A stretch of 46,630 nt of DNA, taken from positions 1 through 46,630 of the forward strand of contig JAFWYB010000009.1 of assembly GCA_017517865.1 (NCBI GenBank), written 5' to 3'. The stretch comes from Clostridia bacterium. Its GTDB lineage: Bacteria > Bacillota > Clostridia > Oscillospirales > Acutalibacteraceae. This document shows positions 1-46,630 of this stretch, piece after piece. The notes under the pieces were generated by a model. The model saw nothing but the letters and a program-made list of their open reading frames with translations, did not search any database and was not told the origin of the DNA. The number at the start of each line of letters is the position of its first letter. Within the stretch, counting starts at the first letter, position 1. The translations under genes were made by a program, and so were the position numbers.

Positions 1-236
1 ATTTTTACCACATCGTCCGTTTTGTAGCCCATAGACAAAAATTGATTTCCGCTGTTTTCGGCATCAGGTCTATCGATAATTTCAATAGGCATCCCGCCCT
101 CATTATCACCTAAAAATACGATATGTCGTCCCATTCCGTTCATTTCATGTTGAATGGAAAGACCGATGATCTCTTGATAAAATTTGATTTCCTCATTGAA
201 ATTTTGAGTTTGGATGGTTATGTGCATCATTTTCAT
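1..236 (-). CDS. VOC/glyoxalase-family protein, C-terminus cut by window edge
   Basis: The first 78 codons of a minus-strand gene are visible; the rest lies beyond position 1. The product begins MKMMHITIQTQNF and continues with FYQEIIGLSIQHE and FLGDNEGGMPIEII. This is the beta-alpha-beta-beta-beta start of vicinal-oxygen-chelate proteins (glyoxalase, bleomycin-resistance and dioxygenase-like proteins). The ATG at 236 has an AAAGGAG ribosome binding site at 247-253. The substrate cannot be told, because metal ligands in the second half are missing. It lies on the same strand as the acetyltransferase upstream, but no evidence ties them in one operon. Confidence 0.75.
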   Translation of the reverse strand, partial: MKMMHITIQTQNFNEEIKFYQEIIGLSIQHEMNGMGRHIVFLGDNEGGMPIEIIDRPDAENSGNQFLSMGYKTDDVVK

Positions 237-271
237 AGTGGACAGTCTCCTTTAAATTCTTATTTGTCACA

Positions 272-913
272 TCACTTAAGCTCTGCAATTTTTTCTTCAA
301 GCTTCTGAACGAACCGACCAACAAAATATCCGTCAATAAAACGGTGGTTCACATCAAGAGTCATATTGATGATATATTTCCCATTTTGCTCGGTGTATTT
401 TCCCCAAACGAGAATGGGTGCAGTATCGTCTTTGAGCTTCGGGTCTGTGTAATCACGCTCGTTTGAGCACATTGTAATATCCGCCCAAGGAATACAGGAA
501 AATACAATCTGCGACTCTCTCAAGCCACCAAGAGAATGCACTGACAAAGGATTGTTTTCACTTTCCTTACGGGCGTTAGTTGCAAATTCTATAATATTAC
601 CATCACAAGGAAGTGACACCATATGAAAGCTTGTTGCACCTTTTTTCAAATCCGTAAAGCAAGGCACACGGCGGTCAATCTTATAAACCTTGTTATCCTC
701 AGTTTCAAGTAAAAACTCATCAATTTCATTAATCGACCGTGTACAAAGATATATAAGCGAGTAATAGAAAGATATTTTGTTCTCTCTTGTAAACTCAAGA
801 AGCTTTGTTATATCAACATTGAATGCAACGCAATAATGAGGTGTTGCAATATCAGAATAAAATTCAAAGTGTTCTTTTCTGTCCCAAGTGTTTATATCAA
901 TTTCTTTTCTCAT
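272..913 (-). CDS. Chloramphenicol acetyltransferase-like (CatA family) O-acetyltransferase
   Basis: The 213-residue product has the length of classical trimeric chloramphenicol acetyltransferases. It opens with the family signature (W10 DRKEHFEFY, then FNVDITKLLEF) and ends with H190-RFI-D194-G, the HxxxDG active-site motif in which His is the catalytic base and Asp is structural. Family members usually have a His pair here; the first is Asn in this protein. The family acetylates chloramphenicol or related alcohols with acetyl-CoA in the cytoplasm. Many clostridial homologues have no proven drug activity, so resistance is only a possibility. A start five codons upstream is open, but AGAGGTG at 918-924 favours the ATG at 913. 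Confidence 0.8.
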   Translation of the reverse strand: MRKEIDINTWDRKEHFEFYSDIATPHYCVAFNVDITKLLEFTRENKISFYYSLIYLCTRSINEIDEFLLETEDNKVYKIDRRVPCFTDLKKGATSFHMVSLPCDGNIIEFATNARKESENNPLSVHSLGGLRESQIVFSCIPWADITMCSNERDYTDPKLKDDTAPILVWGKYTEQNGKYIINMTLDVNHRFIDGYFVGRFVQKLEEKIAELK

Positions 914-999
914 AAAGCACCTCTGCAAATTCTAATTTATCAATCTGATTATATCACACTATCAGCACAGCATTATACCGCTTTTTCGGGTTCAGGTAC

Positions 1000-1965
1000 T
1001 CATTGTTTTTTTGTTTCTGCTATTTTGTCAAATAGCTCAGAACATGCTATTGTAACCTTCCACGGAACAACAGGACTTTCGATTTCACCTGAATTAATGC
1101 ATCTCATAGCTTCGCTGATTTCATAAGTGAAGCCATTTACCGTTTCTTTATCTTCAAAATGTTCCTTGATATTTCCGGAAATATCATATAAAAAGCATTC
1201 GCTTGAATGATGGGGATTCGGTATAATAATCTTTCCGTATTTTCCGTATATTATCATTTTATCGTCAATAGAGGTCATAATAGATGCTGCCAAATCTGCC
1301 AAGGTGTGCTCAAAGTCTATACTGATATGATTATTAGCATCTACACCGCTGTCGCTCCATGTAGCAGAAACATTCATATTTTTTATCTCTTGCTCAATCA
1401 GATACGTAGTAATTTCATAGGCGTAAACCGTAATATCTTTTGCTGCACCGCCACCAAGCAAAGGGTTAAAAAATCGATTATTGTTATCTTCGGCAGCCTT
1501 AAATCCTATTAAAAACTGTGAGATTTCGGGAACACCGATTTCGCCCTTATCTATCCACATTTTTGCCATTTTTACGGCAGGTAAGAAGCGGCTCCACATA
1601 GCCTCCATAACGAAAACCTTATTTCTTTCAGCTGCTTCAAAAACCTTTTTCGCTTCATCTGAATTCTGAAACATAGCTTTTTCGCATAATACAGGAATAC
1701 CTCTTTCAACGCACATCATTGTAAGACGGTAATGGTCATTGTTTGTAACAGCAATATATACGCAGTCAGGCTTTTCAGCTTCGAGCATTTCTGCGTAATT
1801 ATCGTAATATTTATTTATGCCGTGCTTAGTCGCAAGGTCTTTTGCCCTGTCATAGCTTTTGCTTGAAATTGCACATACTTCACAGTTATCAAGTAACGAA
1901 ACTGCCTCACAAAACTTGTTTGCAATTTTAGCTGCACCCATAATACCAAAACGAAAATTACTCAT
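1000..1965 (-). CDS. Gfo/Idh/MocA-family NAD(P)-dependent oxidoreductase
   Basis: 321 residues. The N-terminus FRFGIMGAAKIANKF is a Rossmann dinucleotide-binding start with the GAAKIA variant common in dihydrodiol-dehydrogenase-like members. An EKAM segment near residue 117 stands where EKP usually is, and the C-terminal half is the usual alpha/beta substrate domain. Such enzymes oxidise or reduce sugars, inositols or cyclic diols; the substrate here is unknown. ATG at 1965 is chosen because AGGAG lies just upstream (within 1971-1980); the open frame extends 24 codons further but lacks a site. It is separated from the next gene upstream by a terminator. Confidence 0.85.
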   Translation of the reverse strand: MSNFRFGIMGAAKIANKFCEAVSLLDNCEVCAISSKSYDRAKDLATKHGINKYYDNYAEMLEAEKPDCVYIAVTNNDHYRLTMMCVERGIPVLCEKAMFQNSDEAKKVFEAAERNKVFVMEAMWSRFLPAVKMAKMWIDKGEIGVPEISQFLIGFKAAEDNNNRFFNPLLGGGAAKDITVYAYEITTYLIEQEIKNMNVSATWSDSGVDANNHISIDFEHTLADLAASIMTSIDDKMIIYGKYGKIIIPNPHHSSECFLYDISGNIKEHFEDKETVNGFTYEISEAMRCINSGEIESPVVPWKVTIACSELFDKIAETKKQ

Positions 1966-2035
1966 ATAAATTCTCCTGAATAATAAATTTTTATTTATCG
2001 AAATGATTATATCACATCTCCAACAAAAATACCAC

Positions 2036-2075
2036 AAAAAAATACCGCCAAGGAATATCCTGATTCCTCAGCGGT
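2036..2075 (-). terminator. Rho-independent terminator of the GNAT gene
   Basis: ACCGC (2044-2048) pairs with GCGGT (2071-2075) and AGGAAT (2051-2056) with ATTCCT (2063-2068), with a CA/CA internal mismatch between. On the minus strand a run of seven U follows (2036-2042). It sits directly after the GNAT stop codon. Confidence 0.75.
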
Positions 2076-2083
2076 GTTTACGT

Positions 2084-2737
2084 TTATCTTACTACGGAAG
2101 AATGACTGTAGATATAAAACTCCTCCTGACTCGGCATCCACTTCTTTTCCTTTTCGGGGAAGGTGGCATCAAAGGCCTCTACTGCGGCAGTGTCCTCACA
2201 GCAATCGGCGGCGGTACTCGGAATATACATCCACCTTCTGCCGTCAAGAGCACCGGACACAAGCTCACAGACGAGAAGAGCCGTAGGGAAGTTGCCGTCA
2301 ACAACAAAGCTGACATTTTTCCTTTTGCAGCTTACAAAGCCTCGCCCTACATAATTGCCGGGATTACCAAAAATGATATTCACATCGTAACCCATTTTGC
2401 AGGCAACTTCAAATGAATGCTCAATCAGAAGCTTACCGAGCTTCTGTCTCTGATACTCAGGTGCGACACAAAGAGGTCCAAAAGAAAGAATCTCTTTCCT
2501 TTTTCCGTTCCGGTCCTCAAGCCAGGCCTTCGTGTACATAATGTTACCTATAATTTTGCCGTCTTTTTCAAGAACAAAGGCAAGCTCAGGAATAAAGTCG
2601 GGATGCTTTCGCATTTTGTGTACAAAATAATGCTCGTCGGCACCCGGCTTATAAACATTCCAGAAGGCCTCTCGGGTGAGTTCTTCTACTGCTCTGTAGT
2701 CATTTTCAGTTTCTAAACGTATCGTCAAATTGTTCAT
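2084..2737 (-). CDS. GNAT-family N-acetyltransferase
   Basis: 217 residues. The GCN5-related fold is clear: an N-terminal IRLETENDYRAVEELTREAF segment, the strand FVLEKDGKIIGNIMYTKA, and motif A with its acetyl-CoA pyrophosphate loop (GPLCVAPEYQRQKLGKLLIEH, about residues 90-110). A FGNPGNYVGRGF motif is typical of the YhbS-like subgroup. The acceptor amine is unknown. The gene has an AAAGGA ribosome binding site, stands alone on the minus strand and is followed by its own terminator. Confidence 0.85.
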   Translation of the reverse strand: MNNLTIRLETENDYRAVEELTREAFWNVYKPGADEHYFVHKMRKHPDFIPELAFVLEKDGKIIGNIMYTKAWLEDRNGKRKEILSFGPLCVAPEYQRQKLGKLLIEHSFEVACKMGYDVNIIFGNPGNYVGRGFVSCKRKNVSFVVDGNFPTALLVCELVSGALDGRRWMYIPSTAADCCEDTAAVEAFDATFPEKEKKWMPSQEEFYIYSHSSVVR

Positions 2738-2900
2738 TTTTAAATCCTTTCATAAATCGTGACGCTCAAAATACGAGAGGATTGCGAGAATATATTTGCA
2801 AACCTCCCGTTTACATTACACTCTCCGTTTTTCTGATTGTCTTTCTCAAAAAGCAATCTCCTTTAATAAAAATTTTTATAATCAAGCCCGAAGGCAGGAT

Positions 2901-3938
2901 TTACTCATTAATAATCGCAATCTTGATAACCCCGTCGAGCTTGTTCTCAAAAATCTCATAAGCCTTTTCGATGTCCCGAAGCTTAAATCTGTGGGTTATG
3001 AGAGGTGTGGGGTCGATCTTGCCCTCAGCAATAAGTGAAAGGATTTCATCACAGTCACAGCCGTCAACACCACCCGTTTTAAAGATAAGATTCTTGCCGT
3101 ACATATCGGGAAGAGGCAAGGTCTGCGCTTTATCGTAAAGGGCAACCACCGTAACAATGGCGTTAGGTCTTGCACACTCCCAGGCAAGGCGGAAGGTATC
3201 CTCTGCACCTGCGACCTCGAGTACAACATCAGCACCGCCGTGGTCAGAGTTTGCGAGTACGAACTCCTTGCAATTTTCAGGCTCGCAGACAAGAACTTCG
3301 GGATAGTGACTCTTGACAAAATCAATGCGGTTCTTGTCCTTTTCACAAACGATAATACGCTTGGGATTTTTCAGCATAGTGCAAAGCAGAGTACAGATAC
3401 CCGTAGGACCTGCACCGATAATAAGCACAGTTTCATCTTCAGTGATTTCAGAAATGCGTGTCGCCCAGAAGCCTGTGGCAAGAACATCACCCACAAAGAG
3501 AGCCTGTTCATCGCTGACACTGTCGGGGATTTTGTTAAGTCCCATATCAGCATAAGGCACTCGCACAAATTCGGTCTGTCCGCCGTCAATACGGCAACCA
3601 AGTGCCCAACCGCCATTCTTATCCGTGCAGTTGTTCACAAAGCCCTTCTTGCAGAAAAAGCACTCTCCGCAAAATGTTTCAACATTAACGGTAACTCTGT
3701 CGCCGGGCTTGAATTTCGTCACGCCGCTTCCGATACTTTCAACAATGCCGACCATTTCGTGACCTACGGTTATACCGGGAACAGCACGAGGCACAGAACC
3801 GAGCTTGATATGTAAATCGCTTGAGCAGATACTGCTCATGGTAACCCTGACAATGGCATCGCGAGGGTCGAGAAGTTTGGGTTTGGGTTTGTCAGTGAGG
3901 GTGAATATTCCATGTGATTTATATGTATAAGCTATCAT
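2901..3938 (-). CDS. Zinc-dependent medium-chain alcohol dehydrogenase
   Basis: 345 residues, the usual length for the family. Catalytic zinc ligands are C38 and the GHE motif (H60-E61). A structural-zinc lobe has four cysteines (C90, C93, C96, C104), and the Rossmann fold carries GAGPTG near residue 175. An AEDTF segment and GGVDGCDC near the C-terminus resemble the threonine/sorbitol/2,3-butanediol-type branch, but the substrate cannot be told. The ribosome binding site is GAGGT upstream of the ATG at 3938. It lies 18 nt downstream of the HsdR-N-domain gene and may be read through from it. Confidence 0.88.
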   Translation of the reverse strand: MIAYTYKSHGIFTLTDKPKPKLLDPRDAIVRVTMSSICSSDLHIKLGSVPRAVPGITVGHEMVGIVESIGSGVTKFKPGDRVTVNVETFCGECFFCKKGFVNNCTDKNGGWALGCRIDGGQTEFVRVPYADMGLNKIPDSVSDEQALFVGDVLATGFWATRISEITEDETVLIIGAGPTGICTLLCTMLKNPKRIIVCEKDKNRIDFVKSHYPEVLVCEPENCKEFVLANSDHGGADVVLEVAGAEDTFRLAWECARPNAIVTVVALYDKAQTLPLPDMYGKNLIFKTGGVDGCDCDEILSLIAEGKIDPTPLITHRFKLRDIEKAYEIFENKLDGVIKIAIINE

Positions 3939-3956
3939 ATTAAACCTCGTTTTATA

Positions 3957-4457
3957 TTACAGAATCCCTTCATAATTTCCGTTAAGCATATCTTCATAAG
4001 TTGGAAGAGATTTTATAGATACTAACATTTTATTATCCAACTCACAATACGCTACGTCTACATAATCACCATCTGTAATCATTGCATAGTTACAACCTAA
4101 CTGTTCAGCGTAGTGTAACGTTTGTTCAATAATAACTCCATCGATCAATGTATTATTTCTCTTACATTCAATCACAGCCATCGGAACAGCTTCACCTGTT
4201 TCTTCGCTTTTTTTCAATATAAGAATATCAGGTCTTTTTGATGAAACAACCTTGTAATACGACATAGCTGTTTCTTCATCAATCATATACTCCGGAACTT
4301 TCAATTCATCAATCAAATAAGTCAGAACTTGTTGTCTGACCTTTTCTTCAGGTGTAAACAAAACATCCTTTTTTCTGACTTTATCGTAAATATACTTCTT
4401 ACCATTTTTTATAACTATTTCCGGTATTTCATATTTATCAAAAACCATATAACCCAT
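3957..4457 (-). CDS. Stand-alone HsdR N-terminal-like (HSDR_N) nuclease-fold protein
   Basis: 166 residues. The segment TPEEKVRQQVLTYLIDEL followed by RPDILILKK and AVIECKRN is the PD-(D/E)xK core found in the N-terminal domain of type I restriction R subunits (HSDR_N). No helicase motor or specificity subunit is present, so this is not a type I system. Free-standing copies occur in many Firmicutes and their role is unknown. A strong AGGAGGAATA site precedes the ATG at 4457. The gene is visibly AT-richer than most of the window, which could mean transfer. Confidence 0.75.
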   Translation of the reverse strand: MGYMVFDKYEIPEIVIKNGKKYIYDKVRKKDVLFTPEEKVRQQVLTYLIDELKVPEYMIDEETAMSYYKVVSSKRPDILILKKSEETGEAVPMAVIECKRNNTLIDGVIIEQTLHYAEQLGCNYAMITDGDYVDVAYCELDNKMLVSIKSLPTYEDMLNGNYEGIL

Positions 4458-4476
4458 AATTATTCCTCCTTTACAC

Positions 4477-4908
4477 TTAATTATCCAAACACAACAGCAA
4501 CGCCTTCAAAAAGTCTGCATCATTCTGTGCAGTTCTCTTTTTCGGGCCTTTTGTTCTGTTGCCTGCCATTCTCTCCTTTTTGCCTATAAAACGGGTGAAA
4601 AGGAGATTTTCTATATTACTGTCGGTATAAATGAGTCCGTTCTGATTAAGTGCCTTTGCGCCCTTGCCAAGCACAAGTGCCGCAAGTCCGTAGTCCTGAG
4701 TAACGATTACATCTCCCTTTTCAGTAAGGTTTGCAATACGGCAATCAGCAGAATCTGTACCCTTGTCAACGACAATAGTTTTTGCTCCGTCTTTTTCAAT
4801 GGAGTGGGTGTTATCGCAGACGATGATACACGGGAGACCTCGCTCTTTGGCTGTATTAACTGTAATGTCTACAACAGGACAAGCATCGGCATCAATTATT
4901 ATTTTCAT
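4477..4908 (-). CDS. YaiI/YqxD family protein (UPF0178)
   Basis: 143 residues. The start MKIIIDADACPVV, then DKGTDSADCRIANLTEKGDVIVTQDYGLAALVLGKG and a C-terminal basic GNRTKGPKKR segment, are signatures of the YaiI/YqxD family, a PIN-like fold with conserved acidic residues suggesting nuclease chemistry. The biochemical function is not established. ATG at 4908 follows AAAGGTGA. It is the first gene after a good sigma-A promoter and lies 19 nt upstream of the HsdR-N-like gene, so the two may be co-transcribed. Confidence 0.85.
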   Translation of the reverse strand: MKIIIDADACPVVDITVNTAKERGLPCIIVCDNTHSIEKDGAKTIVVDKGTDSADCRIANLTEKGDVIVTQDYGLAALVLGKGAKALNQNGLIYTDSNIENLLFTRFIGKKERMAGNRTKGPKKRTAQNDADFLKALLLCLDN

Positions 4909-4939
4909 ATGGTCACCTTTATCATTCTGTATTTTTTAT

Positions 4940-4968
4940 ATTATATAATAAAAATATTTTTCTTTCAA
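4940..4968 (-). promoter_or_regulatory. Sigma-A promoter for the YaiI/YqxD gene
   Basis: On the minus strand TTGAAA (4963-4968), a 17-nt spacer, then TATAAT (4940-4945), about 30 nt upstream of the ATG at 4908. Confidence 0.65.
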
Positions 4969-4994
4969 CAAAAGTTGCTCTGCATACAAAATGT

Positions 4995-5570
4995 TTATTT
5001 CGGCAATCTCCCCATATACGCCCCGCCGTTATCACTGAGCCACTTATGCCACTTCTTATACTCCGGAAACACTTTTTCAACCTCAGCATAAAACTGCGGC
5101 GAATGGTTCATATGCTTTCTATGGCAAAGCTCGTGTACAACAACACTGTCGATAACCTCAATCGGAAACAGTGCTAACAGGCAGTTAAAGTTAAGATTAC
5201 CCTTTGACGAGCAACTGCCCCAACGGGTACGCTGACAACGGATAGTGATTCTGTTATAGGTAACGCCGATTTTCGGAGCGTAATATCTCACTCGTTCAGG
5301 AATAATCTGCTTCGCTTTTTCGGCAAGTGCATTTATTTCTTCCTGTGTGAATGGTTGCACCTCGCTGATTGCTTTTTCTCGTTTCTCCATTTTGGTAAGA
5401 TTCTTTTCGACCCACGACTTTTTTGATTCGATAAAACTGTATATCTCTTTATCCTTCATACGCAGCGGTGCACGGGCAATGATTTCGCCGTGCTTGAGTT
5501 GTATGGAGAGAGTTTTTCGGTCGGTACGAATTATGTTGATCTTTATATCAGCGTTCATTTTTGAAATCAC
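4995..5570 (-). CDS. YgjP-type (SprT-like/M48) zinc metallopeptidase
   Basis: 191 residues. HELCH at 146-150 gives two zinc His and the catalytic Glu, followed by the NHSPQFYAEVE segment. TRWGSCSSKGNLNFN about 30 residues earlier is the hallmark of the YgjP-like domain (DUF45). No signal peptide, so probably cytoplasmic; targets are unknown. The start appears to be GTG at 5570, eight bases after AGAAGG; an in-frame ATG at 5558 has no comparable site. It lies 18 nt after the small Gly-rich membrane protein and probably shares its transcript. Confidence 0.85.
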   Translation of the reverse strand: MISKMNADIKINIIRTDRKTLSIQLKHGEIIARAPLRMKDKEIYSFIESKKSWVEKNLTKMEKREKAISEVQPFTQEEINALAEKAKQIIPERVRYYAPKIGVTYNRITIRCQRTRWGSCSSKGNLNFNCLLALFPIEVIDSVVVHELCHRKHMNHSPQFYAEVEKVFPEYKKWHKWLSDNGGAYMGRLPK

Positions 5571-5588
5571 AACAGATACCTTCTTTCG

Positions 5589-5759
5589 TTACTTTCCTAT
5601 CAGACACAACACCCAACCAATAATCGCTAACACAATCAAAGCAGTGGCACAACCCGTTCCGCCGCCGTTACCGCCACCTGTGTTGGTGTTTCTTCCACTA
5701 CCTGAACCACCGCCGGAAGAGGTCATTTTAAAAGCATAAAAATCATTAAGGTCAGGCAT
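5589..5759 (-). CDS. Small Gly/Ser/Asn-rich single-pass membrane protein, 56 aa
   Basis: A 56-residue open frame starting MPDLNDFYAFKMTSS, then a flexible Gly/Ser/Asn linker (about residues 15-34), then one hydrophobic segment (about 37-54) ending in GK. The ribosome binding site GAGGGTGG lies nine bases before the ATG. The ordered design (short head, Gly-rich linker, membrane anchor) and the short gap to the downstream peptidase gene argue that it is real. I do not recognise the family; function unknown. Confidence 0.6.
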   Translation of the reverse strand: MPDLNDFYAFKMTSSGGGSGSGRNTNTGGGNGGGTGCATALIVLAIIGWVLCLIGK

Positions 5760-5990
5760 AAAATACAACCACCCTCAAGCATTAATTTTCGTTATTATTA
5801 TACTCCTTTCACTATTGTGTTTGCAATATCAAACCACCCGCAAGGCTAATTAAGTCCCAATAAACGTACTGAAAACAGCACTTTTGTACGCAGTTCTCAA
5901 AAGCTCACGAATATTCATAGTGCTGATATAAATTTTATCCCGTTAGATCGCAATGTTTTGCTTTCCATACGGGACTTTTGATTTATATAT

Positions 5991-7082
5991 TCAACTTAAG
6001 CTTTCAATGATTTGCTTAAACTCATCATTTTCACGGACACAGTTAAACTCTTCATCCTGTAACCATTTGTCGCGAAGAATTTCACAAAGCGAACGGCTGT
6101 CAGCTGTATCAAAATCAATTCTTCTTTTAGTAATTTCACCGACCAGAAGTGCACTGTATGTCTCTTCCTCAGGACGGTTATCACAATCCTTTGCTCTTTT
6201 AACAGCTAGGTGCAGATGCTTATACATATTTTCATAATCGTTGAGTACTGCATATTTACTTGCTATATCATATTCAATCCACACATCGCCCCAACTGTTT
6301 TTAGGACGGTTACCGTCGAGCATAATCTCTTCAATTTCGAAATCCTTCTTTAAAACTAAAAGCTCCGTTTCAACAGGAAGAATGTCAGCATCAGCCAAAA
6401 GCCAAATAAAGCTGCTTAAGTAACGATAGCTTTCCATAATTGCATTCTGTAAGAAGGGAAGCTTTTCTTCTTTTTCTAATGACCACCAAATTTGATTTTC
6501 ACGGCAGAGCTTCATCGGTGGCAAGGTAGCATAAATCTTTTTTCCTATTTCCTTTCTGCCTTGACAACAATGATTGAAAGCAAGTCGGGCCGTAGCCTCA
6601 AGACGAATGTTCTGATCGGGACAGTACCTCATTATTCTTTCGCCCAATGCTGTTATTTCATCATCGTACTTTGCCATATTCTCTTTCCAGTCGGATATGT
6701 TACCGTCGTCATCGCCTGAAACAAAAAGAGCATACATAAGTTTATTAAGAAGTGTATAGTTGTTGGGAAACTCTTTGACACCATTGCGAGCAATAGTGAT
6801 ACACTCGTTAATGTTTCCTTGGCTAATTTCATTCTGAAAAGCTTCAAGGTAACTGTTGACCATTTCTTGTTCTTTTGTTTCATTAACACCCATCAATCTG
6901 TCAGTTGATATACCAAAAAATTCTGCAATGGTTGGTATAAGTTCAATGTCAGGATAACACATATCATTTTCCCAACGGGATACTGATTGACAAGAAACTC
7001 CAAGCACTTCAGCAAATTCTTCCTGTGTAATCTCTCGTTCTTTTCTTAACCTTTTGATTGTTTCACCTATATTTAACTTCAT
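5991..7082 (-). CDS. XRE-family transcriptional regulator with helical C-terminal domain
   Basis: 363 residues. Residues 5-60 form a Cro/C1-type helix-turn-helix (IGETIKRLRKEREITQEEFA ... VSRWENDMCYPDIELIPTIAEFFG), ending with the STDRLMG linker. The rest is alpha-helical and TPR-like, with no transmembrane segment. Similar regulators are common in Clostridia, and the C-terminal domain may bind a peptide or partner. ATG at 7082 is chosen because GAGGT precedes it; the open frame runs six codons further. No clear target operator is visible. Confidence 0.85.
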   Translation of the reverse strand: MKLNIGETIKRLRKEREITQEEFAEVLGVSCQSVSRWENDMCYPDIELIPTIAEFFGISTDRLMGVNETKEQEMVNSYLEAFQNEISQGNINECITIARNGVKEFPNNYTLLNKLMYALFVSGDDDGNISDWKENMAKYDDEITALGERIMRYCPDQNIRLEATARLAFNHCCQGRKEIGKKIYATLPPMKLCRENQIWWSLEKEEKLPFLQNAIMESYRYLSSFIWLLADADILPVETELLVLKKDFEIEEIMLDGNRPKNSWGDVWIEYDIASKYAVLNDYENMYKHLHLAVKRAKDCDNRPEEETYSALLVGEITKRRIDFDTADSRSLCEILRDKWLQDEEFNCVRENDEFKQIIESLS

Positions 7083-7410
7083 AACAAAACCTCGTTTCAT
7101 AATTGAAAGTGACGTCTACTTCTGAATATATTCTTGCACACAATGAATTGAATTTCAATATAACGTTGAGTGAGTTTTTATCACGGTGTTGGTGAATTTC
7201 ATATTCAAGGAAGGATGTAATAATTCAATAATACTCAGGAAAAATTCAAACACGCCAGTGTTTTATGCGGCAGGTTGCGAAGCAAAAAAACAAAATTTGG
7301 TTAAACAAATACTGCTTTGCATTTTTATGCTCACAGAGGCAAATGATAGCAAGACCCTTCTTGATACTGAGAGTGAATATACAAAGCACTCATAAAATCA
7401 CGGTTTTCAG
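7083..7410. other. Intergenic stretch with no gene seen
   Basis: About 330 nt between the XRE gene and the tRNA terminator. Short plus-strand frames exist but lack ribosome binding sites and resemble no family I know. It holds the unmapped promoter of the XRE gene. Confidence 0.5.
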
Positions 7411-7455
7411 GCAAAACAAAAGCCCGAGAAGCCTTATAAATAAAGGATTCTCGGG
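7411..7455 (-). terminator. Rho-independent terminator of tRNA-Leu
   Basis: CCCGAGAA (7423-7430) pairs with TTCTCGGG (7448-7455), extended by CCTT/AAGG. The minus-strand transcript continues into a U-rich tail (GCTTTTGTTTTGC). It starts three bases after the tRNA CCA end. Confidence 0.85.
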
Positions 7456-7458
7456 TAT

Positions 7459-7545
7459 TGGTGCCGGTGACCGGACTTGAACCGGTACGGTGTTGCCACC
7501 GAGGGATTTTAAGTCCCTTGCGTCTGCCTATTCCGCCACACCGGC
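7459..7545 (-). tRNA. tRNA-Leu (anticodon UAA)
   Basis: 87 nt including an encoded CCA. The acceptor GCCGGTG/CACCGGC is complete. The anticodon stem AGGGA/TCCCT encloses loop CTTAAAA, giving anticodon UAA. There is a long variable arm (CGGTGGCAACACCG), as expected for class II tRNA-Leu, and a T-arm with GGTTCAAGTCC. It is transcribed from its own near-consensus promoter and ends in a strong terminator. Confidence 0.97.
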
Positions 7546-7563
7546 GCGTCTTGCGACTAAATT

Positions 7564-7592
7564 ATTATATAGGTTTTCATTGCCGTTGTCAA
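7564..7592 (-). promoter_or_regulatory. Sigma-A promoter of tRNA-Leu
   Basis: Minus strand: consensus TTGACA (7587-7592), 17-nt spacer, consensus TATAAT (7564-7569), 19 nt upstream of the mature tRNA 5' end. Confidence 0.9.
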
Positions 7593-7625
7593 GTGCTGAA
7601 AAGGATTTTTTTGTCGGCTTTTTAT

Positions 7626-7654
7626 TTGACTTTTCTTTCGGTCTGTGCTATAAA
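7626..7654 (+). promoter_or_regulatory. Sigma-A promoter of the GH43 gene
   Basis: TTGACT (7626-7631), 17-nt spacer, TATAAA (7649-7654), with TG one base before the -10 (extended -10). It is divergent from the tRNA promoter and 36 nt upstream of the GH43 ATG. Confidence 0.75.
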
Positions 7655-7690
7655 TCTATTTGTATATACTATGCTCCGAGGAGAATTATT

Positions 7691-8662
7691 ATGACCGCTT
7701 ACCCTAATCCGTTTATACCCGAAAGAGCTGACCCTTATGCTATGAGAGCACCTGACGGTACCTTCTATTTTACCGCATCGTATCCCGCCTTCGGTGATGC
7801 AGAGCACGGGTACGACCGTATCGTGCTGCGAAAAAGCGATACCGTTAAGGGCCTTGCCTCTGCAGAAGAAAAAACCATATGGAAAGCCCCCTCTTCGGGC
7901 GTATGCTCAAGACATATATGGGCACCCGAAATACATTTTATCGGCGGTAAATGGTACATTTTCTTTGCCGCAGGCAACAGCGACGACGTGTGGAATATAA
8001 GGCCCTATGTGTTGTGCTGTAAGGGTTCCGATCCCTATAATGACGGGTGGAGCTCTCCCGTCAGGATGGAGGCTGTTGCTTCTGATAAGCAGTCCTTCAG
8101 AAGCTTTTCTCTTGATATGACATACTTTTCTCACGCAGATGCGCATTACCTTATATGGGCGGAAATTATCGGTGATTCCTCACTGTTTATGGCTGAAATT
8201 GACCCCTCCGAGCCGTGGAAGCTCATTTCTCACCCCATACTTCTCACCAAGCCCGAGTACGATTGGGAAAAGGTGCGTTTCAGAGTAAACGAGGGGCCCT
8301 GTGTACTCAAATCCAAGGATAAAATCTACATATTCTTCTCAGCCTCCGGCACAGGCTCAGAGTACTGTATAGGAAGGCTCAGCGCCGATGCAGATGCAGA
8401 TCTGATGAACCCCGCAAGCTGGCATAAGCTCCCCTGCCCGGTGCTTTCAACTCAGGACCTTGAGGGAGAATCCGGCCCGGGTCACAACAGCTTTGTCACC
8501 GACGAAAACGGCAATCTTCTTCTCGTGTATCACGCCCGACCCGCATGCCATCTTGACGGCAAGTGCGGTACTTTTACCGATGACCCGCTTTATGACCCTT
8601 GCCGACACGCGAGAATACGTAAGGTGGATTTTGACAAAAACGGTGTACCCATATTAAAGTAA
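7691..8662 (+). CDS. Glycoside hydrolase family 43, probable exo-alpha-L-arabinofuranosidase/arabinanase
   Basis: 323 residues, a single five-bladed beta-propeller of GH43. Visible motifs are ERADPYAMRAPDG with the catalytic-base Asp at D14, SRHIWAPEIHFIGGKWYIFFAA, VNEGPCVLKS carrying the likely general-acid Glu, and SGPGHNSFVTDENG. The pattern resembles subfamily GH43_26 (exo-1,5-arabinofuranosidases), but I cannot confirm it. No signal peptide, so it should act on imported oligosaccharides. The ATG at 7691 follows CGAGGAGA; the longer open frame upstream crosses the divergent tRNA-Leu gene and is not coding. Confidence 0.88.
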   Translation: MTAYPNPFIPERADPYAMRAPDGTFYFTASYPAFGDAEHGYDRIVLRKSDTVKGLASAEEKTIWKAPSSGVCSRHIWAPEIHFIGGKWYIFFAAGNSDDVWNIRPYVLCCKGSDPYNDGWSSPVRMEAVASDKQSFRSFSLDMTYFSHADAHYLIWAEIIGDSSLFMAEIDPSEPWKLISHPILLTKPEYDWEKVRFRVNEGPCVLKSKDKIYIFFSASGTGSEYCIGRLSADADADLMNPASWHKLPCPVLSTQDLEGESGPGHNSFVTDENGNLLLVYHARPACHLDGKCGTFTDDPLYDPCRHARIRKVDFDKNGVPILK

Positions 8663-8701
8663 TATTTTTCCGGCAACGACAATATTATATTAAAGAATAT
8701 T

Positions 8702-8730
8702 AAAAAAGGAGTGTCCGTGCTCCTTTTTTT
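8702..8730 (+). terminator. Terminator after GH43
   Basis: AAAAAAGGAG (8702-8711) pairs with CTCCTTTTTT (8720-8729) around an 8-nt loop; the T run ends the stem. Confidence 0.85.
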
Positions 8731-8813
8731 ATTCGCAATTTTCCTAAAAGATAGAGAAATTTAGAAAAAATATTTTCATATCTTACAAAATTTTAAAAAA
8801 TTTTGAATTTTTA

Positions 8814-8842
8814 TTGCAATTTTTTATTAGTAGGAATAAAAT
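8814..8842 (+). promoter_or_regulatory. Sigma-A promoter of gdhA
   Basis: TTGCAA (8814-8819), 17-nt spacer, TAAAAT (8837-8842) in a strongly AT-rich tract. It leaves an untranslated leader of roughly 75 nt. Confidence 0.7.
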
Positions 8843-8922
8843 ATTTTCTATCGCATTAAAGTGCTGATATTATTTATACAATTCTGCTCAATTTTCGAGC
8901 TTAAAAAGGAGTTTTATTAGTA

Positions 8923-10266
8923 ATGAGTTATGTTCAGAATGTCATTGACAGCGTAAGCAAAAAGTACGATCACGAGCCGGAATTCGTTCAGACCGTCACA
9001 GAGGTGCTTCATTCACTCACACCTGTTATCGAACAGCATCCCGAGTATGAAAAGTGCTCACTTCTTGAAAGAATGGTTGAACCTGAAAGAGCTATTTCCT
9101 TCCGTGTTACATGGGCTGACGATAACGGCAAGGTTCACGTAAATACCGGCTACCGTGTACAGTTCAACGGTGCTATCGGTCCCTTCAAGGGCGGTCTCCG
9201 CTTCCATCCCTCTGTTTACCTGGGTATTATGAAGTTTCTTGCTTTCGAGCAGACCTTTAAAAACAGCCTTACAGGTCTCCCCATCGGCGGTGCCAAGGGT
9301 GGCTCGGATTTTGACCCCAGAGGCAGAAGCGACAGTGAAATCCTCCGCTTCTGTCAGTCATTCATGACAGAGCTCTACAGACATATCGGTCCCGACGTTG
9401 ACGTTCCCGCAGGTGATATGGGCGTTGGTGCAAGAGAAATCGGTTATCTTTACGGTCACTACAGACGCGTAAAGGGCGTTTTCGAAAACGGCGTACTTAC
9501 GGGTAAGGGTCTTTCCTACGGCGGCTCACTCATAAGACCTGAAGCAACAGGCTACGGTGCAACATATTACACCGTTGAGGTTCTTAAGCACTTCGGTGAA
9601 GAAATCAAGGGCAAGACAGTTGCAATCTCCGGCTTCGGTAACGTTGCATGGGGTGCTGTTAAAAAGATTACGGAGCTCGGCGGTAAGGTTGTTACTCTTT
9701 CAGGTCCTGACGGCTACATTTACGATAAGGACGGCATAAACACAGAAGAAAAGATTAACTATATGCTTGAAATGCGTGCTTCGGGCCGCGACAGAGTTCA
9801 GGACTACGCTGATAAGTTCGGTGCTGAATTCTATGCAGGCGAAAAGCCATGGGGCGTTAAAGTTGATATAGCAATGCCCTGTGCAACACAGAACGAGATC
9901 GGTATGAAGGAAGCTCAGCAGCTTATTGCAAACAAGGTTCCCTATTATATCGAGGTTGCAAATATGCCCACAACAAACGACGCCCTTGCTCTTCTTATGA
10001 ACAGCTGCAAGGCTGTCGGTCCTGCAAAGGCAGTAAACGCAGGCGGTGTTGCCGTTTCAGCACTTGAAATGGGTCAGAACTCAATGAGATACAACTGGAC
10101 CGCTGAAGAGGTTGATGCAAAGCTCCGTCAGATTATGATTGATATTCACAACAACTCAGCTGCTGCCGCAGAAGAGTACGGACTCGGTTATAACCTTGTA
10201 GCCGGTGCAAACATTGCAGGCTTCATCAAGGTTGCTGATGCTATGATGGCTCAGGGTATATTCTAA
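8923..10266 (+). CDS. gdhA: NADP-type glutamate dehydrogenase
   Basis: 447 residues, the same length as E. coli GdhA. It converts 2-oxoglutarate plus ammonia to glutamate as a cytoplasmic hexamer. Motifs visible are the substrate-site lysines in GPFKGGLRFHP, QTFKNSLTGLPIGGAKGG and the following SDFDPRGRSDSE, the DVPAGDMGVGAREIGYLYG segment, and the nucleotide-binding GFGNVAWGAVKK. The GRSDSE and GFGNVA features fit the hexameric anabolic class. The start is ATG with AAAAAGGAG upstream. It is monocistronic, with its own promoter and a strong terminator. GC-rich optimal codons suggest high expression. Confidence 0.97.
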   Translation: MSYVQNVIDSVSKKYDHEPEFVQTVTEVLHSLTPVIEQHPEYEKCSLLERMVEPERAISFRVTWADDNGKVHVNTGYRVQFNGAIGPFKGGLRFHPSVYLGIMKFLAFEQTFKNSLTGLPIGGAKGGSDFDPRGRSDSEILRFCQSFMTELYRHIGPDVDVPAGDMGVGAREIGYLYGHYRRVKGVFENGVLTGKGLSYGGSLIRPEATGYGATYYTVEVLKHFGEEIKGKTVAISGFGNVAWGAVKKITELGGKVVTLSGPDGYIYDKDGINTEEKINYMLEMRASGRDRVQDYADKFGAEFYAGEKPWGVKVDIAMPCATQNEIGMKEAQQLIANKVPYYIEVANMPTTNDALALLMNSCKAVGPAKAVNAGGVAVSALEMGQNSMRYNWTAEEVDAKLRQIMIDIHNNSAAAAEEYGLGYNLVAGANIAGFIKVADAMMAQGIF

Positions 10267-10380
10267 GAAATAAAGGCATCCGCATCACTGTACAAATCCG
10301 AAAAAACAGGCGATGAAAAGAAGAAACCCCTGCGCAAGGTAGTTAAGGGTTTGCCCTTTTCCGCTTAAGCATTATGAATA

Positions 10381-10415
10381 ATTCCCGTAATACGCAAGTA
10401 TTGCGGGAATTTTTA
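10381..10415 (+). terminator. Terminator of gdhA
   Basis: ATTCCCG-t-AATAC, loop gcaa, GTATT-g-CGGGAAT, followed by TTTTT. An extra short hairpin (AAGGG/CCCTT near 10345) lies between the gene and this terminator. Confidence 0.85.
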
Positions 10416-10464
10416 TGCTGTCCGTACAAATCGGAGAGTTAGGCTGCGGCGTATTTTTCTATAC

Positions 10465-10497
10465 AAAAAAACAGCACCTTCCCCACGGAAGGTGCTG
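10465..10497 (-). terminator. Terminator of the 51-aa gene
   Basis: A perfect 11-bp stem, CAGCACCTTCC (10472-10482) with GGAAGGTGCTG (10487-10497), loop CCAC. On the minus strand it is followed by seven U (10465-10471). Confidence 0.88.
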
Positions 10498-10522
10498 TGT
10501 GCTGTAATTTTTTTACTTATGA

Positions 10523-10678
10523 TCAGGGAGCTTTACCGAGGAACACATCGTAGCAGATGTATTTGAAGAACTCATAGATTTCTACACAGAAGTTCCAGAA
10601 AATCTCAAAGAAATATCTGGGGCTTTCTGCTGTTGTATCTTCTTCAACTGTTGCAGCAAGTGAAATAAAGTTTTTCAT
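10523..10678 (-). CDS. Small aromatic-rich protein, 51 aa, unknown function
   Basis: A short frame with a near-perfect ribosome binding site (AAGGAGGAAAGA) before the ATG at 10678 and its own strong terminator, so very likely translated. The product starts MKNFISLAATVEEDTTAES and continues with a strongly aromatic helix-like stretch (about residues 21-47, rich in Phe, Tyr, Trp, Ile, with three Cys and spaced acidic residues), ending LGKAP. It has no clear signal peptide. The hydrophobic half resembles the amphipathic tails seen on some clostridial secreted proteins. I do not recognise a family. It may be a membrane-associated peptide; its role is unknown. Confidence 0.75.
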   Translation of the reverse strand: MKNFISLAATVEEDTTAESPRYFFEIFWNFCVEIYEFFKYICYDVFLGKAP

Positions 10679-10761
10679 AAATCTTTCCTCCTTGAATTTT
10701 TATGTTCATTTCTATTGTAAACTATGAAACGCAATTAGTCAACATTTTTTCATAATTTATT

Positions 10762-11631
10762 TCAGCACTTTGATTTTACAGCGGTAATATCGCAGTATTT
10801 TCCGTAAAATTCAGTATCCGCAACCTTTTTTAAGGCTCTTACTCTGTAATAATAGGTTTTATATGCCTTGGGGGTCTTATCAACAACGTAATATTCCAGA
10901 GCGTCTTTGGTGCGTAAAATCTCTTCAAAGGGGCCGTTTTCACTTTCGCCTCTTTCAATACAGTAGCAGTCCGCACCCGTAACTATTCTGAGAGTAAGCC
11001 TTACTTTCTTGCCGTGAAGGGATTTTGCCTGAATAATCCTGCCTTTATCAAGGCTGACAAAATGTACCTCGTTGCTGAAATTACCCTGCTTTTTCTCTTC
11101 GCCGCTTTTTACTATGGCCTGCACTGAATAATGGTAGGGCTGACCCCATACGGTTTTATCGTCGGTGAAAAAATTTTCCTTGGTTCTTGCCACGGGAAGA
11201 ATCTGGGAATAGAAGTCGTTCCTGCGGCTTACAATATATTCATCTGCACCGTCACATTTATCCCAACTGAGTCTTATTCCGCAGGACTTATCCTGCCCGG
11301 CCTTAAGCCCCGTAGGTGCGGGAATATCGGAAATTACAACCGCCTTTACTGCACTCAGCTTTGTTGAGGTCTTTTTACCCTCAAGCTTTTTATGCGCCAT
11401 AATCTTATAGCGGTAGGTAGTGTCCGTCAGTACGTTTTCATCAATAAACTCGGTTTTTTTACACCAGGCAATATGCTCAAATTCGTTTTCGTCAGAGCTT
11501 GCTCTTTTTATACCGTACTTTTCTGCACCCTCAACCTTTGACCACTTTATTAGAAGCTTACCGTCATCCGTAACGGTAATGCTTTTTATTTTAGGCGACG
11601 TTTTCAGCTTTGTAATTACTTCAAGACTCAT
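10762..11631 (-). CDS. Fibronectin type III repeat protein without signal peptide
   Basis: 289 residues forming about three FN3 modules (roughly 15-98, 103-198 and 200-288). Each has the core Trp or equivalent (LLIKWSKVEGAEKYGIKR, IRLSWDKCDGADEYIVSR, LTLRIVTGADCYCIER) and a TYxYxIxA/YYYRVRA strand. No signal peptide, membrane segment or sortase motif is seen, unlike the secreted FN3 proteins further along this window. Its ATG overlaps the nagB stop codon (ATGA at 11628-11631), implying translational coupling. Why an FN3-only protein should be coupled to a sugar-catabolic enzyme is unclear. Confidence 0.8.
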   Translation of the reverse strand: MSLEVITKLKTSPKIKSITVTDDGKLLIKWSKVEGAEKYGIKRASSDENEFEHIAWCKKTEFIDENVLTDTTYRYKIMAHKKLEGKKTSTKLSAVKAVVISDIPAPTGLKAGQDKSCGIRLSWDKCDGADEYIVSRRNDFYSQILPVARTKENFFTDDKTVWGQPYHYSVQAIVKSGEEKKQGNFSNEVHFVSLDKGRIIQAKSLHGKKVRLTLRIVTGADCYCIERGESENGPFEEILRTKDALEYYVVDKTPKAYKTYYYRVRALKKVADTEFYGKYCDITAVKSKC

Positions 11632-12368
11632 TTATCTTCACCGAGAAGAGCTGCACTTTCCTTATCAAGGAAAACAGTAACGTCTGAATGAAGCTTAAGA
11701 ATAGAAGCGGGACATTCCGGTGTAACCTCGCCCTCAACAAGGGTCTTTACGGCCTTTGCCTTGCTTGCGCCCGTTGCGATAAGAAGAATCTTTTTAGCGC
11801 GCATAATATCGCCGATACCCATCGTAAGGGCATATTCAGGCATTGTGTCACCAACTGCCTCAAAATACTTTTTATTTGAGTCAATGGTGCTCTGTGTAAG
11901 CTTAACGGCAAAGGGACCGTCAGCAAATTTTTCGCCGGGCTCATTGAAGCCGATATGTCCGTTGGTGCCGATACCGAGAATCTGAAGATCGATGCCGCCG
12001 CACTCTCTGATTCTGTTTGAATATCTGCCGCACTCAGCCTCAACATCTTCTGCCATGCCCGAAAGGAAATTTACTCTGTTAAAATCAACATCGGTTTTAC
12101 CGAAAAGATTTTCCTTCATAAACCAGAAATAGCTGTTTACGTTTTCTCTGTCGAGGCCGACATATTCGTCAAGGTTGAAGGTAGTAATATATTTAAGGCT
12201 TACCTCACCCTTTTCATATGCCTCGATAATTCTTTTATAGGTTTCAACAGGTGATGCGCCTGTTGCAAAACCGATTACACTGCCGTGCTTTTTATTTATC
12301 TGATTGATAACTATTTCAGCAGCTTCCTTTGAAATTTCCAAAGCATTGTCAAGCACTATAACTCTCAT
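11628..12368 (-). CDS. nagB: Glucosamine-6-phosphate deaminase
   Basis: 246 residues, the size of short Firmicute NagB enzymes. It converts glucosamine-6-phosphate to fructose-6-phosphate and ammonia in the cytoplasm. Active-site elements are FNLDEYVGL with D67, and GIGTNGHIGFNEP with N136, H138 and E143 (E. coli has Asp at the N136 position; Asn occurs in Bacillus-type enzymes). The phosphate-binding GFATGASP loop is present near residue 33. It has a good promoter diverging from the NSS transporter and is coupled to the downstream FN3 gene. It suggests use of amino sugars; no nagA is seen here. Confidence 0.95.
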   Translation of the reverse strand: MRVIVLDNALEISKEAAEIVINQINKKHGSVIGFATGASPVETYKRIIEAYEKGEVSLKYITTFNLDEYVGLDRENVNSYFWFMKENLFGKTDVDFNRVNFLSGMAEDVEAECGRYSNRIRECGGIDLQILGIGTNGHIGFNEPGEKFADGPFAVKLTQSTIDSNKKYFEAVGDTMPEYALTMGIGDIMRAKKILLIATGASKAKAVKTLVEGEVTPECPASILKLHSDVTVFLDKESAALLGEDK

Positions 12369-12410
12369 CTGTAATTTCTCCTTTTCTGCTATAGAGTATT
12401 AACCGAAGAT

Positions 12411-12439
12411 ATAATAACACACTTGTCTTTTTTTTGCAA
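12411..12439 (-). promoter_or_regulatory. Sigma-A promoter of nagB
   Basis: Minus strand: TTGCAA (12434-12439), 17-nt spacer, TATTAT (12411-12416). Its -35 lies 21 nt from the -35 of the divergent transporter promoter. Confidence 0.75.
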
Positions 12440-12460
12440 CATAAAGTTAGGGTAAAATAT

Positions 12461-12489
12461 TTGATTTAAGTGTATATATATGATATTAT
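12461..12489 (+). promoter_or_regulatory. Sigma-A promoter of the NSS transporter
   Basis: TTGATT (12461-12466), 17-nt spacer, TATTAT (12484-12489), 43 nt upstream of the ATG. Confidence 0.7.
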
Positions 12490-12532
12490 ATATGTAAATC
12501 AAGGACAAAATGACAGAAAAGAGGAAATTTAT

Positions 12533-13861
12533 ATGGAAACAAAAAAGCGTGATTCCTTCGGCAGTCGCTGGGGGTTTATTCTCGCATGTATAGGCTCTGC
12601 GGTAGGAATGGGTAATATATGGCTTTTCCCCATGAGGGTTTCATCGGGTGGCGGCGGCGCTTTTATACTTATTTATCTGCTGTTTGTCATACTTATCGGC
12701 TCAACGGGTGTTATTGGCGAAATGAGCTTCGGAAGACTTGCAAAAAGCGGTCCCGTTGATGCCTTCGGATATGCGACGAAAAGCAGAAGCAACGAAAAGC
12801 CCGGTCAGGCTCTCGGTCTTATACCCACTTTGGGCTCACTCGCTCTTGCAATAGGCTACACTGTTGTTATGGGCTGGATATTCAGGTATACCGTAGGCAC
12901 ATTTACAGGCAGCACCCTTGCAGCAACCGACGTTGACTCTTTTACAGCTGCTTTCGGCTCGATGGCATCAGCCTTCGGCAATAATCTATGGCAGATACTC
13001 GCAATTGTTATTACACTTGCTATACTTATATTCGGCATAGGCTCGGGCATTGAAAAGGCAAACAAGGTTATGATGCCTCTGTTCTTTTTGCTTTTCGTCG
13101 GTCTTGCAGTATATATTTCTACCCGTGAGAATGCAATTGAGGGTTATAAATATATTTTCACCGTTGACCCCGAGGCTCTTCTTGACCCGAAAACATATAT
13201 CTACGCTCTCGGTCAGGCATTCTTCTCTCTCTCTGTTGCGGGCAACGGCACACTCATTTACGGCTCATATCTTTCAGATAAAGAGGATATTCCCAGAAGC
13301 GCACGTAACGTAGCCTTTTTCGACACAATTGCCGCTATGCTTGCCGCACTTGTTATTATTCCCGCTATGGCAACCGCAGGTGCAGAGCTTTCAACCGGCG
13401 GACCTATGCTTATGTTCGTTTTCCTGCCCAACCTCTTCAAAACAATGCCCGGCGGCTCCGTAATTGCAATTATTTTCTTCGTTGCAGTCTTTTTTGCGGG
13501 TCTCACCTCACTTATCAACCTTTACGAGGCTCCTATTGCAACTGTGCAGGAAAAGCTTAAGCTTAAAAGAATACCCGCCGCTGTTGCAGTCTGCGGTACA
13601 GGTCTCGGAATATCTCTTCTCATTCAGCACATCGTTTCAGACTGGATGGATATCATATCTATTTATATTTGTCCTCTGGGTGCAGGTCTTGCCGGCATAA
13701 TGTTTTTCTGGGTGCTCGGCAAAAAAGTTGTTACCTCAGAGGTCAACAAGGGAAGAAGCAAGCCCTTGGGCAAATGGTTCTATCCCCTTGCAAAATACGT
13801 ATTCTGCCCCGTATGTATTGTCGTACTCATAGCCGGTGCTCTTCTCGGTGGAATAGGCTAA
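12533..13861 (+). CDS. Sodium-dependent transporter, NSS (SNF) family
   Basis: 442 residues with about eleven hydrophobic helices. The first helix carries the family signature WGFILACIGSAVGMGNIWLFPM, with unwound-region Gly residues forming the sodium and substrate site as in LeuT and MhsT. ALGQAFFSLSVAGNG (about residues 235-250) is the matching TM6 motif. Bacterial members import amino acids with sodium at the cytoplasmic membrane; the substrate cannot be read from sequence. The ATG at 12533 has GAGGAAA upstream. The 21-codon extension upstream includes the promoter and is not coding. The next gene is 72 nt downstream. Confidence 0.93.
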   Translation: METKKRDSFGSRWGFILACIGSAVGMGNIWLFPMRVSSGGGGAFILIYLLFVILIGSTGVIGEMSFGRLAKSGPVDAFGYATKSRSNEKPGQALGLIPTLGSLALAIGYTVVMGWIFRYTVGTFTGSTLAATDVDSFTAAFGSMASAFGNNLWQILAIVITLAILIFGIGSGIEKANKVMMPLFFLLFVGLAVYISTRENAIEGYKYIFTVDPEALLDPKTYIYALGQAFFSLSVAGNGTLIYGSYLSDKEDIPRSARNVAFFDTIAAMLAALVIIPAMATAGAELSTGGPMLMFVFLPNLFKTMPGGSVIAIIFFVAVFFAGLTSLINLYEAPIATVQEKLKLKRIPAAVAVCGTGLGISLLIQHIVSDWMDIISIYICPLGAGLAGIMFFWVLGKKVVTSEVNKGRSKPLGKWFYPLAKYVFCPVCIVVLIAGALLGGIG

Positions 13862-13933
13862 CACTTTCAATACTGCGCCATAAAACGGTTCAGAAACATA
13901 TTACTGCAAAAACAAAAAAAAGGATTGGATACT

Positions 13934-14713
13934 ATGAAATATAATTACCACACCCACACTTCACGCTGTTTTCACGCCAAAGGCACAGATGAGCAATACG
14001 TTATCAGTGCTGTAAAGGCAGGCTTTGACGAGATAGGCTTTTCAGACCACTCTCCATGGGATTTCAGGGACTATATCTCACATATGCGTATGCACAAAAG
14101 TGAGCTTGAGGATTACTGTAACAGCGTAAAGCAGCTCCGGGAAAGGTATAAAAACGAAATCAGCATAAAGCTCGGGCTTGAGTGCGAATATTTTCCGAAA
14201 TATACGCCCTGGCTTAAGGAAATGCTTGAAAAGCACGAAATAGATTATCTCATACTGGGTCACCACTTCTGCGAGGATGAGCCGGGACACCTGTATAACG
14301 GTGATATAACTGAACCGGAGCAGCTTTACCGTTACCGTGACGATATTGTTGAGGCTATGGATACCGGGCTTTTCAGCTACGTTGCACATCCCGACATCTT
14401 TATGAGAGGATATCCCGAATTTGATGAACACTGTGAGAAAATCTCTCTCGACATCATAAATAAAGCCATTGAGACAGGAACACCTCTTGAATATAATCTG
14501 TTAGGCTTCAGCCACAGCATAAACGACGGCAAGCAGGGCTATCCCTACCCGGATTTCTGGAGGCTTGTTTCTGAAAAGAAGCCGCCTGTCACAATGGGAA
14601 TTGATGCTCACTCACCCGATGCCTATGAGGACAACCGCCTTTACGAAAAGGGACTTGACAATCTTTCCGCTCTCGGACTTTCAGTCGTTTCCGAAATAAG
14701 CTTTCTCAGATAA
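13934..14713 (+). CDS. PHP-domain phosphatase, histidinol-phosphatase (HisJ/HisK)-like
   Basis: 259 residues. The metal-binding PHP motifs appear in order: YHTHTSRCFHAKGT, GFSDHSPW, GLECEYF, ILGHHFCEDE, YVAHPDIFMRG and MGIDAHSPDAY. They supply His/Asp/Glu ligands for a trinuclear metal centre. The family includes histidinol-phosphate phosphatases of Firmicutes, but no other his gene is nearby, so another phosphoester is possible. The ATG at 13934 lies ten bases after AAAGGA; an upstream in-frame TTG at 13925 is inside that site and unlikely. It may be cotranscribed with the transporter gene upstream. Confidence 0.88.
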   Translation: MKYNYHTHTSRCFHAKGTDEQYVISAVKAGFDEIGFSDHSPWDFRDYISHMRMHKSELEDYCNSVKQLRERYKNEISIKLGLECEYFPKYTPWLKEMLEKHEIDYLILGHHFCEDEPGHLYNGDITEPEQLYRYRDDIVEAMDTGLFSYVAHPDIFMRGYPEFDEHCEKISLDIINKAIETGTPLEYNLLGFSHSINDGKQGYPYPDFWRLVSEKKPPVTMGIDAHSPDAYEDNRLYEKGLDNLSALGLSVVSEISFLR

Positions 14714-14724
14714 GGTGGGCTAAA

Positions 14725-14805
14725 ATGAAAAATATAGTTCACAGAATTGATTCAAAGGCTTACCTTACCATTCACGAGGTTGCCGATGTATTCAAGGGTG
14801 AGTAA
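14725..14805 (+). CDS. Possible 26-aa micro-ORF upstream of the TPM-like gene
   Basis: A 26-codon frame, product beginning MKNIVHRIDSKAYLTI and ending EVADVFKGE, with AAGGTGGG seven bases or so before the ATG at 14725. The middle (YLTIHEVADVF) looks like the start of a helical module, so it may be a genuine micropeptide, a leader peptide or the stub of a lost gene. It lies between the PHP gene (12-nt gap) and the TPM-like gene. There is no independent support. Confidence 0.35.
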   Translation: MKNIVHRIDSKAYLTIHEVADVFKGE

Positions 14806-14840
14806 ACTTATATATTTTCTTTAAGAAAGGACGTGTTATT

Positions 14841-15929
14841 ATGGCAGGACCCGGCGGCGGAAGCAGAGGCGGAGGATTTTCCGGCGGCAGCTTCGGCGGC
14901 TCAAGAGGCGGTGGCTTCTCCGGAGGCGGATTCTCGGGAGGCAGCTTCTCGGGCGGAGGAGGATTTTCCGGCGGACCGACACCAAGACCTCCTCACAGAC
15001 CGCCACATCATCACAGACCCTTTTTCGGTCCTGTATTTCACAGAACCTATTACGGTCCCTCAGGCGGAGGTGTAGGATGCTTTGCCGCTGTTGTTGTTAT
15101 TTTCATTTTTATAATAATATCCGGAGCTGTTTTTACAAATACGAGCCTTGATTACAGCTCGGATATAAGCTACGTTGATTACTACGACGAAGCAACCTTC
15201 CAGGATTATACCAACGATAATTACAAAGAATTTTTCGGCTCTTCGTCGGCAGTTGAAGATAATATTCTGTTAGTATTTCTTACAAATGAAGAGGCTGACG
15301 GCTACTATACCATAGCCTGGGTCGGTGACAATATAAAAAGAGAAATAAACGAGATGTTCGGCGAATACACTGAGTATGGCGACGCAATGAACAGATATAT
15401 AAACACCGATTACTTCGGATACTCGCTTGACACTGACTATGCTGCCGTTATAACATATATGGCCGACAGTATATATAAGCTTGAGCTTGAAACCAATTTC
15501 AACAGCACTTCAGATAAAAGTAGCCTTACCCCCTCAAAGGCAGTAAACAGAACAACGCTCGACTTTGACGAAAGCATTGTCAACACTGCTCTTGAAGACT
15601 TCACCGAAAGAACGGGCATCCCCTGCGTGTTGCTTATTGAATATGCAGATACAGTTTTCGGCATACCTGATTCGGAAGAGGTAACGATTATCGACGGTGA
15701 TATTTCTCAGCACGGCACAGATAATACTGTCACAGCTGTTGATATAAATAAAAAAAGTTCAATCTCCGGCATTGGCGGTGTTGTGCTTATTTTACTTATC
15801 GGTGCGGTTGCTTTCATTTTAATCAGAAAGAAAAAGAACAGCTCTTCTGTAAGTCAGACCGAAAAATGTGAGCAAAAGGGCTGTGACGGTAAGGTTGCAC
15901 CCGACGAGAAACCGCCCTGGGAATATTAA
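14841..15929 (+). CDS. Two-pass membrane protein with Gly-rich head and TPM-like domain
   Basis: 362 residues. Residues 1-45 are Gly/Ser/Phe repeats (GGGFSGG pattern), and 46-62 are Pro/His-rich (RPPHRPPHHHRP). A transmembrane helix lies at about 79-99, an extracytoplasmic domain at about 105-300, a second helix at about 303-325, and a Lys-rich tail ends PPWEY. The segments DNILLVFLTNEEADGYYTIAWVGDNI and DFTERTGIPCVLLIEYADTVFG resemble the TPM (YgcG/TLP18.3/Psb32) fold. The Gly-rich region is N-terminal here, whereas in many YgcG proteins it is at the end. Function unknown. An AAAGGA site precedes the ATG. Confidence 0.7.
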   Translation: MAGPGGGSRGGGFSGGSFGGSRGGGFSGGGFSGGSFSGGGGFSGGPTPRPPHRPPHHHRPFFGPVFHRTYYGPSGGGVGCFAAVVVIFIFIIISGAVFTNTSLDYSSDISYVDYYDEATFQDYTNDNYKEFFGSSSAVEDNILLVFLTNEEADGYYTIAWVGDNIKREINEMFGEYTEYGDAMNRYINTDYFGYSLDTDYAAVITYMADSIYKLELETNFNSTSDKSSLTPSKAVNRTTLDFDESIVNTALEDFTERTGIPCVLLIEYADTVFGIPDSEEVTIIDGDISQHGTDNTVTAVDINKKSSISGIGGVVLILLIGAVAFILIRKKKNSSSVSQTEKCEQKGCDGKVAPDEKPPWEY

Positions 15930-15936
15930 GAAAAAC

Positions 15937-15968
15937 AAAAATGCGGATACATAAGTATCCGCATTTTT
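15937..15968. terminator. Bidirectional terminator between the TPM-like gene and lysA
   Basis: Perfect stem ATGCGGATAC/GTATCCGCAT with loop ATAA, flanked by A5 on the left and T5 on the right, so it works for both converging transcripts. Confidence 0.88.
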
Positions 15969-15971
15969 ATT

Positions 15972-17267
15972 TTATAAATCGTTTTTCACAAGATCCTCAT
16001 AGGACTCTCTTTTTACTGCAATTCTATCCTCGCCACCGCTGAGCATAACAATGGGCGGTCTTGGAATTCTGTTGTAGTTTGATGCCATAGAGTAATTGTA
16101 AGCACCCGTTGTACAAACGGCAATAATGTCGTTTCTTCGGGGCTTCGGCATTTTAACATCGGGCTGAATAATATCTCCGCTTTCACAGCATCGTCCCGCA
16201 ACATCTGCAACAAAGTCGCATTCCTCATTCATACGGTTTGCAAGAAGCACCGTATATTTTGAGCCGTAAAGTGCATATCGCGGGTTGTCGGTCATACCGC
16301 CGTCAATCGAAACGTAGTTTTTATAGCCTGTAATTTCCTTTACGGTACCGACTGAATAAAGGGTCATACCTGCGTCGGCAACAATGCTTCTTCCCGGCTC
16401 CATAATAATCTGCGGTACATTTATACCAAGGTCTTCACAGACCCTTTTAACGTGAGCACCGAGCTTACCTATAGCGGAATCAACATCAAGATAGGGGTCA
16501 TCCTCTGTGTAGCGCACGCCGAATCCGCCGCCAAGGTTGAGCAGCTTAAACTCTACGCCGTAATCTCTCTGCATTTTTGCACCGAAGGAAAGCATAATGG
16601 TTGCCGCCTGAAGATAAACATCACCCTCACTGTCAAAGACCTGAGAGCCCACGTGGCAGTGATAGCCTACTATTTCAATGCTGTCGTTTGTAAGAGCCTT
16701 TTTAACCAGCTCCTCAGCCTGACCCGTTTCAATGGCAGTGCCGAACTTTGAATCGACCTTGCCCGTTGCAACTGCATCGTAGGTGTGAGGGTCAATACCC
16801 GGCGTAAGACGGAGAATAACCTTCTGCTTTGTACCGTCTTTTTTACAGCGTGCTATTGCGTCAAGCTCATATATACTGTCGGCAACAAAATAGCCTACTC
16901 CGCATTCCATAGCATAGGCAACGTCTGCATCGGTCTTGTTGTTGCCGTGAAAAAGAGAATTTTCCATAGGAAAGCCGGCCTTTACGGCGGTATAAATTTC
17001 ACCGGGAGAAACAAGGTCGATGCCCATTCCCTCCGCTTTCATTATTTCATAAATCCTCTTGAAGGATGCCGCCTTTGAGGCGTAGCAGGGAAAGCTGCTT
17101 TCACCGAAATGCTTTTTCATAGCATCAAGATAAATACGGCAGTTATTTCTTATTCTGTCCTCGTCGAAAAGATAGAGAGGAGTGCCGTGCTTTTCGGCAA
17201 GTGCTACGGTGTCAACACCGGCAAAGGTCAGGTGATTACCGTTTATTCCAATATTTTCACATATCAT
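15972..17267 (-). CDS. lysA: Diaminopimelate decarboxylase
   Basis: 431 residues. A PLP-dependent alanine-racemase-fold decarboxylase that turns meso-diaminopimelate into L-lysine in the cytoplasm. Seen are the PLP lysine in YASKAA (K65), HCHVGSQ, the LNLGGGFGVRY loop, EPGRSIVADAG, and near the C-terminus CESGDII with the catalytic Cys, followed by GAYNYSMASNYNRIPRP. It is the last gene of the riboswitch-controlled dap operon, 36 nt after ddh, and ends at a bidirectional terminator. Confidence 0.96.
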   Translation of the reverse strand: MICENIGINGNHLTFAGVDTVALAEKHGTPLYLFDEDRIRNNCRIYLDAMKKHFGESSFPCYASKAASFKRIYEIMKAEGMGIDLVSPGEIYTAVKAGFPMENSLFHGNNKTDADVAYAMECGVGYFVADSIYELDAIARCKKDGTKQKVILRLTPGIDPHTYDAVATGKVDSKFGTAIETGQAEELVKKALTNDSIEIVGYHCHVGSQVFDSEGDVYLQAATIMLSFGAKMQRDYGVEFKLLNLGGGFGVRYTEDDPYLDVDSAIGKLGAHVKRVCEDLGINVPQIIMEPGRSIVADAGMTLYSVGTVKEITGYKNYVSIDGGMTDNPRYALYGSKYTVLLANRMNEECDFVADVAGRCCESGDIIQPDVKMPKPRRNDIIAVCTTGAYNYSMASNYNRIPRPPIVMLSGGEDRIAVKRESYEDLVKNDL

Positions 17268-17303
17268 AATATTTAACCGTTCTTTCCTTGGTTTATATGG
17301 GTA

Positions 17304-18284
17304 TCAGAGCATATGTGCAAGTAATTCTTCCTTGCTTACGGCTATAATATCCGCGGGAGCAACATCAAAAACCGTTTTACATCCCTTCTCGCCGCGCTGA
17401 GCCATTCTGTAAACGGCTCTGGCATAGCAGGTAAGCACACTGCCCGTAAATTCGGGGTTGGAATCAAGCTTGAGGCTGTATTCGATAACCTGCTTATTGC
17501 AATCGTCCTTACCTGTAACACCGGTACGGATAACGCTTCCGCCGTGTGGAAGCTCACTGTGATCTCTTTTCATTTCCTCCATAGTGATGAAGGTCACGGT
17601 TGTATCATAGGGCTCAAAATAAGCAGGCATTGTCACTATCTCTTTGCGGATACGCTCTAAATCTGCGCCCTCTTCAGCTACAACAAAGCACTCTCTCTTG
17701 TGCTTGTCACGTGCAGTAAGCTCGGGAGCTTCACCGCTTCTTACACGGTTCATGGCATCCTCTACGGGCACTGTATACTGACGGGCATCTATAACTCCGT
17801 CAATACGTCTTATAGCGTCGGAGTGGCCCTGAGAAACACCCTTGCCCCAGAAGGTATAATCGTTACCGTCAGGGAGTATTGCCGAAGCATAAAGGCGGTT
17901 TAAGGAAAACATACCCGGGTCCCAGCCGCAGGAAATGAGAGCAACCTTTCCGCTTTTCTCTGCCTTATCATTTACATTTTTATAGTGAACACTTATCTGC
18001 GAGTGGTTATCATAGGAATCGACAACATTGAACTTTTCACTCAGTGCGGGAGTCATTTCGGGTAAATCCGTTGCACTTCCGCCGCATATAATCATAACAT
18101 CAATTTTATCCGTCCATTCATCAATATCGTCTGTGTGAACAACGGGAACATTTTCTGTAGCTATTTCAAGTGAAGCGGGGTCGCGTCTTGTAAAAACAGC
18201 CGCAAGCTCCATATCTGCATTTCTCTTTACGGAATCCTCAACGCCTCTGCCGAGATTACCGTAGCCGTATATACCAATTTTCAT
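17304..18284 (-). CDS. ddh: meso-Diaminopimelate dehydrogenase
   Basis: 326 residues, the family's usual length. It reductively aminates L-2-amino-6-oxopimelate (ring-opened tetrahydrodipicolinate) with NADPH and ammonia to give meso-DAP in one step, bypassing the succinylase, acetylase and aminotransferase routes. Seen are the dinucleotide loop GIYGYGNLGRGV, VDSYDNHSQI, and ISCGWDPGMFSLNRLY with GKGVSQGHSDAIRRIDGV, all characteristic of this enzyme. It lies 12 nt after dapB in the same operon. The presence of this gene explains why dapD/dapL-type genes are not needed here. Confidence 0.95.
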   Translation of the reverse strand: MKIGIYGYGNLGRGVEDSVKRNADMELAAVFTRRDPASLEIATENVPVVHTDDIDEWTDKIDVMIICGGSATDLPEMTPALSEKFNVVDSYDNHSQISVHYKNVNDKAEKSGKVALISCGWDPGMFSLNRLYASAILPDGNDYTFWGKGVSQGHSDAIRRIDGVIDARQYTVPVEDAMNRVRSGEAPELTARDKHKRECFVVAEEGADLERIRKEIVTMPAYFEPYDTTVTFITMEEMKRDHSELPHGGSVIRTGVTGKDDCNKQVIEYSLKLDSNPEFTGSVLTCYARAVYRMAQRGEKGCKTVFDVAPADIIAVSKEELLAHML

Positions 18285-18296
18285 AATATCACCTTA

Positions 18297-19037
18297 TCAA
18301 GCGAGAATATCATCCATATTGTAATAGCCTGCATCCTTATTTACAAGGAATTCGGCGGCAGTTACCGCTCCCTCTGCAAAAAGGCCTCTGTTTTCGGCCT
18401 CGTGCTTAAGGGTAATAACCTGACTGTTTGTGGCAAAGATTACCTCGTGAGTACCGACCTCGTTACCCATTCTTACAGCATGGATGCCGATTTCATTTTT
18501 GGTTCTCTTGCCGTTTTCTTGTCTGCCGATATTGTATTCGCAATCGTCCTTGACGCTCATTATAGAGTCAGCAAGTAAAAGAGCTGTACCGCTGGGCACG
18601 TCAAGCTTTCTGTTGTGGTGCTTTTCGATTATTTCTATATCACAGTCGGGCATAGCCTTTGCAACAATCTTTGCAAGACAGGAAAGAATAGCCACACCGA
18701 AGGACATATTTGCACTGCAGAAAAGAGGTATTTTCTCACTTGCAGCCTTAATCATTGCCTTTTCCTCATCAGTCTGACCCGTAGTTGCAATAACAAGAGG
18801 TATATTTCTCTTTACCGCATATTCTGTTACGTCTGCGGTTGCGCTGTGATGAGAGAAGTCAATAATGCAATCAGCCTCTCCCTGATAGTCTTTGACTGAA
18901 GAATAAATATTATTCTTTTCATCCGTTGTAAATTCCATACTGCAGAAGGCAACGGTTTCGTGCTTGCCGCTGTCAGCAATAATCTGACAAAGCACCTTAC
19001 CCATTGCTCCGCCTGCACCGTTAACAATAAACTTCAT
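18297..19037 (-). CDS. dapB: 4-Hydroxy-tetrahydrodipicolinate reductase
   Basis: 246 residues, the usual length of DapB. It reduces hydroxytetrahydrodipicolinate to tetrahydrodipicolinate with NAD(P)H in the cytoplasm. Seen are the Rossmann loop NGAGGAMGKVL, IDFSHHSATADV, and the catalytic EIIEKHHNRKLDVPSGTA segment, where His acts as general acid and Lys holds the substrate. It is second in the dap operon, 12 nt after dapA. Confidence 0.95.
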   Translation of the reverse strand: MKFIVNGAGGAMGKVLCQIIADSGKHETVAFCSMEFTTDEKNNIYSSVKDYQGEADCIIDFSHHSATADVTEYAVKRNIPLVIATTGQTDEEKAMIKAASEKIPLFCSANMSFGVAILSCLAKIVAKAMPDCDIEIIEKHHNRKLDVPSGTALLLADSIMSVKDDCEYNIGRQENGKRTKNEIGIHAVRMGNEVGTHEVIFATNSQVITLKHEAENRGLFAEGAVTAAEFLVNKDAGYYNMDDILA

Positions 19038-19049
19038 AGTCTTTTCCTC

Positions 19050-19940
19050 TTATACGTTAAGACCGAGCTTTCTCATTTCAGCAAGAAGCACTGCCTTTGT
19101 GTCATCCTCCATAACTGTAAGAGGTGATCTTACATAGTCCTCGCAGAAGCCCATAGCCGCCATAGCTGCCTTTGCAGGGATAGGATTGACCTCACTGAAA
19201 AGTGCCTTTACAAGGGGGAAGAATTTAAACTGCATCTGAGCGGCACCCTTCACGTCGCCGTCAAGGAACTTGTGTACCATCTGAGAGGTTTCCTTGGGAA
19301 GTACGTTTGAAAGAACGGAGATAACACCCTTACCGCCAACGGAAAGAAGAGGTACTATCTGATCGTCGTTACCTGAATAAACATCCAGCTTATCGCCAAC
19401 GAGAGACATTGTTTCAACAATCTTATCGATAGCGCCGTTGGCTTCCTTTATGCCCTGAATCATAGGATGCTCAGCGAGTACTGCATAGGTCTTAGGCTCG
19501 ATGTTTACGCCTGTTCTTGAGGGTACGTTATAAAGAATGACGGGCTTTGTGCTTGCGTCGGCAATTTCTGTGAACATCTTGATAAGACCCTTCTGAGTTG
19601 CCTTGTTATAGTAGGGTGTTACAACAAGCATAGCATCACAGCCTACCTCACAAGCATACTTTGTAAGGTCAATAGCATAAGCGGTATCGTTTGAGCCTGT
19701 ACCTGCGATAACGGGTACTCTGCCTGCTACAACCTCAACCGAGAAGCGGAGAACCTCTCTGTGTTCCTCGTCGGTAAGGGTTGAGCCTTCACCTGAGGTT
19801 CCTGCGATAACGAGAGCGTCAATGCCCTCTTCTATCTGCCATTCGATAAGCTTCTTGAAAGCTTCATAGTCAACGCCGTTTTCATTCATCGGTGTTACGA
19901 GAGCTGATGCTGCTCCTTCAAAAATAGGCTTTCTGTTCAT
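19050..19940 (-). CDS. dapA: 4-Hydroxy-tetrahydrodipicolinate synthase
   Basis: 296 residues. The aldolase-fold enzyme condenses pyruvate with aspartate semialdehyde, the committed step of DAP and lysine synthesis. Seen are AGTSGEGSTLTDEEH, TPYYNKATQKG, Y137 in LYNVPSRTG (catalytic triad) and the Schiff-base lysine K165 in IQGIKEANG. It is the first gene of the operon, behind a lysine riboswitch and terminator, with a short leader after the terminator and an AAGGAG site (minus strand). Confidence 0.96.
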   Translation of the reverse strand: MNRKPIFEGAASALVTPMNENGVDYEAFKKLIEWQIEEGIDALVIAGTSGEGSTLTDEEHREVLRFSVEVVAGRVPVIAGTGSNDTAYAIDLTKYACEVGCDAMLVVTPYYNKATQKGLIKMFTEIADASTKPVILYNVPSRTGVNIEPKTYAVLAEHPMIQGIKEANGAIDKIVETMSLVGDKLDVYSGNDDQIVPLLSVGGKGVISVLSNVLPKETSQMVHKFLDGDVKGAAQMQFKFFPLVKALFSEVNPIPAKAAMAAMGFCEDYVRSPLTVMEDDTKAVLLAEMRKLGLNV

Positions 19941-19995
19941 TTTTCATTACTCCTTAAATAAGAATTTTCTTACCGAGAAATCATTTATATGCCAT

Positions 19996-20024
19996 AAAAA
20001 AACACCCGATTAAATACCGAGTGT
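19996..20024 (-). terminator. Riboswitch-controlled terminator before dapA
   Basis: On the minus strand ACACTCG (20018-20024) pairs with CGGGTGT (20002-20008), including one U-G pair, then a run of U (19996-20002). It sits about 45 nt after the lysine aptamer and 55 nt before dapA, as expected for an attenuator. Confidence 0.88.
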
Positions 20025-20068
20025 CAATATATATGCAAATCACAGCAAAAATACTGCTCTTTCACAGT

Positions 20069-20230
20069 TATAATAGCACTCCGCAATTGCGACAGTCGGT
20101 CAAATCTTATTTCAACCGCCCAGGTAGCCTTTCGCCTGACTCCTTCGGCGACCAGCCCTTTCTAAATCGGCAGAACCTGCGAAGCCCCTTTAGCCGAAAA
20201 ATACTGATACTGTATCGCGCCTCTATCATA
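20069..20230 (-). promoter_or_regulatory. Lysine riboswitch (L-box) aptamer
   Basis: The 162-nt minus-strand RNA carries the L-box core: GATAGAGGCGCGA near the 5' end, AAGGGGCTTCGCAGG, GGTCGCCGAAGG, the GGCGGTTGAAATAAG region, and GACTGTCGC with GGAGTGCTAT near the 3' end. The closing stem P1 is TATGATAG (20223-20230) with CTATTATA (20069-20076), eight pairs with one G-U. Lysine binding should favour the downstream terminator and switch off dapA-dapB-ddh-lysA. Recognition is by recalled consensus and pairing, not by covariance search. Confidence 0.92.
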
Positions 20231-20272
20231 AATGAAATATTCGGTTTTGACCTATATGTAATAGGTATAGAA

Positions 20273-20301
20273 ATAGTATCACTTTTCTTCTTTTATGTCA
20301 A
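20273..20301 (-). promoter_or_regulatory. Sigma-A promoter of the lysine/DAP operon
   Basis: Minus strand: consensus TTGACA (20296-20301), 17-nt spacer, TACTAT (20273-20278). Transcription would start about 40 nt before the riboswitch P1 stem. Confidence 0.88.
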
Positions 20302-20312
20302 TAGCTTTTATT

Positions 20313-20345
20313 AAAAAAAGGGGCTTCCTTAAAAGAAAGCTCCTT
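20313..20345 (-). terminator. Terminator of the LRR-protein gene
   Basis: Minus strand: AAGGAGCTTTC pairs with GGAAGCCCCTT with one mismatch and one wobble, followed by a U run (20313-20319). It lies just after the stop codon and before the dap promoter. Confidence 0.82.
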
Positions 20346-20351
20346 TTCATC

Positions 20352-21869
20352 TTATTCGGTTTCTGTGAAGTGGATTGTAATCTTCTCAAAATCCTCATCC
20401 GTATAGCCTATATCAATATTCTTCCATTCCTCTTCACCTGCACCAAAGTATATATCTGTCAAAGAACTGCAATCGTAGAAAGCGTTATCGCCTATCTTTC
20501 TGACCCCTGCGGGAACTGATATTTCAGCAAGCTCTGAACAACCGACAAAGGCTTCCTTTCCGATAACCTTCAAACTTTCGGGGAGAGTTATGTTCTTTAG
20601 GCTATAGCACCAGACAAAAGCACTGTTACCTATAATTTCCGAACCCTCGGGTAAGACGAGAGATTCAACGCTTGATTCTTTAAAGGCATCATCTGCAATA
20701 AGACGTGTGCCCTCTTTAATCTCATATTTATCAGAAATTTTCTCATTGGCAGCAATAAGGCAGTTATCTATATAAAGAACTCCCTTTTCCCAGTTTGACT
20801 CATCGTTATAATAAGCGGTGTTCAGGAAGGCGCTTTCGCCAATACTTACCAGATTCTTTGAAAGAGTAATATCCTTAAGAGCTGTGCAATCCTCAAAGGT
20901 TCCGCTGTCTATATATTTTACACTGTCAGGCACAGTAACAGCCGTAAGCTTTTCACAACTGAAAACGCCTGAAACCGTAAGAGTTCCTTCTTTGACAGCT
21001 AAAGTGCCTGAGAAATCCTCTTTGACATTCACAAGGTGATTACCGATATAAAGCACTCCGTCACTCCAGTTTTTGCTGTCGTTATAATATGCGGTGTTAT
21101 AAAAAATCAGTGATTCTGCTTTTTCTATGCTATCGGGCATATTAAGCTCTGAAAGACCTGTACATTCATTAAAAGCACAGCTTTCAATAACTTCCACACC
21201 TTCAGGGATTTCTATACCTGTAAGGCTGCTGCAGCCCTCGAATGCAAAGGCTTCTATTTTTTTAAGAGAATCAGGCAGCTTTATTTCCTTAAGGTTTTTA
21301 CAACCCCTGAAAGCTGAGTATCCTATAGCGGTAACGCCCTCGGGAATGTTTATTTTTTCGAGCTTTTCACAGGAGCCGAAGCTTGAGGTTGCTATCTCTG
21401 TAAGATATGTGGGCAGTGTAATTTCCTTAAGCTTACCGCAGTTATTAAAGGCGGAGTGACCTATTTCCTTAATGCTTTCCGGCATACCGACATATTCCAG
21501 CTTTTTACAGTTTTCGAATGCCGACAAACCGATTCGGGTTACAGAGTCGGGTACGGTTACACTTCTGAGGTTTTCACAGCTATCAAAGGCTCTGTTACCG
21601 ATGCTTGTAACGTCATGTTGAATAATTACGGTTTTGATTTTTGTGTCATAAAAGGGTGATGCAGATCGGACTAAAAAATCGTAATCATACATATCTCCTT
21701 CGCCGAATATGTAAAGCTGACCCTTGGCCGAGTCATATTCCCACCAGACGCTATTACCGCACTGACCGAAATCGCTGAGTCTGTTTTCAGAAAAGCCAAC
21801 TGCAACGAGAGCGGCTAAAACCACAAGAACAAAAATTAAAAGAACTTTTTTCAATATTCCCTTTTTCAT
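20352..21869 (-). CDS. BspA-like leucine-rich-repeat (LRR_5) membrane-anchored/exported protein
   Basis: 505 residues. An N-terminal hydrophobic signal or anchor covers about residues 8-27. After a short linker (WWEYDSAKGQLYIFGEGDM) come about a dozen LRR_5 repeats of roughly 23 residues (pattern SVTxIGxxAFxxCxxLxxVxIPDS), from about residue 80 to 490. Two insertions share the motif FLNTAYYNDxxNWxxGVLYIxN. This repeat class occurs in BspA-type adhesins and many gut Firmicute surface proteins. It carries no sortase signal or dockerin. It has a near-consensus promoter and its own terminator, so is monocistronic. Confidence 0.88.
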   Translation of the reverse strand: MKKGILKKVLLIFVLVVLAALVAVGFSENRLSDFGQCGNSVWWEYDSAKGQLYIFGEGDMYDYDFLVRSASPFYDTKIKTVIIQHDVTSIGNRAFDSCENLRSVTVPDSVTRIGLSAFENCKKLEYVGMPESIKEIGHSAFNNCGKLKEITLPTYLTEIATSSFGSCEKLEKINIPEGVTAIGYSAFRGCKNLKEIKLPDSLKKIEAFAFEGCSSLTGIEIPEGVEVIESCAFNECTGLSELNMPDSIEKAESLIFYNTAYYNDSKNWSDGVLYIGNHLVNVKEDFSGTLAVKEGTLTVSGVFSCEKLTAVTVPDSVKYIDSGTFEDCTALKDITLSKNLVSIGESAFLNTAYYNDESNWEKGVLYIDNCLIAANEKISDKYEIKEGTRLIADDAFKESSVESLVLPEGSEIIGNSAFVWCYSLKNITLPESLKVIGKEAFVGCSELAEISVPAGVRKIGDNAFYDCSSLTDIYFGAGEEEWKNIDIGYTDEDFEKITIHFTETE

Positions 21870-21906
21870 ATTTTATTATCCTTTTTCTTTTCATTTTATT
21901 GGTTTA

Positions 21907-21935
21907 ATTTTACTATAATCGGGTATTTTTGTCAA
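21907..21935 (-). promoter_or_regulatory. Sigma-A promoter of the LRR-protein gene
   Basis: Minus strand: TTGACA (21930-21935), 17-nt spacer, TAAAAT (21907-21912), about 38 nt upstream of the ATG. Confidence 0.82.
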
Positions 21936-22045
21936 TAATTATCCTCCCCTGTCTGTTACAGTCCAAAACCATCCGCCGCTTCGACGACGATGCCTTTGAG
22001 AGCATACGAACTCCTTCACTGCTTACTTTATCCGCAATTTGGCAT

Positions 22046-22075
22046 AAAAAATAAGAGCCGCTTTAAGCGACTCTT
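22046..22075 (-). terminator. Terminator of the 62-aa membrane protein gene
   Basis: AAGAGTCGCTT/AAGCGGCTCTT hairpin on the minus strand followed by ATTTTTT; it starts a few bases after the stop codon. Confidence 0.85.
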
Positions 22076-22080
22076 GATTT

Positions 22081-22269
22081 TTATGCAACTGTTTCAGAAA
22101 TAAAATCCACGTCTTCGCAGGAGCAGGAAACAAAGTTTTCTCTGTCGTCTGCATTCTTGATCTTTTTCTTTTCAATGATTTTAGTAACTGCAACATAAAT
22201 GCCTGCAATAGCAGCGGTGATTGCAACGATGATTGCAACTACCTTGAGAATCTTTTTAAATTTCTCCAT
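22081..22269 (-). CDS. Small single-pass membrane protein, 62 aa
   Basis: The 62-residue product has a Lys-rich start (MEKFKKILK), one hydrophobic helix (about 10-30, VVAIIVAITAAIAGIYVAV), a basic KIIEKKKIK stretch, then a short acidic tail containing SCSCEDVDF. AGGAGG precedes the ATG, and it has its own promoter and terminator, so it is a real monocistronic gene. The paired Cys in the tail could bind metal or form disulphides. I do not recognise a family; a small sensor or modulator of a membrane complex is one guess. Confidence 0.8.
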   Translation of the reverse strand: MEKFKKILKVVAIIVAITAAIAGIYVAVTKIIEKKKIKNADDRENFVSCSCEDVDFISETVA

Positions 22270-22304
22270 GGGATTTTCCTCCTGAGTTTTATTTTTACCC
22301 TTTG

Positions 22305-22333
22305 ATTATATCACTAACTTCCACTCAAGTCAA
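22305..22333 (-). promoter_or_regulatory. Sigma-A promoter of the 62-aa gene
   Basis: Minus strand: TTGACT (22328-22333), 17-nt spacer, consensus TATAAT (22305-22310). Confidence 0.82.
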
Positions 22334-22348
22334 TAAGAAAGATGCATT

Positions 22349-23311
22349 TTAATAAGTAAATGTACAGCTTCTTGTCTGCGTGCCGTGAAGTGCAAATTCA
22401 ATGGGGATTTTTGTCATAAAATTATATGTGCCGTTACCCGAGCAGGAAGCGATATTGAGCTTGTAGCTAAGAGAAATAAGGCGGTTATCCTTATCGAAAA
22501 CAGCCTCCGCCGTGGTTCCGCTGTAGGTTACGGTCATTTCCTCCATTTCCATTCCCGAGGGCAGAAAATCGGTCAGGTTGAGAGCTTCAATAGCCTTGGA
22601 ATGGTTTACAGCCTCCTGAGTCAGAGTCTGGGTCTCATCCTTGAGCACAATTACAATTTTATATCCTCCGTCGCCCGTGGGGTTTGCCGTCGCCTGCTTT
22701 ACCGCATCGGAAGAAAGCTTTGCAAAGCTTCCCGAGGGAGGTATTGCCGTTACGGTGGTCTGTCCCGTTTCAGAATCAGTACCCTTTATGAAATTATAAG
22801 TAACCGACTTCGGGGCATTTGCCTGCATAGCCTCAAGAGCTATTTTTTCGGCTGCTGCGCCGCCGGTAATCTGATCAAAGCTTATATCAAGTGAGCCGTC
22901 TGTTGAAACAACAAGCTTTTCTGTGTTTTTTGCCTTGTTGATACCGTCAACATAAGCCTTGACAATATTATCCTTGCCTACGGGTACGTTTTTGTTGATT
23001 TCAGCCTGCTGCTTTGAGGCTGAAACGGAAGCATCGTAGGAAACCTTCCATGCAGGATCGTCGGGTGTAACGGTGGTAGCAACGTGGTTTCCCAGAGTGA
23101 TGTCAGGCGGCATATATACCGTAACGTCATCTGCGGTGGTCTGAGGTTCGGTTGTAATCTGCTGTGAAAACGACGGTGCACCTGCCGCAGTAGTAGTATT
23201 GTCTTTACCGCTTTTTCTTGCGATACTTGAGCTTACAACAAGACTGATGCAGAAAGCCCACAGAGCAATCACAAAAATTATTATTAAATGTATAAATTTT
23301 TTCTGTCTCAT
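22349..23311 (-). CDS. Exported/membrane-anchored protein with the shared C-terminal module
   Basis: 320 residues. A signal or anchor helix (about 8-29) is followed by a Thr/Pro-rich linker (about 38-75) and a domain of about 200 residues. The domain contains GINKAKNTEK (about 123-132), SVTYNFIKG, IPPSGSFAKL, GGYKIVIVLKDET and AVFDKDNRLISLSYKLNI, and ends SCTFTY. The same blocks recur in order at the end of the 835-aa FN3 protein encoded just upstream, so the two domains are homologous by eye. No known fold is recognised. AAAGGA precedes the ATG at 23311; the gap to the FN3 gene is 96 nt and holds a hairpin. Confidence 0.75.
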   Translation of the reverse strand: MRQKKFIHLIIIFVIALWAFCISLVVSSSIARKSGKDNTTTAAGAPSFSQQITTEPQTTADDVTVYMPPDITLGNHVATTVTPDDPAWKVSYDASVSASKQQAEINKNVPVGKDNIVKAYVDGINKAKNTEKLVVSTDGSLDISFDQITGGAAAEKIALEAMQANAPKSVTYNFIKGTDSETGQTTVTAIPPSGSFAKLSSDAVKQATANPTGDGGYKIVIVLKDETQTLTQEAVNHSKAIEALNLTDFLPSGMEMEEMTVTYSGTTAEAVFDKDNRLISLSYKLNIASCSGNGTYNFMTKIPIEFALHGTQTRSCTFTY

Positions 23312-23352
23312 CGGGACTTCCTTTCGTCTGCTTTTTGCAGATAGACTCTATT

Positions 23353-23387
23353 ATATAAAGGGATACTTAGTAAGCATCCCTTTATAT
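23353..23387. terminator. Hairpin between two surface-protein genes, possible terminator
   Basis: A perfect 12-bp stem, ATATAAAGGGAT with ATCCCTTTATAT, 11-nt loop. There is no clear U run on the minus strand, so it may be a weak terminator or an mRNA processing or stability hairpin. Confidence 0.5.
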
Positions 23388-23407
23388 TATATTACATCTG
23401 AAGTTAA

Positions 23408-25915
23408 TTATTCAGCTGAATATGTAATCTTATAGCTGAGAGTTGTTGTACCGCTCATCATCATACCGATGCCTGCATCCGAACCGTCACTTGCCATAAA
23501 CTTTGTTGAGAAGGGTGAGGTAATGCTGTAATTGTAGATGCGGCCTTCTGCGTCAATATAAGCAGTAAGCTTTGTTGCACCGAGAGTTGTAATTTCGTTA
23601 TCAACGCCTTCGCCCTGGAAGCCGAGAGCATCGTAAACTGAGATAAAGCCGGGATGGTACTCAGCCTCGGACTTACTTGTCGAAGAACCGAACTTTTCCT
23701 GCTTGAGAGTTGCTACAACCTTATATTTACCTGTTTCCGGGTAATATGTTGTTGTAACTGATGAGAAGCCGTTCTTCCATGCAGCGGGATTATTCTGATT
23801 ATAAAGGTAAGCGAGCTTATCTGCTGTGCCTGAAGGCTCAATAAAGCTCTTAAGGTCAGTTCTGATTTCACTGCATGAGCCGTTTTTGAAGGTATATGTT
23901 ACGGGAGCAGGATCTTCAACTGTTACTGTTTCGGGAATATCGCTTTCATCAGCCATACCGAGACCAACAAGAATCTGGAAGAAGCTTACGATCTTATCGC
24001 CTGCAATCTTACCGTCATCAAAGAGTAATCTTGAACCGGGGATTTCATCGAGCATATCCTCTGACATATAGATAGCATCAAGAATCATCTTGGCGTAGCT
24101 GTCCGTTGTTACCTTTGCGGTACCCTTTTCAAGCTTTGCCTTGTTGATAGCGTTTACAAGCATAAGAAGCTGTGCATTTTTGCTTTCGTTTGAGCTGTCA
24201 ATCGTAAGCTCGTTCATACTTACTGTGAAGTTTGCAACTGTAACGCCTGTTTTGCCGTTACGTGAAGCGAAAACCATATAGTTATGGATTTCACCGGGAG
24301 CAAGATAGAATGTATATGAGTTTGCTGAAGGATCTGAAATAACAAATGCCTTTGACCAGATTGAGCTGTTGTGAGGTCTCCAGTAAACTGTATAATCCTT
24401 CGCATCTGCAGGAACATCCCAAGAAACTGCAACTGAGTAATCGTTCTTTACTAAGGTAACGTTATTTGTTGCCACTTCCTTTTCTGTGGTGTTGATTACC
24501 GCACCGTCAGCATTGTAGGCTGTAAGGCGGTAAAGCTCAACCTTATTATCACCTACGCCTTCATCAAGGAAGGTTACATAGCTTTCTGATTTTACTGTAC
24601 CTTTGTAGGGCTCTTCAACTGCAATCTCATCAAGCTCTGTCCACTTATGCTGAATGGGATCATATTTTTCAAGCTTGTATGAAGTTGCATTTCTTACCTC
24701 ATTCCACTGAAGCTGAATGTCCTTTTCGGTTGTGAGTGCGCCCGCTGTAATTTCGGGAGCTGTATCAACATAAGCGTAAACGAATGAGCCGTAGTTGGTG
24801 GTGCTGCCGTTCTTGTTATATGCACGCACACCGATTCTGTAGGTTGAGCCTGCTTCAAGGCCTGTAACGGTGTAGGTATTACCTGTTGTTGCCTTTACGC
24901 GTGTATTTGTCTCTGTTGCATAGTTGTAAAGGTATACCTGGTAGCCGGTTGCACCTGAAATCTTATTCCACTTAACATCAACGCTTGCCTGTTTAAGGTT
25001 TGAGGTTGTTAAGTCTGTAACCTTGCCGGGTGCTGTTTTGAATGAGAAATACTCAGACCATGTGCCGTATACGGTCTTACCGCTTACGGTAGCATAGCCT
25101 CTTACTCTTACCTTGTAGGTTTCACCTGCTGAAAGAGTCTTGTAGGTTAAGCTTCTGGTTGTAACGTTCTTATACTTCTTTGTGGTTGCGTTATAAACCT
25201 GATACTTTGTTGCGCCTGAAACTGCTGACCAGTAAACGGTAGCTGTTTTTGTACCTACGTCCTTAACCTTTATTGTTGAGGTTGCAAGGAAGGTGGGCTT
25301 TGCGGTGAGGCTTACGTATGAGCCGTAAATGTTCTTGCTGTTGTATTTGTAATATGCAGCAATACGGAACTTGTATTCGGTACCTGCCTTAAGGCTCTTT
25401 ACTGTAAGTGATGTGCCTGTTGTTGTTTTGATGCTTGTCCATTTCTTGCTCTTATACTGCTGAACAACATAACCCGTTGCGCCGGAAACCTTTGACCAGG
25501 TGAGCTTAACCGATGTGCCGCCTGAAAGGTTTGTAGCCTTGAAATTTGTTACCTTTGCGGGAACAGCCTTAACACTTACGCTGTATTCCTTACCGTACTT
25601 TGTCTTACCGATAAGGGGCTTGTCATAGCTCTTGACCTTAACGGTATAAGTCTTACCGGGGGTGAGAGTGAGCTTATAGCTTGTTTTGCTCTTGCCGGAA
25701 ATTGTAACACTCTTTGTTGTGCTTCCCGTTGTGTAAGTAAGCACATAGCCGTCTGCCCCCGAAGCGGCAGACCATGAAATCGTTGCAGATTTTGCAGTGA
25801 CGCTTGATGCCTTGAGTCCTGAAATGTTGCCCACTGCAAGTGAAACAAGCATTGTTCCCGAAACAAGAAGCACACAGAACATCATTGACAAAACCGCCTT
25901 AAATGACTTTCTCAT
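23408..25915 (-). CDS. Secreted multi-FN3 protein with the shared C-terminal module
   Basis: 835 residues. A signal peptide (about 1-28, MRKSFKAVLSMMFCVLLVSG start) is followed by about six FN3 modules (roughly 30-117, 120-207, 210-295, 298-387, 388-480, 485-568). Most show the pattern W(S/N)xxSGAxxYxV and TYxxxVRAY...YGS. The remaining 260 residues form a non-FN3 module (AINKAK at 589-594, VTYTFKNG, IEPSGTADKL, GKYKVVATLKQEK, AYIDAEGRIYNYSI) matching that of the next gene. No sortase, dockerin or S-layer motif is seen. The ribosome binding site is a perfect AAGGAGGT. It probably follows the 732-aa gene in one transcript (56-nt gap). Likely an adhesion or scaffold protein. Confidence 0.85.
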   Translation of the reverse strand: MRKSFKAVLSMMFCVLLVSGTMLVSLAVGNISGLKASSVTAKSATISWSAASGADGYVLTYTTGSTTKSVTISGKSKTSYKLTLTPGKTYTVKVKSYDKPLIGKTKYGKEYSVSVKAVPAKVTNFKATNLSGGTSVKLTWSKVSGATGYVVQQYKSKKWTSIKTTTGTSLTVKSLKAGTEYKFRIAAYYKYNSKNIYGSYVSLTAKPTFLATSTIKVKDVGTKTATVYWSAVSGATKYQVYNATTKKYKNVTTRSLTYKTLSAGETYKVRVRGYATVSGKTVYGTWSEYFSFKTAPGKVTDLTTSNLKQASVDVKWNKISGATGYQVYLYNYATETNTRVKATTGNTYTVTGLEAGSTYRIGVRAYNKNGSTTNYGSFVYAYVDTAPEITAGALTTEKDIQLQWNEVRNATSYKLEKYDPIQHKWTELDEIAVEEPYKGTVKSESYVTFLDEGVGDNKVELYRLTAYNADGAVINTTEKEVATNNVTLVKNDYSVAVSWDVPADAKDYTVYWRPHNSSIWSKAFVISDPSANSYTFYLAPGEIHNYMVFASRNGKTGVTVANFTVSMNELTIDSSNESKNAQLLMLVNAINKAKLEKGTAKVTTDSYAKMILDAIYMSEDMLDEIPGSRLLFDDGKIAGDKIVSFFQILVGLGMADESDIPETVTVEDPAPVTYTFKNGSCSEIRTDLKSFIEPSGTADKLAYLYNQNNPAAWKNGFSSVTTTYYPETGKYKVVATLKQEKFGSSTSKSEAEYHPGFISVYDALGFQGEGVDNEITTLGATKLTAYIDAEGRIYNYSITSPFSTKFMASDGSDAGIGMMMSGTTTLSYKITYSAE

Positions 25916-25971
25916 AAGAATTACCTCCTTGAAATTATATATAAAAATTGCCTTTTAGCTCAGACAAATTT

Positions 25972-28170
25972 TTACCTGATGAATAAGTATGTTGTTGTGT
26001 AAACCTGAGAGAAGGAATACTCCCTGCCTGCAAGAGTGAATATAAGTGAAACGGGAACGGTTACGGTAATATCGTCTATCGTGCCGCCGTTTATCTTGGC
26101 AGTTACCTCTGCCTTACCGTAAGTATATGAAACAAGAGCAAATTCACTGTTATTCTGAGCAATTGCTTCAGCAGGATTATAGCTGAAAAGCTCTGTTACA
26201 TCGTCTTCTCCGTTAAGAGAGAAGCAGACACGGATACCGTTTCCGTCATCCTCAAAGGCGATATCGGAAAGATCTTCAAAATCAAGCCCGAACACTCCGT
26301 CTCCGTCGTCGCTGATGAAGGAGTAAAGCTGCTTACCGCTTGTTTTTTCCTTTCCGTCGGTGAAATAAAGCATTACATCGTCCTCAAGGTGTGAGGCAGC
26401 AATTACATCCTCGTATTCGCTGCTGTTTTCGCCCTCAAAGCCGTATGTATCAGACGTATTGACAAGCACAATGCTTTCGTCGCCCGATACGGTTGCACCG
26501 TAAGCCTCGGCAAAGGCATCAAATGCTTCCTCGTCGGTTTCCGGGCGGGAGTCTGTCGTTATGTAGAAGGCATCGCCGAAGTAACCGTAAAGGTTTTTTC
26601 CTCCGTAGCTCACATAAGCTCTTACAGAAAAGCCGTAGCTTGTTGAAGGACTGAGTTCTGAAACGGTATAGCTTGTCGCTTCGTTACCCTCAACGGTTGC
26701 AACGGTTACATAGCTGCCGTCAGGCTCATACTGTCTTATCTGATAGCCCGATGCCTTTTCGTACTTATCCCAGCTGAGCGTGAGACTTGTTGAAAAAACA
26801 CTGCCTTCTTCAGCGGTAACACCCTTGATATAATCGGGTCTTGTCGTGCTGCTTACAAGAGGTGAATATGAGGCGTACGCCACTGCACCGCCAAGCTTAA
26901 GATAAGCCTTTATCATAAAGGTGTATTCTGTATCGGGAGAAAGGCCCGATATCTTATACGAGGTTTTTGTGGTTGATTTATAAAAGGTATACTTTGAGGC
27001 TTCCTTATCGTAAAAATAAATTCTGTAGCCGTTTGTATTTTCCGGTGCCTGCCAGGAAAGATTTATATAATTGTGAGCAGGCTTTGCCGTAATTTTCTCA
27101 ACCCTCTGAGGCTTTGCTACATAGGCTCTGTAGGCCGAGGAGTTTGAAGCCTTATAGGTAGTACCGTTTACCGATGTATAAGCGAGCACCTTATAAAGCT
27201 GATTTGAGCCTACCTTCATTCCGCTTACCGTCAGAGAGGTATCGGTTGTGTATTTATAGGTTTCATATTTTTTGGTTTCTGAGTTATATCTGTAAACCTT
27301 ATATTTCGTTGCGCCCTCTGACCTTGCCCAGTTAAGGGTATAGCCCGTAGGTGTAACGTCTGTAAGGTTAAAGCCGCTTACCTTTTCCGGTACAACCGTA
27401 ACCGTTGCCTTGCGGCTGATTTTACTGCCGTCTGCCGTAGTAACCGTAACCGTTGCTTTACCGGGAGCAACAGCCTTTATATTACCCTTTGAGTCAACGG
27501 TGACAACCGATGTGTTGTCTGACTTGTACTTAACCTTTGAATTATATACCTTTTCAGGTGAGTATGTATAGGTTAGTGCCTTTGTCTGACCCGTTGTAAG
27601 CTTAAGAGATGAAGAGCTGAGCTTAAGATCCGTAACATAGCGGTAAGCGAGAGTTACACCCTTCATACCGCTTATTGCCGACTCGGCGTAGGTGTCCTTG
27701 ACAACATAAACCGTAAGCTCCTCGTGACAGCCGACAAAAGCATTTTCGCCGATATAGGTCGCATCACTGCCGATAAGCACCTGCTTGAGTGAAGTACAGT
27801 ACCAGAAGGCGGCGTTGCCGAGAGTTGTCATTTTTGCAGGAAGAACAATCTTGGTAAGCGACGTGCATTCATTGAAGGCTGCAGTACCGATAACCTTTAC
27901 GGTTGAGGGTATTGAAACCGATTTCATAGTTTTATTACTCCAGAACGCCTCATTACCGATTGCGGTAACGGAAGCCTTGCCAACCTTTGAGGGAATTTCA
28001 ACAGCAGAAGCCGTACCCTTATATTCCTTCAGGGTTGCCGATGAGCCGCTTACCGTGAAAACAAAGTCGCCGACCGTTTCTTCCGCCGCGCTTGCATTAA
28101 GAAAAAACAGGCAGGAAAAACAGGCTACGGTAAACAGTAACATAAGAATTTTTGATATACGCTGTTTCAT
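25972..28170 (-). CDS. Secreted LRR_5 / Big_2 / FN3 mosaic surface protein
   Basis: 732 residues. A signal peptide ends at about ASA-28. BspA-like LRR_5 repeats span about 35-175 (VTAIGNEAFWSN, VIGTAAFNECTSL, TLGNAAFWYCTSL, YIGENAFVGC). A bacterial Ig-like Big_2 domain (about 179-260) has VTVDSKGNIKAVAPGKATVTVT. Three FN3 modules lie at about 262-352, 353-445 and 446-540. An acidic C-terminal region (545-732) shows LYFTDGKEK, GNGIRVCFSLNGED and AEVTAKINGGTIDDITV, faintly like the modules of its two neighbours. ATG at 28170 is set by GGAGG; the longer frame overlaps the promoter. Probable surface adhesin or glycan-binding protein. Confidence 0.87.
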   Translation of the reverse strand: MKQRISKILMLLFTVACFSCLFFLNASAAEETVGDFVFTVSGSSATLKEYKGTASAVEIPSKVGKASVTAIGNEAFWSNKTMKSVSIPSTVKVIGTAAFNECTSLTKIVLPAKMTTLGNAAFWYCTSLKQVLIGSDATYIGENAFVGCHEELTVYVVKDTYAESAISGMKGVTLAYRYVTDLKLSSSSLKLTTGQTKALTYTYSPEKVYNSKVKYKSDNTSVVTVDSKGNIKAVAPGKATVTVTTADGSKISRKATVTVVPEKVSGFNLTDVTPTGYTLNWARSEGATKYKVYRYNSETKKYETYKYTTDTSLTVSGMKVGSNQLYKVLAYTSVNGTTYKASNSSAYRAYVAKPQRVEKITAKPAHNYINLSWQAPENTNGYRIYFYDKEASKYTFYKSTTKTSYKISGLSPDTEYTFMIKAYLKLGGAVAYASYSPLVSSTTRPDYIKGVTAEEGSVFSTSLTLSWDKYEKASGYQIRQYEPDGSYVTVATVEGNEATSYTVSELSPSTSYGFSVRAYVSYGGKNLYGYFGDAFYITTDSRPETDEEAFDAFAEAYGATVSGDESIVLVNTSDTYGFEGENSSEYEDVIAASHLEDDVMLYFTDGKEKTSGKQLYSFISDDGDGVFGLDFEDLSDIAFEDDGNGIRVCFSLNGEDDVTELFSYNPAEAIAQNNSEFALVSYTYGKAEVTAKINGGTIDDITVTVPVSLIFTLAGREYSFSQVYTTTYLFIR

Positions 28171-28201
28171 TCGTAGAAACCTCCAGCATAATGGTATGCA
28201 T

Positions 28202-28230
28202 ATTATAGCACAGATCTCGTTAAAATACAA
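28202..28230 (-). promoter_or_regulatory. Sigma-A promoter of the surface-protein genes
   Basis: Minus strand: TTGTAT (28225-28230), 17-nt spacer, TATAAT (28202-28207), preceded by TGC (extended -10). It lies 31 nt upstream of the ATG at 28170. Confidence 0.78.
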
Positions 28231-28311
28231 TTATATATAGGAATTTTATTAAATAGTTACACAATGTTAATTTTTACGGAATACTGATTGCAAAAAAAGA
28301 AAAATCAAAAG

Positions 28312-28336
28312 AAAAAGAGATGGGATAACCCATCTC
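28312..28336 (-). terminator. Terminator of rpsT
   Basis: Perfect stem GAGATGGG (28317-28324)/CCCATCTC (28329-28336), loop ATAA, followed on the minus strand by U5 and more U-rich sequence. Confidence 0.88.
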
Positions 28337-28356
28337 ACGGATTCTTAAAACTTCCC

Positions 28357-28617
28357 TTATTTTGAAGCGTTGAGCTTTGTTACAAGAGCTGACTTCTTTC
28401 TTGCAGCGTTGTTCTTATGAAGAAGACCCTTTGCTGTAGCCTGGTCAATCTTCTTAACTGCGAATTTTACAACATCTTCCTTATCTGCTGCGTTTGTTTC
28501 AATAGCAACGTTAGCCTTCTTGAGAGCTGTCTTAAGAGCTGAGTTTGCTGACTTATTGCGAGCCTGCTTTGTTGCGTTTACAAGAACGCGCTTCTTTGCT
28601 GATTTGATGTTTGCCAT
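28357..28617 (-). CDS. rpsT: 30S ribosomal protein S20
   Basis: 86 residues, very Lys/Ala-rich. The S20 signature is clear: MANIKSAKKRVLVNATKQ..RNKS at the start, VKFAVKKIDQATAKGLLHKNNAARKKSAL at the end. It binds 16S rRNA in the small subunit. It has a GGAGGTG ribosome binding site and its own promoter and terminator, and is divergent from gpr, as is common in Firmicutes (rpsT next to gpr). Confidence 0.97.
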   Translation of the reverse strand: MANIKSAKKRVLVNATKQARNKSANSALKTALKKANVAIETNAADKEDVVKFAVKKIDQATAKGLLHKNNAARKKSALVTKLNASK

Positions 28618-28659
28618 AATCTTTACACCTCCTAATTAGTCTTGTGTCATGCAGAGCAT

Positions 28660-28688
28660 ATCATATCATCTTTTGTAAGAAAATTCAA
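28660..28688 (-). promoter_or_regulatory. Sigma-A promoter of rpsT
   Basis: Minus strand: TTGAAT (28683-28688), 17-nt spacer, TATGAT (28660-28665), 43 nt upstream of the ATG. Confidence 0.78.
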
Positions 28689-28779
28689 GATATTTTTGCA
28701 AATTTGGATATACTTTTTTTAAAGCGACAACAATACTAACACATTATTGTGCATATTGCAATAGTTTTGAGGTGAAAAA

Positions 28780-29670
28780 ATGAATTTTCGTACAGATTTG
28801 GCTCTTGAAAGACACGAATCGATAACCGAAAAGCAAAGAGAAGGCATAAGCTTTGAATGCTGTAAAAGCTGCGGAATGAAAATATCGCGTATAAGTGTAG
28901 AAACCGATGAAGCCGCCCGTCAGCTCCGCAAGCCCATAGGCAAATATGTCACCCTTGAAATTCCGTTTCTAAAAGACAGTGCCGACATACACGGTGACGC
29001 AATAGAAGCCTTTGCCGAAGAAATCAGCTCTCTTGTTCCCGAAAAGGGCACGGTGCTCGTAGCAGGTCTCGGCAACGACAGAATAACCCCCGACGCACTC
29101 GGCCCGGAAAGTGTGGAAAAGCTTCTTGCAACAAGGCACATTACCCCCGAAATTGCAGAAAGCATAGGCTTTGACGGACTTCGCAGTGTTGCAGGCATAG
29201 TCCCGGGAGTTTTGGGTAATACAGGTATAGAAACGGCAGAAATCATAAGCGGCGTATGCTCACAGATCAAGCCCTCCGCCCTTATTGTTATTGATGCTCT
29301 TGCCGCAAAAAGCACCGAAAGACTGGGAACAACGGTGCAGATGTGCAACACGGGCGTGTCCCCCGGTGCGGGTGTAGGAAACAGAAGAAGCCGCATAGAC
29401 GAAAGCAGTATGGGAATTCCCGTAATAGCTATAGGCGTGCCTACGGTTGTTGATGCCGTAACAATGACACTGGACTTTATAGAAAAAGCAGGCCTTGAAA
29501 TACCTGAAAGGCAGAAGCAGAAATATCTCAGAGGAGAAAAAGGAATGATGGTAACCCCAAAAGAGATTGACAACGTAATATCCCGTGCGGCAACCTTTAT
29601 TGCTATGGGTATCAACAAGGCTTTGCAGCCCGGTATACCTACCGAGGATATTTTTGCAATTATGGCATAA
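28780..29670 (+). CDS. gpr: Spore germination protease (GPR endopeptidase)
   Basis: 296 residues. The aspartic-type protease degrades small acid-soluble spore proteins at germination and is stored in the forespore as a zymogen. Family markers are FRTDLALERHE at the start (near the autoprocessing site), VAGLGNDRITPDALGP, GIVPGVLGNTGIETAEI, VIDALAAKSTERLGTTVQ and SPGAGVGNRR. It is slightly shorter than the Bacillus enzyme. A GAGGTG ribosome binding site precedes the ATG. A forespore-sigma promoter is expected, but none matches well. spoIIP follows 59 nt later, the classic Bacillus arrangement. It proves the host is a spore-former by descent. Confidence 0.95.
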   Translation: MNFRTDLALERHESITEKQREGISFECCKSCGMKISRISVETDEAARQLRKPIGKYVTLEIPFLKDSADIHGDAIEAFAEEISSLVPEKGTVLVAGLGNDRITPDALGPESVEKLLATRHITPEIAESIGFDGLRSVAGIVPGVLGNTGIETAEIISGVCSQIKPSALIVIDALAAKSTERLGTTVQMCNTGVSPGAGVGNRRSRIDESSMGIPVIAIGVPTVVDAVTMTLDFIEKAGLEIPERQKQKYLRGEKGMMVTPKEIDNVISRAATFIAMGINKALQPGIPTEDIFAIMA

Positions 29671-29729
29671 ATTTAAGCCTTTCGGTAATAAACATAGTTA
29701 AAAGAACAGAAAGTTAAGGCGGAATATAT

Positions 29730-30917
29730 ATGAAAAGTAAAGCAACGGTTTTTGCAAGGATCACGGCCGCTATGGCCTCAACGGCAGTGCTTATCGGACT
29801 GCTGTGCATTTTTCACTCTCAGTTTTTTGAGCTTCTGACAGATGCGGTTCTGCTTTTTGCAAAAAGCTATCTGCCATCTAAAAGCGTGATTTCGCTTAAC
29901 AGCAGCGTTACCGACAGCTCAAGCGGGCAGATCACCGATGTATTTATGCCGACCGAAGCCTTAGCCGAAGCAACAACACCCGATGAGCAGCAGACTGAAG
30001 CTCAGCAAAAAGAGGATGCCGTAACAGAAGAAAATCAGACCGCAAAGCCAAAGCTTACAGACACCGACAGCGATATTAAAAAACTTATAGCCGAAGCCGA
30101 AAAGAAAGCTGCAAAGGACAAAAAAGACGGCGACATAAGCGACTATAAATATGTCAACGACGGAGTCACCGACAGTTACGGAAAGGTAAAAGTGAAAAAC
30201 ACCAACAAAACCGACATAGATATAAAAGCATATCTTGGCAAAGAGCTTGACCTTGATATAAATAAAAATGAGCCTGCCGTACTCATATATCATACACACA
30301 CTACCGAAACCTATCAGCTTCTCGACAGAGATTTTTATCCCACCGGCAACGTTACCCGCACAAACGACGAGGGCAGAAATATGGTACGTGTGGGAAAAGC
30401 CATATGTGAGCGGCTTGAAAATGCAGGCTACAAGGTAATTCACGTCACAGATATACACGACAACCCCTATTCAGGTGCATATTCCCGCTCAAGAAAAACC
30501 GTCGAGGAATATCTGAAAAAATATCCCTCAATACAGATTACACTTGACATTCACCGCGATGCCATTCAGTACAATGACGGAACAAAAATAGCCCCTACCG
30601 TAGAAATTGACGGTAAAAAGGCGGCTCAGATTATGATTATCAGCGGCTGTCAGGAGGAAGGAAACGGTATAACCAATCTGCCGGACTGGAAAGAAAATCT
30701 CACCTTTGCGCTTAAGCTTCAGAAAGAGCTCGAGGAAGGCTTTCCCGGCATTACAAGGCCGCTCTATTTCTGTGCCAGAAGCTATAATATGAATCTGACC
30801 CACTGTTCTCTGCTTGTAGAGGTGGGCTCAGATGCAAACACACTTGAGGAAGCCGTATATACAGGCAAATGTCTGGGCGAAACACTGGTTAAAATTTTAA
30901 AGGAGTATGAGAAATAA
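29730..30917 (+). CDS. spoIIP: Stage II sporulation protein P (engulfment peptidoglycan hydrolase)
   Basis: 395 residues. An N-terminal membrane helix lies at about 12-35, then a low-complexity Glu/Thr/Lys linker (about 75-140), then the amidase/endopeptidase domain. Its metal ligands are visible in LIYHTHTTETY, LDIHRDAI and LLVEVGSDANTLEEA, which place it with SpoIIP N-acetylmuramoyl-L-alanine amidases. In sporulation it works with SpoIID and SpoIIM to thin septal peptidoglycan. It has an AAGGCGG site, is 59 nt after gpr, and its TAA overlaps the next ATG by one base. Confidence 0.93.
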   Translation: MKSKATVFARITAAMASTAVLIGLLCIFHSQFFELLTDAVLLFAKSYLPSKSVISLNSSVTDSSSGQITDVFMPTEALAEATTPDEQQTEAQQKEDAVTEENQTAKPKLTDTDSDIKKLIAEAEKKAAKDKKDGDISDYKYVNDGVTDSYGKVKVKNTNKTDIDIKAYLGKELDLDINKNEPAVLIYHTHTTETYQLLDRDFYPTGNVTRTNDEGRNMVRVGKAICERLENAGYKVIHVTDIHDNPYSGAYSRSRKTVEEYLKKYPSIQITLDIHRDAIQYNDGTKIAPTVEIDGKKAAQIMIISGCQEEGNGITNLPDWKENLTFALKLQKELEEGFPGITRPLYFCARSYNMNLTHCSLLVEVGSDANTLEEAVYTGKCLGETLVKILKEYEK

Positions 30918-31228
30918 TGCTTAAGGAAACAAAAAGACTTCTGACAGTATTCTGCTTTGTCAACACGGTCATAATCTGTGCCGTTGCTTTCTTCTGCGGT
31001 ACACTTACAGCCTCTGAGAAAACCGCGTATAATATTTATCTCAGGGAATATTCGGTTCTGAGCATGATAAACACTTCTGAAAGCATAAATATGGATGTTA
31101 ACGGCAAAAGCCTCACTGTCAATTTACCCCCAAAAGATAAGCTCGATAAACTGAGACGTTATCTTAAGCTGACGCCTTTTGCAACGGTGGTTTATTTCGG
31201 TGAAATGCTGGAGGAGATACTATCTTAA
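30917..31228 (+). CDS. Small membrane protein coupled to spoIIP, 103 aa
   Basis: 103 residues, with one N-terminal membrane helix (about 8-30, LLTVFCFVNTVIICAVAFFCG) and an extracytoplasmic part containing YNIYLREYSVLSMINTSESINMD and LPPKDKLDKLRRYLK. The ATG overlaps the spoIIP stop (TAATG at 30915-30919), so translation is coupled. I do not recognise a family. Position suggests a sporulation role, perhaps at the engulfing membrane with SpoIIP. It ends just before the palindromic repeat region. Confidence 0.75.
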   Translation: MLKETKRLLTVFCFVNTVIICAVAFFCGTLTASEKTAYNIYLREYSVLSMINTSESINMDVNGKSLTVNLPPKDKLDKLRRYLKLTPFATVVYFGEMLEEILS

Positions 31229-31300
31229 AGGCAGAGTTCCCCTCTCCGTCCTCCGGACACCTCTCCCAAAGGGAGAAGCAGGAAGCTCAGCGATTTACTG
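31229..31300 (+). repeat. Possible short interspersed palindromic repeat
   Basis: A non-coding C/T-rich stretch with nested inverted repeats: GTCCtCCGGAC and TCTCCCaaaGGGAGA. The style (CTCTCCCAAAGGGAGA) resembles intergenic repeats I recall from gut Ruminococcaceae. There is no second copy in this window to prove it is repetitive. Confidence 0.4.
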
Positions 31301-31316
31301 TGAGGTTGGAGAAAAA

Positions 31317-31434
31317 AGGCGGCTCCCTGCACGCGGTCCTTGCTCTTGCAAGGGCCGCGTGACTTTTGCGGGAACAAGGTTCCCGCAAAAGAAGCGGAGC
31401 GACCGAAGGGTCGCTCCGCTTCAGGGAGCCGCCT
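31317..31434. repeat. Four-armed cloverleaf palindrome
   Basis: A 118-bp element built of four abutting stems. The outer stem (31317-31329 with 31422-31434) is 13 bp and perfect (AGGCGGCTCCCTG/CAGGGAGCCGCCT). Arm 2 (31330-31343 with 31348-31361) is 14 bp with one T-G pair, loop TCTT. Arm 3 (31363-31375 with 31379-31391) is 13 bp and perfect, loop AAG. Arm 4 (31392-31404 with 31409-31421) is 13 bp and perfect, loop GAAG. Only A31362 is unpaired at the junction. It lies between convergent genes. It could be a REP/MITE-like mobile palindrome or a structured bidirectional 3' end. Confidence 0.9.
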
Positions 31435-31465
31435 CCCCGTTACCGCTATGTTAATTTTTTATTCT

Positions 31466-32932
31466 TTATGCAAGCTCCAGCTTTACGCAAAGCGGAAATT
31501 CCGTATCCACACCGTCGGGAAGCTTCACGGTAAGGGCGTTTTCATCCTTTTCAAAGTTAACCTTTCCATAGCCGAGAAGCTCCGCCGACGAAATAATCAT
31601 ATCGCGCATTTTCTTTCTTGCAAGGGTTCTTATAACCATATCCTTACCATCGGGACGCATCTGGAAGACGTAAAGATTACCCTTTTTATATGTAAAACGG
31701 TAATCCCCTGCCGTAAACGCCTTTTCGTCACCGTCTTTGAAGAAGCCCGCTTCTGCATTGACCTCACCCTCACCGAAAACCTTCCAGTGGCTGCTGCCGT
31801 AAATACCCTCGCCGTTGATACCGAGCCATTTGCCCATATCAAGAAGCACCTTCGTCTCCTCCTCGGTAACTGTGCCGTCTGAGCGCGGGCCGATATTTAG
31901 AAGCAGTGAGCCGTTCTTACTTACTATATCAATAAAGTCACAGATTATCTGTCTTGAGCTCTTGTAGGTATTATCTGCTCTGTAGCCCCATGACTGCTTG
32001 CCGATAGCCGTGTCGGTCTGCCAATAGAAGGGAGAAATGCCCGTGAGGGCGCCTCTTTCAACATCAAAAATACCCACCGTGGGCGGAAAAGCCTCGTGCT
32101 TATAGTTTATTGTAACCTGCTTGCCCCACTCCTCACCGCGGTTATAATAATAAGCGGCAAGCTTTTTGAGCCAAGGCTTGAAGGCCTGATTCTGAATCCA
32201 CCAGTCGAAATAAAGAACAGAGGGCTGATATTTATCTATAAGCTCACAGGTGCGCACAAGCCAGTCATCAAGCCACTCCTCGGTGGGCGGTGTTGAATAG
32301 GGATTTTCCGTGTCAAGCTCGTGGGAGCCGTCTTCCGTAAGAGCGGCAGGGCCGTAAAAATCTCTGTAAGCCTCATCAAGCACATCGCTGTCACAGGTTC
32401 TGCCCGTATTGAGGAAAAAATAGTGCTCTGCCCTGTGAGTTGAGGCGCAGAAGGTAAGACCCGCCTTTTCACAGGCAGCCTTAAGCTCACCGATAACATC
32501 TCTTTCCGGTCCCATTTGTGTACTGTTCCAGCGGTTGAAATCGGTTTTATACATAGCAAAGCCGTCGTGGTGCTCTGCAACGGGTACAACATATTTTGCT
32601 CCCGCTTTGCAGAAAAGCTCAATCCACTCCTCAGCGCTGAACCTTTCAGCTTTAAACATAGGAATAAAATCCTTATAGCCGAACACATTGTGCTCACCGT
32701 AGGTTTTTCTGTGATGCTCAAACTCACGGCAGTTTTTATCATACATTGAACGGGGGTACCACTCGTTGCCGAAGGCAGGCACACTGTAAATTCCCCAATG
32801 AATGAAAATGCCCAGCTTACCCTCTCTCAGCCAATCGGGCACGGGGTGGTCGGCAAGTGACTGCCAGTCAGCCTTATATCTGCCTTTTTCAATTGTTTCG
32901 TCTATCAGCTTAAGATATTCGTTACGGTTCAT
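31466..32932 (-). CDS. Alpha-L-fucosidase, glycoside hydrolase family 29
   Basis: 488 residues. The GH29 barrel is clear: WLREGKLGIFIHWGIYSVPAFGNEWYPRSMY, VPVAEHHDGFAMYKTDFNRWN, THRAEHYFF, and YFDWW with the nucleophile D243. It is followed by ITINYKHE-like and LLLNIGPRSDGT motifs and a beta-sandwich C-terminal domain. It releases L-fucose from host mucin or milk-type glycans. No signal peptide, so it should act inside the cell on imported oligosaccharides. It has a strong promoter (32962-32990) and an AAGGAG site. No fucose catabolic genes lie nearby. Confidence 0.94.
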   Translation of the reverse strand: MNRNEYLKLIDETIEKGRYKADWQSLADHPVPDWLREGKLGIFIHWGIYSVPAFGNEWYPRSMYDKNCREFEHHRKTYGEHNVFGYKDFIPMFKAERFSAEEWIELFCKAGAKYVVPVAEHHDGFAMYKTDFNRWNSTQMGPERDVIGELKAACEKAGLTFCASTHRAEHYFFLNTGRTCDSDVLDEAYRDFYGPAALTEDGSHELDTENPYSTPPTEEWLDDWLVRTCELIDKYQPSVLYFDWWIQNQAFKPWLKKLAAYYYNRGEEWGKQVTINYKHEAFPPTVGIFDVERGALTGISPFYWQTDTAIGKQSWGYRADNTYKSSRQIICDFIDIVSKNGSLLLNIGPRSDGTVTEEETKVLLDMGKWLGINGEGIYGSSHWKVFGEGEVNAEAGFFKDGDEKAFTAGDYRFTYKKGNLYVFQMRPDGKDMVIRTLARKKMRDMIISSAELLGYGKVNFEKDENALTVKLPDGVDTEFPLCVKLELA

Positions 32933-32961
32933 ATGCTTTCTCCTTGTTCACCTTTTTTTAA

Positions 32962-32990
32962 ATAGTAACATAAAGCATCTCAATATTCAA
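32962..32990 (-). promoter_or_regulatory. Sigma-A promoter of the fucosidase gene
   Basis: Minus strand: TTGAAT (32985-32990), 17-nt spacer, TACTAT (32962-32967), 30 nt upstream of the ATG. Confidence 0.8.
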
Positions 32991-32992
32991 CA

Positions 32993-33029
32993 CAAAAAAT
33001 ATTCCCCGTGCAAAAAACACGGGGAATAT
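32993..33029 (-). terminator. Terminator of the 82-aa membrane protein gene
   Basis: Perfect 12-bp stem ATATTCCCCGTG (32999-33010)/CACGGGGAATAT (33018-33029), followed by a U run on the minus strand (32993-32998). It abuts the fucosidase promoter. Confidence 0.88.
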
Positions 33030-33034
33030 AAAAA

Positions 33035-33283
33035 TTATTTTTTGGAACAAAGAATCTTTGAACAAAGCGCCGAAATAATTGAAGCGAATACCATATCAGC
33101 ACCCAACATACCGATAAGATCTGTAACAAAAGGCTTTCCTGCTTCGGGATGCCATACAAAAGTGATACCGTCATCGGTTACATAATGAAAAACAAAATAG
33201 TTTATAATAAATACCACTATTGCAATAATAAAGCATACGAGAGAAAGCTTATTAAGATTCTTTCTTAATTTTTCAATATCCAT
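33035..33283 (-). CDS. Small two-helix membrane protein, 82 aa
   Basis: 82 residues, starting MDIEKLRKNLNKLS. It has two hydrophobic segments (about 13-34 and 57-75) separated by a short loop containing YVTDDGITFVWHPEAGKP. The tail is basic (CSKILCSKK). The ATG at 33283 lies after AAAGGAGT; an upstream in-frame ATG at 33301 overlaps that site and is not the start. It has its own terminator. Family not recognised. Confidence 0.75.
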   Translation of the reverse strand: MDIEKLRKNLNKLSLVCFIIAIVVFIINYFVFHYVTDDGITFVWHPEAGKPFVTDLIGMLGADMVFASIISALCSKILCSKK

Positions 33284-33371
33284 TTTTTTTACTCCTTTCA
33301 TTTAATTAATATATTTTTTGCTTAAAATGTTTACGCAAAACATTGAAACAACTGAAGTGCGCGCCGCAGAA

Positions 33372-34874
33372 TTATTTAAAAAGGCTCTTTATAATATTAA
33401 ATATAAATCTCACGGGAGTAAGAAGCATCTCAAAGAACTTAACAATGAAATTTGAATACTGCTTTTCCTCAACAAGAGGAATGAGTCTTTCGGCATCATC
33501 CTCTGAAACCTGCATAAACTGGGGAAGATTTTCATCGCTGAACACAGTAAGATCTCTGTAAACAATTTCATTGATAAGCTGCCAGTAATCTTCGTTTTTC
33601 TGGCTGTGCTCGAGACCCTTGAGGAACCAAGTTGTAAACGGGAATAAGCAGGTTGAAGCGTCAATCTGATTGTTTATATCAATAAAGCTGTAATCTGTAT
33701 ACTTTGCCTGAGTATATTTACTGCCGAGGGTTTCGCCGTAAAGAGCACATGTTGCACCGAAGGATGAAATCTCAAGAGTTGCAAGACCGTCTTCCATATG
33801 AACGGCATCATTGCTCAGAGGAATGGGTGCCTTACCGTATTTGCAGATAACCGCAAGATGAACCTTTTCACTTGCTTTCAGCAGAATATCCTCTGCCTTG
33901 AGCATAACGTTTTCGTGATAAAGCTTAGCGGTTGAAATAAGCTGAGCATATTTATGGTCAGGGCTTTCCCAATTTTCGCCGTACATTGTTTTCATCGCAG
34001 GAACAAAGTGCTGATCCTGAATGGTTACCCAGATTGCGGGAATTGTAGCAATAAGATCACGACAAATATCAAGCACCGCATCATAAATCGCCATTCTGAG
34101 CGCTGGCACTGCAATAGTGGCAAACAAAAGGTCAAAAACGCCTGTGCTGTTAAGAATGCCGAGAAGCGTATTATTATTGTTTATGTTAACAAGACCTAAA
34201 AGAAAGTTCTGAAGGCTGATATAATCAACATTGAAATTACCGCTCAGAAGCTCGCCGAAAAATGAAATACCGCCAACTGACGGAACACAGAGAAGAACAG
34301 AATCAATATCATCAAGATCGTTTTCATAAACGCCGAGATATGTTGTAACAACGGCTACACCGTAAGAAGAACCTACAAGCTCAATCTTATCTGAACCTGT
34401 TTCCGCTTTTACAAGCTCAATATAATTCCGAAGCTCGGGAACGATATCAAGAGGATTTTTGCGGCTGTCGTAAAGAAATTCGTATCTTCCGTCACCGGTA
34501 TGTGTAAGAACGGTAGGTTCAACAACAACACCCTCTGAATTGCTTCCGTCAGGTCCCATTGCAAGCATACCGAAGCTGTCCCATAAGAAAGAATACACAC
34601 AGGTGTATAATAAATCGGGCTCTCTGTTTTTAATTGAAGAAACAAGATATTCGTCAATATTATTGAGATTGCCGAGAATTCTGTCAGTATCAACAGGTGC
34701 AAAAAGCGGCTTTTTATCAGGGTCGTTTTCATAATAGATATTTGCCGACTGGAAACCGGTTACATACACCTGCGGAAGGTGGGCATAGGTTTCAGCAGCA
34801 AAGGCTGTGCTGCAACACGAAAAGAGCATAAGCAGAGTCAGTGCAAGGCATAACACCTTCTTAAAAAGCTTCAT
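33372..34874 (-). CDS. Exported alpha/beta-hydrolase (lipase/esterase-like)
   Basis: 500 residues. A signal peptide ends at about AFA-26. The mature start PQVYVTGFQSANIYY is the oxyanion-side strand, and IELVGSSYGVAVV gives a nucleophile elbow (G168-x-S170-x-G172). A His in the C-terminal half (candidates HMEDG or the LSND region) would complete the triad but cannot be assigned. The pattern is like LCAT/PGAP1-type or triacylglycerol-lipase-like hydrolases. The last 25 residues (VKFFEMLLTPVRFIFNIIKSLFK) form an amphipathic helix that may anchor it to the membrane. AAAGGAG precedes the ATG at 34874. Confidence 0.75.
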   Translation of the reverse strand: MKLFKKVLCLALTLLMLFSCCSTAFAAETYAHLPQVYVTGFQSANIYYENDPDKKPLFAPVDTDRILGNLNNIDEYLVSSIKNREPDLLYTCVYSFLWDSFGMLAMGPDGSNSEGVVVEPTVLTHTGDGRYEFLYDSRKNPLDIVPELRNYIELVKAETGSDKIELVGSSYGVAVVTTYLGVYENDLDDIDSVLLCVPSVGGISFFGELLSGNFNVDYISLQNFLLGLVNINNNNTLLGILNSTGVFDLLFATIAVPALRMAIYDAVLDICRDLIATIPAIWVTIQDQHFVPAMKTMYGENWESPDHKYAQLISTAKLYHENVMLKAEDILLKASEKVHLAVICKYGKAPIPLSNDAVHMEDGLATLEISSFGATCALYGETLGSKYTQAKYTDYSFIDINNQIDASTCLFPFTTWFLKGLEHSQKNEDYWQLINEIVYRDLTVFSDENLPQFMQVSEDDAERLIPLVEEKQYSNFIVKFFEMLLTPVRFIFNIIKSLFK

Positions 34875-34907
34875 TTGTCTGTCTCCTTTAATATTTAAAG
34901 TCACATC

Positions 34908-34936
34908 ATTATATAAAAACTTGCAGAATTTTACAA
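34908..34936 (-). promoter_or_regulatory. Sigma-A promoter of the exported hydrolase gene
   Basis: Minus strand: TTGTAA (34931-34936), 17-nt spacer, TATAAT (34908-34913), 33 nt upstream of the ATG. Confidence 0.78.
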
Positions 34937-35076
34937 TAGTTGCTTCCTTTTTTATTCTAAATTAACAAAATTTTTAACAGTTATTAAAGGCTACAACAAT
35001 TTTCCGTAACAATTAAAAAACCGAAACACTCTTAATGCTTTTTAAATCAGGGTACCTCAATGTCCTTTATCTATAC

Positions 35077-36213
35077 TCATGTATAACTTGACAAAGGCAG
35101 ATAAACGGGAGCAATAACCGTTTCACCCGCAGCAGTATAAACAAAGCCTGTACCGCCCTCAGTAAACCAATTGCACCTTCTGTTAAGCATATAAAGCAGC
35201 TTCCATCTTATTGCAGTGCTTCTGCCGTAGGTTTCAAAATGAAGTCCCTGAGTATAAATAAGATTTATTCCGTCAAGAACAATCCGTGTATCATTTTTAT
35301 GCTCGTGACCGCAGACAAAGGTGTGGGTACTGCCCGCGTCCTTCGCTCTGCGGAACATCATGCTTCCGCCGCCGTATTCAATTTCTTCTATGCAGTCACC
35401 GTAAACGAGCTCCGCCTCGCCCTTTTCCACATAATCCAATGCAGTCTGATACTGTTCAAGCGGGCGGTGCATAAGCACAGTACTCGCCACTGTCTTACCG
35501 CCGTTTTCCATGCGGATTTCATCTATGCGCCTTTCGTACCAGCTGAGCTGACTTTCGTCAAAGGAAAAGCCGTCATCGGTATTAACACTGTTATCCATAA
35601 AGAAAAGGGTCTGACTTATACCCGACGGAGTGCGTATATTTATTGCACAGTTTCCGAAGCCGTATACATCGTCTCCGCCCTCGTCAAAGCTGATGCAATA
35701 GGGTGAGCCGGTCATAGTACCGTACCACCAGCGGCGAAGCTCATATCTGTCTTCGGTTCCGGTATATTCCTGACCGTCGTGATTACCCGGCACAAAGCAC
35801 CAATACTGCTCTCTTTGCTCAAAGAAGACAGCAAGCTTTTTCTGAATACTCTCATTTCCGCTTAAAATAAGGTCACCAAGAAGAGCCACAAGGTCGGGCT
35901 TTTCGCTTTCAATAAGCTCTGAAAGGGTCTCAAACCAGAGCTCTCCGCTTTCATCGGTCAGGTGAGAATCGGAAACGGTTATTACCTTGAAAGGAACCTC
36001 AAGCATTTCACCGTCGGCACCGTATTTTGCAAGATAGGGTGTGCAGCTGCCGTCGTCAACAAAGCGCACCTGACCCTCAGCCGTTTCAGGCAGAGGCTCA
36101 CCCTCATAGCGGTTAGGAATAACGGAAAAGGACCATATATAGGCACCGCACCATAAAATTGCAATAACAAGAATAAGTGAAAATATTAATCTGTGTTTTT
36201 TTATAAAGCTCAA
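35077..36213 (-). CDS. Membrane-anchored metallophosphoesterase
   Basis: 378 residues. A membrane helix (about 9-30) is followed by an extracytoplasmic calcineurin-like phosphoesterase. Its five metal motifs are in order: TVSDSHL, LLGDLIL, VPGNHDGQ, VLMHRPL and FVCGHEHKND. The substrate is unknown; relatives act on nucleotides, phospholipids or wall polymers. The start appears to be TTG at 36213, seven bases after AAAGGAAG, which itself overlaps the rlmD stop codon. It is the last gene of an operon with the two-component system and rlmD. Confidence 0.88.
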   Translation of the reverse strand: MSFIKKHRLIFSLILVIAILWCGAYIWSFSVIPNRYEGEPLPETAEGQVRFVDDGSCTPYLAKYGADGEMLEVPFKVITVSDSHLTDESGELWFETLSELIESEKPDLVALLGDLILSGNESIQKKLAVFFEQREQYWCFVPGNHDGQEYTGTEDRYELRRWWYGTMTGSPYCISFDEGGDDVYGFGNCAINIRTPSGISQTLFFMDNSVNTDDGFSFDESQLSWYERRIDEIRMENGGKTVASTVLMHRPLEQYQTALDYVEKGEAELVYGDCIEEIEYGGGSMMFRRAKDAGSTHTFVCGHEHKNDTRIVLDGINLIYTQGLHFETYGRSTAIRWKLLYMLNRRCNWFTEGGTGFVYTAAGETVIAPVYLPLSSYT

Positions 36214-36226
36214 GCTGTCTCTTCCT

Positions 36227-37600
36227 TTACTGTTTTTTAATAAGCTTTACGGCACTTTCTACATGCACTGTTCTCGGGAACATATCGACTGCTGTTACCT
36301 CTGCTGCCTCATAGCCGAGAGGAGCAAAAAGAGCCAGGTCTCTTGCAAGGGTTGCAGGGTCGCAGGAAACGTATACCACTCTGTCGGGTGACATTTTCGC
36401 CACGGTTTCAATAACATCGGGGCTGCAGCCCTTTCTCGGCGGGTCAAGCACAACAACGTCGGGATGTATTCCCTGCTCATAAAGTGTTTTTGCCGCACCC
36501 TGAGCATCGTCACAGAAAAACTCTGCGTTTTCAATGCCGTTGAGCCTTGCGTTTTCTTTAGCATTTTCAATAGCCTGCGGAATTATCTCAACACCGATAA
36601 GCTTTTTCACACTGTCTGCCATTGTAAGGCCTATGGTTCCCGTACCGCAGTAAAGGTCGAGAAGAGTTTCTTCTCCCGTAAGGCAGGCATATTCCTTTGC
36701 CTTGCCGTAAAGGAGCTCTGTACCCTCGGGATTCACCTGATAAAAGGAAAGCGGACTTATTCTGAATCTCAGACCGCAGAGCACATCTTCAATATAGTCA
36801 CTGCCGTAAATTGTGATACACCTTTCACCGAGAACCACGTTGGTTTTTTCCTTATTTACGTTGAGTATTACCGACTTTACATCAAGACCCGTTGCAAGAA
36901 GCTTTCCGATAAGCCTTTCCTGCTTCGGAAGGCTGTCACCGTTTATTACAATACAGACCATTATCTCCCCCGTTGACCTTGCACGGCGGAAGTATATGTG
37001 TCTTAAAAGGCCCGTGCCGCTTTCTTCATTATATACGGTTACGGGATTTTCAAGTATGTACTCTCTTACAGCGGGCAGAAGCATATTGAATTCCTTCATC
37101 TGCAAAAGACATTCCCTGCTGTCTGTTATGCGGTGGGTACGCCTTGAATAGAAGCCCGTAAGAAGCTTGCCGCTTTCATCAATGCCGACGGGAATCTGTG
37201 CCTTGTTTCTGTAATATTCAGGCCTTTCTATTGAAAGAATCTGCTTTGCACTTATATCAAGACCGCCGATACGCCTCAGTGCATCGTCAACGGTCTGCTT
37301 TTTTATTTCCAGCTCTTTTTCATAGGTAATGTGTCTGTAAGCGCAGCCCCCGCAACGGCTGTCGTACTCACAGTCGGAGTCAACGCGGCAAGGCGCAGGC
37401 TTTATAATCCTTTTGATTTTGCCCACGGCATAGCTGCTTTTTACCTTTATGATATGCGCTTCTATTTCGTCACCCGGTGCAGTGCCCTCAACGAAAACAG
37501 CCATATCTCTGTATCGGCCGAGACCGCTTCCCTGAGAGGTAAGAGCGGTTATGCTGAGTCTTATATCGTCATTCTTTTTTATAACAGTTTCCTTTTTCAT
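36227..37600 (-). CDS. rlmD: 23S rRNA (uracil-C5)-methyltransferase, RlmD/TrmA family
   Basis: 457 residues. An N-terminal TRAM-like region (TALTSQGSGLGRYRDMAVFVEGTAPGDEIEAHI) is followed by a Cys cluster for an Fe-S centre (C71, C77, C83, C86). The SAM-binding motif LLDLYCGTGTIGLTMA comes next, with DPPRKG and the catalytic Cys in VYVSCDPATLARD. It methylates a uracil at C5 in rRNA (or tRNA for some relatives), so the symbol is a family-level call. ATG at 37600 has a weak GGTGA site; a TTG 12 codons upstream would overlap the kinase gene. It sits between the kinase and phosphoesterase genes with short gaps. Confidence 0.9.
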   Translation of the reverse strand: MKKETVIKKNDDIRLSITALTSQGSGLGRYRDMAVFVEGTAPGDEIEAHIIKVKSSYAVGKIKRIIKPAPCRVDSDCEYDSRCGGCAYRHITYEKELEIKKQTVDDALRRIGGLDISAKQILSIERPEYYRNKAQIPVGIDESGKLLTGFYSRRTHRITDSRECLLQMKEFNMLLPAVREYILENPVTVYNEESGTGLLRHIYFRRARSTGEIMVCIVINGDSLPKQERLIGKLLATGLDVKSVILNVNKEKTNVVLGERCITIYGSDYIEDVLCGLRFRISPLSFYQVNPEGTELLYGKAKEYACLTGEETLLDLYCGTGTIGLTMADSVKKLIGVEIIPQAIENAKENARLNGIENAEFFCDDAQGAAKTLYEQGIHPDVVVLDPPRKGCSPDVIETVAKMSPDRVVYVSCDPATLARDLALFAPLGYEAAEVTAVDMFPRTVHVESAVKLIKKQ

Positions 37601-37619
37601 TCTATCACCGGCTGTGCTT

Positions 37620-38906
37620 TTAATCCTCTCTGTCAAGCTCTATGCATATACGCAGTCCGCCCAGATGAGAGGGCTCTGCATATATTCTTCCGTTGTGAAG
37701 CTCGGTAATCTCACGGCAGATGGCAAGACCGAGCCCCGCAACCTTTCTGCCCTTGTCAGAGGTGTAAAGAGGCTCGAATATAATATCAAGCTTATCCTCG
37801 CTTACGCCCTCACCCGAATCGTCAACGGTAATGTATATCTTTTCTCTGTCTGATGAAAAGCTTATCTCTATCAGCTTTCTTTCACCCGTAAAATGCTTTA
37901 CGCAGTTTGCAAAAACATTGCTGAGCACACGTCTGCTCTTAGGCATATCAAGCCTTAAAAGGGCATCACCGTCACCTCTGAGAAACGCCTTGAATTCTAT
38001 ACCCTTGTTTTCTAATTCATCGGTGTATTCATCAATAACGCTGTGGTAAATCTCCTTAAGGGACACGTCCTCTTTTGTAATTTCCTGTTTTTCGTTAAAA
38101 CTCAGATAGTCGTCAAATTCCTTTATCAGCGCTGTTATGTCAACACTCTTGGCATAAACGGTTTTAAGATATCTGTTTTTTCTTTCCTCACTGAGGTTAT
38201 CCTTCTGAAGCTGCTCAGCGTAGCCCATTATGGAAGTAAGAGGTGTTTTTATATCGTGGGAAATTGACGCTATAATACGTCTTTCTGTCTGACGTCTGTC
38301 TTCAAGGTTTTCTGTAAGAGAAGCGAATCTGCCGTATACTCTGCCTGCATAGCCCTTTATCTTAACCTTTTTGAGCTTTCCTGTTTTATCATATTCCTCT
38401 ATGGCTCTGTTAAGGCTTATGAAGGGTCTTATCGTTATACTGTAAAGAGCAAAGAACAAAAGCGCAATTGCGGTCAGACCTATAATAAACTCAACGAAGA
38501 TAAACCACATAAGGCCGCTGCCCTCGTCAACATAATACCTCATCAGACGTACCGAGGATTTTATAACGAAGGCGTTACCGTTATAATCGAAGGGGGTCGG
38601 CACCTTCACGTCAAGAGCCGACCAGCTTCTGCCCTCACTTCTTGCAACAACCTCATTGCTTTCGTTCTCAATAACAATTACCGTATCCTGATATTCCTCG
38701 ATTATTCTGCTCCAGCTGTCAGGGCTCTCACAGGAAGTAAGCCTTTTGACAAGCTGAGAATTGAAGCTCTTGAGCATCACTCTGTCGTTATACGCCGAGC
38801 CCAGTACGTTTTTCGTTACTGCCGAATTATATAAAACAGCAAGTGCAACAATAACGGCAAGCAATATAAAGGATACCGCCGTATTTGCTTTTTTTAAAGG
38901 CTGCAT
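37620..38906 (-). CDS. Sensor histidine kinase
   Basis: 428 residues. A first membrane helix lies at about 10-30, an extracytoplasmic sensor domain at about 31-132, a second helix at about 135-158, a HAMP-like linker, then the H-box SISHDIKTPLTSIMGYAEQL, N-box VFANCVKHF, and ATP-binding DDSGEGVSEDKL and GLGLAI. The ligand is unknown. The ATG at 38906 follows GGAGG by eight bases; an upstream GTG overlaps that site. It is 20 nt downstream of its response regulator and 19 nt before rlmD. Confidence 0.92.
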   Translation of the reverse strand: MQPLKKANTAVSFILLAVIVALAVLYNSAVTKNVLGSAYNDRVMLKSFNSQLVKRLTSCESPDSWSRIIEEYQDTVIVIENESNEVVARSEGRSWSALDVKVPTPFDYNGNAFVIKSSVRLMRYYVDEGSGLMWFIFVEFIIGLTAIALLFFALYSITIRPFISLNRAIEEYDKTGKLKKVKIKGYAGRVYGRFASLTENLEDRRQTERRIIASISHDIKTPLTSIMGYAEQLQKDNLSEERKNRYLKTVYAKSVDITALIKEFDDYLSFNEKQEITKEDVSLKEIYHSVIDEYTDELENKGIEFKAFLRGDGDALLRLDMPKSRRVLSNVFANCVKHFTGERKLIEISFSSDREKIYITVDDSGEGVSEDKLDIIFEPLYTSDKGRKVAGLGLAICREITELHNGRIYAEPSHLGGLRICIELDRED

Positions 38907-38926
38907 CCTCTGCACCTCCGAAAATA

Positions 38927-39604
38927 TTACTTAATAAACTTGTATCCTACACCCCACACGGTTTTTATATATCTGTTTTCGGGGTCAAGCTTATCCCTGA
39001 TGTTTTTGATATTTACCGCAACGGTACCTATATCACCGAACTCGGTATCCCACACGTGGTTAAAAATCTGTTCTCTTGTGAGCACCTTGCCTGCATTTTC
39101 CATAAGATACTGCAAAAGCTGAAACTCCCTTGTAGAAAAGGAAACAAGCTCTCCCTTTCTGAAAACCTCATAGGAGTTAACGTTTATTTCAATGTCTCCT
39201 ACTCTGATAACATCTTTTTCGTTATCTCTTGCACCTCTCTTTTCTCTTCTGAGGTGAGCCTTGATCCTCGAAACGAACTCCTCAACTACAAAAGGCTTAG
39301 TAATATAGTCGTCGCCGCCGTTTTCAAAGCCCTCCACAGCATCGGCACTGCTGCCCTTTGCCGTAACAAAAACAATGGGACAGTCAACCGTGTTTCTTAT
39401 AAAGCGACAAAGCTCTATGCCTGAAATATCGGGCATCATAATATCAAGAGTTATAAGATCAATATCCTTTACATTTTCGGATATACAGTCGTAGGCTCCC
39501 CTGCCGTCGGTTTTTATGACGGTGCTGAAGCCTTCATCCTCCAGAGCATCTGAAATAAGCTGAGCTATTGCTAAATCGTCATCTACAATAAGAATCTTGC
39601 CCAT
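38927..39604 (-). CDS. OmpR/PhoB-family response regulator
   Basis: 225 residues. The receiver domain has the acidic pocket near residues 8-10, phosphoacceptor D54 (ITLDIMMPD) and the conserved Lys in DDYITKPF. The C-terminal winged helix ends RDKLDPENRYIKTVWGVGYKF. The ATG at 39604 is placed by AAAGGA eight bases upstream. It heads the operon regulator-kinase-rlmD-phosphoesterase and diverges from a second regulator gene 265 bp away. Confidence 0.93.
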   Translation of the reverse strand: MGKILIVDDDLAIAQLISDALEDEGFSTVIKTDGRGAYDCISENVKDIDLITLDIMMPDISGIELCRFIRNTVDCPIVFVTAKGSSADAVEGFENGGDDYITKPFVVEEFVSRIKAHLRREKRGARDNEKDVIRVGDIEINVNSYEVFRKGELVSFSTREFQLLQYLMENAGKVLTREQIFNHVWDTEFGDIGTVAVNIKNIRDKLDPENRYIKTVWGVGYKFIK

Positions 39605-39772
39605 ATTGAACATCCTTTCGCGGAAAATATACCTACTCATTCTGTATAATAATATATTAGCTTAAAAAAATAAAGAGTTTTAACAGTAATTTATCATTTT
39701 TAATATGTAAGACCGAAAACAGCCCTGTAAATTTATCTTAAGTTTTTCTGAAGCGGGTTATAATCTGAAAAA

Positions 39773-39815
39773 TTAAGAAAGTCTTAAGGAAAATTGTAAA
39801 AATTTGTGTTATTAT
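39773..39815 (+). promoter_or_regulatory. Direct-repeat regulator box and extended -10 promoter
   Basis: TTAAG at 39773-39777 and again at 39784-39788 (11-bp period) lie upstream of TGT-TATTAT (39807-39815), an extended -10. No -35 hexamer is found at the right spacing. A further CTTAAG lies at 39737-39742. The layout fits activation by an OmpR/PhoB-class regulator and resembles the TTAAG-N6-TTAAG CiaR-type box. It is probably autoregulatory for the regulator gene at 39870. Confidence 0.55.
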
Positions 39816-39869
39816 GATAGCAAGCACACCGTTGCGTAAAAAGATACACAGTCAGAGAGGGTAATAAAA

Positions 39870-40556
39870 ATGAAAATCCTTGTAGTGGACGACGAAAAAG
39901 AAATAGCCGACCTTGTAGAGCATTGCCTTGCAGGTGAAGGCTTCACCATAACCAAATGCAATAACGGCACCGAGGCTCTCGGCATAATAAACAGCGAGGA
40001 ATTTGACCTTGCAATTCTTGACGTAATGCTGCCCGGTACCGACGGCTTCACCCTTTGCGCAGAAATAAGAAAGAAATACAAATACCCGGTTATAATGCTT
40101 ACGGCCAAAACCGCCTTCAGCGACAGAATCTCAGGCCTTTCTCTCGGCGCTGACGATTATGTTACAAAGCCCTTCAATCCTCCGGAGCTTGCAGCAAGAG
40201 CAAAGGCACAGCTGAGAAGATACAGACAGTATAACGAAAATGCCGAAAACGACGGAACGATAGAAATATCGGGTCTTGAAATAAATAACGACAAGCGTAC
40301 CTGCTCTCTTTACGGAGAAATTCTCACACTCACACCCACTGAGTTCGGAATACTGTGGCTTTTATGCGAAAATGCAGGAAAGGTTATTTCAACCGAAGAG
40401 ATTTTCGAAAGAGTGTGGGGCGAAAAATATCTTGACAGCAACAACACCGTTATGGTACATATAAGACGTATAAGAGAAAAAATGCACGAAAGACCGAAAA
40501 ATCCCAAATTCATCAAAACAGTGTGGGGAGTTGGATATAAAATTGAAAAGGACTAA
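39870..40556 (+). CDS. VanR-like OmpR-family response regulator
   Basis: 228 residues. Receiver domain with phosphoacceptor D51 (LAILDVMLPG) and Lys in DDYVTKPFNP; winged-helix output ending KFIKTVWGVGYKI. The sequence style (KILVVDDEKEIADLVEHCLAGEGF) is that of VanR relatives, which are common in Clostridia without glycopeptide resistance. GAGAGGG precedes the ATG. The kinase gene overlaps its last codons. No van ligase genes are present. Confidence 0.92.
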   Translation: MKILVVDDEKEIADLVEHCLAGEGFTITKCNNGTEALGIINSEEFDLAILDVMLPGTDGFTLCAEIRKKYKYPVIMLTAKTAFSDRISGLSLGADDYVTKPFNPPELAARAKAQLRRYRQYNENAENDGTIEISGLEINNDKRTCSLYGEILTLTPTEFGILWLLCENAGKVISTEEIFERVWGEKYLDSNNTVMVHIRRIREKMHERPKNPKFIKTVWGVGYKIEKD

Positions 40557-41730
40557 AAGAAGAACGGAATTCAGAAGCATTATTACATATACTCTTAAAA
40601 GCTTTTTTATAAAAAACCTTATTACCTTCACTGCTCTTGAGTTGCTTTATCTTGTGGTTTTTCTTTTCGGAAGCCTGAGCAACAGCAATTACAGAATCTT
40701 TTACCGTTCATATTACTATGTAATTGCTCCCTTTCTGGAAAAGTTTCTCAGCCGAGCAGCCGTGGATTGGATTTTCAACGAAGAATATATCATTCCCCTT
40801 CTGGTCTTTGCAGTGATATTCACCTTCAACTGTATTGCTCAGTCAGTTTCCACGCTGATAAATTTCAACAAAACCTACAAAAGTCTTGAGGCAATTACAG
40901 ACAGACGCACCGAAATTGAGCCCTTTTCAAGAAGCTACAGCGATATTGAAATAAAGCTCAAGGATATAAAATTCGACGTTGTTGAAAGCAGAAGCCGTGC
41001 CGCCGAGGCGGAAAGCAGAAAAAACGACCTGGTTATGTATCTTGCTCACGACCTCAAAACTCCGCTGACCTCTGTTATAGGCTATCTTACCCTGCTTGAC
41101 GAATCCCCCGAGCTTTCAAGGGAGCAGAGAGCAAAGTTCACGGGTATTGCCCTTGACAAGGCTTATCGGCTTGAACAGCTGATAAACGAATTTTTCGAAA
41201 TTACACGCTTCAACATACATTCGGTTACTCTTGAAAAAAACCGCATTGACATAGGTATGATGCTGCATCAGCTTTCTGATGAGTTTTACCCTATGCTCAG
41301 CGAAAAACAGCTTGATATAAATATTGACCTGAAAGAAAAAATACTCGTTTTCGGCGACTCGGACAAGCTTGCACGCATATTCGGCAACCTTCTTAAGAAT
41401 GCAGTCGCCTACAGCTATGAAAGCTCGGTAATCTTCGTGGGAGCAAGAATTATAAACAACCGTCTCGTCATAAAATTCCGCAACCGCTGTGATATGATTC
41501 CCGAAGCAAAGCTGGCAAGGCTTTTTGAAAAGTTTTATCGCACCGACACGGCAAGAATGACTGCGAGCGGCGGTTCGGGACTGGGCCTCGCCATAGCAAA
41601 GCAGCTCACCGAGCTTCACGGCGGTGCAATAAAGGCGGCAAGCAACGAAAGCTACACCGAGTTCACCGTTATTCTTCCCTATATGCCCTGCCCCGAAGCC
41701 GGCGACGCTGAGGAAGAGTTTGACTCTTGA
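40543..41730 (+). CDS. VanS-like sensor histidine kinase
   Basis: About 395 residues. Two membrane helices (about 20-45 and 85-110) flank a short outer loop. The H-box MYLAHDLKTPLTSVIGYLTLL is VanS-like, followed by an N-box FGNLLKNAVAY, and GGSGLGLAIAKQLTELHGG. There is no ATG at the start: candidates are TTG at 40543 (GGGGAG 12 bases upstream) or TTG at 40531. Both overlap the regulator gene, so translation is coupled. The signal sensed is unknown; cell-wall stress is a guess from family. Confidence 0.88.
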   Translation: MKRTKRRTEFRSIITYTLKSFFIKNLITFTALELLYLVVFLFGSLSNSNYRIFYRSYYYVIAPFLEKFLSRAAVDWIFNEEYIIPLLVFAVIFTFNCIAQSVSTLINFNKTYKSLEAITDRRTEIEPFSRSYSDIEIKLKDIKFDVVESRSRAAEAESRKNDLVMYLAHDLKTPLTSVIGYLTLLDESPELSREQRAKFTGIALDKAYRLEQLINEFFEITRFNIHSVTLEKNRIDIGMMLHQLSDEFYPMLSEKQLDINIDLKEKILVFGDSDKLARIFGNLLKNAVAYSYESSVIFVGARIINNRLVIKFRNRCDMIPEAKLARLFEKFYRTDTARMTASGGSGLGLAIAKQLTELHGGAIKAASNESYTEFTVILPYMPCPEAGDAEEEFDS

Positions 41731-41774
41731 CAAGCCGACGGTATAAAAGCTATAATTTAAATATCCGAAGCAAA

Positions 41775-41806
41775 AGAGCAGGATTACCCCTGCTCTGCTG
41801 ATTTTT
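41775..41806 (+). terminator. Hairpin/terminator between the VanS-like kinase and mnmA
   Basis: AGAGCAGG (41775-41782) pairs with CCTGCTCT (41789-41796). TTTTT follows after six bases, so termination may be partial. Confidence 0.6.
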
Positions 41807-41821
41807 ACGAGGAGAAAAAAT

Positions 41822-42871
41822 ATGGCAAAAGTTATGGTCGGTATGAGCGGCGGCGTTGACAGTGCCGTTTCCGCTTATCTGCTGAAAAAAGAGGGACTTG
41901 ACGTAGCAGGAGTGAACTGCTCCTTTTTCAGGCCCTCAGATGTATTTATTGAAAAAAAAAGCACCGATGCCGCAGATGCAAAAAAGACTGCGGATATGCT
42001 CGGCATACCATTTTTTACCGTTTATCTCGGAGATAAATTCCGTACCTGTGTAATTGAGGATTTCATAAAAGCTTACCGCGAGGGTGCAACACCCAACCCA
42101 TGCATCAGCTGTAACAGACATCTGAAATTCGGTGAACTTCTCACCTTTGCCGAGGCTAACGGCTATGACGGCATTGCTACGGGCCATTACGCCCGCATAG
42201 AAAAGCAGGGCGACCGCTATCTGCTCAAAAAAGGAGCGTATAAAGAAAAGGATCAGAGCTACGTGCTCTGGTGTCTCACCCAAAAGCAGCTTTCCCGTAC
42301 CCGCTTCCCTCTCGGAGAATACTCGAAGACTCAGGTAAGGGAAATTGCCGAAAGCATAAATTTTTCCACCGCAAGAAAGCAGGACAGTCAGGATATCTGC
42401 TTTATACCCGACGGCGACTATGCCGCCTTTATAGAAAAATATTCGGGTCTTTCCTTCCCCGACGGCGATTTCGTCACAGCTGACGGCAGAGTGCTCGGCA
42501 CTCACAAGGGTATTATCCGATACACCGTAGGTCAGCGCAAGGGCCTCGGTCTTGCACTTCCCGCACCGATGTACGTCAAGGAAAAGGACGTTGAAAACAA
42601 TCGTGTGATTCTCTGTGACAATCAGAGCCTTTTCACAAGAGAGCTTACCGCAAAGGACATAAATTTCATCCCCTTTGACAAGCTTGAAAGGGACCTCAGG
42701 GTAAAAGCAAAGGTACGCTATAAGCATGAGGAGCAGTGGGCAACGGTCTCTCCCGCAGGCGAAGCCCGCTTCCGCCTTGTTTTTGACGAGCCTCAGCGTG
42801 CCATAGCAAAGGGGCAGTCCGTTGTGCTTTACGACGGTGATTACGTTGTAGGCGGAGGTATTATTGATTAA
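41822..42871 (+). CDS. mnmA: tRNA-uridine 2-sulfurtransferase
   Basis: 349 residues, the usual length. It thiolates U34 of tRNA-Lys, Glu and Gln, using sulfur passed from a cysteine desulfurase. The PP-loop GMSGGVDSAV (residues 7-16) binds ATP, C94 in TPNPCISCN is the catalytic cysteine, and C193 in DSQDICF is its persulfide partner. TGHYARI and RYTVGQRKGLG are further family motifs. GAGGAG precedes the ATG. Its stop overlaps the start of the pseudouridine synthase by one base (TAATG). Confidence 0.96.
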   Translation: MAKVMVGMSGGVDSAVSAYLLKKEGLDVAGVNCSFFRPSDVFIEKKSTDAADAKKTADMLGIPFFTVYLGDKFRTCVIEDFIKAYREGATPNPCISCNRHLKFGELLTFAEANGYDGIATGHYARIEKQGDRYLLKKGAYKEKDQSYVLWCLTQKQLSRTRFPLGEYSKTQVREIAESINFSTARKQDSQDICFIPDGDYAAFIEKYSGLSFPDGDFVTADGRVLGTHKGIIRYTVGQRKGLGLALPAPMYVKEKDVENNRVILCDNQSLFTRELTAKDINFIPFDKLERDLRVKAKVRYKHEEQWATVSPAGEARFRLVFDEPQRAIAKGQSVVLYDGDYVVGGGIID

Positions 42872-43479
42872 TGGAAATTCTTTATAAGGATAATGAGCTT
42901 CTTGTCTGTATAAAGGAGCGAGGTCTGCTCTCACAGTATGACGAAAAAAAGCCGAATATGATTTCTTGCCTCAGAGAGATTCCGGGCTCGGAGCCCTATC
43001 CCGTTCACCGTCTTGACAGAGAGGTGGGCGGAGTTATGGTTTACGCCCTTAACGAAAAAAGCGCTGCGGCTCTTTCACAGCAGATAGCAGACAGAAGCTT
43101 TGACAAGCAGTACCTTGCCCTTCTTCACGGTATACCCGATAAAAAAGAGGGCTTGCTTGAGGATCTGCTTTATTTCGACAAAGGAAAAAATAAATCCTTT
43201 ACCGTAAAGAAAGAACGCAGAGGCGTAAAAAGAGCCGTTCTCAGCTACACGGTCGTTGAGTCCTGCGGTGAAAATACGCTTGTAAGAGTCAAACTTCACA
43301 CGGGCAGAACCCATCAGATAAGAGTACAGTTCGCCTCAAGAAAAATGCCCCTCGTCGGCGACAGACGCTACGGTGCAAGAGACGAAGCTCCCTTTATTCA
43401 CCTGTGGTCGGAGAGGATAGAGTTCACTCACCCCGTTACGGGTAAAAGAATGAAATTTGAAAAGCAGAGAGATTTTTGA
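42871..43479 (+). CDS. RluA-family RNA pseudouridine synthase (short form, no S4 domain)
   Basis: 202 residues. The catalytic core motif HRLDREVGG carries the active-site Asp; further core strands are LLHG, YTVVESCGENTLVRVKLHTGRTHQIRVQFA and GDRRYGA. It starts right at the catalytic domain, so the S4 domain of many RluA relatives is absent. The rRNA or tRNA target is unknown. It is translationally coupled to mnmA (TAATG overlap), making a two-gene RNA-modification operon. The terminator stem overlaps its last codons. Confidence 0.92.
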   Translation: MEILYKDNELLVCIKERGLLSQYDEKKPNMISCLREIPGSEPYPVHRLDREVGGVMVYALNEKSAAALSQQIADRSFDKQYLALLHGIPDKKEGLLEDLLYFDKGKNKSFTVKKERRGVKRAVLSYTVVESCGENTLVRVKLHTGRTHQIRVQFASRKMPLVGDRRYGARDEAPFIHLWSERIEFTHPVTGKRMKFEKQRDF

Positions 43480-43500
43480 CTTAGTCTCTCTGCTTTTTTT
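43461..43500. terminator. Terminator of mnmA operon, shared with convergent gene
   Basis: AAAGCAGAGAGA (43461-43472) pairs with TCTCTCTGCTTT (43485-43496), followed by T. The 5' arm is inside the last codons of the synthase gene. The complement also has a U-rich exit, though weaker, for the convergent gene. Confidence 0.82.
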
Positions 43501-43516
43501 ACCTATAACAGAAGTC

Positions 43517-44221
43517 TCACTGCTGAGTGCTTTCCTCTGTCTGCATCACCTCGGGGGTCTCAAGGCTGTTATAAAGGGTAACGAAAGAAGAATTGAGCCA
43601 GCCGTAGCAGTCATAAAAGGGCACATACACATACACCCATATTTCGTCTGTTACACTGCCGCCCAGAATCTGCACCTGACAGCCCGAATTAAGCCCTCTT
43701 ATGAGCCCGTAAGAATCCGAGGGACCTTTTCTGAGCGAAAGAGAGGGTCTGTTTGCAACAAAGGCCTGTGTGGGCGTATAGCTTATTTCAGGCATAATTA
43801 TTCCCGTATCTGTAAGAGTGGTTTTTTCTTCGGGGACTTCGGAAGCGCCGGGATTATTATTTGCGGGCGTACCGTTCAGATACTGCATTATTACGGGCGC
43901 TACATTGAAATGTTCTGCGGCGGCAAAAGCGCCGGTAACAAGCACTGCAAGCAATATAACAAGTGCCAACACAATCGGTGCTTTTGCTCTGCGCTTTTTC
44001 TCAGCTTTTTGCGGCGCGGGGCAATTTGCTGCCGGCATCTCACGGAATATACCGCTTTCAGCGGCATTCTGCCTTACCGGCGTGAAAAATATTTCGGGTG
44101 CCGGCGGCGGAGCAATCTGTCGGCTGAGCTTTTCATCATTATCTTCACTTAACGGTGCTCCGCAGTTTGGGCAGAATCTTTCACTTCCCTGTAGACTGAA
44201 CTTACAGTTTCTGCATATCAT
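43517..44221 (-). CDS. Zinc-ribbon membrane protein with extracytoplasmic SH3-like domain
   Basis: 234 residues. An N-terminal zinc ribbon has C3, C6, C17 and C20 (MICRNCKFSLQGSERFCPNCG). A Pro/Ala-rich cytoplasmic linker leads to one membrane helix (about 84-108). The outer part ends in an SH3_3-like bacterial domain (RPSLSLRKGPSDSYGLIRGLNSGCQVQILGG...WVYVYV...YGWLNSSFV), a fold that often binds peptidoglycan. The zinc-ribbon/TM/SH3 design suggests a wall-sensing or wall-associated protein. ATG at 44221 follows GGGAG by eight bases. Confidence 0.8.
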   Translation of the reverse strand: MICRNCKFSLQGSERFCPNCGAPLSEDNDEKLSRQIAPPPAPEIFFTPVRQNAAESGIFREMPAANCPAPQKAEKKRRAKAPIVLALVILLAVLVTGAFAAAEHFNVAPVIMQYLNGTPANNNPGASEVPEEKTTLTDTGIIMPEISYTPTQAFVANRPSLSLRKGPSDSYGLIRGLNSGCQVQILGGSVTDEIWVYVYVPFYDCYGWLNSSFVTLYNSLETPEVMQTEESTQQ

Positions 44222-44340
44222 TGATATGACTCCCTTCATTTTTATTTAATGTGATGAAAGCTTATCACCGTAAAAGAAAAAAGATTGTCATAAAAGCAAT
44301 ATGCCGTGAATAAAATTCAGGTTTCTTAAAATAAATGCCG

Positions 44341-44368
44341 GCGGAGCCGATTCTGAAATCGGCTCCGC
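44341..44368. repeat. 12-bp perfect hairpin
   Basis: GCGGAGCCGATT, loop CTGA, AATCGGCTCCGC. There is no U tract on either strand, so not a typical terminator. The neighbouring GAAGCGGAGC motif (minus strand) also begins arm 4 of the cloverleaf at 31391-31400. Confidence 0.6.
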
Positions 44369-44395
44369 TTCGTGCATATTTGAAAGGAGAGGGGA

Positions 44396-44460
44396 GTGGG
44401 ATGGAAAGGAGGGGGATATGTGAAAAATCGGAAAAAAACACATATCGGTTCCCATCCCAC
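44396..44460. repeat. 65-nt two-part inverted repeat
   Basis: GTGGGATGG (44396-44404) pairs with CCATCCCAC (44452-44460), and GATATGTG (44415-44422) with CACATATC (44439-44446), separated by a purine-rich asymmetric internal loop. It is a long stem-loop in either RNA sense; function unknown. Confidence 0.6.
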
Positions 44461-44532
44461 AATACGAGTATATTTTTTCAACTTTAAAGAAAGCTTAAAA
44501 AACAATAACCCGCGGTTTAATTTAATAATTTA

Positions 44533-44760
44533 TTATATTTCTGAAAAAATGTAATTGTAATTCCCCTGCCTGCTTAGCATATATACACGGCGCGAGAGAT
44601 TTCTTACCTTCGGAGGTGTATACGTAAAAAATATCGCCTCAGCGATGCGCCCCTCGTCCCCTATTCTGCTTTTTACTTTTTCTGAGCAAATATCAACCGT
44701 TTGTTGTGACACAGCCTTAAAAAATATAATAAATATTAACACTTTTCCATATAAATTCAC
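44533..44760 (-). CDS. Doubtful small ORF, up to 75 aa
   Basis: The last 55 residues look protein-like (SEKVKSRIGDEGRIAEAIFF, then TPPKVRNLSRRVYMLSRQG, ending NYNYIFSEI). However, no ATG or convincing ribosome binding site exists; GTG at 44760 or later in-frame GTGs would be needed. Codon choice (GGG, CGC, AGG, CTA) differs from neighbouring genes. It may be a transferred or decayed gene fragment, or non-coding. No family recognised. Confidence 0.3.
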   Translation of the reverse strand: MNLYGKVLIFIIFFKAVSQQTVDICSEKVKSRIGDEGRIAEAIFFTYTPPKVRNLSRRVYMLSRQGNYNYIFSEI

Positions 44761-44789
44761 TTGACATATTGTGTATTTTGTTTTAAAAT
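44761..44789 (+). promoter_or_regulatory. Sigma-A promoter of rny
   Basis: Consensus TTGACA (44761-44766), 17-nt spacer, TAAAAT (44784-44789). Confidence 0.82.
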
Positions 44790-44924
44790 ATTCAAGATAG
44801 TGTATAAAACTATCATTCGAGTAAGTTACTGTAATTCTTTTGATGACACAACAGGTGATATTTTAAGGCTTCGTGCCCTGATATATGTTACCGAAAAAAA
44901 TCAGATGAAGGAGGTGCTGCTACT

Positions 44925-46484
44925 TTGGAAATCAGTTTAACCGTTGCAATTATTATTGCAGTTGTTTGTGCTGTTATTACTGCCGTTGTCGGTTTTGTAC
45001 TCGGCTCAGCTCATAGAAAAAAGACTGCTGAGGCTATGATAGGCTCAGCTAACGAAGAGGCTACACGTATAGTAAACCAGGCGGTTAATGAAGCGGAAAC
45101 AAAAAAGCGTGAGGCTGTTCTTGAAGCTAAGGATGAAATCCACAAGCTCAGAACCGAAACTGAAAAAGAACTTCGTGAAAGAAGAAACGAGGTTCAGCGT
45201 CAGGAAAGACGTATGATTCAGAAGGAAGAAAGCCTTGACAAGAAAACAGAAAACCTTGAGAAAAAGGAAGAAGTGCTTGAAGAAAAAATCAAGCAGGCAG
45301 AAAGTCAACTTTCCGAAGCAGAAAGCATCAAAAGAAGTCAGTTAGAAATGCTTGAAAAAATATCGGGCTATACAAAAGAGCAGGCCAAGGTTGATTTGCT
45401 CAACGCTCTTGAGGAAACTCTCAAAAGAGAAAAGGCTGTCAAAATTATGGAATACGAGCAGATGGTACGTGAGGAATCCGAAAACCTTGCAAGAGAGGTT
45501 ATCACAACCGCTATCCAGCGCTGCGCCGCAGATCACGCATCTGAAGCCACCGTTTCCGTTGTTGCTCTTCCCAACGATGAAATGAAGGGCCGTATCATCG
45601 GCCGAGAGGGTCGTAACATCAGAACCCTCGAAACAATCACAGGTGTTGACCTCATCATCGACGATACACCCGAAGCAATTACCCTTTCAAGCTTTGATCC
45701 CGTACGCAGAGAGGTTGCAAGAATCACTCTTGAAAGACTTATCTCTGACGGCAGAATTCATCCCGCACTTATTGAAAAGATTCACGAAAAGGCAAAACGC
45801 GAGGTTGACCAGACAATTAAGCAGGCAGGTGAAAGGGCCGTTATTGACGCAGGCGTCAACGGTGTTCACAACGAGCTTGTTAAGCTTCTCGGTCGCCTTA
45901 AGTACCGTACCAGCTACGGTCAGAATGTGCTTAACCATTCACTTGAGGTTTCTTATATTGCAGGTCTTATGGCTGCAGAGCTCGGTGTTGATGTTAAGCT
46001 TGCAAGACGTGCAGGTCTTCTTCACGATATCGGTAAGGCAGTTGACCATCAGCAGGAGGGCTCACATATTGAGCTCGGTGTTGAATACGCCAAGAAGTAT
46101 AAGGAAAACGAAACCGTTGTCAATGCAATCCATGCACACCACGGTGACGTTGAGCCCAAGAGCATTATCGCCTGCCTTGTTCAGGCTGCAGACGCTGTTT
46201 CGGCTGCTAGACCCGGTGCAAGAAGAGAAAATCTTCAGAACTATATCAAGCGTCTTGAAACCCTTGAGCAGATTTCCGAATCCTTTGCAGGCGTTGAAAA
46301 GGCTTACGCCGTTCAGGCAGGCCGTGAGGTCAGAATTGCCGTCAAGCCCGAGGTTATCAGCGATGAGAATATGGCTCTCGTTGCACGCAGCATTGTTGAA
46401 AAAATTGAGCAGGAGCTTGAATATCCCGGTCAGATTAAGGTTAATATGATCCGTGAAACAAGAGCTGTGGATTACGCAAAATAA
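44925..46484 (+). CDS. rny: Ribonuclease Y
   Basis: 519 residues, matching RNase Y. An N-terminal membrane helix (about 4-24) is followed by a long charged coiled coil (about 40-190), a KH RNA-binding domain ([19 protein letters not shown], about 225-245) and an HD domain ([12 protein letters not shown] with the metal His-Asp pair, about 365-376). It is the membrane-anchored endonuclease that starts mRNA decay in Firmicutes. The start is TTG at 44925, nine bases after a perfect AAGGAGGT; no ATG fits. It has a near-consensus promoter with a leader of about 130 nt. Confidence 0.96.
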
Positions 46485-46542
46485 ACACAAAAAGGGGCTG
46501 TAAAAACGCCGACACCCCATAAGGAAGTATTTCTTTAAAAAG

Positions 46543-46630
46543 CGAAACAACTTCACAATAATGCGTTAAAAATCACCGATATGCGTCAGCATTATCGGTG
46601 ATTTTTGCCTTTTCTTGCAAAGCTGTTTCG
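46543..46630. repeat. Outer inverted repeat enclosing the rny terminator
   Basis: CGAAACAACTT (46543-46553) and AAGCTGTTTCG (46620-46630) pair over 11 positions with one mismatch, enclosing the terminator hairpin. The right arm runs to the window edge, so its true length is unknown. Confidence 0.5.
46568..46606 (+). terminator. Terminator after rny
   Basis: AAAAATCACCGAT-ATGC, loop GTCA, GCAT-(bulged T)-ATCGGTGATTTTT: about 17 base pairs with one bulge, followed by a T-rich exit. Confidence 0.85.

What the first reader, a model, noticed from the sequence alone, without database searches (positions are those of the whole stretch)
31317..31434. Near-perfect four-armed cloverleaf DNA element between convergent genes
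Three perfect or near-perfect 13-14 bp hairpins are packed end to end inside a perfect 13-bp outer stem, with a single unpaired base at the junction. This is far too ordered for chance and needs selection or replication of the whole unit. It is not a simple terminator (no U tract) and encodes no protein. It may be a mobile palindromic element (REP/MITE-like, moved by a transposase elsewhere), a cruciform-forming protein site, or a structured RNA 3' end. The hairpin at 44341-44368, preceded by the same GAAGCGGAGC string, may be a relative.
Basis: seen in the sequence. Interest (0 to 1): 0.72.

Follow-up and report, generated by a model that had tools for sequence, protein, structure and literature searches.

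The report
Species-expanded cloverleaf DNA repeat family
The window holds one copy of a repeated DNA element that can fold into a near-perfect four-armed cloverleaf; from copy to copy its ends stay the same while its three hairpins change sequence but keep pairing, which points to an undescribed spreading element that works as folded DNA rather than as RNA.

Summary
In detail: window 31318-31433 folds into a 12-13 bp outer stem enclosing three hairpins. It is one of at least 20 copies in its genome. In the 34 held genomes of the genus, GGCGGCTCC...GGAGCCGCC elements occur in five species (20, 29, 2, 2, 1 copies); the pattern is absent from the other 29. All 54 copies fold with exactly three hairpins. 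Hairpins differ strongly between copies yet stay paired: 1454 two-sided Watson-Crick differences against 138 one-sided. G-U pairs are about 1% on either strand, whereas adjacent terminators have 23 of 286 on the sense strand and 1 of 263 on the other. Some loops occur in both orientations. Pairing therefore looks like a DNA-level property. Copies lie between genes, often just past intrinsic terminators, with a degenerate flank motif and no detected target duplication. Best reading: a non-autonomous REPIN/MITE-like element acting as folded DNA, its hairpins rewritten by template switching. The mover is unknown; Y1 transposases do not track it. New variant of a known kind.

The parts
31318..31433 (.). 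whole cloverleaf element (116 bp), one of at least 20 copies in the genome
31317..31329 (.). outer stem, left arm (31318-31329 is GGCGGCTCCCTG; first nine bases are shared by the five carrier species; 31317 pairs in this copy)
31330..31361 (.). hairpin A (14 pairs incl. one G-T, loop 4); sequence varies between copies
31363..31391 (.). hairpin B (13 bp, loop 3); CTTTTGCG-type base common in this species
31392..31421 (.). hairpin C (13 bp, loop 4); AAGCGG-type base common in this species
31422..31434 (.). outer stem, right arm (31422-31433 is CAGGGAGCCGCC)
31297..31316 (.). left flank; outward reading CTCCAACCTCACAGTAAA resembles the degenerate flank motif (the motif is well anchored in G043, only loosely in this species)
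31435..31452 (.). right flank; outward reading CCCCGTTACCGC resembles the degenerate flank motif

Best explanation
One copy of a family of small (75-127 bp), non-autonomous, palindromic DNA elements that multiply within some species of one genus. SHOWN: shared nine-base ends, exactly three hairpins in 54 of 54, pairing kept through two-sided changes, equal behaviour of both strands, loops found in both orientations, intergenic placement with 3'-end distances clustered near 67 bp and often just past an intrinsic terminator, presence in some species and not others. INFERRED: the element acts as extruded or single-stranded DNA; a trans-acting DNA enzyme recognises the constant outer stem at the four-way junction and moves the folded strand to sites near terminators; the hairpins need only be hairpins, so their sequence drifts while template switching between arms during replication restores perfect pairing and flips loops. 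The enzyme was not identified and insertion itself was not observed.
For: Dispersed copies, largely unrelated flanks. Three hairpins in 54 of 54. 1454 two-sided WC against 138 one-sided and 101 other two-sided differences. GU symmetric on both strands while 28 adjacent terminators are strongly asymmetric. Reverse-complement loop pairs in G043 hairpin 1: 38 against 28 identical, 0 reversed, 7 complemented, 0 of 2000 shuffles. Flank motif: G043 log-likelihood 159 against 36-45 in shuffles, G000 93 against 37-46. Terminator aimed at the element in 18 of 29 G043 copies. Presence/absence at one orthologous site: 2 of 11. REPINs likewise have constant ends and compensatory changes in the hairpin spacer (PMC3116915, passages).
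Against: No insertion seen; no target duplication above permutation; no precise empty site. Y1 transposases in 2 of 5 carriers and 19 of 29 non-carriers; no further facing pair of ends framing a gene in G000. Only 6 of 20 G000 copies have a terminator by the same rule, and the G000 flank motif has no fixed offset. Loop inversion is clear in three of six hairpin sets, not in the others. The motif controls had fewer restarts (6 against 20) and mononucleotide shuffles. Copies within G000 are well diverged, so recent movement is not evident.
Confidence: 0.5

Rival explanations
1. A chromosomal protein or cruciform site (BIME-like: gyrase, nucleoid or junction-binding protein) kept by selection for supercoil or chromosome handling between transcription units, copied only rarely.
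For: Intergenic, often at 3' ends and between terminators; strand-symmetric; structure kept while sequence drifts; one copy held in common by two species.
Against: Absent by the end pattern from 29 of 34 congeners, and numbers swing from 0 to 29; 9 of 11 syntenic sites lack it. No binding data.
Confidence: 0.2
2. A structured RNA at transcript ends: terminator, mRNA stabiliser or bidirectional insulator.
For: 3'-end proximity (median 67 bp); stem-loops at 3' ends are common in bacteria (PMC1590033, passages); very stable fold.
Against: GU 14 of 1231 sense against 11 of 1225 antisense, while terminators next to it show 23 of 286 against 1 of 263. Many G043 copies lie beyond an intrinsic terminator. 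No Rfam match. Triloops do not favour one strand in G043 hairpin 1.
Confidence: 0.12
3. A by-product of mutation only: template switching makes and perfects palindromes, and no unit is moved or selected.
For: Perfect arms, two-sided changes and loop inversion are template-switch signatures (PMC8794818, passages). A neighbouring single hairpin in G008/G020 also stays paired.
Against: Does not explain shared nine-base ends, three hairpins in 54 of 54, the flank motif or absence from 29 congeners.
Confidence: 0.1

Closest known systems
REP/REPIN elements with RAYT (TnpA-REP) transposases
   Same: Short, extragenic, dispersed, constant ends with a structured middle in which compensatory changes are common; thought to move as folded ssDNA (PMC3116915, PMC8266576, passages).
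   Different: Closed cloverleaf with three hairpins instead of one palindrome or hairpin pair; no GTAG/CGTC tag (7 and 4 of 108 flanks); no RAYT correlation; loops inverted freely in some hairpins, whereas inverting the loop impaired cleavage of one REP; GT pairs rare, whereas often seen in REP stems (PMC3733652, passages).
Larger palindromic/MITE-like repeats of bacteria (Ype, Efa and similar)
   Same: Larger than REPs, palindromic, preferring 3' ends of genes (PMC1590033, passages).
   Different: Conserved as sequence families (recalled); here sequence is conserved only at the ends. No target duplication found here. I did not compare sequences with them.
Repetitive/double hairpin elements of mitochondrial DNA
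   Same: Intergenic, potentially mobile multi-hairpin repeats of unknown function and differing structure (PMC2800124, passages).
   Different: Bacterial, always three hairpins inside a closing stem, fixed ends.
Group IIC introns (target choice only)
   Same: Found a short distance downstream of intrinsic terminators (PMC3240598, passages).
   Different: The element is 75-127 bp and no Rfam family matches it.

Membership tests
REP/REPIN | Dispersed, extragenic, multicopy palindrome | tested here: met
   20 and 29 copies in two species, mostly between ORFs
REP/REPIN | GTAG or CGTC tetranucleotide next to the palindrome | tested here: not met
   GTAG/CTAC in 7 and CGTC/GACG in 4 of 108 flanks of 8 nt
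REP/REPIN | Association with a RAYT (Y1) transposase | tested here: not met
   PF01797 in 2 of 5 carriers and 19 of 29 non-carriers; the single G000 Y1 gene has no element ends beside it in the stretch read
MITE | Terminal inverted repeats | tested here: met
   outer stem 11 bp or more in 54 of 54
MITE | Target-site duplication | tested here: not met
   no offset above permutation for words of 2-8 nt within 45 nt, 54 copies
MITE | Autonomous partner with the same ends | tested here: inconclusive
   14 further GGCGGCTCC sites in G000 form no facing pair within 20 kb; genome 95.6% complete, 70 contigs
Structured RNA | Strand-specific pairing (GU tolerated on one strand) | tested here: not met
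   14 of 1231 against 11 of 1225; terminator control 23 of 286 against 1 of 263
Structured RNA | Transcription of the element | not testable with these tools
   no RNA-seq at hand
Intrinsic terminator | U tract directly after the GC-rich stem | tested here: not met
   window copy is followed by TCCCCGTTACC; the flanks listed mostly begin with mixed C-rich sequence

The most novel reading that the evidence does not exclude
A previously undescribed class of bacterial mobile DNA that moves as a folded four-way-junction cloverleaf, recognised by junction shape plus a nine-base outer stem, while its hairpins are continually rewritten arm-to-arm by template switching, so that natural families record template-switch mutation in bacteria.
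Probability: 0.3. Interest if true: 0.85.

Novelty: new variant of a known kind. Interest (0 to 1): 0.62.

Why it matters
If right, it adds a bacterial repeat architecture (a closed cloverleaf with interchangeable hairpins) in which shape is conserved at DNA level with little sequence conservation inside. Ordinary similarity searches miss it: BLAST with the window copy found nothing in 38 relatives, yet pattern and covariance searches found carriers. It supplies 54 natural hairpin sets for testing how compensatory changes arise, and a simple internal-control test (G-U asymmetry against adjacent terminators) for telling folded-DNA from folded-RNA elements.

Tried and rejected
RAYT/IS200 mobilisation: not supported, PF01797 does not track the element. 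Rfam and tRNA: no match on the element. Phage and plasmid origin: blastn no match. IMG/VR: the 12-mer-end pattern gave 0; the 9-base-end patterns gave 68 and 41 contigs, and the tolerant scan found no cloverleaf in those 109 loci. Wider taxa: 12-mer-end pattern 0 in GTDB genome contigs, where records near the window's own may be left out; 9-base-end pattern in 394 order genomes hit G000 and one site in G124, which was seen only as truncated letters and not folded; the backwards control hit about 16 of those genomes, so one stray hit is expected by chance. Covariance model over 120 family genomes: G000 and G502 only; G502 is not a cloverleaf. That search used stricter filters and also missed G008, so its negative is weak. 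Twelve-mer hits in relatives: 19 of 19 loci folded, none a cloverleaf. CM hit C1:153962 is not a cloverleaf. Precise empty sites: beyond the 103-aa ORF homologue the neighbouring genes differ in G005 and G003; the UxuA-ABC gaps of relatives showed no alignable empty site. Flank pairing beyond the stem: no consistent excess over permutation (largest z 2.4 at the second base).

Limits: gene contexts rest on longest-ORF calls, not a gene finder, with spurious ORFs overlapping several copies; the background gaps were limited to 40-1000 bp and the element-bearing gaps were not. The sequence-blind scan is insensitive: it reported 3 of the 7 known copies in the G000 sample (the perfect-stem version 1 of 7), so its single hit in 400 kb of G001, G014 and G040 is a lower bound. 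One search searched inner lengths of 40-100 nt only.

Full report
1. The observation. The sequence at 31318-31433 forms a closed cloverleaf: outer stem GGCGGCTCCCTG/CAGGGAGCCGCC (13 bp counting the A-T at 31317/31434), then hairpins of 14, 13 and 13 pairs with one unpaired base. ssDNA folding gives z -13.05. Among 1163 windows of 118 nt it is the extreme by far. It lies between a 103-aa ORF downstream of spoIIP and an alpha-L-fucosidase gene, convergent.

2. It is a repeat. BLAST of the window copy against its own genome gave 12 further places spanning most of the query, plus three hits of single hairpins. The 12-mer end exposed two more copies with a mismatch in one outer arm, and a covariance model found five more that share only the outermost end GGCGGCTCC. 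That makes 20 copies. Copies with both outer arms changed could be missed.

3. It occurs in congeners with other hairpins. BLAST found nothing in 38 relatives, 23 of them congeners, but the nine-base ends with 40-100 nt between them occur 29 times in G043, 2 in G007, 2 in G008 and 1 in G020; 29 of 34 genus genomes have none, and the backwards control pattern has none in any of the 34. Each of the 54 copies folds into an outer stem with exactly three hairpins, although the pattern did not demand hairpins; in a few copies one hairpin is decayed (for example two G043 third hairpins of 4 bp).

4. The hairpins vary but stay paired. Within G000 and G043, comparing stems of equal length, 1454 pair differences are two-sided Watson-Crick changes, 138 one-sided and 101 other two-sided; these count pairs of copies, not independent events. 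Inner stems of the 54 copies hold 1592 WC, 20 GU, 8 AC, 8 other and 20 bulged positions; 157 of 162 loops have 3 or 4 nt. In G000 the three hairpins diverge together (rho 0.52-0.58); in G043 they are nearly independent (rho 0.22, -0.08, 0.05).

5. DNA, not RNA. In 31 copies with tandem neighbours the direction of possible read-through is known. GU pairs are 14 of 1231 on that strand and 11 of 1225 on the other. For 28 of the 29 intrinsic terminators found beside elements, by a rule blind to GU versus AC, the figures are 23 of 286 and 1 of 263. Over all 54 copies the two strands, taken as found, give 27 of 2222 and 16 of 2213. Loops also invert: in G043 hairpin 1, GAA and TTC occur 5 times each; reverse-complement loop pairs 38, identical 28, reversed 0, complemented 7, and 0 of 2000 column shuffles reach 38. 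The other two sets tested, chosen because they showed an excess, gave 2 of 2000 (G043 hairpin 3) and 0 of 2000 (G000 hairpin 2). G043 hairpin 2 and G000 hairpins 1 and 3 show little or no excess. Arm homogenisation and loop inversion are predicted marks of template switching (PMC8794818, passages).

6. Where it sits. By longest-ORF calls, 48 of 54 copies face at least one 3' end, against 65 of 92 other gaps in the same loci (p 0.013); convergent 15 of 52 against 13 of 92 (p 0.047). Distances to 3' ends have median 67 (n 63), to 5' ends 141 (n 43). An intrinsic terminator aimed at the element was found for 18 of 29 copies in G043, 6 of 20 in G000, 1 of 1 in G020 and 0 of 4 in G007 and G008; 27 of the 29 T-tracts start 23-41 nt from the element; shuffled flanks gave 14 of 1080. 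In G043 the flanks, read outward, carry a degenerate motif (CTCACCTTTACCGC-like) in 50 of 58, at offset 0-4 in 38 of these; in G000 a weaker A-rich motif without fixed offset; both score above shuffles, though the shuffles had fewer restarts. The flanks show no consistent pairing and no target duplication.

7. Turnover. G008 and G020 share one copy at an orthologous site (83% identity over 4.5 kb), with a base pair changed on both sides in one hairpin and a degenerate middle hairpin in G020. Of 11 genomes with both flanking genes in view, 9 lack it and have 29-600 bp between the aligned parts. Copies are thus gained or lost between species; the direction and the act of insertion are inferred.

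8. Mechanism. Constant outer bases with free-running hairpins fit recognition of a junction plus outer stem by a DNA enzyme (inference). Y1 transposases occur in 21 of 34 genomes without relation to the element: 2 of 5 carriers, 19 of 29 others. In G000, 39 of 53 GGCGGCTCC sites are element arms; the 14 others, fewer than the 57 of the backwards control, form no facing pair within 20 kb. The mover is unknown, and a static DNA-binding role remains the main rival.

9. Known relatives. REPINs resemble it most in working style (PMC3116915, passages). REPs are defined by tagged palindromes and RAYTs (PMC3733652, PMC8266576, passages); both features were tested and not met. Terminator-proximal targeting recalls group IIC introns (PMC3240598, passages). 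No description of such a cloverleaf family turned up in the literature searches; the library is open-access only and the terms were few, so this is weak.

Noticed in passing
window 31233-31286: A separate short palindromic repeat (CTCTCCGTCCTCCGGACACCTCTCCC...) abuts the element; similar stretches lie in G005 (4 places), G042 and G014, and similar sequence lies beside other element copies.
   Followed up: partly
window 44338-44371: Solo GC-rich hairpin whose 3' arm ends in the reverse complement of GAAGCGGAGC; not a cloverleaf.
   Followed up: yes
window 20066-20233 (-) and 7459-7545 (-): Lysine riboswitch (Rfam) and tRNA-Leu(taa).
   Followed up: no
L301 2221-2307 and 2562-2648 (G002): Two near-identical cloverleafs with other ends (GCGCGGGGAGC) about 340 bp apart.
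   Followed up: partly
L136 about 4154-4200 and L300 about 2180-2225: Beside the orthologous element a further single hairpin also differs in sequence between the two species yet stays paired.
   Followed up: no
G043 flanks: By eye, one flank of a G043 element often starts with G and the other with T or C, apparently regardless of hairpin order; not counted.
   Followed up: no
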